Shown one piece after another: positions 1 through 41,783 of a DNA stretch of 41,783 nucleotides (positions are counted from its first letter, which is position 1; each line of letters begins with the position of its first letter). Origin of the DNA: a virus; the IMG/VR virus record IMGVR_UViG_3300033571_028071, positions 1 to 41,783 of that record. The stretch is one strand, 5' to 3'. A program made the position numbers and the translations under genes. The notes under the pieces were generated by a model. The model was given only the letters and a program-made list of their open reading frames with translations. It was not told where the DNA came from and did no database searches.

Positions 1-87
1 ACACACTATAAACTTCTTGGTAGGAGAAGCATCCTTCGTTGGGCTACCACCGCCAACTACACGGCCTGTAATGTGTTTCAATATGGT

Positions 88-210
88 CAAACAGGGCAGG
101 GGATGGACGCATCTTCCGTTTCAAACGATAGTCCGGACTATCTACGCGGTCGAAGTTGGTCTTTAGTCTGCAACCTCACCTCTGGGGCTCACGGTTACTT
201 CCTGTTTGAT
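88..210 (-). ncRNA. Structured RNA segment enclosed by repeats
   Basis: This segment lies between repeat copies at 72-87 and 211-227. The enclosing stem continues beyond the repeats: bases 87-95 pair with 201-209, giving about 24 bp with a small bulge. Inside is a perfect 16-nt palindrome, GATAGTCCGGACTATC, at 127-142. No canonical T-loop, D-arm or anticodon arm was found, so it is not called a tRNA. Strand is inferred from the flanking tRNAs, which are all on the minus strand. A stable small RNA comparable in position to the non-tRNA stable RNAs in the T4 tRNA region is possible. Confidence 0.45.
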
Positions 211-227
211 ACCATATTGAAACACAC

Positions 228-330
228 TCGACCATCTCTTTTTTAGGCATCAGACCGGAGCGACCGGGGCTTGAAATGCTTGGCGATATCCTGTTTCGAA
301 GCAGGGATGGACAGAACGCCGCAGTGTAAA
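228..330 (-). ncRNA. Structured RNA segment between repeats, T-arm-like hairpin
   Basis: This 103-nt spacer between repeats at 211-227 and 331-346 has no credible coding potential. On the minus strand it contains a T-arm-like hairpin, CCTG-CTTCGAAA-CAGG, at 290-305, and a CCGG/CCGG mini-hairpin. The T-loop resemblance is not accompanied by a full cloverleaf that I can fold by eye. It may be a spacer, a degenerate tRNA or a small structured RNA. Confidence 0.3.
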
Positions 331-346
331 TGTGTTTCAATATGGT

Positions 347-465
347 CCGAGACTCGAACTCGGCATGTAAGCGGCTTCGCAATCGAGTAGCGCAATTTCC
401 CTAGCACTGACTAACACAGGTTAATTAAGCCCGCTCTCATCAGTGAAGCCTACACAGCTTCCTGC
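347..465 (-). ncRNA. tRNA-like element whose T-arm abuts the repeat
   Basis: On the minus strand a textbook T-arm, CCGAG-TTCGAGT-CTCGG (347-363), is followed immediately by the repeat ACCATATTGAAACACA. At the other end the complementary repeat ends in ATATGGT directly before GC. If the repeat serves as acceptor stem (ATATGGT/ACCATAT), T-arm and acceptor are spaced as in a tRNA. The interior (about 100 nt) is too long for an ordinary tRNA. It holds a 5-bp hairpin GAAGC/GCTTC, a 6-bp stem CACTGA/TCAGTG (405-410 with 440-445) and other stems, but no convincing anticodon arm. It could be a degraded tRNA, a tRNA with an insertion, or a tRNA-mimicking RNA. Confidence 0.45.
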
Positions 466-588
466 ACCATATTGAAACACACTTGAGGTAACCGTGACAA
501 GCGGGGGCTTTTTACACCTCTCTACCTGCATGCTCACCAGACAGTCACATCTGTTCTGAGAATGCTTTCGATTTAGTATGCTTCAATA

Positions 589-665
589 TGGTGCCCCAGG
601 AGAGACTCGAACTCTCAAAATTTGGCTTCTAAGACCAACACGTATACCAATTCCGTCACCGGGGC
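589..665 (-). tRNA. tRNA-Leu (anticodon UAG)
   Basis: This is a full cloverleaf of 77 nt including encoded CCA. The acceptor is GCCCCGG/CTGGGGC with discriminator A. The anticodon loop CTTAGAA gives UAG, which reads CUA/CUG leucine codons. The T-arm is GAGAG-TTCGAGT-CTCTC. The discriminator and CCA (589-592) are the first four bases of the recurring repeat of the left flank, which continues as TATTGAAGCATAC. The variable region is short for a bacterial leucine tRNA, which is a small oddity. Confidence 0.85.
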
Positions 666-666
666 A

Positions 667-818
667 ATGCAAGCAAATTTTTAAAGTACAATTTAGGACC
701 TTTGTCCTTGCTACAAGCCCCACCGCGCTCTGTAGCGTGGCGCCCAACTGTCCAGCGCCTTTCCCTATTCGCCTCATGCATCAGAATTCACTGACGACTT
801 AGAGAGGTCTTTAGATTC
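667..818 (-). other. 152-nt structured inter-tRNA spacer
   Basis: No ORF is supported here. The minus strand can form several hairpins: AGGAC/GTCCT with a 4-nt loop (about 693-706), GGCGC/GCGCC, and CTACA/TGTAG, followed by an A/T-rich stretch before tRNA-Leu. I see no T-loop signature and do not call a tRNA. It may be a stable small RNA or a processed spacer of the tRNA precursor. Confidence 0.3.
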
Positions 819-913
819 TGGTAGTAGGTAAGGGATTCGAACCCTTCCGTTTCAGCCCATCTGACCGATCTCCAGGGTTTATAAGACCCCGCCGCACACC
901 AGTGCTACCTACC
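819..913 (-). tRNA. Class-II-like tRNA, apparent anticodon UAU (atypical)
   Basis: The gene is 95 nt with encoded CCA. The acceptor is GGTAGGT/ACCTACT (first pair G-U) with discriminator A. The anticodon stem GGGGT/ACCCT carries the loop CTTATAA, giving UAU, and the T-arm is AAGGG-TTCGAAT-CCCTT. There is a long variable arm of about 27 nt with its own TCAG/CTGA hairpin, normally a Leu/Ser/Tyr feature. The D-arm region is only about 13 nt and can fold as GCAC-TGGT-GTGC, which is non-canonical. UAU would read AUA (Ile), which does not fit a class II body, so amino-acid identity is left open. Confidence 0.6.
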
Positions 914-1004
914 GTTCATTCATTCAACAGGTTAATTATATATGCGAAATCTTGGGTTGTAAAGCAGTTTTTGAACTTTTTATTTTTGTTGTTTTCTTGC
1001 AACG
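914..1004 (-). other. A/T-rich inter-tRNA spacer
   Basis: There are ninety-one nucleotides between two tRNA genes. I see no stem-loop, promoter or ORF of note, only T-rich runs on the plus strand (A-rich on the transcribed strand). Confidence 0.4.
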
Positions 1005-1096
1005 TGGTGGAAAGAGTGGGATTCGAACCCACGGACCCGCTTTCGCGAATCGACGGTTTAGCAAACCGCTCCTTTAGGCCTCTCAGGCATCTTTCC
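1005..1096 (-). tRNA. tRNA-Ser (anticodon GCU)
   Basis: A 92-nt class II tRNA with encoded CCA. The acceptor is GGAAAGA/TCTTTCC. The anticodon arm CGGTTTGCTAAACCG gives GCU (AGC/AGU codons). It has a long variable arm, a T-arm GTGGG-TTCGAAT-CCCAC and discriminator A. It starts 5 nt after the end of the neighbouring tRNA-Ser. Confidence 0.95.
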
Positions 1097-1101
1097 GAAA
1101 T

Positions 1102-1193
1102 TGGTGGAAGCGGTGAGATTCGAACTCACGGACCCTTCGCAGGATCGCTAGTTTTCAAGACTAGTGCAATAAACCAGACTCTGCCACACTTCC
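1102..1193 (-). tRNA. tRNA-Ser (anticodon UGA)
   Basis: A 92-nt class II tRNA with encoded CCA. The acceptor is GGAAGTG/CGCTTCC. The anticodon arm CTAGTCTTGAAAACTAG gives UGA (UCA codons). It has a long variable arm, a T-arm GTGAG-TTCGAAT-CTCAC and discriminator A. It is the first tRNA behind the promoter at 1203-1232. Confidence 0.95.
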
Positions 1194-1202
1194 AATATAT
1201 GC

Positions 1203-1232
1203 ATCATACAGATACACAGGGGGGCGTGTCAA
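1203..1232 (-). promoter_or_regulatory. Sigma70-type promoter of the tRNA cluster
   Basis: The minus strand has -35 TTGACA (1227-1232), an 18-bp spacer and -10 TATGAT (1203-1208). The predicted start lies at or just before the first tRNA-Ser. The -35 hexamer lies in the loop of the G/C hairpin at 1220-1238. Confidence 0.7.
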
Positions 1233-1238
1233 GCCCCC
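1220..1238 (-). terminator. GC hairpin downstream of hsp20, no U-tract
   Basis: The stem GGGGGC/GCCCCC (6 bp) has the loop TTGACAC, 9 nt after the hsp20 stop codon. No U-run follows, so it may only attenuate transcription or protect the mRNA 3' end. The loop contains the -35 box of the tRNA promoter. Confidence 0.4.
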
Positions 1239-1246
1239 GTTAACTT

Positions 1247-1738
1247 TTACAGATTAGTGTCTTCTGTTAAAAGTTGCTTGGCTGGCTTCTCGCCCTTCTC
1301 TTTGACTTCAATTTTCTTCGGCTTTTTATGCTCAGGAATAATTTGATCAAGGAAGATACGAAGCATACCGTTAATCATCTCTGCACCTTTGACTTCAATT
1401 TGGTCATTTACAAGGAAGGTGCGAGTGAAGCTACGGTCGGCGATGCCTTTGTGAATCCAACTGGTCAGAGCAGTATCATTGTCTTCTGAGGAATTACCCT
1501 TTACGATAAGTTTACCCTCTGCAAGCTCAACATCAATTTCAGATTTACTGAAACCGGCGACAGCGATTTCAATAACATAATGATCTTCTTTCACTTTCTT
1601 GATATTGAATGGAGGATAGTTGGGAATCCCCTTAGTGAGTTCATCATGAAGTTTTGCCATGCGATTGTATTGGTCATCGAACCCGACGAACAATTTTTGA
1701 AAATCTTTTGGCATTAGATTTGATAGCATATAACTCAT
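1247..1738 (-). CDS. hsp20: Hsp20/alpha-crystallin small heat shock protein
   Basis: A 163-residue small heat shock protein, an ATP-independent chaperone that binds unfolding proteins. The alpha-crystallin domain covers roughly residues 45-135, with beta-strand motifs such as EGKLIVKG and a late NGMLRIFL strand. A C-terminal IEV tripeptide resembles the I-x-I oligomerisation motif. I chose the ATG at 1738 because AAGGAG stands 7-8 nt upstream; the reading frame extends further upstream but without signal. Hsp20 genes are common in marine T4-like phages. The gene is last in the replication cluster, before the tRNAs, and has its own structured leader. Confidence 0.93.
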   Translation of the reverse strand: MSYMLSNLMPKDFQKLFVGFDDQYNRMAKLHDELTKGIPNYPPFNIKKVKEDHYVIEIAVAGFSKSEIDVELAEGKLIVKGNSSEDNDTALTSWIHKGIADRSFTRTFLVNDQIEVKGAEMINGMLRIFLDQIIPEHKKPKKIEVKEKGEKPAKQLLTEDTNL

Positions 1739-1850
1739 TGTTTTCTCCTTTTCAGCGAGTTTAAAAGTCCTACCCCGAAGGCATAGGTGGCAGATTTGAC
1801 TAGGGTGCCAGCCTAGTTCCCCATCCCGAGGATATATTATATATGCAAGA
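1739..1850 (-). promoter_or_regulatory. Structured leader and possible promoter of hsp20
   Basis: The 112-nt leader holds a TATAAT-like -10 (1836-1841, within TATATAATATA) with no good -35. Two hairpins follow: ACTAGG/CCTAGT, and CCTA...TAGG closed by a TTCG tetraloop. The AAAAGGAGA ribosome site follows. A temperature- or structure-dependent control of the heat-shock gene is possible but unproven. Confidence 0.4.
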
Positions 1851-2060
1851 TCACTGCAAAACTTGTGCTTCTTGTGAACTAATTTCCTCACCCTCTGCAG
1901 GTGTTTCTTCTGGTGCAGGCATTGCCGCAATTTGTGGTTGTGCTTGTCCCATGATCTGATTGATCAGCCCAGCAGAAACCTCATAGGGAGTTTTTGCAAC
2001 GCATGATAGAACAAAGTTTAGTTGTTCAACTGTCAAAGAAATATTAACTTGATTGCTCAT
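1851..2060 (-). CDS. Small conserved phage protein, 69 aa
   Basis: This is a 69-residue protein with an ATG preceded by AGGAGAATCCT. The N-terminal half (NISLTVEQLNFVLSC) resembles short proteins of marine T4-like phages that begin with a similar beta-strand/helix pattern. The C-terminal third is rich in Ala, Pro, Glu and Gln and probably disordered. It lies between regA and hsp20. No function is assigned. Confidence 0.75.
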   Translation of the reverse strand: MSNQVNISLTVEQLNFVLSCVAKTPYEVSAGLINQIMGQAQPQIAAMPAPEETPAEGEEISSQEAQVLQ

Positions 2061-2069
2061 AGGATTCTC

Positions 2070-2501
2070 CTAGTTTGACTTACGTGGTTTTTTGCCCAAA
2101 TTATACTTTGTTTGAATGTTCCAATCACCTTTTTCTTTAAAGGATAAAACTTTAATTTGTGATAGAGGTGCTTGGTCATCAAACAATGGAGCGTTAATTA
2201 TAGAGATTAAGCCCCAATCTTGCAATAGCTTTGCAATAGTATTTCTTCTTTGTAGATCATTATCAGTTATATCTGCAAACTTGCCATCAAGAGCAAAAAG
2301 TTCCTTGAAATGAACTAGAAAGTATCGTCCTTGTTTGTGCAGAATGTGACATGATTGATATAAAGTTTTGTCTTTCTTCGAAGCTACGCCAATTCTTGAC
2401 AGCGTTTCTTTTACTTTGAGGAAGTCATCCGCTTCCTTCAAAGCGATCTCAAGAGGCACATATCCTTCAAGATCAATGTTAAATGAAATATTCTCAGCCA
2501 T
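2070..2501 (-). CDS. regA: RegA translational repressor
   Basis: At 143 residues it is slightly longer than T4 RegA (122). RegA binds the initiation regions of phage early mRNAs, including those for clamp-loader proteins, and represses their translation. The identification rests on the sequence pattern (SRIGVASKKDKTLYQSCHIL, RRNTIAKLLQDWGLI) and on the classical order 45-44-62-regA. Its ATG overlaps the end of gene 62 by 8 nt, which suggests translational coupling. The C-terminus is basic (GKKPRKSN). Confidence 0.92.
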   Translation of the reverse strand: MAENISFNIDLEGYVPLEIALKEADDFLKVKETLSRIGVASKKDKTLYQSCHILHKQGRYFLVHFKELFALDGKFADITDNDLQRRNTIAKLLQDWGLISIINAPLFDDQAPLSQIKVLSFKEKGDWNIQTKYNLGKKPRKSN

Positions 2502-2904
2502 TTTTCAATCCACCTTTTTTTAATTTTTGTTTTAATGAATCAATTTGCTGACGCGATAGTATAGAGACAACGTCTTGTGCCTTTACAGTATTGTAACCAT
2601 AATACTCTTTAACTATATCAATCGCTTCTAGCTTTTCTCCCTTTAACCATTTGTTGTATCTTTTCTTCGCAGGTATGATACTACGAAGAAAATCAAACTG
2701 CATTCTTTTGTCAAGGTGAGGTCTGGAATTCATTTCATTCGCTTGAATCACCGTATCCGCGCCAAAACTTAACGATTTATTTATAATAAAAGGATTGTAC
2801 TGGCGCTCTGACCAATCATCAACGATTAGATCCTTTTTGTTTTCTGCGATTGCATTTACAAAATCAAACGGAGAGATAGAAGGAATTTTGTATTCTTCTG
2901 TCAT
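2494..2904 (-). CDS. 62: Clamp loader small subunit gp62
   Basis: This 136-residue protein lies between genes 44 and regA. In T4, one gp62 joins four gp44 subunits to load the gp45 clamp at primer-template junctions. This family has few motifs; the call rests on size, position and resemblance to marine phage gp62 (for example NAIAENKKDLIVDD, RQYNPFIINKSLSF). Its start overlaps the gene 44 stop by 4 nt. It is shorter than T4 gp62 (187 aa), as is usual in cyanophage-type relatives. Confidence 0.88.
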   Translation of the reverse strand: MTEEYKIPSISPFDFVNAIAENKKDLIVDDWSERQYNPFIINKSLSFGADTVIQANEMNSRPHLDKRMQFDFLRSIIPAKKRYNKWLKGEKLEAIDIVKEYYGYNTVKAQDVVSILSRQQIDSLKQKLKKGGLKNG

Positions 2905-3845
2905 TTAAATTTCACCGTAGCCATAATCTCCGTCAAACAAGCTACAAGATTAATTTCATGGTCGGCAACAAAAGCTGATTTGTATTGGTAATCTGCAAGA
3001 ATCAAAACCAACTCAGGAACTTGATTGACAAGCGGAACTAGATCATCATACAACTTACGAAACATACCTTGCGGGTCGTTATCGATGTTATTGACTACCC
3101 ATTGGCGCATCAGTTTCCAATCTTTTGCCTTCAATGATGCAATCAATTCTTGTGTGTTAGCTTCTCCAACCTTTGCAAGAATACCTTCATCAATCGTACC
3201 TGATGCTGCATACCTTTGTAGTTCATTGATGATTCGACGATAGTCAGGAAAATACTTCATCAGAAGTGCAGCGATTACCTTCTCATCAAATCCAATCCCC
3301 TCATTCTCCAGAATGAATTGAATTCGTTTCATAAACTTAGCAGCAATCTTTGGCTTTTCTGCTTTCGTATATTTGAATTCAATCACCGCACACCGAGAAT
3401 GCAAAGGTGAAATGATTCGATTTTTATAGTTACAAGTGAAGATGAATCGACAATTCTTTGAAAATTCTTCGATGAATCCTCGCAATGCTGGCTGAGTCGA
3501 ATTAGGATTCAGATAATCTGCTTCGTCAAGAATAATGACTTTTGTCTTGCCTGTGAAGGAAACTGTTGATGCAAACTGTTTGATCTTCGTGCGAAGAACA
3601 TCGATACCAGATTCTTCTGAACCATTAATGAGCAGATAATCAGTCCCAAGTTCCTCACACAAAGCTCGAGCAACAGTTGTCTTTCCCATGCCTGCTCCGC
3701 CACACAAAAGCATGTTTTGAATTTCACCTTTATCGATGAATTCTTGGAAAGTTGCTTTTTGTTCTGTGGGTAGAATACAATCCTCAAGGTTATGAGGACG
3801 ATACTTCTCTACCCACAGAAACTCACCTGCTTTAACTTCATTCAT
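2901..3845 (-). CDS. 44: Clamp loader ATPase gp44
   Basis: The protein has 314 residues and is an AAA+ ATPase of the sliding clamp loader. It shows Walker A GGAGMGKT (49-56), Walker B VIILDEAD (103-110) and the SRC motif (150-152) that supplies the arginine finger. The N-terminal WVEKYRP is typical of RFC/gp44. It is separated from gene 45 by an inserted methyltransferase gene, unlike the usual adjacent arrangement. Confidence 0.97.
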   Translation of the reverse strand: MNEVKAGEFLWVEKYRPHNLEDCILPTEQKATFQEFIDKGEIQNMLLCGGAGMGKTTVARALCEELGTDYLLINGSEESGIDVLRTKIKQFASTVSFTGKTKVIILDEADYLNPNSTQPALRGFIEEFSKNCRFIFTCNYKNRIISPLHSRCAVIEFKYTKAEKPKIAAKFMKRIQFILENEGIGFDEKVIAALLMKYFPDYRRIINELQRYAASGTIDEGILAKVGEANTQELIASLKAKDWKLMRQWVVNNIDNDPQGMFRKLYDDLVPLVNQVPELVLILADYQYKSAFVADHEINLVACLTEIMATVKFK

Positions 3846-3863
3846 AATATAATTAGATCCTTC

Positions 3864-4526
3864 TCAATATTGATTCATTGTATAAAACATATCTTCAGTT
3901 GATACAGTATTTCCAATCAAGTCTTTCAAATCATTCCTAACAAAAATACAATTACCTGTATAAGCAACAAGTGTGTAACCTTTTTTATCTCCTACCTCTA
4001 ACATACTTGCATACGTTGTTCCTCGAGAGATTTCCCCTGCAGGCGGTGTGATATGTCTCCACTTTTCTTTAGGGCCTGGATTACTATTTGTTTCAATAAC
4101 AACAATTTTTGCCGAATAGTTTTCCAATGTTTCCCAAACATCTGAATCGTATGAGTCAATATCAATCGACAACAATTCAAAGTCATTAGGTAGATTAGTT
4201 TTCGAAAAAAGGTTATCCAATGAATTGGGTTGTGTATTGTATTGATCTACATAAGCATGGATTGGAACAATTTGCGGATGTTGCTTTACAGTTTCAAGCA
4301 AGTCATTAAATTTTGCTTGATCACCTTCGATAAACACACCTCGCCAACCTTGCTGTATCAATGAAAAGCAATTGCTTAAATGTTTCCCATCCCAAGCACC
4401 AACATCAACAGCCCAACATTCTGAACTGGAAGAAATCTTCAACCTATTTAAAATTTCTTCAATTATACCATCTTCTCCGTGTTGGGAAAAGTTGTTTTTA
4501 CGATATTTAAAAAGAGGTTTCATCAT
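3864..4526 (-). CDS. FkbM-like SAM methyltransferase inserted between genes 45 and 44
   Basis: The protein has 220 residues. It shows a SAM-binding motif I (AVDVGAWDG, 39-47) and the acidic end of the second strand (FIEGD, E67). The SIDIDSYDSDVW segment is typical of FkbM-family methyltransferases, which often O-methylate sugars. Its start overlaps the gene 45 stop (ATGA) and it ends 19 nt before gene 44. It sits inside the replisome operon downstream of the glycan island, so a sugar substrate is likely by context only. Confidence 0.8.
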   Translation of the reverse strand: MMKPLFKYRKNNFSQHGEDGIIEEILNRLKISSSSECWAVDVGAWDGKHLSNCFSLIQQGWRGVFIEGDQAKFNDLLETVKQHPQIVPIHAYVDQYNTQPNSLDNLFSKTNLPNDFELLSIDIDSYDSDVWETLENYSAKIVVIETNSNPGPKEKWRHITPPAGEISRGTTYASMLEVGDKKGYTLVAYTGNCIFVRNDLKDLIGNTVSTEDMFYTMNQY

Positions 4527-5179
4527 ATTGTTGACCCAGGTTCCATTGCAATCAAATAAGACAACTCAGAAGTCACAGCTTTGAATTGACAAAACTGCTT
4601 TTTTGAGAGGACGCAATCATAATCCAATGGCATCAACTTAAAGTTTTCAGATGAGATGTTACACTCAAAGTCAACATCAGAGGTACCGATAGATTTGTTG
4701 AAGTTGTTTGCTGATGCATTCTTCTTGTCACCAATCTTCATTACAACATTTCCATTCTTGGAGATGATAGAAATAGTTGGCGCAGCAAGAACACCTGCTG
4801 TTTTAGTGATTGATTGAATGTCTTTTGCTGTCAAACGAAAACTAAAAACAGATTCAACTTCAACACTTTTGTTAGGTGCTGCAACAATCAAGGAAGGTTC
4901 ACAATAGAAGTATTCAAAGGTGCCCACATCGTTTGTGATCTTCATTGACTTTTCTCCAAAGTCAATCTCTTGATCTTCCGCAAAGGTAAGAAGCTGAAGA
5001 AGCGAGTTCAGATCATAAATCGCAACCTCGCGAGGAAAAGTTTCTGCAACAGTCGTTTTTGCAAAGATCGACTTAGGTGCATTAATTGTCGCGAGTGTGT
5101 TACCTGTTCGAAGGAGTATGTTCGTATTGATCGTTGAGAAATTCTTCAGAATATTTATAGTCTCTTGGCTGATTTTCAT
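4523..5179 (-). CDS. 45: Sliding clamp gp45
   Basis: The 218-residue DNA polymerase processivity factor is close to T4 gp45 in its opening (MKxSxxTxxxLKNFxTIN) and in the VAIYDLNSLLQLL segment. As a trimer it encircles DNA, tethers the polymerase and, in T4, is the mobile enhancer of late transcription acting with gp33/gp55. The ATG at 5179 fits the T4 N-terminus and has an upstream AGGAGAACC, but this places 80 nt of overlap with the preceding DUF3310-like ORF in another frame. Confidence 0.95.
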   Translation of the reverse strand: MKISQETINILKNFSTINTNILLRTGNTLATINAPKSIFAKTTVAETFPREVAIYDLNSLLQLLTFAEDQEIDFGEKSMKITNDVGTFEYFYCEPSLIVAAPNKSVEVESVFSFRLTAKDIQSITKTAGVLAAPTISIISKNGNVVMKIGDKKNASANNFNKSIGTSDVDFECNISSENFKLMPLDYDCVLSKKQFCQFKAVTSELSYLIAMEPGSTI

Positions 5180-5471
5180 TATCTAGGTTCTCCTGTTCGG
5201 TTTCAATGTCATGTGTGTGAAGCATTATAATCGCATAATGAAGGACTTTCAATATGTCCTTTCGGTTTCGTCCATCCTTTTTACCATACCTTTGAGCATA
5301 CTTGATGATGTTTCCTCTTGTAAACTCAATACCCCCACCATTACTTTGGATGAACTCAGTCGTTTGAATTCGTCCTTGTGCATAGTGTTCTACATAGGTC
5401 CCATCAATGTATGCCTTCAGTTCCTGAACAAGTTCAGGTTCATTAAACTTATATTTTATTTCTTGCGCCAT
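5100..5471 (-). CDS. DUF3310-like small phage protein
   Basis: The protein has 123 residues. The core (IEFTRGNIIKYAQRYGKKDG, then a leucine/lysine helix) matches the pattern of the DUF3310 (SaV-like) family, found in many phages and of unknown function. The ATG is preceded by GGAGATTTCCC and overlaps the preceding glycosyltransferase by 16 nt. The last 26 or so codons overlap the start of gene 45 in another frame, so its tail may be poorly constrained. Confidence 0.75.
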   Translation of the reverse strand: MAQEIKYKFNEPELVQELKAYIDGTYVEHYAQGRIQTTEFIQSNGGGIEFTRGNIIKYAQRYGKKDGRNRKDILKVLHYAIIMLHTHDIETEQENLDNENQPRDYKYSEEFLNDQYEHTPSNR

Positions 5472-6175
5472 GGGAAATCTCCATTATATTTTTGATGCAT
5501 GATTTCATTACCCCTCATAAAAAAATGTGCTTGAACTGAATCAGCACGGTTACCTGCTCTATAGTTTACGGTGTACTCACCTGATACCAAGCATTCTATT
5601 TTATTATTTCTTAAAACAAATGTCAATGCTCGATCTACTTCTGGTTGATCTTCCGGATGCCTTGCACGACGATACCATAACGGTGTTAATTGTAAAGCCA
5701 CTCGCTTTGGTAGAAAAAAGCAATTTACATCAACAAAGTAATCATCAATGATTGACTTCCAATTGCCCAAGCTCTCACAATCGTCATTGCAAATAAAGTT
5801 TCCATCCATATCAGTGATCTTACGAAGTGAACATGCAAAAGCATTCGGGGTATCACGTAAAAGATTTACTAAACTTTCTACATGATTGGGTTCCAACCAA
5901 TTATCCTCATCCAGGTACATGATGAAGTCACCCTTTGCTAGATAAGTTGCAGCCGCATAAATTCGATGACCGTTGTATTGGTCGGTGCCTGTAGCGTAAG
6001 GAATAATGATTGTATCTGCTGCAATTTTACAATCTAACTTTTTAAGATGTTGTTGCCCGTCTACAACAACAAGGTGTTGAATGTTTGAATATGTCTGGTT
6101 AATCACAGAATCTAAATTCTTTTTCAGATAATCTGTACAGGTGGTTGCGGTAACAATAGTCACTAATGGATTCAT
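5456..6175 (-). CDS. GT2-family glycosyltransferase
   Basis: The protein has 239 residues and the fold signature of family 2 (GT-A). It opens with PLVTIVTATTC, continues with a SVINQTYSNIQHLVVVDG segment and has a D-E-D metal/nucleotide site at residues 89-91 (MYLDEDNW). It would transfer a sugar from a nucleotide donor; donor and acceptor are unknown. It is the last transferase of the glycan island and overlaps its upstream neighbour by 4 nt (ATGA). Confidence 0.85.
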   Translation of the reverse strand: MNPLVTIVTATTCTDYLKKNLDSVINQTYSNIQHLVVVDGQQHLKKLDCKIAADTIIIPYATGTDQYNGHRIYAAATYLAKGDFIMYLDEDNWLEPNHVESLVNLLRDTPNAFACSLRKITDMDGNFICNDDCESLGNWKSIIDDYFVDVNCFFLPKRVALQLTPLWYRRARHPEDQPEVDRALTFVLRNNKIECLVSGEYTVNYRAGNRADSVQAHFFMRGNEIMHQKYNGDFPWRKK

Positions 6176-6975
6176 AGTTTGCTCAAAAAATTTTTATGTT
6201 TTAAAGCCAAGTATCTTCTATTTCTTTCATAAATTTCTTCATATCTAGAATTTACATGGGATTCAACGTTTGTTCTCATTCCTCCCCAGGAAAGGTCACT
6301 TTTATATTTTAGTGTATAAACAGCGTTTTGATAATTATTTTGTAGCATTCGTAAACTAAAATCATGGCAATCAAACCCACAAGGTGCAAGAGCAGCATCA
6401 TAGAAGCCCACTGTTGTATATCTATTCCACAGTACACATGTGGGGCTTCGAATGGCTATTTGGGTTTTAATTAATTCGTTTTGAGAGGAACAATAAAAAT
6501 GATTCAACCCAAGTTGTTTCCAATGTCCATATTCAGACTCAACATAGTTTCTTTCACCTATTGTATATTGCAAGTTCACGATCTCACAACCTAATCGCAT
6601 ACTTACATACCCAAGGTTTTGTTCTTGTGAGAATAAGTAATTGAATTTTTTATCGATACTAGGCTCTTGTAATATCACATCATCTTGAACAGTAAAAATA
6701 AGATCGTCGGGATCGGGGTTCATTAGTCTAATTTTTGTCAACCCATGATTGAGACAAGTGATCTCATGCACATCATCCATGAATGAAATTGTAAACTTGT
6801 TTTCTAAATTATTTTTCGTTACAAAATCAAGCAACTTTTCTTTTGATAGATCTTTGCATCCGTCTAGGATAGCAACTACGTGATAATCGCCCTCACAAGA
6901 GTTCACGATACCGTCTAACACTTGAATAATTAAATCTTGTTTGTTATGTATCGGCAATATAAAAAACGACTTCAT
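6172..6975 (-). CDS. GT2-like glycosyltransferase
   Basis: The protein has 267 residues. The N-terminus FFILPIHNKQDLI, the AILDGCKD segment and the TVQDDV site (Q-D-D at 97-99) fit a GT-A family 2-type transferase. Its start overlaps the end of the upstream gene by 4 nt, consistent with coupled translation in the glycan operon. The specificity cannot be read from the sequence. Confidence 0.75.
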   Translation of the reverse strand: MKSFFILPIHNKQDLIIQVLDGIVNSCEGDYHVVAILDGCKDLSKEKLLDFVTKNNLENKFTISFMDDVHEITCLNHGLTKIRLMNPDPDDLIFTVQDDVILQEPSIDKKFNYLFSQEQNLGYVSMRLGCEIVNLQYTIGERNYVESEYGHWKQLGLNHFYCSSQNELIKTQIAIRSPTCVLWNRYTTVGFYDAALAPCGFDCHDFSLRMLQNNYQNAVYTLKYKSDLSWGGMRTNVESHVNSRYEEIYERNRRYLALKHKNFLSKL

Positions 6976-7658
6976 AGCAAACCCTTGTCAAATCTATATA
7001 CTTTAGATAATTTAGACGTATCGAACCCTACCATTTCTTCCATTGTGGGAGGATATAGTGGCATATTAAATTCATCATATCCATTACCGCAAAATGAAAA
7101 TCTGTTTTTTAGTTGCTTTCTTGTTTCGCGAAACCACCCCTCGTGCATGCTATGAAGCATCATGTCATGTTCAACAACAGGATAAACAAAATCTCTTAAA
7201 TACACTTGATCATTTGTATAGTAGTTTGTTTTAGAAGAAAATTGCAACATAATATCGTGCAATTCTTTAGATAGCTTTCCTTTGTATCCGAAAGCACATG
7301 CAATGATTGGAAATTCATAATGTGCTTCATGATCTCTAAACGTATGAAACTTTTTACTTGAGCTGACCCATTGTTGCACCGCCATTTGCTCGCGAAATGT
7401 AATCCTTCCGTCTGCATCTCTTACAATTACAACATTATCATCATTTTCAAAAAGAGGTTCGAACCGCCAAAAAACACCATGCGTTTTTTCTTTAACCTCA
7501 ATTACTTTTGCCCCAGGCATGTTATAGTTTGATGCATCATCAACATAAGCTCTGAATTCCCAGTCAGGATAAAAGAATTTGGCTAATTCATACTGCTGAT
7601 GAGCACCCACAATATAGCGAGGATTTGTACCATACGAACTAATAGAAACAATTTTCAT
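6972..7658 (-). CDS. Putative GT-A-like glycosyltransferase (DAD motif)
   Basis: The protein has 228 residues. A RDADGRITFRE segment (80-90) looks like a DxD metal site. It is followed by a WV-S-SKKFHTFRDH block that I know from uncharacterised phage and bacterial glycosyltransferase-like proteins. It begins two bases after the stop of the dehydratase gene. It is likely part of glycan assembly; family and substrate are uncertain. Confidence 0.6.
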   Translation of the reverse strand: MKIVSISSYGTNPRYIVGAHQQYELAKFFYPDWEFRAYVDDASNYNMPGAKVIEVKEKTHGVFWRFEPLFENDDNVVIVRDADGRITFREQMAVQQWVSSSKKFHTFRDHEAHYEFPIIACAFGYKGKLSKELHDIMLQFSSKTNYYTNDQVYLRDFVYPVVEHDMMLHSMHEGWFRETRKQLKNRFSFCGNGYDEFNMPLYPPTMEEMVGFDTSKLSKVYRFDKGLL

Positions 7659-7661
7659 ATA

Positions 7662-8612
7662 TCACCAAATAAAATTTTTTTTGTACCATTTAACAATATT
7701 ATGTAACTCTCTGTCAAAGGATGCTTGAGGTCGCCACCCCAATGACTTAAGTTTTGAATCATCTATAGCGTACCTTACATCTTGTCCGGGACGCTTTTCA
7801 GAAAAGTCAAGGTATTTGTTATAATCCTTAACTCTAACTTTAAAGAATGTATCGATAATTTTCTTAGCAACTACAATATTTTTTTCCTCAAAGTTTCCAG
7901 AAATATTGTAGATTTCGTTCTTAACACCCTTCTCGATTATCGTGATAATTGCATTTGCCGTGTCTGATACATGTAACCATGTTCTCCTTGGTTCTCCCAT
8001 ATCATGTAACAATATGGGTCTACCAAGAACTAAATTTTTACATGATCTTGGAATAAGTTTTTCAATATATTGACCTTCACCGTAATTATTAGTAGGTCTG
8101 ACAATCACAAACGGAACTTGATATGTTCTTGCCCATGCCAAAATTAACATATCAGCAGCAGCTTTTGTAGCTGAATATGGGTTGCTTGGTACAAGCAAAT
8201 CTGTTTCTTTATGAAACCCTGTTTCTATATCTCCATACACTTCATCCGTACTAAAATGAAGCAATGTGGGTCTCCTATATGGTGTTTTATCTTTAATCAT
8301 CTCTAGTAGATGATGAACACCCTTTATGTTACTATTTAAAAAAACATCTGAACTGACTATACTGTTATCAACATGTGTCTCAGCAGCAGTGTTGATAACA
8401 TAATCACAATCGTAAAGTTTTTCCAAATCATTTATGTCTTTTTTCTCAAAGACAAAATTTTTATGCTTGTTAAGGTCATCAAGAAAGGGCAAATGTGCAG
8501 CATAAGTGCATGTATCAATGCCCCTCACTCGCCAGCCCTTTTCAAGACATTGCTTGGTAATGTGATACCCAATAAATCCCAAGCATCCCGTTACATAAAT
8601 TACTTTAGTCAT
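7662..8612 (-). CDS. RfbB-like dTDP-glucose 4,6-dehydratase
   Basis: This 316-residue extended short-chain dehydrogenase has the NAD motif GCLGFIG (9-15), catalytic TDEVYG (122-127) and the Y-x3-K pair at Y146/K150. RfbB/RmlB enzymes make dTDP-4-keto-6-deoxyglucose. The ATG at 8612 overlaps the preceding stop (ATGA); an earlier ATG at 8645 in the same frame is less likely. No nucleotidyltransferase is seen in the window, so the activated sugar probably comes from the host. A related UDP- or GDP-sugar dehydratase is possible. Confidence 0.85.
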   Translation of the reverse strand: MTKVIYVTGCLGFIGYHITKQCLEKGWRVRGIDTCTYAAHLPFLDDLNKHKNFVFEKKDINDLEKLYDCDYVINTAAETHVDNSIVSSDVFLNSNIKGVHHLLEMIKDKTPYRRPTLLHFSTDEVYGDIETGFHKETDLLVPSNPYSATKAAADMLILAWARTYQVPFVIVRPTNNYGEGQYIEKLIPRSCKNLVLGRPILLHDMGEPRRTWLHVSDTANAIITIIEKGVKNEIYNISGNFEEKNIVVAKKIIDTFFKVRVKDYNKYLDFSEKRPGQDVRYAIDDSKLKSLGWRPQASFDRELHNIVKWYKKNFIW

Positions 8613-9682
8613 AAAATTCCCATTTTCGATAATTGTAACATACACAGCACATTACATATATAGTCAACTTCTTTTAAAGTTAGTTCAGGATACAAAGGCA
8701 AACATAATACTTTAGATGATATTTGCTCAGATATGGGACAGGCAGAACCTAAAGAAGGATAGAAATATCTCCTCGTTGTAATACCTTTGCCTGCTAAATA
8801 TTCTTTAACTTCTTTCGGATTATTCACAAGTATAGGAAAATATGAATAATTAATCGAAACGCCTCGCCCCTCCAAATCATGAATCTTTACAACATGATTC
8901 AATTTTTGTTTGTATCTTTTATAGATAGCTTTTCTTTTATTAATATTATCATGTAATATATCTAAAGATGCAAGACCAAAAGCTGCTTGCAGTTCGGACA
9001 TCTTTCCGTTCAATCCTCCGGGCATTTCAATAATCTCACCTTTCAATCCAAACCCACGTAAACAGTCTATCTTCGCTTTATTCTCTGCTGTTTTAGAAAT
9101 TATGACTCCACCTTCCCCAGTGCCTAAAACTTTAGTTGCATGAAGGCTGATAACATTATAGTCACCCAAATCTAAAAAACTTGAATAAGGTGATTCATAG
9201 TAGACTCCAAAGCTATGCGAGGCATCATAAATCACACTTAAGTTATATTTTTTGGCGATAATTTGAATTGCAGGATCACATGGCAACCCGTAAACATGTA
9301 CAGGCAATATTCCCACAGTGTTTTCATCGATAGCCGTTTCAATTAAGTTAGGATTAATATTAAACGTCGTAGGATCAATGTCTACAAACTTTGTTTCAAA
9401 CCCTGCCCAGGTAATTGCATTCGTGGTTGCTACATATGTGAAGGGGGTTGTGATAATGTTCTTTCCCTTCGGGTCTCCTAATGCACGTAAAGCAAGCATT
9501 AATCCTATGGTGCCATTATTAACTAGAGAAGTGTGGTCAACGTCAAGAACATCGCACAGCTTTGCTTCAAGTTCATTTACAAGTTCGCCCCCATTGGTAA
9601 CGATTCCGTTATCCCAAACCCGTTTTAGGAGATCGATATATCTATCTAAAGAGGGGAGTCTTGTTTTAGTAATGGGAATCAT
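8609..9682 (-). CDS. DegT/DnrJ/EryC1 sugar aminotransferase
   Basis: This 357-residue PLP enzyme retains the Schiff-base lysine (K184 in LHATKVLGTGEGG), and the DASHSFG segment carries the PLP aspartate. It would aminate a keto-sugar nucleotide, most simply the product of the RfbB-like enzyme encoded next to it. Together with the beta-helix acyltransferase further upstream, this would give an N-acylated amino-dideoxy sugar. Whether amination occurs at C3 or C4 cannot be decided. Confidence 0.88.
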   Translation of the reverse strand: MIPITKTRLPSLDRYIDLLKRVWDNGIVTNGGELVNELEAKLCDVLDVDHTSLVNNGTIGLMLALRALGDPKGKNIITTPFTYVATTNAITWAGFETKFVDIDPTTFNINPNLIETAIDENTVGILPVHVYGLPCDPAIQIIAKKYNLSVIYDASHSFGVYYESPYSSFLDLGDYNVISLHATKVLGTGEGGVIISKTAENKAKIDCLRGFGLKGEIIEMPGGLNGKMSELQAAFGLASLDILHDNINKRKAIYKRYKQKLNHVVKIHDLEGRGVSINYSYFPILVNNPKEVKEYLAGKGITTRRYFYPSLGSACPISEQISSKVLCLPLYPELTLKEVDYICNVLCMLQLSKMGIL

Positions 9683-9685
9683 ATT

Positions 9686-10597
9686 TTACCAATATGCAAA
9701 GTTTGTTTCAAAGTGAAATTTATGTCTTTTATTTGGTTTATCAATTTCCATCGGTCTAATCCAATTCTCATTGAATAACGACCTCCAGTTTTTGTAACCC
9801 TCAACAGAATCCCACCGACCACCTAAGACACCAAAATACAATTGCAATACACCGCCGATCTGTAAACCAATTTTTCCAATTTGTTTTGCATAATCAACGT
9901 AAAATGGCGATGAAACAGATGATGCAACCATCAAAACATCAAAGTCATATTGGTCAATCTGACGCTTAATGGCTTCAATTGTATCATACCAAGTAGGACA
10001 ATTGGGGAATTGTCTGTCATCATAAACCGGGTGATACGGCGTTCGAATAACATCAACTAATTTAAAGGGTGCGATAGTATCTCGATTGTCACCCCAAATT
10101 GCATCAATGTTTTTCCATTGTGATTTGATTGACTCAACGTGAGTTGAAACGACCAATACTCGTTTGTCTTTCAAGTATTTTGTCCATGGATCATCTAACT
10201 TTTTAAAATCAGAAACACCTAAAATCGCACCAGGATCTAAAACTTCAAATTGCCTACCTGAAAATATTTTTTTGTGTGAATATCTTTCCATGTAAATTGA
10301 TTGTGGAATCTTACTGTTCCAATTGCTTACATCAACCAATCCGAGTAAATCACAATTATTGATAGTTGATATAATTTTTGGCAAAGTGTCTTTTATAACA
10401 AACTCTGTATTAAAGGGAAAGATACCCCCCTCAATTTGAACTAAGTCATTATAATATTGTGTTGAAGGAATCTCACCTCGTAATACACAACCTATGGCAT
10501 ACGTAGTTGTATTACACAACCTTAAGACGCTTGCAGGTTCTCTGGCAAGCAATATTTGTTTTAATTGTTCATTTACGTCGTAAAAATCTAAAATCAC
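9686..10597 (-). CDS. Putative glycan-modification protein, GT-D-like
   Basis: The protein has 303 residues. An N-terminal VLRLCNTTTYAIGCVLRGE segment is in the place of the LRxGDGE-type motif of GT-D proteins. The C-terminal part has DVLMVASSVSS followed by GKIGLQIGGVLQLYFGVLGG and a RWD. This GGxxQxxFGxxGxRWD pattern occurs in uncharacterised proteins of surface-polysaccharide clusters. Activity is unproven. It overlaps the upstream glycosyltransferase by 4 nt. Confidence 0.55.
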   Translation of the reverse strand: MILDFYDVNEQLKQILLAREPASVLRLCNTTTYAIGCVLRGEIPSTQYYNDLVQIEGGIFPFNTEFVIKDTLPKIISTINNCDLLGLVDVSNWNSKIPQSIYMERYSHKKIFSGRQFEVLDPGAILGVSDFKKLDDPWTKYLKDKRVLVVSTHVESIKSQWKNIDAIWGDNRDTIAPFKLVDVIRTPYHPVYDDRQFPNCPTWYDTIEAIKRQIDQYDFDVLMVASSVSSPFYVDYAKQIGKIGLQIGGVLQLYFGVLGGRWDSVEGYKNWRSLFNENWIRPMEIDKPNKRHKFHFETNFAYW

Positions 10598-11310
10598 TTT
10601 TGCTCTCCAGAAAACAATTGAAGTATTTGTTGTCTATCGTTTTTAATCCAATGAAACATCATTTTTAATTCATTCGGTAAACTATTAAACAACTGAGCCA
10701 TTTCTATTTCAGCTTGTTGTTTATTATAATTGGTTCCAGGAGGATGATCAATGGTATGGAAATAATCTCGTATGACAGGACGCCTCATTAGATAACTAAT
10801 TCCTGGGAATATAATGTCCCAACCCCATCCCATTTTATAAGGAGACATATCAATCTTTGTCTGCTTAAAAATATCCAGAATATCTTTATGAATAAACCAG
10901 CACGTGCAATCTGGACATGCAACCAATTTCATAGATTTGTCTCTAAGCTGAACACCCTGTATATCTGTTCGTGAGGAATCATACCACGTATAGTCAACGT
11001 TTGGTGCGTAGATTCCCCACTTGTAAGTTTCATAAGAGCTTTCAGCATCCTTCAAAAGGTTTTGCCAGTCGCTGTAAGAAGCATCACCTTGAATGTGAAA
11101 AAGAACATCTGCATCAAAAAGTTCTAGAGCCTTTATAAATTGATCTGTGAAGTATGCACTCTCCCCTACATTTACCCACCCCTCATCATTGTGCTCTTCA
11201 TCTGAATTTATGATTACAGGATCATAGCCGATTGCAGACAATTGCGAAATCTTTTCTTTCGTCTTTTCATACTGTCCTCGCCAGTTGAAAATAAAAATTT
11301 GTATTTTCAT
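10594..11310 (-). CDS. Putative glycosyltransferase, 238 aa
   Basis: The protein has 238 residues and starts MKIQIFIFNW. It has a Rossmann-like alternation, then FHIQGDASYSDW, which could be a GT-A nucleotide/metal site, and a conserved-looking PYKMGWGWDIIFP block. This resembles GT2-type proteins of phage glycan clusters. No exact family is claimed. The start is three bases after the acyltransferase stop, with an A-rich leader rather than a clear ribosome site. Confidence 0.55.
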   Translation of the reverse strand: MKIQIFIFNWRGQYEKTKEKISQLSAIGYDPVIINSDEEHNDEGWVNVGESAYFTDQFIKALELFDADVLFHIQGDASYSDWQNLLKDAESSYETYKWGIYAPNVDYTWYDSSRTDIQGVQLRDKSMKLVACPDCTCWFIHKDILDIFKQTKIDMSPYKMGWGWDIIFPGISYLMRRPVIRDYFHTIDHPPGTNYNKQQAEIEMAQLFNSLPNELKMMFHWIKNDRQQILQLFSGEQK

Positions 11311-11312
11311 TT

Positions 11313-11921
11313 TTATTTTTTACCTCGAGGTGCAGCAGGATCACCGTACAATGTATCTGCAACCTCTATACTTTTTCTTGCAACTGCACCCGCAGACAAT
11401 TTTGTGCCTGTGGGAAAGACAACCTTAGGCACAGCAATCGCACTTGTGCCAAAGAAACATCGTGACCCGATTCGGCAATATCCCATAGTTCCTGCATAGG
11501 GGCTAAAGGTGCAGTAATCACCAATTATGTTGTCATGAGTAACAGAACATGAGAGGTTCAACGTAACGAAGTCACCTAATACACAATCACCCGCTACAGT
11601 AGAATGTGGGCAAATAACACACCCCTTTCCGATTTTAGAAAATTTAGAAACATGGCAACTGCTATGAATGAATGTACCCCATCGATCTTCGTTCTTTTCG
11701 ACAATTTGTACTTTGTACTTAATTTCACCAACAGCTAGGATAAACTGTGCATCAGGAAACTCACCGGGCTGAATAGATTTCAGCACAGGAAACGCTTGAT
11801 TATACTCGTCATTATTAAATGAATCATCTGAAACTACAGCGACAATTTCATGGCCATCATCTAAAATGTATGAAATTACTTCCTTCGCAAACCCCCCAGC
11901 ACCAAAAACAACATATTTCAT
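11313..11921 (-). CDS. NeuD/PglD-type sugar O/N-acyltransferase
   Basis: The protein has 202 residues. An N-terminal nucleotide-sugar-binding Rossmann part (YVVFGAGGFAKEV) is followed by hexapeptide repeats of a left-handed beta helix (residues about 90-190). A His in SVTHDN fits the catalytic position of PglD/NeuD/PerB-type acetyltransferases. The ATG at 11921 is used because AAGGGG stands 5 nt before it. It probably acetylates the amino sugar made by the RfbB/DegT pair. Confidence 0.85.
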   Translation of the reverse strand: MKYVVFGAGGFAKEVISYILDDGHEIVAVVSDDSFNNDEYNQAFPVLKSIQPGEFPDAQFILAVGEIKYKVQIVEKNEDRWGTFIHSSCHVSKFSKIGKGCVICPHSTVAGDCVLGDFVTLNLSCSVTHDNIIGDYCTFSPYAGTMGYCRIGSRCFFGTSAIAVPKVVFPTGTKLSAGAVARKSIEVADTLYGDPAAPRGKK

Positions 11922-11930
11922 AATCACCCC

Positions 11931-12827
11931 TTAAAAGTAAATAATTTCGTCTTCACGTTTCTTTATTTGACGAAAAACAATTGCATCAAACCAATTTAGA
12001 AAGTTATCAAGATTTACATAGTATGGGGGAATGTTATGTACAAATTTTGGCTGTGAAAGGTGACTATTGTAAAGATCATCATTCTCATCAAGCTTTTGAA
12101 TATGTTCAATTGCTTTATTGAAGTTAGGGAAGCGATGCATATTTACAAATGAATAACTATTAAAATCCGCTGCAATTGTAGGACTTCCCCAATAGATTGG
12201 AATAGTTTGTGCATAAAATGCATGAAGTATTTTTTCCGTTACATATCCCGGATGTGAATAACTTTCAAAACAAATATTAAATTTTCTTGTTGAAAGGAAA
12301 TCGATCTTACCTGTTTCACCCTCAAGGTTAGCTGAAATATTATTAAATAATTTTCCTCCACTGTCTACTTGTTTGTATTGTGATAGCGCGTGAAAGAAAT
12401 CATTCCTCATTTTACAATTGGGATTGCTTACAACAAAACTTGCAAATGCCGTTTTTTCTTTTACAATACTGGTATTAAAAATGTATTCATAATTGTAATT
12501 TGTCTTATGAATATGTTCTAGTGCCCACATGTAAACAACAAACAAAGGCAATCGATAATGCCATGCATGTAAGTTGTGATCAAAGGAAATCGCATAATCA
12601 CAATCATACTTTTCAGGACGCTTGTTCTCGCCCGTATAAAAAATCTTAACTACGTCTTTACGAGAAAACTTTCTGTTCTCATGCCCAAAATTATCATCAC
12701 CAAAAATGAGATAATCAGGATTATTATGATCAATCTCAATATCATACCTTCTCAACAAAACATTATAAAAGAAGGTTGCGATATGTTCATGCGTATCGGC
12801 GAATCCCAGTTTTAGTTTTGGTTTCAT
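11931..12827 (-). CDS. GT10 family fucosyltransferase-like enzyme
   Basis: The protein has 298 residues. It has the GT10 landmarks: an early FYTGENKRP (63-71), then VVSNPNCKMR with VDSGGKL, and the family signature FNICFES...GYVTEKI...IPIYWG (183-214) that binds GDP-fucose. GT10 enzymes are alpha-1,3/1,4-fucosyltransferases. It lies just downstream of gmd, fcl/colC and colD-type genes that would supply a GDP-6-deoxyhexose, so the donor is probably GDP-L-fucose or GDP-L-colitose. AGGTGATTA precedes the ATG. Confidence 0.88.
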   Translation of the reverse strand: MKPKLKLGFADTHEHIATFFYNVLLRRYDIEIDHNNPDYLIFGDDNFGHENRKFSRKDVVKIFYTGENKRPEKYDCDYAISFDHNLHAWHYRLPLFVVYMWALEHIHKTNYNYEYIFNTSIVKEKTAFASFVVSNPNCKMRNDFFHALSQYKQVDSGGKLFNNISANLEGETGKIDFLSTRKFNICFESYSHPGYVTEKILHAFYAQTIPIYWGSPTIAADFNSYSFVNMHRFPNFNKAIEHIQKLDENDDLYNSHLSQPKFVHNIPPYYVNLDNFLNWFDAIVFRQIKKREDEIIYF

Positions 12828-12880
12828 TAATCACCTATTCAAATACGTTAAAATTAAGTCGTCATCAAAAACAATGAAAG

Positions 12881-13228
12881 TCACTCGACTCCCTTATACA
12901 GTTTCACTGAATCCTCAGCTAGTGACTTGCCTCTTATGATTGCATCATCAACCATACGATTTATTGCTTGAACAAACTTGGGTCTTTTTTGTTTGAAACA
13001 AATATCAACCTTTCGTTTAATGTCTGCCAGTTCCTCATCACTTGTGGCTGATTGTGCTGCATCTTCAAGCATCCATGTACGGATATGGAGGATTACAAGT
13101 TTTTCAATCACCTCGCCGAGATTGTCTGTGGGCACATATTCTTCAATTTCAGGCATTTGTCTTTTCATTAGAACATCTTCAACTGTTCGAATTACAATGC
13201 CTTCCAATTCTTCAGCAAATATCGTCAT
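12881..13228 (-). CDS. Helical protein of the glycan operon (DUF4254-like pattern)
   Basis: The protein has 115 residues and is predicted all-helical. The block LVILHIRTWMLEDAAQ...IKRKVD...KRPKFVQAIN recalls DUF4254 proteins found in polysaccharide clusters (L-x-x-x-N-x-x-x-W-x-x-E-D, KR-x-I-D), but the match is loose. The ATG at 13228 has GGAGG six bases upstream and overlaps the colD-type gene by 17 nt. Function unknown. Confidence 0.65.
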   Translation of the reverse strand: MTIFAEELEGIVIRTVEDVLMKRQMPEIEEYVPTDNLGEVIEKLVILHIRTWMLEDAAQSATSDEELADIKRKVDICFKQKRPKFVQAINRMVDDAIIRGKSLAEDSVKLYKGVE

Positions 13229-14390
13229 ATACATCCTCCAACGCTTGCTCAAGAGTGTCCATGTGCTTTGTACCTACAAAGTGATTGTTTCCAATATACA
13301 CACCGTGTGAATGTAAAATTTCTGCGTTTGTTTTATTTTTGTTTGTTTCAATCTTGTATCCCCTGTTAACCAAAAAGGGTTGAGTAAGAAGATTGCCGCT
13401 CACAATCGGGCGATACTCAATATTATAATGATTAAAACACTCTTTCATGATTCTTGCAATTTTTTCACTTTTGCATACGAAAGGAAAGCAAAAACTGCTA
13501 TTACCATCTTCATACGCATGAGGATAAAAAAGTGTAGGATATTGATTAATGATTCTAACATATTGTTCGTAGTTATGTCTACGCTGTTCAATCATCGAAT
13601 CTAATCTTTTAAGTTGTGACGATCCAAGAACTGCACAAATTTCATGGTTTCTAAAATTGTAACCATCTGTCATAAACAAAAAAGATGGTTCAATGTGTGA
13701 ATATTTCTCGGCGTATTCTTTTTGTTTTGTCGATTCTCGAGCCATTCCATGACTGCGCTTCATACGCATCAAATCATATAGATCAGTATTGTTAGTTGAT
13801 ACCATACCCCCCTCGATGGTAGACATATGATGCCCAAAATAAAAACTAAAAGTCGATCCTAAACTCTTTGAACCATACTTATCACCTTCAACATCTTTAC
13901 ATCCATGCGATTCACAAATGTCATCGATAATAAGAGCATTAGGGAATAGTTTTTGTAGCTTATGATTGTCCGCAGGAAATCCCAATAAGTGTGTTACAAA
14001 AATTACTTTAATGTCTTTATGCTTTTTAGCAATTTGTTTTGCATCATCAAGATCAAAACTATAATTTTGTAAGTTAATGTCGCAAAAGATTGGCTGTAGT
14101 CCCAATTGAAAAACGGGAGAAACATTTGTAACCCAGGTACATGCAGGAACAAGAACTTTGTCGCCATCCTTCAAATTATACAATTCTTTTACAGCAGAAA
14201 GTAAAAGGGTGTTCGCTGTGCTTCCACTACTTACAAACAGCGAATGCTTTACACCTAACCAGTTACTCCATTCTTGTTCAAATTTCTTGACCTTTTCGCC
14301 ATACGTAAATCTTTTGGTGCTCATTACAAATGCAGCCATCTTAAATCTATCACCCCAGGTAATAGTTTCACCCATCAAAGGCCATTTCAT
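13212..14390 (-). CDS. ColD-type DegT family sugar 3-dehydratase
   Basis: This 392-residue PLP-binding DegT-family protein has histidine where aminotransferases have the Schiff-base lysine (SFYFGHHMSTIEGG, H187-H188). This replacement marks the ColD/RfbH dehydratases, which remove the C3 hydroxyl instead of transferring an amino group. In ColD, which acts on GDP-4-keto-6-deoxy-D-mannose, the catalytic residue is His188. Located in an operon with gmd and an fcl/colC-like gene, it fits the GDP-L-colitose route. It overlaps the upstream gene by 4 nt. Confidence 0.82.
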   Translation of the reverse strand: MKWPLMGETITWGDRFKMAAFVMSTKRFTYGEKVKKFEQEWSNWLGVKHSLFVSSGSTANTLLLSAVKELYNLKDGDKVLVPACTWVTNVSPVFQLGLQPIFCDINLQNYSFDLDDAKQIAKKHKDIKVIFVTHLLGFPADNHKLQKLFPNALIIDDICESHGCKDVEGDKYGSKSLGSTFSFYFGHHMSTIEGGMVSTNNTDLYDLMRMKRSHGMARESTKQKEYAEKYSHIEPSFLFMTDGYNFRNHEICAVLGSSQLKRLDSMIEQRRHNYEQYVRIINQYPTLFYPHAYEDGNSSFCFPFVCKSEKIARIMKECFNHYNIEYRPIVSGNLLTQPFLVNRGYKIETNKNKTNAEILHSHGVYIGNNHFVGTKHMDTLEQALEDVYDDIC

Positions 14391-15322
14391 AGGAATCTCC
14401 CTCGATTTTCTTTAAACCATCCTATCGTTCTTGCAAGCCCTTCATCAAACGACACTTTAGGTTTCCATCCAAGATCGAATAGTTTTGTATTGTCTAGTTT
14501 TCTTCTTGGAGTGCCATTAGGTTTATCTGTGTTCCAGAAAATTTCGCCTTCAAATCCCACTTCACGTTTAATAATCTCTGATAGTTCTTTGATTGTAATT
14601 TCTACATCACTACCCACATTAATATGTTCAGGTGAATTGAATTCGTTCATCAAAAATACACAGGCATCAGCAAGATCATCAACGTAAAGGAACTCACGTG
14701 TTGGGGAACCATCACCCCATGCCTCAACTGCGCTTTTACCTTCAAGTTTGGCATTGTAAAATTTATTGATTAGGCCTGGTATAACGTGACACTTATCAGG
14801 AAAGAAATTATCATTAGGTCCATACAAATTTGCAGGCATCAAACTAATAGTGTTTAACCCATATTGTTGAGTGTAGTACTTAGCCATTGTCAATCCTGCA
14901 ATCTTCGCGAGCGCGTATGCATCATTAGTTGGTTCTAGCTTCGCAGATAGCAGATACTCTTCTTTGATGGGTTGTGGTGTGACCTTAGGATAAATGCACG
15001 CCGAACCCAAAAACAATAATTTCTTTACACCGGTTTTATACGAAGCGTCAATCACATTTGATTGAATCATTAAATTGTCATACGCAAAATCTGCTGGGTG
15101 AGTAGCATTAAAACTTATACCACCAACCTTTGCTGCAGCGAGAAAAACATATTCAGGTCGATACGTTCGAAAAAAATATTTTACAGCTTCTTGGTCGCGC
15201 AAATCTAAAGAACTCTTGGGTCGAACAATAATATCCTTATAACCATTTTCAGTTAGTTTTTTTACAAGAGCAGTCCCTACCAACCCATTTCCTGCTACGT
15301 ATATTCTGCTATTCTTATCCAT
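14387..15322 (-). CDS. fcl: GDP-L-fucose synthase / GDP-colitose synthase-like epimerase-reductase
   Basis: This 311-residue SDR enzyme of the Fcl family has the NADP motif VAGNGLVG near residue 9, [16 protein letters not shown] (catalytic Ser), the YALAK pair (Tyr and Lys), and NLYGPNDNF. Fcl performs 3,5-epimerisation and 4-reduction of GDP-4-keto-6-deoxymannose to GDP-L-fucose. Its relative ColC does the C5 epimerisation and reduction of the 3-deoxy intermediate. Because a ColD-type gene is adjacent, either product is possible. It overlaps gmd by 8 nt. Confidence 0.9.
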
Positions 15323-16319
15323 GAATGCACATCTCCTCTACCAAATCATTAAAACTATATTCAGGTTTCCAACCTAACACAGTTCTTGCCTTAGTAGAAT
15401 CCCCCAACAATGTTTCTACTTCAGCGGGCCTAAAATACTTTGGATCAACGTCTACAATAGTTTTTCCTGTATTCGTATCGACACCAACCTCATCAAGACC
15501 TTCACCATACCATTCAATGTTCATATCAAAGTATGGAGCACATCGTTCAACAAATTGCTTTACTGAATATTGTTCACCCGTCGCAATCACAAAATCTTCT
15601 GCAGTATGATGTTGTAGAATCATCCACATTGCTCGACTGTAATCCTTTGCATGTCCCCAATCACGAAGAGCATTTAGATTGCCCAAGGTTACTTTTTGTT
15701 GTTTTCCTCTACGAACATTTCGCAACCCATCAACAATCTTCTTCGTTACGAAGTTATGACCGCGCCGAGGACTCTCATGGTTAAACAGAATGCCTGAACA
15801 TGCAAACATGTTGTATGCCTCACGATAATTCTTTACAATCCAGAACCCATACAATTTTGCAACGCCATAAGGGCTTCTTGGATAGAAGGGTGTGCGCTCA
15901 GTTTGCGGAGACTCTTGTACAAGGCCATAGAGCTCTGACGTAGATGCCTGGTAAATCCTTACATCCTTTTCCATGCCCAATAGGCGAACTGCCTCAAGAA
16001 CTTTCAACGTGCCCAAGCCATCAACCATTGCTGTGTACTCAGGTGTCTCAAAGGAAACCTTTACGTGACTCTGTGCAGCCAGATTGTAAATTTCTTGTGG
16101 TTGTACTTTTTTGATGACTCCCATGATTGTCAGAGAATCAGTAACATCACCATAGTGCAGCTTTAGTTTTGGATTGCTATATAGATGATCAATCCTACCA
16201 GTATTGATAGATGAACTTCTGCGAATAATGCCGTGAACATTATAACCTTTTTCAAGCAATATTTCGGCTAGGTAGGAACCATCTTGACCCGTGATTCCTG
16301 TGATTAGAGCGGTTTTCAT
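15315..16319 (-). CDS. gmd: GDP-mannose 4,6-dehydratase
   Basis: The protein has 334 residues. The N-terminus [16 protein letters not shown] is diagnostic of Gmd, followed by the [13 protein letters not shown] loop, the STSELYG active site and the YGVAK tyrosine-lysine pair. It converts GDP-mannose to GDP-4-keto-6-deoxymannose, the branch point to fucose, colitose and perosamine. It is the first gene of the glycan operon, with a T4-type late promoter at 16347-16354, and follows the terminator of cobS. Confidence 0.95.
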
Positions 16320-16346
16320 AACAAGTCACCTGTAATATCGATACTG

Positions 16347-16354
16347 TATTTATA
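16347..16354 (-). promoter_or_regulatory. T4-type late promoter before gmd
   Basis: An exact TATAAATA on the minus strand, 27 nt upstream of the gmd ATG. It overlaps the exit of the cobS terminator. This suggests that the glycan genes are expressed late with gp55 and the clamp. Confidence 0.65.
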
Positions 16355-16358
16355 ATAC

Positions 16359-16386
16359 AAAAAAGGCGCCAGTTCAATGGCGCCTT
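16359..16386 (-). terminator. Rho-independent terminator of cobS
   Basis: On the minus strand, AAGGCGCC pairs with GGCGCCTT around an 8-nt loop, followed by a run of U. It lies 18 nt after the cobS-like stop codon. Confidence 0.85.
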
Positions 16387-16404
16387 GAAGAAAAGAAAAC
16401 TTAT

Positions 16405-17595
16405 TTAGGCAGAAACTTGTTCCTCAGTAGTTTCTGGAGTAGACGCGGCTTGTTCAGCCGCTTTTACGTCCACTTTGCTATACAGATCAAGGAACGCAGC
16501 TTTAGTTTCTGCATCAAAACGGTTGGTGCAAAGCTGGATTGCTTTGAGACGATTCTTGAACATGCCGTAGGCGCGAACGATATGCACCAGGCGGCGAGTC
16601 GAGACAAGTTCATCAATGCCACCCTCGAGGTAAGTTTTACGAATAATCTCACCCCAGGACACCAGCTTGTCAGCAAAATCTTCATCAACCTCGCCGACAA
16701 CTGCCATGTTATTCAGAATAATCTTACGCTCAACAGACGCAGTAGGATATTCTTGCTCATGAGTAATCGGGAAGCGCTCGAGGAAGGCCTCATCAAGAAT
16801 CTGGGCAGCGATAAACTTGCCATCATCTGTACCACGACCTTTAGTGTTGGCAGTGGCGATGATGTTGAACCCAGGTTGTCCGTGAATCAGCTCACCGGTT
16901 TTCTTGTTGAAGTACGGCTTACCTTCAAGAATCGCTTGCAAGCACATAAGTTTGTTTGAGCCGCGGTCAATCTCATCAAGAATGACAATTGCACCGCGCT
17001 TCATCGCTAGAAGGATAGGACCTTCGCGATAAACCACGTTACCGTCAATCAGTGTATTCGACCCAATGAGATCGTCCTCATCAGTTTCAATACTGATATT
17101 GACTCGAATGCACTCACGTTTCAGTTTAGCACAAACCTGCTCAACCATAAACGTCTTACCGTTACCAGACAGGCCTGTGATAAACACCGGGTAAAATTGA
17201 TTGCTTGAGACAATCGCCTCGAGGTCCTTGAAGAACCCAAAGGGGACATAAGTGCGATCTTTCTCAGGCACCAAGTTATCAGAAATGTCAGTGACTAGGC
17301 GCTTCATTTTAACCGTGGTAATTGGCGTCACGGTGGCAGCAAGCGCAGGTTCAGCAACAGGTTCCTGCTTGGTAACAACAGGTTTCGGAGCAGAAACAGC
17401 AGAAGGAGACAAGCTGTACAACCCACGACCTGCTTTGTATTGAGCCCCGTCAAGAAGAAACCAGGGGGTCGGGAGCTGATTGTCAGCACAATACTGAGTG
17501 ATCTCACCGCGAGTCACCGAAGTGCCATAAGCAGCGATAAGAGACTCGATAAGTTGAGCGCGAAGCTCAGTGGTGTAAGAAGTAGAACGGGCCAT
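16405..17595 (-). CDS. cobS: CobS-like MoxR-type AAA+ ATPase
   Basis: The protein has 396 residues. The N-terminal ~70 residues form a small helical region and a Pro/Ala/Val linker. The AAA+ core has Walker A GLSGNGKT (141-148), Walker B IVILDEID (203-210) and a sensor region NIIATANTKGRG. This is the CobS-annotated family of T4-like cyanophages, related to cobaltochelatase CobS and to MoxR ATPases. The ATG at 17595 has AGGAG eight bases upstream. It is driven by its own near-consensus promoter and paired with the VWA protein upstream. Whether it truly serves cobalt insertion is unknown. Confidence 0.85.
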   Translation of the reverse strand: MARSTSYTTELRAQLIESLIAAYGTSVTRGEITQYCADNQLPTPWFLLDGAQYKAGRGLYSLSPSAVSAPKPVVTKQEPVAEPALAATVTPITTVKMKRLVTDISDNLVPEKDRTYVPFGFFKDLEAIVSSNQFYPVFITGLSGNGKTFMVEQVCAKLKRECIRVNISIETDEDDLIGSNTLIDGNVVYREGPILLAMKRGAIVILDEIDRGSNKLMCLQAILEGKPYFNKKTGELIHGQPGFNIIATANTKGRGTDDGKFIAAQILDEAFLERFPITHEQEYPTASVERKIILNNMAVVGEVDEDFADKLVSWGEIIRKTYLEGGIDELVSTRRLVHIVRAYGMFKNRLKAIQLCTNRFDAETKAAFLDLYSKVDVKAAEQAASTPETTEEQVSA

Positions 17596-17627
17596 GCAAG
17601 TCACTCCTGAAAAATCATCATGTTTAA

Positions 17628-17656
17628 ATTATATAAAAAACCCAGATTCTTGTCAA
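17628..17656 (-). promoter_or_regulatory. Consensus sigma70 promoter of cobS
   Basis: The minus strand has TTGACA (17651-17656), a spacer of exactly 17 bp, and TATAAT (17628-17633). Both hexamers match the consensus completely. It is placed between the cobT-like stop codon (17664) and the cobS start. Confidence 0.85.
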
Positions 17657-17663
17657 GAAGTTT

Positions 17664-19784
17664 TTACAACTGAGCACAGATAGTGTTGCAAAAACGCGAC
17701 AAAAATACCCTGTTAGTTGCCCGGGAATTTACACTTTTCATAAAGGCCCGGCGAATATCACTCTTACTCGCTGAAGTATCTACATCAATACCGAGGTCGT
17801 TAACTTCCAGGTCGCGACCGCCAGGAACTACGAAGTAGACATCAAACCCCGTATTCATAACTGGGAAGAATTTTTCCTTTCGACCTTTGTTCGCCAATAC
17901 TTCAATATTATCTGGCGTCCTAACACCATACAACCGATGGACCTTCTTTACATTGCTCAAAAAAGGACTACCGTCGGTGATAAAGAAGCCAACATAATTA
18001 GCTCCCGTGATTTTTTTAGCCAACATGAGAAGACCTTTTGTAATCTCCTCATCACCAACTGTAACTGAATGCTTCGTAACCGGATCGGTGATATTGATCC
18101 TATAATCAAAAGAGCCTACTTGTGAGCGAAAAGAGGGCGAACCGCTTGTTGAAGATGAACATACATAGTTGGTAACTGTTTGTTGACCTTCACCGTCGGT
18201 CAAGAACATGCAAGTTATAATTTCCAACCGATTGGAATCGCGAAAATTATTTACCACGCTGATGGACGTCGCTACAGCCTCATTCAACGGAGTTCCGTTA
18301 AGATGTTCTGTCGGAGGAACCATTCCCGTTGAGCGTTGAAACATCTCACCCAACAGCAACAGATTAAGCATTGCTTGATTATATTTCGTCCGAGACATTT
18401 TAGATGAAAGGTAACGCTTCAACCTAAAAGTGTTCTCGGCGTAAAAAATAATATTTCCTTCAGCACGCTCACCTAGTGGAACACCATTGAAAGGAAATTG
18501 AACTTGATCTTGTTGGTCTACCACCATTGAATCAGTAAACCCATAAACCTCGAAAGGAATGTTTACTTTACGGCAGAAGGTGGTTACAATAAGCAGCTGC
18601 TCAACAGTGCCTTTAAAGTTCGCCCTCATTGATCCAGACAGATCAAGAAACATAACCAGACCGTGACTTTTGCCTTGCGGAACAATCGTCACTCGGCGGA
18701 AAAGATCCTCGGTCAATTTGTATTGACCAATTTTCTTCATATCCAGTTCGCCTGATTTATTAACGCTTGCCCGAGCGAATTGTTTCGCGTTCTTGCGAAG
18801 TTCGAACTCCTTCACCATGTAATTTACATAACGCTCATTCTTTTGCAAGAACGCCTTGATTGAAACACCGAAAGTTGAAAACAAATCGTATGGTTGTTTC
18901 GCTACGTGGTTTTTGATGTTGTCATGAACCAGATCCTCATGAACAATCCGATCTTTCATATTGATCTTCGGAAAATTGACATAAGCAATCGGTTTGCACT
19001 GATCATCTACAAGATCAGATTCCTTACGACGGAAAACCTCATCGGTAACAGACTTGGGAGTATTGTCGTAATTATTTGACAACATTTTTTCAACTTCTGC
19101 GACCTTGGCGTCTTTACCGTCGCCAACTTCCATCTCATCATCCGATTCTTCATCACCAAGATCGGACAAATCAAGATCGTCTAAAAGATCTTCGATATCC
19201 GGGTTGATATCCGTTTCAGGTTCATCATTCTTTGCATAATCATAAAGGGCTTGAGCAACCCGGACAACATCTTCCCAGGTTGTTACACCATCAACCATAT
19301 CAACGAACTTTTGCTCATGGGCAGCAAATTTTACATTGATGAGCGTGCCAAGTTTGAAGTGAAGATTGATACGGTCAATAAGTTTCAGATCACTAATATC
19401 AGTGTATTCAGAAACGCCGAAGAATCCTCGCTCGAAAAGATTCTTGTAACCCTTGAAGAAGGAACTACGAATACCGGGAAACTTATCTTTGATACGCTTC
19501 TCGATCCGAGCATCTTCTACAATGTTCAGAAACGATTTAAAGTTTTTCTGATTACTTTTTGTGACAGCATTGTGCCAGCCTTCGGGCGGCGTATACAATG
19601 CATGTCCGACCTCATGACCCATCAACAGGTCATAAAGTTCAGCAGGCATATCTTTGAGAATAGGACACACCAGCACGCGGTTCTTAACGTCAAAGTACGC
19701 AGTGTTCGCTTTCTTATGCTGGACAGAAATATTCTCCTCAGCCAAGAGCTTGGCGAGAAGTGACTTAGATTCTACAACTGACAT
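17664..19784 (-). CDS. cobT: CobT-like VWA protein with N-terminal HExxH motif
   Basis: The protein has 706 residues. An N-terminal zincin-like motif HEVGH (57-61) is followed by EDARIE (90-95), where a third metal ligand would be expected. An acidic stretch occupies residues about 187-222. The C-terminal von Willebrand A domain has the MIDAS sequence DLSGS (381-385). Proteins of this type are annotated CobT in cyanophages, but the HExxH and VWA pairing suggests a metal-dependent peptidase or a MoxR-VWA chaperone partner. The ATG follows GGAGATCAT. It is probably a working partner of the adjacent AAA+ ATPase. Confidence 0.8.
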   Translation of the reverse strand: MSVVESKSLLAKLLAEENISVQHKKANTAYFDVKNRVLVCPILKDMPAELYDLLMGHEVGHALYTPPEGWHNAVTKSNQKNFKSFLNIVEDARIEKRIKDKFPGIRSSFFKGYKNLFERGFFGVSEYTDISDLKLIDRINLHFKLGTLINVKFAAHEQKFVDMVDGVTTWEDVVRVAQALYDYAKNDEPETDINPDIEDLLDDLDLSDLGDEESDDEMEVGDGKDAKVAEVEKMLSNNYDNTPKSVTDEVFRRKESDLVDDQCKPIAYVNFPKINMKDRIVHEDLVHDNIKNHVAKQPYDLFSTFGVSIKAFLQKNERYVNYMVKEFELRKNAKQFARASVNKSGELDMKKIGQYKLTEDLFRRVTIVPQGKSHGLVMFLDLSGSMRANFKGTVEQLLIVTTFCRKVNIPFEVYGFTDSMVVDQQDQVQFPFNGVPLGERAEGNIIFYAENTFRLKRYLSSKMSRTKYNQAMLNLLLLGEMFQRSTGMVPPTEHLNGTPLNEAVATSISVVNNFRDSNRLEIITCMFLTDGEGQQTVTNYVCSSSTSGSPSFRSQVGSFDYRINITDPVTKHSVTVGDEEITKGLLMLAKKITGANYVGFFITDGSPFLSNVKKVHRLYGVRTPDNIEVLANKGRKEKFFPVMNTGFDVYFVVPGGRDLEVNDLGIDVDTSASKSDIRRAFMKSVNSRATNRVFLSRFCNTICAQL

Positions 19785-19809
19785 ATGATCTCCTCAATCA
19801 ACACTGTCA

Positions 19810-19837
19810 ATTATACGCAGATTCTAGAACTGTACAA
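19810..19837 (-). promoter_or_regulatory. Probable sigma70 promoter of the cobT-like gene
   Basis: -10 TATAAT (19810-19815) is preceded after 16 bp by TTGTAC (19832-19837), a weak -35. The ATG lies 25 nt downstream of the -10. Confidence 0.5.
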
Positions 19838-19852
19838 CCGGTATTTTTAACC

Positions 19853-19890
19853 TGTTGTTTTTACACAACATTTTGTTGTTTTTATGCAAC
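19853..19890 (-). repeat. Two direct repeats GTTGnnTAAAAACAACA
   Basis: Two 17-nt copies differing at two positions lie at 19853-19869 and 19874-19890 (21-nt period). The second overlaps the deformylase stop codon. They are upstream of the cobT-like promoter and could be operator half-sites. The ACAACA/TGTTGT hairpin between them lacks a U-tract. Confidence 0.55.
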
Positions 19891-20391
19891 ACCGTAGGAT
19901 TTCTTACGTTTTTTAACGGCAACTGCCCATTTTAAAGGAGAAACATGGTCTTTTATAGTGACTCCTTGCATATGATCATACTCATGCAAAAAGATTCTTG
20001 CAGTGAGTCCCCCTAATGTCCTTTCCTGTTTCTCACCCTTTGCATTGTAAAATTCTACCGTGATTTCCTCAGGCCTTTTGATTTTTATTTGCACGCCAAT
20101 GTAGGACAAGCATCCTTCATTGTAGTCACACTCACCTGTTGAAGAAATAATTTTAGGATTGAAAACATCAAGACGAAAGTCATCGACACCAATGACAAAG
20201 ACAGACGCATCGATACCAACTTGATTCGCTGACAATCCGACACCTTTGAATTCTTTCATCTTTTGATGAAGCACATTAGCAAACAATTCAGCTGTCTCCC
20301 CATGTTGTTCAAAGTCATAGGGTTTCGGTGCCTTATGTAGAAAAGGATCACTGTCAGGAATTAGTTTTAATTCAGATCGTTTTACAATCAT
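19882..20391 (-). CDS. def: Peptide deformylase
   Basis: The protein has 169 residues. All three motifs are present: GVGLSANQ (50-57), EGCLS with metal ligand C94 (92-96) and HEYDH (136-140) with two His ligands and the catalytic Glu. It removes formyl groups from new proteins; phage copies are known in marine T4-like phages. The ATG at 20391 starts one base after the gene 46 stop. The frame upstream of it is a shadow of gene 46. Confidence 0.95.
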   Translation of the reverse strand: MIVKRSELKLIPDSDPFLHKAPKPYDFEQHGETAELFANVLHQKMKEFKGVGLSANQVGIDASVFVIGVDDFRLDVFNPKIISSTGECDYNEGCLSYIGVQIKIKRPEEITVEFYNAKGEKQERTLGGLTARIFLHEYDHMQGVTIKDHVSPLKWAVAVKKRKKSYGVA

Positions 20392-20392
20392 A

Positions 20393-22105
20393 TCACAATA
20401 TCCTACTAAAATTTTGATGTTTCTCAACACGGATAACGTTTTTAAACTTATCAAGCATCTGGTCACCCTTATGACTAATAACAAAGACATGCGTATCAGT
20501 GTCAAGGGTATCAAGAAGGTTCATCACATAATCCGTTCCGTTCGCATCTAAACTACTATCAAAAACTTCATCAAGAAGTAACAGGTTTGTACTTACGCTA
20601 TTTTTCATCTTTGCGATTGCTCGCCACGTAAACAACAATGCAAGATCGATTCTTTGCTTTTCACCTTCTGAAAACGATGCATAACTAAAATCATCTCGAT
20701 GCCGCGACTTGATACTTTCATTGAATGCATCATCTAGTTCAAAGGATACAAAGAAATCCATTGCAGAGAGATATTTATTCACCAGCTTATTGATTACAGG
20801 AATATACTGTCGAATGATTTTCGTCTTAATACCTGTGTCCTTCAACAATGTGCCTGCTGCCTCAAGATAAAAATATGTCTCGGTAATCTTTGTCTTGTTT
20901 TCTGACACATCAAGAATCTTCTTCGCAATAGATTTTAGTTCCTCTTTTGCGCTATCAAGTTCGGTTGTATCAATCTTATCCTTATCATTATCATCAGACA
21001 TCTTTTTAATTAACGCTTGCTTCGTTATAATATCTGAGTTCAGTTCAATTAGTTGCATCTGATAGGTAGAGATGTTTTCCTTCACCTTAGTAATCTGATC
21101 TATTTTTTCTTCAATGCTAGTTATCTTTGATGACAATGTTTCGATTGCTGTTTGTACTTCTTCTATCTTATGTGCATGTTTTTCTATTGCCTGATGCTTT
21201 AAATCCTCTGAAATGTTTTGCATACAGGTAGGACACTCATCATGATTTTCATAAAAGTCAATGTTTGTCCTAGAATTTTTTATACGTTCAGAAAGACTTT
21301 TAAGCAATGTTGACCATTCAGCACGCTTCGTGACCAATGCCTTTTCATCGAGCAAAGAGGATTGCAATTCAGATATGTTTGATTGAATCGTTGAAACAGT
21401 CGAAGATGCATTTGCAATGTCTCTTTGTGTTCTTTCAATTTCTTGTTGGTTGTCTTGCGCTCGCTTTTCAATATCCTTTTCCAACTTTGCAATAAAATCT
21501 TTTTGCAATTTTACTGCTTGCTTTCCTACAGCGATTTCGTTTTCCAATTGAGACAATTCTGTTTTGGTCGTAGTCAATCGATTCTTGAGAATGCTATTCA
21601 TCGTAGTGAATATTTGAATATCAAGAATATCTTCAATAACCTCTCGACGATGACCTTGAGGAAGTTGCATGAAGGGAGTAAACGATGCCGAACCCAAAAT
21701 AACTATTTGTGTAAATGACTTATAATTTAACTTAAGAATCTTTTCTTCAAGGTGTGTTTGATAATCTCTTGAAGCTGCATCCTGTGATAGCAATTCATTG
21801 TCAACATAAATTTCTAACACCGTGGGTTTGATACCGCGCACTACACGATACTCACGTTTGCCGATGTTAAAGAAAACCTCAACAACACAATTCTTTTGAT
21901 TGATTGAATTCACTAGCTGAGGTTTATTGATATTACGAAAGGCCTTTCCAAACAAACCAAAACAAAGAGCATCAAGAATCGTACTTTTACCTGCGCCGTT
22001 CTCACCAATGATAAGAGTAGTTTGATGCTCTACAAAGTTTATTTCTGTAAATTGATTACCTGTCGATAAAAAATTTCTCCACTTGATTTTTTGAAAATTG
22101 ATCAT
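20393..22105 (-). CDS. 46: Recombination endonuclease subunit gp46 (SbcC/Rad50-like)
   Basis: The 570-residue SMC-type ATPase has Walker A GENGAGKST (34-42), a long coiled coil in two arms and a zinc hook CPTC (291-294). The signature segment FSEGEKQRIDLAL and a LLLDEVFDSSLD Walker B/D-loop lie near the C-terminus. With gp47 it forms the nuclease that resects ends for recombination-dependent replication and host DNA breakdown. It overlaps gene 47 by 4 nt. Confidence 0.97.
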   Translation of the reverse strand: MINFQKIKWRNFLSTGNQFTEINFVEHQTTLIIGENGAGKSTILDALCFGLFGKAFRNINKPQLVNSINQKNCVVEVFFNIGKREYRVVRGIKPTVLEIYVDNELLSQDAASRDYQTHLEEKILKLNYKSFTQIVILGSASFTPFMQLPQGHRREVIEDILDIQIFTTMNSILKNRLTTTKTELSQLENEIAVGKQAVKLQKDFIAKLEKDIEKRAQDNQQEIERTQRDIANASSTVSTIQSNISELQSSLLDEKALVTKRAEWSTLLKSLSERIKNSRTNIDFYENHDECPTCMQNISEDLKHQAIEKHAHKIEEVQTAIETLSSKITSIEEKIDQITKVKENISTYQMQLIELNSDIITKQALIKKMSDDNDKDKIDTTELDSAKEELKSIAKKILDVSENKTKITETYFYLEAAGTLLKDTGIKTKIIRQYIPVINKLVNKYLSAMDFFVSFELDDAFNESIKSRHRDDFSYASFSEGEKQRIDLALLFTWRAIAKMKNSVSTNLLLLDEVFDSSLDANGTDYVMNLLDTLDTDTHVFVISHKGDQMLDKFKNVIRVEKHQNFSRIL

Positions 22106-23142
22106 TTTTCCTCTGCATAGTCATGTGCCTCTATATACAGTTCCTTGAGAATATTCTTAAGGCGACTTTTATCTGCATCTGTTTCTATTGCATCAACATA
22201 TTCTGATAACAATGACATTGTATCTTCAATGTTTATACTGTCATCGTCTACCTGATTTTCAAAATCAGACATATCCTCGATGATTTTCACTTCCGCAGGA
22301 TTCTTATTATACAATGAGTCAACAACAGAATCAAATTGAGAAAAATTCTTTTTTGTAACAACAACTAGTTTTACATACTTGTCTGTCACGTTTGAATCAA
22401 ACTCAACCTTTCCTGATGAATCATCATAATACAATTTGACAAACATCGGATCATTGTTCTGTATGAACTCAAGATCGTTTGTTATGGTGTCCCAAATGTA
22501 AAAACCTTTTGGATCCTTGTAATCATTCCAAAACAGCTCATAGGGTGTTCCCAAATACATGATGTTGCCTTTGTTTGACTTTGTATGGAAATGCCCACTA
22601 AACACTTGTTTGTATTTCGCAAGCACAGAAGGATCCATACCTTCATGATTTTCGATACCCTTTGACATTTCGAAACCTTTTAGTTCAAAATGCCCAAAAC
22701 AATATGGTCGAGTTGACTTGTCAATGAACTCATGAATCTGTTTTTCATTATCCTTACACAACCAAGGAATCACATCTGCATTATCTAAAACGACAGGTTC
22801 TTGAATGATATGAATATTTTTATACGCTTCAAGAAGCAACGTCGGGGAGTTTACATCTAACTTCTCACGCCAAAAAATATCATGATTGCCGAGAAGGGAA
22901 TACATTACGTATCCCTGTCGTTCAATTACATCAAAAAAATATCTTTTGCTTTGTTCAAGTGTATAAAAATTAATGTACTTTCTTCTATCGAACAAATCAC
23001 CTAACTGAATGATTTGATCTACACCTCTCTCTTTTAGTGCAGGGAAAAACACTTCGGTGTAGAAATTTTCCATGTACTTATGAAAAATTTTACTATCATT
23101 TCTAACACCGAAGTGTGTATCACCTAAAAGACAAATTTTCAT
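22102..23142 (-). CDS. 47: Recombination endonuclease subunit gp47 (Mre11-like)
   Basis: The 346-residue calcineurin-like metallophosphoesterase shows the Mre11 motifs GDTHFG (7-12), GDLFDRR and GNHD, with later GHFH. It supplies the nuclease site of the gp46/gp47 complex. No ribosome site stands before its ATG; the ATG overlaps the stop codon of a 10-codon minicistron that has a strong site, so translation is probably coupled. Confidence 0.96.
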   Translation of the reverse strand: MKICLLGDTHFGVRNDSKIFHKYMENFYTEVFFPALKERGVDQIIQLGDLFDRRKYINFYTLEQSKRYFFDVIERQGYVMYSLLGNHDIFWREKLDVNSPTLLLEAYKNIHIIQEPVVLDNADVIPWLCKDNEKQIHEFIDKSTRPYCFGHFELKGFEMSKGIENHEGMDPSVLAKYKQVFSGHFHTKSNKGNIMYLGTPYELFWNDYKDPKGFYIWDTITNDLEFIQNNDPMFVKLYYDDSSGKVEFDSNVTDKYVKLVVVTKKNFSQFDSVVDSLYNKNPAEVKIIEDMSDFENQVDDDSINIEDTMSLLSEYVDAIETDADKSRLKNILKELYIEAHDYAEEK

Positions 23143-23171
23143 ACCGCATGCTTTGCGCTGTTCAAGTTCAT
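23139..23171 (-). CDS. 10-codon leader minicistron coupled to gene 47
   Basis: ATG at 23171 is preceded by AAAGGAG at ideal spacing, encodes MNLNSAKHAV and ends in TGA that overlaps the gene 47 ATG (ATGA). Gene 47 itself has no visible ribosome site. The peptide probably has no function of its own. Confidence 0.5.
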   Translation of the reverse strand: MNLNSAKHAV

Positions 23172-23181
23172 AGTGTCTCCT

Positions 23182-23649
23182 TTAGTTTTCGTTTATCCAC
23201 ATAGCCGAGTTGGCTGGGGTTTCCATAACTTTGACAAGTCGCAATTTAACACGACCATCAGAGTATCCGTTTTCAGGCATCCAAATTTCCTGAATGTAAT
23301 CTGCCAGAAATTTAGAAAGGCCTTCACAACCTGTGCGTTCTACAACAACCATCTTACATAGTTTCTTTTCGTGCAACATTTCGAATGTTTCAAACTCAGG
23401 ATCATCTTCTGCAACCAACAAAGTATGATCAAACCATTCGTCAAGTTTTTCTTTGAGAGATTTATATCCTCCAAAGTCAACACACCAATTGCGACGGTCA
23501 AGTTTGTCCTCATCGCATTCGAATTCAAAGTGAAAAGCAAGTGCATAACCATGAATAAGATTGCAATGTGAATCAGCACGCCATTGACGATATGCTACAG
23601 CGTATCCTCTCTCATGTCCATATGTTTTAGTTGAAATAAATTTTCCCAT
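23182..23649 (-). CDS. queD: QueD-like 6-carboxy-tetrahydropterin synthase
   Basis: The protein has 155 residues. The SHCNLIHGYALAF segment (catalytic-type C29, H28, H33), VDFGGYKSLKEKL, FDHTLL and a late METPANS mark the 6-pyruvoyl-tetrahydropterin synthase family. QueD makes 6-carboxy-tetrahydropterin, the second intermediate to preQ0. Compared with bacterial QueD, the zinc histidines of AHR and HGH are Tyr here (Y20, Y35), a variant I also associate with marine phage copies. Zinc may use other residues (H12, H28, H33). It follows the amidotransferase without a gap. Confidence 0.85.
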   Translation of the reverse strand: MGKFISTKTYGHERGYAVAYRQWRADSHCNLIHGYALAFHFEFECDEDKLDRRNWCVDFGGYKSLKEKLDEWFDHTLLVAEDDPEFETFEMLHEKKLCKMVVVERTGCEGLSKFLADYIQEIWMPENGYSDGRVKLRLVKVMETPANSAMWINEN

Positions 23650-24267
23650 TCAATCACCTATGTAGTAAGGGTTCTCAAGAGTAATAAATTTGCTAACTGC
23701 AAACAAAGATGAAAAATTAAAATCCATATGATGTAAAGTATTCGGGGGTGTACTATGAGAACCCTTGAAGGGTGTCGATGATATATTAAGTGCAGCATCA
23801 TAAAACATGGGTGAAATTTCATTTCGAAAAAGATACAAGTGTTCGTGGTCATAAAGTAGACAAGAAAATGTCCCATCAAGGTTGTTTAAGTTATCCCTAT
23901 TTTGTGTAATTGTCTTTAACATTAAAAAAGTATCCCACTCACACACTTCTTCTAATTCTTTTTTTAGCTTTTGAATATATGTTTGTTTTAAGATACCATT
24001 ATGCCACAAATACCGACCATCATACTGTGCAGGATGTATTGATGAAGTCTCTTGTGTCGTAGGTGCTTGTGAGTGGATGATAATATAAACAAGAGGTGAT
24101 TGTTCAACATTATCAAAATTGATAGCACCCTCATATCTGTTGACGGTTAGTTTACCTGTTACAACATCATAATAACTAATTGAGTGAGCGTAATCACCCC
24201 TTTGAACATTATGTTTATATAAGTCGATCAATTTCTCTTTTTTAAACGACCCGATAATGCTACACAT
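23650..24267 (-). CDS. Class II glutamine amidotransferase (stand-alone Gat)
   Basis: The protein has 205 residues. It starts MCSIIGSF, so Cys2 becomes the N-terminal nucleophile of an Ntn hydrolase. LWHNGIL and DGTFSCLLYD match the class II glutaminase fold. Its start overlaps queC by 8 nt. In phage 9g a homologous domain is fused to QueC (Gat-QueC) in the pathway to a deoxyarchaeosine-type base. Here the two are separate genes, so it probably supplies ammonia to QueC or to a later amidation step. Confidence 0.85.
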   Translation of the reverse strand: MCSIIGSFKKEKLIDLYKHNVQRGDYAHSISYYDVVTGKLTVNRYEGAINFDNVEQSPLVYIIIHSQAPTTQETSSIHPAQYDGRYLWHNGILKQTYIQKLKKELEEVCEWDTFLMLKTITQNRDNLNNLDGTFSCLLYDHEHLYLFRNEISPMFYDAALNISSTPFKGSHSTPPNTLHHMDFNFSSLFAVSKFITLENPYYIGD

Positions 24268-25039
24268 TTAGAAGTTTACTCCATGGAATGTTTGCTGAGT
24301 AAGGAATGGGGTCAACAAGACCTGCCTTTGCAAAGTTTGCAATTCTCTCAGAACATGATGGGCACTTTCCGCATGAATGTCCTTTATCATCAGGATTATA
24401 ACATGTAAGCGTGTTTGCCAACAAGTCAACATTACCATCAAGATGTTGCAAAACTTTAATTTCATCAAATTTGCTTAATCCTGCGAAAGGTGCAATAACT
24501 TTGATCTTGATGATTCTGTTTTCAGAAAGAACATCATTTACTTTACTTACGAACCTTGCAGTCGTATCATGATACCCATACTCATCGTGAATTTGTAAAC
24601 CCATAACGATGGTATCAAAACCTTCAACTTCAGCAAAAGCTGCTGCTACTGACATGAGAATCATATTACGATTCGGGACATAAGTTTTCGGGCGAGGATC
24701 ACCTAACACATCCTTAATCGTAGGCATATTAATATCAGTGTCTACATTTGCAGAGAAACCTTTACTAATTTCTCCCAATACAGACAAGTCAAATACTTTG
24801 TGCTTAACTCCAAGATGTTTTGTTGTAAACTTTGCCTTTTCAATTTCAATAGATTGTCTTTGACCATAAAAGTATGTAAGAGCCCTTACATTATCTTTGC
24901 CATATTTTTCTATACACAACCTCAAAGAAATCGTACTATCCATACCGCCCGATAAAATAACTATTGCACCTTTAGTATCGGGTAACTTAGCTAGAATATC
25001 TTCAATCATCATTGCCTCATGGTTTTGTTCACTAGACAT
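24260..25039 (-). CDS. queC: QueC 7-cyano-7-deazaguanine (preQ0) synthase
   Basis: The protein has 259 residues. The PP-loop SGGMDST (30-36) binds ATP, TYVPNRNM is the conserved substrate segment, and C-x9-C-x2-C-x2-C near the C-terminus is the zinc site. It converts 7-carboxy-7-deazaguanine to preQ0 through an amide intermediate. The ATG at 25039 overlaps queF by 31 nt; a later in-frame ATG at 25012 forms an ATGA overlap and is an alternative. Confidence 0.93.
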   Translation of the reverse strand: MSSEQNHEAMMIEDILAKLPDTKGAIVILSGGMDSTISLRLCIEKYGKDNVRALTYFYGQRQSIEIEKAKFTTKHLGVKHKVFDLSVLGEISKGFSANVDTDINMPTIKDVLGDPRPKTYVPNRNMILMSVAAAFAEVEGFDTIVMGLQIHDEYGYHDTTARFVSKVNDVLSENRIIKIKVIAPFAGLSKFDEIKVLQHLDGNVDLLANTLTCYNPDDKGHSCGKCPSCSERIANFAKAGLVDPIPYSANIPWSKLLNV

Positions 25040-25941
25040 TTCGTTTCCATTAGAATCATTGACTCTGCATTTAGAATAAGTTCACTTGATGCACGAATCG
25101 GGTTTATGTCAATACCCCCTCGCCTTGTATAAAGACAAGCAACAAACAACTCATCAGGTTGCAGTATATCATAAAGTCGTTTGTAAATACATTCACAAAT
25201 TTCTTCATGAAAGTGATTTTCTTTTCGCATTGAGACAATATATTGCAAAAATGATTGTGGGGTTATCGTTTTTTCCCCTCTGATATAGACGAAAACATCC
25301 CCCCAATCTGGTTGATTAGTAACCCGACAATTTGAACGAAGAGCAGAGGTATGATAGCGAGTATCGCTAAGAGCGTGTGCACTAACAACTTCCAGCAAAG
25401 AAGGATCTTCATTGTATGCATTAAAATCAGTTTTAGTTACATCAATGGTTTCATCAACAAACCAAAAATAGTTTGATAGGGGTTGTGAATTATACATGAA
25501 AACTTGTTTTTGACGATGGAAGGTCGCGCTTACCTTACATTGCAAAAGTTTTGATAAATCAGATTCAACTTTTTGCTTAATAATGATTCCTGCCATGTCA
25601 ACAGAATCACAAAGTTTTACCATATTAAAAGAATTCAAATATAGCTTCAATGATTTGGATTCAACGATATATTTTGAATTCGCAGGATAGAAAATTTTCA
25701 GCGTTCCTGAGAGAGGGAACCCACTTGTAAGCAATGTTGAAAACTCATAACAATTCCAAACATCACCCCCAACAAAAGGCAAATGAGCATCGTCGATGTT
25801 GTATTGTGTTCTATTTAGTTGGCGAGGAACAGCAACAAGAAGCGCTGGGTCAATTTCATCTGGTGTTACATAAGGTTTTACAACTGACCCATCACCTGCT
25901 TTTCCTAAGTGTACGGATGCGATTTCTTCGATTGTATTCAT
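25009..25941 (-). CDS. queF: QueF NADPH-dependent preQ0 reductase
   Basis: This 310-residue protein is a long, two-domain (E. coli-type) QueF. The NADPH motif ESKSLKLYLNSF begins at E94. The catalytic Cys lies in SNCRVTNQPDWG (C205, with acid D212). FHEE (H245) and YTRRGGIDINP complete the site. These residues are those of the reductase, which makes preQ1 from preQ0, rather than of the QueF-like amidinotransferases. It is placed between dpdA and queC with 4- and 31-nt overlaps. Confidence 0.93.
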   Translation of the reverse strand: MNTIEEIASVHLGKAGDGSVVKPYVTPDEIDPALLVAVPRQLNRTQYNIDDAHLPFVGGDVWNCYEFSTLLTSGFPLSGTLKIFYPANSKYIVESKSLKLYLNSFNMVKLCDSVDMAGIIIKQKVESDLSKLLQCKVSATFHRQKQVFMYNSQPLSNYFWFVDETIDVTKTDFNAYNEDPSLLEVVSAHALSDTRYHTSALRSNCRVTNQPDWGDVFVYIRGEKTITPQSFLQYIVSMRKENHFHEEICECIYKRLYDILQPDELFVACLYTRRGGIDINPIRASSELILNAESMILMETKCLVNKTMRQ

Positions 25942-27257
25942 TGAAAAAGGTCCTCAAGAGATCCATGATTTTCTTCACGGACAATTCGTTTACTTTTTAT
26001 GTTTGACTTTGCAGCATTCAACCAAGACAACATAGTTATATCATCACGTATATTTAGCAGTTTGTCGATATGTTGATTGCCTGAAGTTGTCTCGACTAAA
26101 ACTTTATCGATACAAGATACAAAATTATCAATTTGAAAATATGTATGCATAGCTTTTGACAAGTATGCAATAATTAGTTTTTCATCTGATAAGTTAGCTG
26201 CACTTTCTTTAACTGTTGAATATTTCCAATCACGAATTCCATCACCCAAAATAATATCAAGATACTCATCCTCACTGACCTTAGGCGAAAGGTAATTGTA
26301 AAAGAGGTTGTAGACATTCCTAAAGTGTGCTTCACCTTTTGGTGTTCGAACACTACCCAACGGTCGGCATGTTCCATTGACTTTCAATAACCCATAATCA
26401 AAGGTAGATGTGTGGGAAGAACTGTCATATGATACTTTTTCAAATGTATCTAGGTAACCTGACTTATTCAAATAAAGAATTGGACGCATACGTGAGATAC
26501 TACCCACACCCAAGATGTGCAAATGCTTTTTGATGTTATCATGGCAAATCATTGAAATGTGTTTAGCACCTCGCAACATTTCAATCGATTCAAGTTCACC
26601 ATTACCCATGCAAGTATCGGCTATCGCCATACCACTAATAAAGTCATAATCTTCGTGTTCAAGTTCATTAACAATCATGTTAAAAAAGGTAATCATATCC
26701 TGATATGTGTTACCTTGAATAATAGGAATGACTTTGGTTTTTGCACCCAATGATTTAAATGCTTCGATCTGTTCCTTAATATTCTTACCTGTCAATGTGC
26801 CTTTCTCTGCATGTTCGGATGACTTGAAAATTTTATTTCCGACATTCGATCTTTCGTTACGTGTGCGCGTGATACTGAAAGAACCCAGTGCAATCTCATC
26901 AAAACACATTGCATAATCGGCTGCAGTTTGTGTCTTATAAATTTGTTGCTTGATTTCAGGTGTGATCTTTTTACCTGCAGTAACGATTTGCAACCCGCCT
27001 GAGTCGGCATACAGTTTTTTTGCCCCGAGATTGTTTAGAACGGCAAATCGTTCTGTAAATCCAGATTCGGTGTAACCATTAAACAAAGTAGCAATAGTTG
27101 GGTTTGTATTCTTTGCCTTTCTTTGTACACTTTCGTTTAAACATTTCATCAATTCAAGCAAACTTGATTTCCACGCTTCTCGGTGGTTATCATAAACTTG
27201 ATTGGTAAAAACACCCATCATACCACAGGCGCTTATTACATACTCGAGGTTAATCAT
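25938..27257 (-). CDS. dpdA: DpdA-like DNA 7-deazaguanine transglycosylase
   Basis: This 439-residue protein is related to tRNA-guanine transglycosylases. DSGGLQ (85-90) corresponds to the substrate-binding Asp motif. HILGVGSISRMRP and YDSSSH (D278) occupy the place of the nucleophilic Asp region. Phage DpdA proteins exchange guanine in DNA for a 7-deazaguanine. The dedicated tRNA-type zinc site is not seen. The start overlaps folE by 4 nt and the neighbours are all preQ0/preQ1 genes, which supports DNA rather than tRNA as target. Confidence 0.85.
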   Translation of the reverse strand: MINLEYVISACGMMGVFTNQVYDNHREAWKSSLLELMKCLNESVQRKAKNTNPTIATLFNGYTESGFTERFAVLNNLGAKKLYADSGGLQIVTAGKKITPEIKQQIYKTQTAADYAMCFDEIALGSFSITRTRNERSNVGNKIFKSSEHAEKGTLTGKNIKEQIEAFKSLGAKTKVIPIIQGNTYQDMITFFNMIVNELEHEDYDFISGMAIADTCMGNGELESIEMLRGAKHISMICHDNIKKHLHILGVGSISRMRPILYLNKSGYLDTFEKVSYDSSSHTSTFDYGLLKVNGTCRPLGSVRTPKGEAHFRNVYNLFYNYLSPKVSEDEYLDIILGDGIRDWKYSTVKESAANLSDEKLIIAYLSKAMHTYFQIDNFVSCIDKVLVETTSGNQHIDKLLNIRDDITMLSWLNAAKSNIKSKRIVREENHGSLEDLFQ

Positions 27258-27928
27258 CGCTTGTTTACCAAGTTCATGAACTCAGCACGCACTGCTTGAT
27301 CTGATTTGAATTCGCCACCCAGCTTACTAGTAATTGTTGATGAACCAACATCTTCTACGCCGCGTGATTTGACACAATAATGTTGAGCATCAATAAGAAC
27401 AGCAATGTCATCAGTGCCTAGAATATATTGCAAGGCATGATAAATTTGTTCAGTCAATCGTTCTTGAATTTGTGGGCGTTTACTAAAGTATTCAACCACA
27501 CGATTGATTTTACTCAATCCCAATACTTTCTCTTTTGGAATATATGCAACGGTTGCCTTTCCGTCGATAACTACAAAGTGATGTTCACAGTTTGATTGCA
27601 CATTGATATTACGCTCGATAACCATCTCATCATACTTCATCTTATTATCGACCGTTGTACATTTAGGAAATGCTTCAGGATCAAGACCCCAAAAGATTTC
27701 GTTGACAAACATCTTTGCTACACGATTTGGAGTCTCTTTCAAACTATCATCCTTCAGATCAAGACCCATTACTAACATGATATATTCAAAGTGTTTTTGA
27801 ATTTCTGTAATCTTTTCCTTATGTGTCAAAGGATTCGACCACATGGGAGTCTGAACTCCACATTTGATTAGATGTTCGTGAATTTGTTGACCCAACTCAG
27901 GATCGGTTTTTGTTTTATTGAATGACAT
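27254..27928 (-). CDS. folE: GTP cyclohydrolase I
   Basis: The protein has 224 residues. The FolE core has NCEHHF (zinc Cys, catalytic His), AYIPKEKVLGLSK and the second zinc Cys in HYCVKSRGVED. It makes 7,8-dihydroneopterin triphosphate from GTP, the first step of the 7-deazaguanine route. The N-terminal ~35 residues are an extension of no known role. AAGGATAAT precedes the ATG. Confidence 0.95.
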   Translation of the reverse strand: MSFNKTKTDPELGQQIHEHLIKCGVQTPMWSNPLTHKEKITEIQKHFEYIMLVMGLDLKDDSLKETPNRVAKMFVNEIFWGLDPEAFPKCTTVDNKMKYDEMVIERNINVQSNCEHHFVVIDGKATVAYIPKEKVLGLSKINRVVEYFSKRPQIQERLTEQIYHALQYILGTDDIAVLIDAQHYCVKSRGVEDVGSSTITSKLGGEFKSDQAVRAEFMNLVNKR

Positions 27929-27952
27929 ATTATCCTTCCTTACGCGGATAGT

Positions 27953-28792
27953 TTAAGTACCCCATGCATTTTTAAACAAGGGGACCTGTAAGCGATCTGA
28001 ATAACGATAGCCTCTTGACATCGCCAATTCAGCCACCCTCTTATTATTTAGCGAATACACACTCTCTACACCACCAACAGGCATTAGATAAACAGGACCT
28101 TTAAATCCTGCTTTACGATAAGCAGATACAGCGTCTTCGATTTCCTCACTATCTTCTTCGCCAGTTACAACAAATTTTAAATATGTAAACCCAAGTAGTT
28201 CATAATCACACACCACGTCTGGCTTAATTGCATCTTCCCACTTCTCACCACTTACACTCAATTTAGGACTTACACTAAATGTAACTTCGTAAATGTTGCT
28301 ATCATTTAATAGGTAATCAAAAAATTCACTTGTTAGACTCTGTGTACCATTCGTTTCAAATGTGACTTCCTTTAAATTACGAATCAAATCATGTTCAAGA
28401 AGTTCAGGATACGCTCGTTGCCAACCCAACAAAGGTTCGCCGCCTGTAATGACTAGGTGTTCTTCTTTCCATTGCTTATGTGGGAGTAGATCGATGATAG
28501 CTTTGGCGATAGCATCTGTATCAAGAAGTGGAGACATATGCTTAAAGCGAGGATCCCAACTAGCGTAAGAATCACACCCGGTATTAACCAAAGGAAGATC
28601 TCTGTATTGGTTATAGAATGTAATATTTGCAGCCACATCGTCTCGTTCATGACTTATCTCTCCTCGTGGCATACCGAAACCACCACAGGTAAAATTACAT
28701 CCAAATGTTCGAAGAAAGACACTAGGTACACCCATGTATCTACCTTCACCTTGTATCGAATAAAAAAGTTCACTCACCTTAATCTTTTGCAT
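27953..28792 (-). CDS. queE: QueE-like radical SAM 7-carboxy-7-deazaguanine synthase
   Basis: The protein has 279 residues. FYSIQGEG, VFLRTFGCNF, ITGGEPLL and FETNGT are QueE landmarks. The iron-sulfur cysteines are spaced unusually: C32-x3-C36-x36-C73 in place of C-x3-C-x2-C. The ATG at 28792 has GGGGGA just upstream; the frame extends to a GTG at 28813. It is the first gene of the modification operon. Confidence 0.88.
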   Translation of the reverse strand: MQKIKVSELFYSIQGEGRYMGVPSVFLRTFGCNFTCGGFGMPRGEISHERDDVAANITFYNQYRDLPLVNTGCDSYASWDPRFKHMSPLLDTDAIAKAIIDLLPHKQWKEEHLVITGGEPLLGWQRAYPELLEHDLIRNLKEVTFETNGTQSLTSEFFDYLLNDSNIYEVTFSVSPKLSVSGEKWEDAIKPDVVCDYELLGFTYLKFVVTGEEDSEEIEDAVSAYRKAGFKGPVYLMPVGGVESVYSLNNKRVAELAMSRGYRYSDRLQVPLFKNAWGT

Positions 28793-28838
28793 ACATCCCC
28801 CAATAAAAAGCACATGATATAAGAATATTTAGCAGAAA

Positions 28839-29384
28839 TCAATCATCAAATTCAAGTTTTAGTGCTGTTTCCTCAGCCATCTTTGTACTTTTCTTTTGAG
28901 GTGTCGCTGCTCTGCGATCCGGATCAATCGTATCCAATTGCTTTTTGACGTAATCTAAAAACTGATTACTAAAGTCACTTGAGTCAGTCTCTTGGGTAAT
29001 GATCTCATCAATATCAATGTTTTCAAGAAGTTTATACTTTGTGGCTTGCTGTTTCTTTTCTTTTTGTATTCGACGAATGAAAGCGTAATAAACGATTTGT
29101 GTGTAATATGCGAATGGGTTCTTTGACTTTTCAGGGTCAAATTTTTCAGCCGCAACAAGACAATTTTCAATTGCATCAGAGACCATATCATCACGGAATG
29201 AATAATTTATAAAGTTACCTTTGTATGCCAAGTGATTAGATATCTTTATAAAACATTCGCCAATGTAGTTAGGCAAAATTGGTTTTTCAATACCTTGTGC
29301 AACTGCTTCATTACAAGCGGCTTTATACTGAGTCAATGCCTCAAGGAATTTATCATTGTCAACATAATGTGTAGCTTTTCTCAT
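28839..29384 (-). CDS. 55: Late-transcription sigma factor gp55
   Basis: The protein has 181 residues, against 185 in T4. The FRDDMVSDAIENCLVAAEKF and KNPFAYYTQIVYYAFIRRI segments match sigma region 2, including the -10 recognition helix used for TATAAATA. It directs host RNA polymerase to late promoters with the clamp gp45. The ATG at 29384 follows the upstream stop directly (TAATATG). Matching late promoters are seen in this window. Confidence 0.93.
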   Translation of the reverse strand: MRKATHYVDNDKFLEALTQYKAACNEAVAQGIEKPILPNYIGECFIKISNHLAYKGNFINYSFRDDMVSDAIENCLVAAEKFDPEKSKNPFAYYTQIVYYAFIRRIQKEKKQQATKYKLLENIDIDEIITQETDSSDFSNQFLDYVKKQLDTIDPDRRAATPQKKSTKMAEETALKLEFDD

Positions 29385-29385
29385 A

Positions 29386-29826
29386 TTAGTGATACCATTT
29401 CTTTCTGTTGTCTTGTGATTTGGATACTTCTTCAAGTATTTCTTCTATCTCATCATCTTCATCGTACTCATCATCTTCAATACCTGCGATCTCAGCTCCG
29501 CCTTCTTCAATAGGTTGTTGGGAATTGGGATCGGTTATAAATTCAATGTACTTGTCGATGAAAATTTCCTTTAACTTACCCACAAACACTACATTACTCA
29601 TAGGTATTTTTGTTGTGTTATCACTTGAAAACGGAGTCCATGATTGCATGATATATTTTTCAATGATGACACCATTGTGAGGAATCTTAAATGAAAAGAT
29701 TTGAATAGGATCTATTATAGGCAGAAACTTTAATTTTTCAATTGTTGACACATCATGAAAAGTTGTACAAATCAAGTTATCACCGTTAGATAGCTTAATG
29801 AAAATAAACTTTGCTTCTTCAGTCAT
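29386..29826 (-). CDS. Phage protein with acidic tail between uvsW and gene 55
   Basis: The protein has 146 residues. Its N-terminal ~100 residues are beta-rich and begin with a KLSNGDNLICTTF pattern that recalls small Sm-like folds of similar marine phage proteins. The tail after residue ~105 is strongly acidic (runs of Asp and Glu). No function is assigned. It overlaps the uvsW end by 8 nt and is cotranscribed with gene 55. Confidence 0.7.
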   Translation of the reverse strand: MTEEAKFIFIKLSNGDNLICTTFHDVSTIEKLKFLPIIDPIQIFSFKIPHNGVIIEKYIMQSWTPFSSDNTTKIPMSNVVFVGKLKEIFIDKYIEFITDPNSQQPIEEGGAEIAGIEDDEYDEDDEIEEILEEVSKSQDNRKKWYH

Positions 29827-31312
29827 TTAAAGGTACCTTTACTAAAGTGTAACTAAACGACTCCTCATTATAAATTTTTATTCTTTCAACCATATGTTGT
29901 AATGTAAAATTTTTCTTACTTTTCCAACTTAGATCATCACCTATATCATATAGATTGCATTTATCTTTGGTTTCAGAAATACGCAATCCTCTACCAATTG
30001 ATTGCAAATTACGAACCCTTGACTTAGAAGGCGATGCAAAAATAATATTATGAAGGTTACGAATATTTACACCTGTTGAGAATGTCCCATACGATGCTAC
30101 AATTATGGCATCATTCTCCTTCTCTGTCAATGCCCTTATATTTTCACGTTGCTGGGTATCGGTGCCTCCATATACAAAGAACACCTTTCTATCCTCGCAC
30201 TTCGCCCAAATCATATCATGAAGCATCTTGCCATGCTTTTCTACATATTGAAACAATACAAGAGTGTTACCTTTGCAATTGACAGCCAAGTTACGAATGA
30301 ATTTGTTTCTTGCATTGTTTGAGACAAGAAAATCCATCTCTTGTTGATAATCAAAACCTTTAGCTGCCTTTCTTAATTCATCTGAGTAATTTAGCACAAG
30401 GCAAAATATTTTTAAGTCAGCTAATTTTTTGTTTTCGATCAACTTTCGCGTCGTTGTCACTTTATATATAGGACCAAACAAACCCTCGAGGACTAATTTA
30501 TGTGTTTGTGTTCCATCAAGTGAACCTGTTGCACCGATACGATAAGGCGTTTTCGTGCAACGAGACATGATAGCAGTCAATGACTTGGCTTTAAACAGAT
30601 GTGCCTCATCACCATATATGCAATCGAATTCTTCGAAAAAATCTTTGGGTAGTTTTTGTAATGATTGCCATGTTGAAATAATTACAGGAAAGTCATTCGT
30701 CTTTTCCTTTCCTGAATAAATTCGATGACAATTTTTTTGTACGTTCCAATTATTGACACTTGAATAGTCAATGAAGTCAGAATACAATTGTTCTACAAGT
30801 GATGTTGTGGGAACAACAATCAACTGTTTTCGTCCTTTGTTATGGTGCCATCTAATAAGCGAATAGATGATTAAAGACTTACCCGAACCTGTTGGCGATA
30901 TGAGCATCTTCCTACCACAGGACAACGCTTGATAAATTGCATCGATTTGATATTCACGCACATCAATGGGTTTGCCTTGTGATGAAAGTTGTAGGTCATT
31001 ACAAAATGTTTCTACATCAGTAGAAGTACATTGCTCACCCACACGTTCATACTTAGAAAAATCAATAGTATAGCCGCTATTGACAGCAAAGTCATTAATA
31101 TGATCCACCAGTCCACAATATACCTCACCAGTCATGTATGAAAAAAGACGAATCTTTCCATCCCACATTCTGTTTCGATACAAAGGAGTAAATTTGGCGC
31201 CAGGAACATCGAATGTGAAATGTTCACTTAGCTCTTGTCTTAAGCTGGGTTCACAATCAACGATTACATGAACCTCATCTTTCTTTTTAATTCGAATATC
31301 AGATTGATCCAT
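29819..31312 (-). CDS. uvsW: UvsW RNA-DNA/DNA helicase
   Basis: The 497-residue superfamily 2 helicase has an N-terminal UvsW-type domain (about 1-110), Walker A SPTGSGKS (139-146), YGDEAHLF (DEAH box) and motif VI QSIGRGLR. UvsW unwinds R-loops and branched DNA, ending origin-dependent replication late in T4 infection. The start overlaps uvsY by 14 nt. Confidence 0.96.
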   Translation of the reverse strand: MDQSDIRIKKKDEVHVIVDCEPSLRQELSEHFTFDVPGAKFTPLYRNRMWDGKIRLFSYMTGEVYCGLVDHINDFAVNSGYTIDFSKYERVGEQCTSTDVETFCNDLQLSSQGKPIDVREYQIDAIYQALSCGRKMLISPTGSGKSLIIYSLIRWHHNKGRKQLIVVPTTSLVEQLYSDFIDYSSVNNWNVQKNCHRIYSGKEKTNDFPVIISTWQSLQKLPKDFFEEFDCIYGDEAHLFKAKSLTAIMSRCTKTPYRIGATGSLDGTQTHKLVLEGLFGPIYKVTTTRKLIENKKLADLKIFCLVLNYSDELRKAAKGFDYQQEMDFLVSNNARNKFIRNLAVNCKGNTLVLFQYVEKHGKMLHDMIWAKCEDRKVFFVYGGTDTQQRENIRALTEKENDAIIVASYGTFSTGVNIRNLHNIIFASPSKSRVRNLQSIGRGLRISETKDKCNLYDIGDDLSWKSKKNFTLQHMVERIKIYNEESFSYTLVKVPLND

Positions 31313-31739
31313 TTGACCACTTTAGCCACTCGATAGCATTTTTTATGTCCCACGTTCTTGAATTCAATGAGCGAATGATTTGTTCTAATTGATATAGAAC
31401 TGTTTTGAAGTATTCGATTTTATCTTGCAATGCAATCAAATCAGAATCAAATGAAAGGAACTCATCCATTTCGTTTTTAAGAGGTTTCGTTCCTTGCCAT
31501 TGTTCCCATTCTTCATTTAAAAGTTCTTGCTGTGTCATCTCACCTCGATAATAACGAAACTTCTTTCTACGCATGTTTGCATAATCAGATTCTGCTTTTC
31601 GCAAATTTAGTTTTGTAGAGGTAAGAAGATTTAAATACTTTGCATGAAGAATAGGAATCTTCGTTGCTTCGCCACCCAAGTTCATTTCATCAATGGGAGA
31701 GTCTTTCTCCCATTGTGTTTGCAGATCACTTAATTTCAT
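31299..31739 (-). CDS. uvsY: Recombination mediator UvsY
   Basis: The protein has 146 residues, against 137 in T4. It opens MKLSDLQTQWEKDSPID, then has a lysine/arginine-rich helix and a C-terminal SLNSRTWDIKNAIEW, all at positions matching T4 UvsY. It loads the UvsX recombinase on gp32-covered single strands. It is followed directly by uvsW, as in T4-like genomes. Confidence 0.92.
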   Translation of the reverse strand: MKLSDLQTQWEKDSPIDEMNLGGEATKIPILHAKYLNLLTSTKLNLRKAESDYANMRRKKFRYYRGEMTQQELLNEEWEQWQGTKPLKNEMDEFLSFDSDLIALQDKIEYFKTVLYQLEQIIRSLNSRTWDIKNAIEWLKWSNGSI

Positions 31740-32563
31740 CGTGCCTTTTCAAAGATAATAGTGGGATTACCCGCAAAAGGAATTGTTCCATAATGATTCA
31801 AACTGATATTTGGATCAAGCCAAACTTGCCCACCAAGTTCTTGCCAACGGCGACAGAAAGTGTAATCTTCTGAAAGATAACGCTTTGAACTTTGTTCAAT
31901 GATAGTATCAAACAATGCATACGTATATTTGTCAAGGTCTTTATCAACGTTAATATCATTGTTGTATTGAAGTTCGGGATACGCTTTGGTCATTTTATCA
32001 AATACACTACGCTTAATAAGCATGAATCCCGTACCTGCATCTTTCAATGATACCAACCCATCTTGAACTTCAATTGATCTTTCTTCAAGATTTTTGAAGT
32101 TAAAGTTAATTGCATATTCACTACCTGATGCACTAATATCAGACGTGGGTGAATCTTTGTTGTCAAGAACATGGCGACGCACCAGATCCCAATTGATACC
32201 CTTCTTCGGATATGCACCCACAGCAATCTCTTTATCTGCTGCGATAAGTCGAACTACATCTTCAACTTTGAATTCAATATCGGCATCAATGAACAGAAGA
32301 TGTGTGCAATCAGAGCGAAGAAAGAAAGCAGCAAGTGTATTACGCGCGCGAGGGACAAGCGACTCATTTGCAATAGTGCCAAACTGCAAAGGAATATTGT
32401 GCTTATCAAAGAAAAACACAAGACGCAAAATACTTTTGAAGTAGGGTTCAGTTAGTGCACCGCCATAACAGGGGGTTGCAATAAACAATTTTGATTTTTG
32501 AAGATCAGATACAGCAATGCTTTTTTTCGTCACTTCAGATTGTGATTCAATTAAATCAGACAT
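31736..32563 (-). CDS. GT-A glycosyltransferase near the capsid genes
   Basis: The protein has 275 residues. After a ~25-residue leader, LFIATPCYGGAL starts a GT-A fold. THLLFIDADIEF contains the D-x-D metal site. Later DAGTGFMLIKRSVF and SEDYTFCRRW fit transferases found in marine myophages. ATG 32563 has GGAG six bases upstream; it overlaps uvsY by 4 nt. It is far from the glycan island and next to structural genes, so modification of a virion protein is conceivable. Confidence 0.8.
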   Translation of the reverse strand: MSDLIESQSEVTKKSIAVSDLQKSKLFIATPCYGGALTEPYFKSILRLVFFFDKHNIPLQFGTIANESLVPRARNTLAAFFLRSDCTHLLFIDADIEFKVEDVVRLIAADKEIAVGAYPKKGINWDLVRRHVLDNKDSPTSDISASGSEYAINFNFKNLEERSIEVQDGLVSLKDAGTGFMLIKRSVFDKMTKAYPELQYNNDINVDKDLDKYTYALFDTIIEQSSKRYLSEDYTFCRRWQELGGQVWLDPNISLNHYGTIPFAGNPTIIFEKAR

Positions 32564-32576
32564 AATTAACTCCAAG

Positions 32577-33158
32577 TTATAATGTTTTTATTTCAAATGA
32601 TTGATATTTGAAAGTTGCTCCGCAGACAAGGTACTGTATACTATCAACTGTTGTGTCAAATGACAATGGTGAAACGTTGATAGGAAACAAACTTTTAAAA
32701 CTTACTTCTATTTTGGGATTACCCGATGAATTTAAAATAAACAAAGATGCATCTGAATATTTTAAGTTCTCTGCATATTTATTATCAGAAGTTGCACCAG
32801 GAATTCTACTTAATCTTTTGTTAATAAATTCTCTATAAATCTCTTCGTTATGTTGAGGAAGTGCAAGTATCCAATTATAAAGTTCATTATAGTTTTGCAT
32901 ACCCTCAGAAACAATAAATTTTAAATTAAAATCTTCAAATTGTGGCTTACTATCAATAGCCCTAAAATTAAAGTTAGGTGTAGGAACTTGAATAAAATCA
33001 ACTCCAACTGTGGGTAAGGTAACTTCTTGACAAGTATAAGCTACATTAGGAAGATCTTTTATCACAAACCTAAACCCGTTAGGTTTCAAGTAGTCATATG
33101 TTGCAGGTTGACTATTTGAATAATTATTTGCTATATCTGAAGCACCCTCAATATACAA
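32577..33158 (-). CDS. gp19-like tail tube family protein with TTG start
   Basis: The protein has 193 residues. The order of a GFRFVIKDLPNV strand, then EVTLPTVGV, a hydrophobic FEDFNLKFIVSE strand and a NYNELYNWILAL helix parallels gp19 in the same window. It is probably a second tail-tube or baseplate-tube (gp48/gp54-like) protein. The only start with a ribosome site is TTG at 33158, after AGGAGAAAATC; no ATG or GTG fits. It lies behind the gp23 terminator with a near-late promoter. Confidence 0.65.
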   Translation of the reverse strand: MYIEGASDIANNYSNSQPATYDYLKPNGFRFVIKDLPNVAYTCQEVTLPTVGVDFIQVPTPNFNFRAIDSKPQFEDFNLKFIVSEGMQNYNELYNWILALPQHNEEIYREFINKRLSRIPGATSDNKYAENLKYSDASLFILNSSGNPKIEVSFKSLFPINVSPLSFDTTVDSIQYLVCGATFKYQSFEIKTL

Positions 33159-33178
33159 GATTTTCTCCTATGATGCAA

Positions 33179-33186
33179 TATTTATG
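33179..33186 (-). promoter_or_regulatory. Near-consensus late promoter before the gp19-like gene
   Basis: CATAAATA on the minus strand differs from TATAAATA at one position and lies 20 nt upstream of the TTG start, just after the gp23 terminator. Confidence 0.45.
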
Positions 33187-33189
33187 CAT

Positions 33190-33214
33190 AAAAAAAGGGG
33201 GACCGAAGTCCCCC
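33190..33214 (-). terminator. Strong terminator after gene 23
   Basis: On the minus strand GGGGGAC pairs with GTCCCCC around a TTCG tetraloop and is followed by seven T. It stands 22 nt after the gp23 stop codon. Confidence 0.95.
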
Positions 33215-33236
33215 AAACCCGATCTACGCCGGTTTC

Positions 33237-34529
33237 TTACATGAGATTTAGAACGCCAGACTTACGATAGTACTGATTACGTCCAGACGTGAAGTTATCA
33301 CCATCAGCAGCTGTTGAAGATGCATTTGGTGTAACGTATGGGTTAGCAATCATACCATAACGTGTCTTGAAGCCAATCTTTGGCTGGAAGGTGTTAGGAT
33401 CAACTGCACGAACCATTTGGAGAGGAACGTATGGGCAGTAGAAAAGACCAGCGTCATAAGGTGAAGCACCTTTATAACCAACTACATAGAACTGATACTG
33501 TGCGCCAAGGTTGGCTGAATATGGATCGATATAGACACGGAAACGACCATTGAGAACACCAGCGAATGTATTGCCTGTGTCATCAACGTTTAGACCTGTT
33601 GAAAGTGCAGGTGCATAGTCAAGAACACCAGCCATTGCAAGAGCAGAAGCTACGTCTGCTGAGCAAATGACGAAGTTACCTTTGCCTCTACGAGTATCTT
33701 GTGCAATATGGTTTGCATCGCGTTCCATATTGAATAGAAGACCCTTGAAGCGCTCGACTGACCAACGACCGTTTGAATCAATGTCAAGGTCAAACGTACC
33801 TGGGGTTGCTGTTGCAGGTGAACCTGTCTTGGCAACTTTGTAAACAGTACGAATAACTTCACGGTTGATTTCAAACATGATTTCTTGTGAAAGAATATTT
33901 GAAAGCTCTGACTCAGCGTCAAGACCATGAACAGCTTTAAGGTCTTGTGCAAGTTCAACTGTGTACTCTGCCTTTAGAGCACGTGACTTAGCAGTAACAG
34001 TTGTCTTATCGATTGAGAAAGACATCTGACCGAAGTCATAGTTTGTTGTACCTAGTTGCTCGGCCCAAGCGGTAACGTTTGCTGTACCGGTTGTATAAGC
34101 ACCATTAACAGGGTTTGAGCCGTTGTGTGTACCTGTACCAGAGAAGTCGGTATCAGCTTCGTTGTAAAGAGCTTCAACACGACCGCCAGCATTTGTACGC
34201 TCTGTACCATAAAGCGAACGCATTGCGAAGATAAGACCTGTAGGACCAGTCATTGGCTGAACGCCAGCAACGTCATAAGCCATTAGGTTAGGCATAGCAC
34301 GACGAACTAGACCGATAAGGATCGGATCATACTTGTCAATACCAGAACCTGAAATGTTGTTAGCAGGAATATCTTCGAAAAGGGCTTGACGCTCTTCACG
34401 AAGGGCTTTTTCTTGATTCTCTAGAAGAACAGCGGTAACAGCTCTCTTGTAGGTATCTTTGATCTCAGGAAGATCAGAATGCTCAAGAATGGCACCCCAT
34501 TTCTTCTGTAGTTGTTCGGTCATATACAT
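33237..34529 (-). CDS. 23: Major capsid protein gp23
   Basis: The protein has 430 residues, shorter than T4 gp23 (521), as in cyanophage-type relatives. PILIGLVRRAMPNLMAYDVAGVQPMTGPTG is the family's hallmark region, seen here in two blocks. MRSLYG and a C-terminal NPYV segment follow. It forms the head shell after gp21 removes the N-terminus. The ATG at 34529 has AAGGAG upstream; a second ATG two codons later is possible. An exact late promoter precedes it and a strong terminator follows. Confidence 0.97.
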   Translation of the reverse strand: MYMTEQLQKKWGAILEHSDLPEIKDTYKRAVTAVLLENQEKALREERQALFEDIPANNISGSGIDKYDPILIGLVRRAMPNLMAYDVAGVQPMTGPTGLIFAMRSLYGTERTNAGGRVEALYNEADTDFSGTGTHNGSNPVNGAYTTGTANVTAWAEQLGTTNYDFGQMSFSIDKTTVTAKSRALKAEYTVELAQDLKAVHGLDAESELSNILSQEIMFEINREVIRTVYKVAKTGSPATATPGTFDLDIDSNGRWSVERFKGLLFNMERDANHIAQDTRRGKGNFVICSADVASALAMAGVLDYAPALSTGLNVDDTGNTFAGVLNGRFRVYIDPYSANLGAQYQFYVVGYKGASPYDAGLFYCPYVPLQMVRAVDPNTFQPKIGFKTRYGMIANPYVTPNASSTAADGDNFTSGRNQYYRKSGVLNLM

Positions 34530-34560
34530 CTTTGAAATCTCCTTGATTGGATATTATTTT

Positions 34561-34568
34561 TATTTATA
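34561..34568 (-). promoter_or_regulatory. T4-type late promoter of gene 23
   Basis: An exact TATAAATA on the minus strand, 31 nt upstream of the gp23 ATG, just after the gene 22 stop. Confidence 0.85.
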
Positions 34569-34571
34569 AAA

Positions 34572-35657
34572 TTAACGTGCTTTTGCAGCTCTTGAAAGAG
34601 CTTGTACATACTTCGACATTACATCGCTTGTCTGTTGTACAGGAGCTTCTTCATTTAAGAGCTGTTCTTCAGGTGAACTCTTTGCAGCTTTTGGAAAATA
34701 ATTTTCCTTAATAACTTTTACTTTCTCACGGAAAAGCTCTTCTGAATCATAAGCCACACCTTCAACTAGCTTACCTAGCTTTTCTGCTTCGGTATCAGCT
34801 AGATCACCACTCATTTCACTTAACACAATAGCTTTTCTTAAAGATGAAAGCTGTTCTGTAAGCTCAATGTTCTTATTCTCAGATTCATTAAGTTTTTCCT
34901 CAAGCTCATCTGATTTGGTTGAAAGAGTTTCAATAACATCGACTTTATCTTCAGGAATATCAATATAATTCTCTTGGAACAGAGTCTTTAGGCCTGTGAT
35001 AAAATCTTCAGCGATTTCAGTGCGTAATCCGCCTTCAATCTCAAGTTTATTCTCTTCCATCCACTGCTCAACAACATAATTCATAAATGAATCTACTTTT
35101 TCGATCAATCCTTCAGTGATATCTTCGAGTTGCTTTTGCTTTTCTTCTTCAAGCTGAGCAACTACAGCGTCCATTTCTTCGTTTACACGTGCAATGACAG
35201 CTGCTTCGAAAATTGCAGTAGCTTTGTCACGGAAATCTTCAGAAAGGTCGTCACCAAAAATGGCTGACAGTTGTTCTTTCAATGAAGGTTTTGAATCTTC
35301 TTTTTCTTCACCCATCGGCTTGTTGCCCGAGGATGCTTGCATGTTGACCATATAAGTTGGGTCACCTGCATTCATGAAATTGGGTGCTGCACCTGGGCCC
35401 GAATTTGCTGGGCGAGGTGAATTTGGTGTTGACTTTGATACAACTGCGCCTTGGTTTTCCTCAGTTTCATCTCTTTCTTCATAATCAGCATCTTGTGAAG
35501 AACCTTGACGAGGCATAGTAGTATCACCTTGATTGGCGGCTTTAATGGATGTGTCTTTGGAAACGTTACCCGCACCCATCGGAGCCATACCTTCCTCATT
35601 AAGCTGCTCTTCACTCTTACGTGATAGCAACTCTTTGATTTTGCTCTCAATTGACAT
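34572..35657 (-). CDS. 22: Prohead core scaffolding protein gp22
   Basis: The protein has 361 residues, is strongly acidic, and has long coiled-coil-forming Glu/Lys/Leu stretches (about 125-290). It sits between gp21 and gp23 as in T4. The N-terminal ~120 residues are rich in Gly, Asn, Pro and Ser and probably flexible. The scaffold core is later cleaved by gp21. AGGAGAGATCT precedes the ATG, with a late promoter further upstream. Confidence 0.92.
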   Translation of the reverse strand: MSIESKIKELLSRKSEEQLNEEGMAPMGAGNVSKDTSIKAANQGDTTMPRQGSSQDADYEERDETEENQGAVVSKSTPNSPRPANSGPGAAPNFMNAGDPTYMVNMQASSGNKPMGEEKEDSKPSLKEQLSAIFGDDLSEDFRDKATAIFEAAVIARVNEEMDAVVAQLEEEKQKQLEDITEGLIEKVDSFMNYVVEQWMEENKLEIEGGLRTEIAEDFITGLKTLFQENYIDIPEDKVDVIETLSTKSDELEEKLNESENKNIELTEQLSSLRKAIVLSEMSGDLADTEAEKLGKLVEGVAYDSEELFREKVKVIKENYFPKAAKSSPEEQLLNEEAPVQQTSDVMSKYVQALSRAAKAR

Positions 35658-35683
35658 AGATCTCTCCTAATGAAATTTACTTT

Positions 35684-35691
35684 TATTTATA
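35684..35691 (-). promoter_or_regulatory. T4-type late promoter of gene 22
   Basis: An exact TATAAATA on the minus strand, 26 nt upstream of the gene 22 ATG. Confidence 0.8.
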
Positions 35692-35695
35692 AGTT

Positions 35696-36334
35696 TTATT
35701 TTTTAGAAATTAGAGTAATGAATTGATTGAACAAATCAAGCTTTTTAGACTCAGAAAGTTTTGTTTTCTTTACCTCTTTCTTAATTTGTTCCATTACCCA
35801 TCCCTTACCTTCAACGTATAACCAAGATGCATCTTCCATAATGCCTTGAACAAAAGCATCGGGTGCAGAAGGATCAGCAACAATGTCTACGGTTGCCAAA
35901 TGAAAGTCATCTTGCACTTCATTGACACCATCTTTGAGTTGTTTGACTGATCCTAATCCGCGCGAAGATACACCTAAGCGAACACCTTCCTCAATAAAAT
36001 TCTGTGCAATTTTCCCCATTGGGGTGTCTAGAATTTTGGCTTTCCCATAAACATCATTTCCTTCAAATCTTAAATTCGTGATAAGATGTGATACTTGGTT
36101 TAGATTGATTGAAGGATTTGGTGGGTGTCCTAATTCGCCTAAAGCGCGCTTTTCACTAATGAGAGACTGATACCTATCAAGTTCTTTCTCAACGATAGGT
36201 TTTCTATAGACACGACCATTACGATTTGTTTTCTCTGTCTGCATGAAGATACCTTCAATATAGACATTCTTACCGCCCGTTTCTTTTTTCTCGGTAATAT
36301 ATTTTACTTCTTGTGTGACTTCGGTAATAAGTTT
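35696..36334 (-). CDS. 21: Prohead maturation protease gp21
   Basis: The protein has 212 residues. GELGHP (H71) and LGVSSRG (S124/S125) match the catalytic His and Ser of T4 gp21 (His85, Ser140). It cleaves scaffold and capsid proteins during head maturation. The ATG at 36334 was chosen because GGGAAACTAAC precedes it; the frame upstream is open but overlaps the previous gene. Confidence 0.95.
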   Translation of the reverse strand, partial: KLITEVTQEVKYITEKKETGGKNVYIEGIFMQTEKTNRNGRVYRKPIVEKELDRYQSLISEKRALGELGHPPNPSINLNQVSHLITNLRFEGNDVYGKAKILDTPMGKIAQNFIEEGVRLGVSSRGLGSVKQLKDGVNEVQDDFHLATVDIVADPSAPDAFVQGIMEDASWLYVEGKGWVMEQIKKEVKKTKLSESKKLDLFNQFITLISKK

Positions 36335-36338
36335 CATG

Positions 36339-36734
36339 TTAGTTTCCCGATACAAAACCTTGCTGATCTGGCTCAGCAAATCCGGCTTCTTTTGTTAGAC
36401 CTAGAATTACCGTTCCTCCCGAAGCAGGAATCGTCACTACAACGTTTGCAGAGTTATTCGACGTATCTGTAAATCCTGATACTTGTGAAAAGCTCCAATT
36501 ATCACTACCGAAAAGAACTAAAACGTTTGAATTATTTCTTTTAAATAAGATTGGGCCGTTTTCTGAATTATAGTAAACACTGTTGATATTTACCTTAATG
36601 GCAGCGACATTACTAACTGTTTCGTCAGATAATTTTAAGTCTGCGACAAGATCAACGTTAGCCGTGCCATCACCGACAAGTTTGACTACAGCTTGCTGCC
36701 TTACCTTCTTTAATATTGTTTTAGTGATTGGCAT
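36339..36734 (-). CDS. Probable virion protein between genes 20 and 21
   Basis: This 131-residue protein has a beta-rich composition (many Val, Asn, Ser, Thr) with a short basic N-terminus. The position within the head/neck cluster and the beta-sandwich-like pattern suggest a structural or decoration protein, but no family is recognised with certainty. AAGGTCAAAAA precedes the ATG. Confidence 0.7.
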   Translation of the reverse strand: MPITKTILKKVRQQAVVKLVGDGTANVDLVADLKLSDETVSNVAAIKVNINSVYYNSENGPILFKRNNSNVLVLFGSDNWSFSQVSGFTDTSNNSANVVVTIPASGGTVILGLTKEAGFAEPDQQGFVSGN

Positions 36735-36743
36735 TTTTTGACC

Positions 36744-36875
36744 TTATCGAATGACTCTTCTTGGAGGTGGTGATCTTTTTGTTGCCCTTGCATTGACACC
36801 AATTGAAATCTTTCCACCAGGAATTTTAATTGATTTTGTTGCTCTTAGAATAGAAGTGATGATTGAGCTAAACAT
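36744..36875 (-). CDS. Small basic protein, 43 aa
   Basis: This 43-residue ORF (MFSSIITSILRATKSIKI...) has an amphipathic N-terminus and a basic, Pro-containing C-terminus (KRSPPPRRVIR). AAGGAAT stands 5 nt before the ATG. It fills the gap between two head-region genes on the same strand with close spacing on both sides, which supports it as a real gene. Role unknown. Confidence 0.6.
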   Translation of the reverse strand: MFSSIITSILRATKSIKIPGGKISIGVNARATKRSPPPRRVIR

Positions 36876-36878
36876 TTT

Positions 36879-37622
36879 TTATTCCTTTGCTTTTTTGGCT
36901 TTTTTCTTCATGGGAGAATGGTTGTTATGATACTCAGCCATCATAACTTCAACATCTTCAGTAAAGATAACTTCTTCACCGTGATCAAATTGAACTGTAT
37001 ACCATTCAATGTCGCCATTCTCATCAGGATCAGCGTGTTGACCTTCAACAACAACACCTTCACCGTACACATCAGAGAAAACATGTTTAGCGCAATAGTG
37101 TTGATCTTGCTGAACACTTTCATTCATATCATCCATAAAATGTGATTTAGGTCTAGCTGTATGCACATGAACAGTTCCTCCACCAGTACCATAATCCATA
37201 TGATCATTTACGTCCGTGCCACCTATTTTGGATCCAACCTTAAGATTGTTCTTTGCAGCAAGTGGACTTTTGGGACCAACTGCAATAACCTTATACTGTG
37301 CTTTCTCGCTTGTTGGATTGCCTGTGCCAATATGATGAAGATGAATATCTCTGGGACCAATTTTTTTAGGTACATTAGGTTTACCATCAACCAATTTATG
37401 ATGTGTCATCTCCGGAGAAACTCTAGCATAAAAGTCTTTTCGTTCATCAATCTGTTCTGTTTCTTCAGTCCTCATTGCCTGCTTTGTTGCAGTGGCATAC
37501 ATTACTTCTTTAGCGCGCTCACCATAACGTTTTTTAAAGTCGCCAAATTTCTTTTTCATTGACTTGACAGTTTTTTCACGTTTTTTCATTTGTGTATCAG
37601 TCATTTTTTCTTGAATATCCAT
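36879..37622 (-). CDS. Head-region protein at the gp68 position
   Basis: The protein has 247 residues. The basic N-terminus (KKREKTVKSMKKKFGDFKK, then ATATKQAM) is similar to that of proteins seen after the portal gene in marine T4-like phages. The C-terminus has a YGEGVVVEGQHADPDENG block ending in a WYTVQFDHGEEVIF beta region, then a Lys/Ala tail. It stands in the position of T4 gene 68 (prohead core), but homology is not established. The ATG shares one base with the preceding stop. Confidence 0.65.
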   Translation of the reverse strand: MDIQEKMTDTQMKKREKTVKSMKKKFGDFKKRYGERAKEVMYATATKQAMRTEETEQIDERKDFYARVSPEMTHHKLVDGKPNVPKKIGPRDIHLHHIGTGNPTSEKAQYKVIAVGPKSPLAAKNNLKVGSKIGGTDVNDHMDYGTGGGTVHVHTARPKSHFMDDMNESVQQDQHYCAKHVFSDVYGEGVVVEGQHADPDENGDIEWYTVQFDHGEEVIFTEDVEVMMAEYHNNHSPMKKKAKKAKE

Positions 37623-37789
37623 TATTCTTCCTCTTGTGTATAGAGATTAGATGCGACTGATTGTTTTTGCGCTTCTAATGCATCTGTAACTTTAATAGAA
37701 ATAATATCTTCGAAACGCTCTTGCGCCTCAGCGGATTGCCCGTCAAGCACATTAGCCATCATTTGTTTAATTAAATCTTTTGTTTCCAT
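37622..37789 (-). CDS. Small acidic protein at the gp67 position, 55 aa
   Basis: This 55-residue ORF (METKDLIKQMMANVLDG...) is predicted helical and acidic, with AAAGGATGTGAA before the ATG. It lies directly after the portal gene, where T4 has gene 67, a small internal prohead core protein. It overlaps the next gene by one base (TAATG). The positional equivalence is inferred, not proven. Confidence 0.7.
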   Translation of the reverse strand: METKDLIKQMMANVLDGQSAEAQERFEDIISIKVTDALEAQKQSVASNLYTQEEE

Positions 37790-37806
37790 TTCACATCCTT
37801 TATTTA

Positions 37807-39381
37807 TTATTTATTAGTTTCAGGTTGTTCTTTTTCTTGTTGTTGCATTGCAGCGATACCTTGCATTGCCTGCATTTGCTGCAATTCCATCATCGGATTG
37901 GAGGGTTCTTCGCCAATCTCTTTTTCAATGTTTTCCATTTCATCAGTAGTCAAACGAAGAATATTACGTTTGACAAAAGCTTGACTAAAATACATACCCA
38001 CGTAAGGTTGAATAGCTTGCAGAAGATCAATACGGTTTCTTAAGTTTTCAGCGTCTTTAATTTCTTCAAAATATTGATCTTGTGCAAAATTAAAGCGAAT
38101 CTTTTCCTTAATATCATCCCAATCTGCGTCAACAATAATGCCCTTTAGGATTAGCTGTGTCTTAAGTAAGTCACGAAACAAATCTGCAAACTTATTGCGA
38201 AGTCGATTTATAAACTTGGCAAATTTTAATTCATCACGTGTAACTTCTGCTTGCCTGCCGAAGGTTAATCCCGATTGTTGTTCTAATCTACTTAGTGGGA
38301 CGTTCAATGCTTGATACATTTTCTTTTGAAAATATAAAATATCATCAATCTCACCCAAATTCTCGCCGCCTGGGAGAGTAGAAATTTCAGTCCCTCTGCT
38401 GCCTTCTCGACGAGGTAACCAGAAATCTTCAAGCATTGACATAAATTTTCTATCGTCTCGAACTTCACCTGTGGATGAATCATAAACGATTTTGTTTCTA
38501 TATCTTGACATTACATCTTTAAGGTATTGCTCAGCCTTTAGTTTAGGTAAATTGCCAATATCAATGTAAAATATTCTTCTTTCAGGTGCTCTTGCAAGAC
38601 GATAGATTACTAAAGCGTCTTCCATCATCTTTAACTGATTGACCGGTTTGATAGCTTTATGTAAATATCCAACAACAATATTTTTATCTAAGTCAACAAG
38701 GCCTGAATGACAATACGCTATTGAATCAAGTGTGATGCGTATTCCACTACCTGTTGTTACAGTTTGACTTGAACTTAAAGCAACGTTGTATTGAATACCT
38801 TTGTCATTATACAAATAATATTCATCGATTGTCTTAATAATATCAATACCGTTAGGTAGCTTTTCTTTCTTTACATCACGAATTTTTTTAATTTTTCGTG
38901 GGTCAATGTATCGTAACTCAACGATACCTTTTTTTCCATTACTAGTGTCTACAATCTTCTGATAATATATTCTTCCATCTACATACCAACGACGAAAGAT
39001 TTCATGTGCTTTCGAATTAAAATCTAACAATGAAAGAATTTCACCAAATTCATTTTCAATTGTTTTTCTAATATTTTCAGAAAGTTGCAGTTCTTGTAAA
39101 TCTATCGTTACAGGAGGTTCATCGTCAATGTTTGCAATCGCCTCAGAAACAATGTCTTCAATTGCCATATCACATTCGGCGTAAATTGCCATTTGACGAT
39201 AGCGTGTGATAAGCTCTGATTCCGTTTTCGAAGTTGCATCAAGATCAACATATGTACCATAATAACCACCAGCTGAAATAGTGGTTGCCCCGTCCTCGGC
39301 AATCGGGGTAACAAAGTTTTGATTCTTTGCTACTTCTTTGCGAGGACGGGATATTTTAAACCCAAATATATTCAAATCCAT
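37807..39381 (-). CDS. 20: Portal protein gp20
   Basis: This 524-residue protein matches T4 gp20 in size. Recognisable segments include ITRYRQMAIYAECDMAIEDI, the ELRYIDPRKIKKI block and LPRREGSRGTEISTLPGG. The portal dodecamer initiates head assembly and forms the DNA channel. The C-terminus is rich in Gln and Met. Confidence 0.97.
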   Translation of the reverse strand: MDLNIFGFKISRPRKEVAKNQNFVTPIAEDGATTISAGGYYGTYVDLDATSKTESELITRYRQMAIYAECDMAIEDIVSEAIANIDDEPPVTIDLQELQLSENIRKTIENEFGEILSLLDFNSKAHEIFRRWYVDGRIYYQKIVDTSNGKKGIVELRYIDPRKIKKIRDVKKEKLPNGIDIIKTIDEYYLYNDKGIQYNVALSSSQTVTTGSGIRITLDSIAYCHSGLVDLDKNIVVGYLHKAIKPVNQLKMMEDALVIYRLARAPERRIFYIDIGNLPKLKAEQYLKDVMSRYRNKIVYDSSTGEVRDDRKFMSMLEDFWLPRREGSRGTEISTLPGGENLGEIDDILYFQKKMYQALNVPLSRLEQQSGLTFGRQAEVTRDELKFAKFINRLRNKFADLFRDLLKTQLILKGIIVDADWDDIKEKIRFNFAQDQYFEEIKDAENLRNRIDLLQAIQPYVGMYFSQAFVKRNILRLTTDEMENIEKEIGEEPSNPMMELQQMQAMQGIAAMQQQEKEQPETNK

Positions 39382-39396
39382 ATTTTAACTTTTTAA

Positions 39397-39921
39397 TTAA
39401 ATTGCGCCAGAACCCACAACCTCAAATCTCTGATATTGCCAAGTACATGTGAATGAGCTAATTTGGTCGTTAGCATCAAAACTTAAAGGTACCTCAGAAA
39501 TATCAGAAGGCCATGCACCAATTAACCTATACTCGCGAGTTGGATTACCTGCTTTATCAAGTTGGCGAACAGTAATGTCGCCAAAATAACCTGCAGGTGA
39601 TCCATCTTCATTTGCATTGGGTGTTTTTACTTCAAGATCTTCAATGTAATCATTCATCCAAGATTCAATGTATTCACGCAATTGGAAGCTGGTGTCATTG
39701 ATGATTGTTGTTGTCCAAGGTGCAAATACCATATCACCTGCTAATTTAAGCTCACGACCACGATAAAATGCACTTGCGGTACCAAATGTTCTTCCAGGTA
39801 AAGACGCAGCTGTTACAAGAAAATTTGAAATTTGTTCGGCACCTGCAATTTCAACCTCAAAAAGATTAGGCCTTGCACCAGCTTGAAGTGTTTCTCTGAA
39901 TTGTTCTATTTCGAACGCCAT
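39397..39921 (-). CDS. 19: Tail tube protein gp19
   Basis: The 174-residue protein (T4: 163) starts MAFEIEQFRETL and has GARPNLFEVEI, ASLPGRTFGTA, FYRGRELKLAGD and a TCTWQYQRFEV end, all characteristic of T4-type tube proteins. It polymerises inside the gp18 sheath. AAGGAGAGCTTAA precedes the ATG, 11 nt after the sheath gene. Confidence 0.96.
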   Translation of the reverse strand: MAFEIEQFRETLQAGARPNLFEVEIAGAEQISNFLVTAASLPGRTFGTASAFYRGRELKLAGDMVFAPWTTTIINDTSFQLREYIESWMNDYIEDLEVKTPNANEDGSPAGYFGDITVRQLDKAGNPTREYRLIGAWPSDISEVPLSFDANDQISSFTCTWQYQRFEVVGSGAI

Positions 39922-39932
39922 TTAAGCTCTCC

Positions 39933-41705
39933 TTAAGCTGTTACTTCTGCAAAGTCAATGCCAGTCTTTGTAGCAATGAAGTTCAGAGTAATGTAGTTGA
40001 TTGAACGAGCGGGTTTAACATATATATCCGCAATAAACTCATTCCTATCAATTACTTCGCCTGTGTTATTAGTTTCATCGCATACAACCTTGAAGTCAGT
40101 GATACCACGACGACCTTTAACATCACGTAGATAAGGTTCTACGATATTTCTGAACTGAGCACGTGTGAATGCATCATTGAATTCAAACAACTGTGCTCTT
40201 GCCGCTGCTGTAATTGCTTTTTTGAGAACAATAAACAAGCGACGAACATTGATACGGTCAAAGGCGCTTGGCTTAATCTGTAGTGTCTTGTCGCCAAACA
40301 GAATCGTACCGTAGCCAGGTGATGAAATAACAGGGTTTACACCAGCTGAATAGAGAGTGTCACGCTGACCTTTGTTAGGATTGAATGCAAGTTTTACAAC
40401 ATTACGAATCTGACCTCTGTTTACACCGGCGGGTGAGAACCATGGGTCAGCTGTAAAGTCAGTACGAGCACACAAACCAGCAATGTCACCATTTAGAGGC
40501 AACCAACGATAAACGTCATTGTAACGGTCGTATTGATACTTCCATCCGCTATCCATCACCACATATGAAGATGAAAGATTCGTTAGATCTGTTTTTCTAT
40601 AATCAGTTACATTCGTAGCTTTTGTTGAATCAGCAACACTTGGCTGAACATCAGAATATTCAGGTGAAACAAAAATAACCACATCATTACGCTTACCATC
40701 ACCTGTTAGCGCATTAATAACAGTAAGAGCGTTTGCACCAGGTAAATCACCCACAGGAACTAAGGAAATATCATAAACTTCATCATTCTCGAGAAGTGAA
40801 AATCCTGTTGCCTTTTCACCTGATGTAGGTGTCGCATCAGCAGCATTTGAAAATGACATAAAACCTGCGTTAACATTTGCGCTAGCGTTATTGTTTCCTA
40901 ATGCATCAAATACAACATTATTATTTCCGCCGATGCCTGTGAAAGAAGTTCCCCAATTTAGCGCTGTATTGGCAATACTTACAGGGTGTGATCTCCATCT
41001 GACATATCTTGATTGTTCATTGATAACTGTAGGATAATAGATGCTTCTTCCATCTGCCCCCAAAGCATCACGCGCCTTTGAAAGATATTGAAACTTTTCA
41101 AGCACAGTATTTTTAGTTCCTGTAATTAATCCATCTTGATCAATTACAGCGATATGCAATTCATCTTTTGCACCTGATGTACCATAAGTTGAAGCATATG
41201 TTGAAACGTTTGGTCTTATATCAAACAATGAAGTAATTGATGATGAAGCATTAGCCCAGGAAGCATTGTCAACGACAGCAACTGCAAGAGAATTTCCAAT
41301 ATTACCTGGATATCTAGCAGTCATGAAAATATTTGCGTTACCGGTTAATCCTAAATATGCATCATCATTTAAAATTTTCTCTCCTGCAACCACAACAGTT
41401 GAATTGCCTGAAATGTTAGAACCCAACGTAGCATTTAGAGCAGTTGAACCCGCTGTTCTAACAACAAACATGCGATTAGCATAGCCAAGGAAGTTTGCAG
41501 CTGTAAAGAAAGAAAGGTAGGTGTTTGCGTCAGGTCTTCCAAACTGGTTTACCAGATCAACTTCGCTTGTAACTAGCGTTGGTTGATCAACAGGCCCCCA
41601 TTGAAAATCTCCCGCAAAACCTCCCGCAGATGTTGCAACAGCAGGGACAACTGTAGTTAAGTCCTTTTCTGTTGCTACAATTCCTGGTGAAAGTTGATAA
41701 GGCAT
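39933..41705 (-). CDS. 18: Tail sheath protein gp18
   Basis: The protein has 590 residues (T4: 659). The N-terminal QLSPGIVATEKDLTTVVPAV and the C-terminal FIVLKKAITAAARAQLFEFND with TGIDFAEVTA are typical. It forms the contractile sheath. AAGGAGATACAA precedes the ATG, with a late promoter 49 nt upstream. Confidence 0.97.
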   Translation of the reverse strand: MPYQLSPGIVATEKDLTTVVPAVATSAGGFAGDFQWGPVDQPTLVTSEVDLVNQFGRPDANTYLSFFTAANFLGYANRMFVVRTAGSTALNATLGSNISGNSTVVVAGEKILNDDAYLGLTGNANIFMTARYPGNIGNSLAVAVVDNASWANASSSITSLFDIRPNVSTYASTYGTSGAKDELHIAVIDQDGLITGTKNTVLEKFQYLSKARDALGADGRSIYYPTVINEQSRYVRWRSHPVSIANTALNWGTSFTGIGGNNNVVFDALGNNNASANVNAGFMSFSNAADATPTSGEKATGFSLLENDEVYDISLVPVGDLPGANALTVINALTGDGKRNDVVIFVSPEYSDVQPSVADSTKATNVTDYRKTDLTNLSSSYVVMDSGWKYQYDRYNDVYRWLPLNGDIAGLCARTDFTADPWFSPAGVNRGQIRNVVKLAFNPNKGQRDTLYSAGVNPVISSPGYGTILFGDKTLQIKPSAFDRINVRRLFIVLKKAITAAARAQLFEFNDAFTRAQFRNIVEPYLRDVKGRRGITDFKVVCDETNNTGEVIDRNEFIADIYVKPARSINYITLNFIATKTGIDFAEVTA

Positions 41706-41753
41706 TTGTATCTCCTTGAACGTTATTTATTACAAAGTTTTTATGTTATAAGT

Positions 41754-41761
41754 TATTTATA
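41754..41761 (-). promoter_or_regulatory. T4-type late promoter of gene 18
   Basis: An exact TATAAATA on the minus strand, 48 nt upstream of the gp18 ATG. It likely serves the 18-19-20 run. Confidence 0.8.
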
Positions 41762-41783
41762 AAATCGCTCTTTTTCAAGGGGT

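Follow-up and report, generated by a model that had tools for sequence, protein, structure and literature searches.

The first 592 bases of a 41,783-base IMG/VR virus record (the window, by which we mean that whole stretch of DNA) hold short repeats in strictly alternating orientation next to a phage tRNA. What does such an array encode, and is it peculiar to this record? Compared across many loci, it appears to be a modular RNA gene of a type not described before: between tRNA genes of many uncultured phages, a nearly constant stem starts at the CCA end of a tRNA and encloses a small structured RNA that is swapped between phages.

The repeat array in the window

The original prediction of five alternating copies of a 17-mer was borne out in both the positions and the strict alternation. 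The copies lie at 71–87(−), 211–227(+), 330–346(−), 466–482(+) and 576–592(−), with 1, 0, 1, 0 and 2 mismatches to the quoted sequence, respectively; one further match with ≤3 mismatches, at 13341–13357, is chance-like. As many as six matches were reached in none of 100 dinucleotide shuffles (mean 0.17, largest 2), confirming that the repeats are real and far above chance; their recurrence elsewhere (see below) shows that they are no local oddity. The cut-off sixth copy is also real: it consists of AGTGTGT at 7–1(−), and in two homologous loci (L023 and L040) the insert continues directly into AGTGTGTTTCAATATGGT. The quoted repeat itself required amendment. The copies were found, but the conserved unit is 18 nt rather than 17, and the arms are not exact complements, failing at position 17, where a T in the 5′ arm usually faces a G in the 3′ arm. 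The ≈590 nt had been described as free of protein genes, and the only listed open reading frame inside 1–575 has 68 aa and a TTG start (frames of 60 aa or more were listed, leaving out those that run off the window ends).

The hairpins are read on the minus strand of the window, which is the tRNA strand. On this strand, tRNA-Leu(UAG) at 589–665 (ARAGORN; Rfam RF00005, 60.4 bits at 592–665) ends in ...GGGGC-ACCA, in which ACCA (592–589) is the discriminator base plus CCA. The same four bases open the first repeat; thus, the array begins at the CCA end of the tRNA-Leu, and the non-coding segments with their inverted-repeat borders do adjoin a phage tRNA. Hairpin 1 comprises the 5′ arm ACCATATTGAAGCATACT (575–592), an insert of 91 nt (484–574) and the 3′ arm AGTGTGTTTCAATATGGT (466–483). 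It is followed by a non-tRNA segment, or slot, of 119 nt (347–465), with a T-arm-like stem-loop at its end and ACCA directly thereafter. Hairpin 2 consists of ACCATATTGAAACACATT (329–346), an insert of 100 nt (229–328) and AGTGTGTTTCAATATGGT (211–228), and the slot of 123 nt that follows (88–210) has a terminal helix, CAAACAGG/CCTGTTTG, and then ACCA. These four arms were delimited by repeat match and pairing comparison. Hairpin 3 has the 5′ arm ACCATATTGAAACACATT (70–87, by repeat match), an insert of 62 nt (8–69) and a 3′ arm (1–7, from the homologues) cut by the contig end, and was left out of insert and slot clustering.

The first two inserts belong to families C4 and C5, each with nine members in nine sequences; their alifold z-scores of −0.93 and −0.98, respectively, are not significant alone. 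By eye, the third insert resembles those of L023 and L040 in family C13 (z = −2.42). The first slot belongs to slot family S8 (six members, three distinct), and the second is related by eye to family S7, with AGTAGG/CCTACT in L024 taking the place of CAAACAGG/CCTGTTTG. Neither ARAGORN nor Rfam called a tRNA or tmRNA in 1–588. ARAGORN found four tRNAs in the window, all on the minus strand: Leu(UAG) at 589–665, Ile(UAU) at 819–913, Ser(GCU) and Ser(UGA). The 95-nt tRNA-Ile has the tRNA-Sec model as its best Rfam match (35.5 bits, under the cut-off), and ARAGORN calls named tRNA-Ile, of 90–101 nt, recur in other arrays.

The protein encoded at 2901–3845 resembles the T4 clamp loader gp44. Its nearest isolate among the matches listed was Methylophilales phage Melnitz (61%), followed there by phages whose records name a sliding clamp loader. 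Among the best 80 of at least 600 relatives fetched with this protein, 16 contained tRNAs and two the hairpin. The relative at 98% identity, L304, spans 4.1 kb, contains no tRNAs and is hence uninformative on the hairpin. L305, whose gp44-like protein is 80% identical, is the nearest relative whose fetched sequence includes tRNAs; it lacks the repeats, and its tRNA-Leu(UAG) is followed 2 nt later by tRNA-Cys. The repeats are thus missing from L305 but not from all close relatives, the outcome that the original prediction had named as refuting it, and since only some gp44 relatives carry the hairpin, it is gained or lost among related phages. L305 also has a non-coding region at 4560–4860(+) that by eye resembles slot family S12, without a hairpin and behind a promoter-like sequence.

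Spread, anchoring and pairing of the stem

On the tRNA strand, the hairpin has the form ACCATATTGAAACACATT–insert–AGTGTGTTTCAATATGGT (consensus arms). At least 119 IMG/VR virus stretches contain the exact 16-mer ACCATATTGAAACACA, and hairpins were present in 112 of the 120 sources that these stretches make up together with the window. Two degenerate hairpin patterns each gave at least 120 stretches, many of which overlap the 16-mer set. The final sample of 298 sequences (2.73 million bases) consisted of the window plus 297 fetched IMG/VR stretches, whose data sets bear many different numbers, and yielded 584 hairpins in 292 sequences and 4426 tRNAs, with a tRNA present in 291 of the 298. Because arm matches were used to fetch nearly all of them, the conservation of the arms is partly a product of the search.

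BLAST of the joined arms against cultured phages gave no match (E up to 10, with an estimated power barely enough for an 18-nt match), nor did window hairpin 2, the L036 hairpin or the slot at 347–465, each searched singly; window 1–1250 had matches in its tRNA part among the matches listed (40 of 477 records). In bacterial and archaeal genomes (257 billion bases), one strict hairpin pattern with 30–60 free bases had no hit. The array had been said to share its format with no known phage RNA family, and this held in Rfam 15: tRNA aside, no family matched window 1–591 (search of 1–3000, E up to 5), and none covered the hairpins at 14 hairpin loci at gathering score. A group I intron (RF00028, 53.4 bits) lies in the tRNA array region of L029, at 13185–13378(−).

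The stem is fixed to tRNA ends. The first four bases of the hairpin are often the discriminator base and CCA of the upstream tRNA, and 289 of the 584 hairpins start exactly at the ACCA of a called tRNA; for the other 295, no called tRNA ends there. A tRNA starts within 30 nt downstream in 219 cases; in 98 of these, the final three bases of the 3′ arm are also the first three of the tRNA, which is tRNA-Met in 56 of the 98.

Compensatory changes in the stems, which the original prediction had named as support, are present, and the wobble pairs are one-sided. At stem position 8, T-A (338), A-T (202), G-C (25) and C-G (4) were all found among the 584 hairpins, and position 17 is U·G in 491 of them. 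G·U outnumbers A·C by 949 to 238 over all stem positions, and by 369 to 30 when positions 1, 9 and 17 are left out. Position 9 breaks the wobble rule (198 A·C vs. 3 G·U). That exception aside, no such lean would arise from pairing in DNA or on the opposite strand, and the pattern of substitutions thus shows RNA-level pairing of the stem on the tRNA strand.

The architecture extends beyond the searched sequence, since stems of different sequence are also anchored at CCA. Such long stems were found at 64 of 3636 further tRNA 3′ flanks, compared to two in shuffles; an example is ACCATTTGTTTAGTGTTATCA..CGATAACACTAAACAAATGGT after tRNA-Glu. By eye, 11 of the 64 follow tRNA-Lys(CUU) and pair with the 3′ arm of a known hairpin past the following tRNA, which leaves at most 53 independent cases. 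Another type of CCA-anchored stem has TTTGTTT or GTGTTATC in the 5′ arm and inserts of 80–112 nt; its 12 cases, mostly after tRNA-Glu(UUC), include L041, L156, L163, L222 and L284.

Each repeat copy could in principle pair with either neighbor, and a switch between two sets of enclosed loops had been proposed; this is only partly supported. The comparison among loci favors the pairing that encloses the insert, whereas the predicted fold of the window pairs around the slots. Among 166 consecutive hairpin pairs ≤300 nt apart, pairing on the insert side was better in 92, equal in 57 and worse in 17, with a mean of 17.38 of 18 paired positions around the insert vs. 16.77 around the slot. In the 75 cases in which the variable bases differ, the means were 3.52 and 2.68 of 4, respectively. 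In addition, 137 of the 298 sequences have a single hairpin, with no alternative arm partner within the fetched stretch. In the minimum-energy fold of the window, the arms join around the slots at 347–465 and 88–210 (18 and 17 pairs, respectively) and the outermost arms pair together (z = −5.04 vs. 20 shuffles); alternative pairing around the slots is therefore energetically possible there, according to the model. We take the insert-enclosing pairing, as favored by the comparison, to be the selected one.

The hairpins are unevenly distributed among tRNAs. They follow 125 of 185 tRNA-Lys(UUU), 44 of 209 Glu(UUC), 31 of 170 Gln(UUG) and 26 of 153 Leu(UAG), are rare after Lys(CUU) (1/73), Met (2/347) and Pro(UGG) (1/198), and follow none of 184 Ser(GCU), 176 Asp, 152 His and 152 Trp. 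The trend was the same when identical tRNA sequences were merged (82/134 for Lys(UUU), 1/299 for Met). These fractions come from sequences chosen for holding the hairpin and do not describe phages at large. The Lys(UUU), Glu(UUC) and Gln(UUG) tRNAs have a modified wobble uridine in common, and tRNA-Lys(UUU) is the target of PrrC.

Where no called tRNA ends at the hairpin, the preceding sequence was treated as a slot, giving 271 segments in 120 clusters; by eye, some of these clusters are tRNAs missed by the exact-end rule (e.g., S19 and S29). A short stem-loop ends 0–1 nt before NCCA in 21 of 109 slot representatives, and 7 nt before it, the spacing of the tRNA T-arm, in 17; the remaining offsets up to 27 mostly had counts of 1–7. 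The window slots fit this picture, one having a T-arm-like stem-loop directly before ACCA and the other an acceptor-like helix. An alignment test of the slot RNAs is a hint only, with some z-scores inflated by gapped alignments and two undefined.

Diversity, structure and exchange of the inserts

The 473 distinct inserts, of 23–161 nt, fell into 273 single-linkage families, of which 161 were seen once and 111 in two or more sequences (Chao1 = 568 for this sample). Alignments gave signs of structure: 28 of the 29 families with at least four usable members had a negative alifold z-score (mean −2.29, 12 below −2), and compensatory pairs in these 29 families numbered 72, vs. 16.5 in column-shuffled alignments. 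In family C0, two-sided changes occur in 18 of 40 consensus pairs, the stem included; C2, C10 and C18 are further families with compensatory changes, and C12, C23 and C24 gave no signal in the alignment test. These comparisons show that many inserts have conserved structures.

Single-sequence folding was too weak to serve as proof of structure, which is why the alignment tests were used instead. Over 266 family representatives, it barely exceeded shuffles (mean z = −0.42) and was no better on the sense than on the antisense strand (−0.36, p = 0.41). Other tRNA spacers, of 40–140 nt and without the hairpin, folded more strongly (mean z = −1.47; 260 of 500 sampled), so other structures probably exist in these spacers. 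The inserts have a GC content of 0.486, compared to 0.367 in other tRNA spacers and 0.403 overall. The T-loop motif GTTCRA occurs in 41 of the 273 families (shuffle mean 7.6, largest 16). Mimicry of ribosomal RNA was considered and rejected: no insert matched E. coli rrnB below E = 0.01, and matches below E = 1 numbered 110, vs. 96 in shuffles.

The inserts move between contexts. Members of the same family in different sequences formed 820 pairs, in 393 of which the inserts were ≥90% identical. Both flanks were unrelated in 227 of these (55 families), both alike in 109, and one alike in 57, where unrelated means that both 60-nt flanks had <70% identity (background median 0.51). The converse, restricted to hairpins after the same called tRNA, was found in 86 pairs (42 families) with both flanks alike and inserts of different families. 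After tRNA-Gln(UUG), for example, L163, L167 and L194 have identical flanks and hold inserts of families C10, C43 and C20, respectively; identical flanks with swapped inserts were also found in L036 and L080 after tRNA-Thr and in L130 and L172 after tRNA-Lys. Among families with at least two tRNA-anchored members, 34 of 58 are preceded by two or more different tRNAs.

The arms themselves are divided between the two partners. Of 17 swaps with near-identical flanks, 13 left the 3′ arm unchanged, and 11 left the 5′ arm unchanged or one base off. Where the insert was the same but the flanks unrelated (138 pairs), the arms differed by means of 2.12 (5′) and 1.28 (3′) bases, compared to 3.52 and 2.05 for random pairs. 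Thus, the arms travel in part with the flank and in part with the insert. Taken together, the swaps show that inserts and flanks have been exchanged independently, with breaks that by this comparison fall at or inside the arms. That the hairpin architecture and the exchange of inserts jointly hold we consider highly probable.

A search of 25 large contigs, hand-picked at >100 kb each from the larger number of that size among the 298 and possibly incomplete, found neither the tyrosine recombinase domain Phage_integrase (PF00589; control search 14/14) nor the Y1 transposase (Y1_Tnp, PF01797; control 5/14). Homologous recombination would therefore be the simplest means of exchange. The RNase III domain PF14622 was likewise found in none of the 25, so that a host enzyme would act if RNase III were needed. 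TROVE (PF05731) was found in none of the 25 (control 1/14), and a link to Ro and Y RNAs was rejected: the one scanned representative of a family that had been assigned to TROVE by eye proved to be DUF2828/DUF7788. This family is present in 25 of the 298 sequences near tRNA arrays (e.g., L021 at 10840–12258), in four loci (L021, L108, L263 and L287) 24–26 nt from a hairpin, and DUF7788 was detected in four of the 25 large contigs. RNaseH_like (PF04308) occurs in 14 of the 25, within ≈5.5 kb of a hairpin arm, which may reflect synteny. The T4 RNA ligase family profile had no match in its control search.

Interpretation and relation to known systems

The reading that we prefer, to which we give an even chance as a whole, is that the hairpin serves phage tRNA arrays as an RNA scaffold. 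Its stem of ≈18 bp starts where a tRNA, or a non-tRNA slot RNA in its place, ends in CCA; in part of the cases the stem ends inside the first bases of the next tRNA, and it encloses an exchangeable structured insert. The array would be transcribed as a single precursor, and the hairpin, cut out by 3′ processing right after CCA and by RNase P at the tRNA that follows, would be released as a stable small RNA of some 60–200 nt. The prospects that hairpins are released as separate RNAs are slightly better than even. When phages co-infect, homologous recombination between their conserved arms would swap the inserts, which may be fast-changing trans-acting RNAs directed against host factors, most plausibly defenses. 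This anti-defense role, for which insert diversity and the adjoining tRNA isotypes are the sole basis, is possible but on the doubtful side.

The hairpin might alternatively act in cis, with the ACCA tail paired to UGGU so as to delay or gate 3′ maturation of the tRNA; the insert would then be an aptamer sensor, and its binding would open the stem to set free tRNAs that are under attack by defenses. Stems that start at CCA and mostly end in TGGT, even where the rest of the stem sequence differs, are consistent with such gating, as is the strong bias toward Lys(UUU), Glu(UUC), Gln(UUG) and Leu(UAG). Defenses of a suitable kind exist: Cas12a3 cuts the CCA tails of tRNAs (PMC12851939, in excerpt), and phage tRNAs have been proposed to evade anticodon nucleases (PMC10264068, in excerpt). 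However, 295 of the 584 hairpins have no called tRNA that ends exactly at their CCA, even if the exact-end rule missed a tRNA at some of them, and 273 insert families are many for sensors of a single event; we consider gating in cis unlikely.

It is similarly improbable that the stem is only punctuation, a processing or insulating signal between tRNAs with filler inside. The position of the hairpin between tRNA ends would suit such a signal, and the inserts do fold weakly as single sequences, below other tRNA spacers. Filler does not account for the compensatory changes within inserts, for their raised GC content or for near-identical inserts between unrelated flanks.

A mobile DNA element, in which the arms would be terminal inverted repeats or a folded recombination site (attC-like or REP-like) and the RNA incidental, is quite improbable. 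It would explain the same element at many sites, its sharp borders and its position at the tRNA 3′ end, and the partial co-travel of arms and inserts in the 138 pairs points the same way. In contrast, a double-stranded terminal repeat leaves the asymmetry of the arms, with the usual U·G at position 17 and the G·U bias, unexplained; neither Phage_integrase nor Y1_Tnp was found in the 25 large contigs; only two minus-strand match lines were found between inserts; and the unchanged 3′ arms in 13 of the 17 near-identical-flank swaps indicate that it is often the insert that moves, rather than the whole element. Finally, a chance repeat or an assembly artefact of one contig, for which we found no supporting point, is refuted by the 292 hairpin-bearing sequences from many data sets and is virtually impossible.

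For the scaffold that we prefer, several known systems offer partial likenesses. The attC site of integrons is an imperfect hairpin with a variable terminal loop that follows each cassette and allows modular exchange; in our hairpins, which are also imperfect and modular, the exchanged part is the loop itself, and the tyrosine recombinase of integron cassette arrays was found in none of the 25 large contigs. REP/BIME and Correia/NEMIS elements are dispersed intergenic palindromes that form RNA hairpins; those described here differ in their variable structured insert, their location at tRNA CCA ends and the lack of a Y1 transposase in the same contigs. The tRNA cluster of T4 yields the processed, stable non-tRNA RNAs C and D (species 1 and 2), which, compared by description only, are like the slot RNAs in being non-tRNA RNAs within a phage tRNA cluster; we know of no conserved alternating inverted repeats or exchangeable inserts there. 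GOLLD and ROOL RNAs often lie near tRNAs, and their Rfam models matched neither the window nor the 14 loci. They share with the hairpins that they are structured RNAs of phages or prophages, but are single large RNAs (PMC12286853, in excerpt).

The nearest printed idea that we found is that of theta ribozymes, HDV-like elements of gut phages that lie beside phage tRNAs and are proposed to function in 3′ trailer processing (PMC10879173, in excerpt). Like the hairpins, they are RNA elements that adjoin phage tRNAs; unlike them, they are self-cleaving, and 4.5% of their associated tRNAs encode CCA (PMC10879173, in excerpt), whereas the hairpins combine an encoded CCA and a constant stem with hundreds of inserts. 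No HDV-like or other ribozyme matched window 1–3000 (E up to 5) or the 14 loci (gathering score), in Rfam models that may not include theta. Among the matches listed from a mostly open-access literature, titles and the opening parts of abstracts described no such tRNA-anchored hairpins. Because no family tested or known to us matches a constant tRNA-anchored stem with a swappable structured insert, we regard this combination as new.

In its most far-reaching form, the proposal would be a modular RNA arsenal: a single CCA-fixed stem on tRNAs attacked by defenses would carry hundreds of small RNAs traded by recombination, each sensing or blocking a host defense factor, while opening and closing of the stem would set tRNA release. 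This is a long shot, but if true, it would amount to a cassette system built from RNA genes, complete with scaffold, swap site and open-ended repertoire. Short of that, one stem type adds 273 families of candidate small-RNA inserts to phage biology, with no Rfam counterpart in the window and the 14 loci searched, and provides a case of modular exchange of RNA parts with visible borders, comparable to the exchange of protein-coding cassettes. The tie to Lys(UUU), Glu(UUC), Gln(UUG) and Leu(UAG) also brings the question of the tRNA arrays of large phages into testable form: do these tRNAs and the small RNAs between them make up one anti-defense unit?
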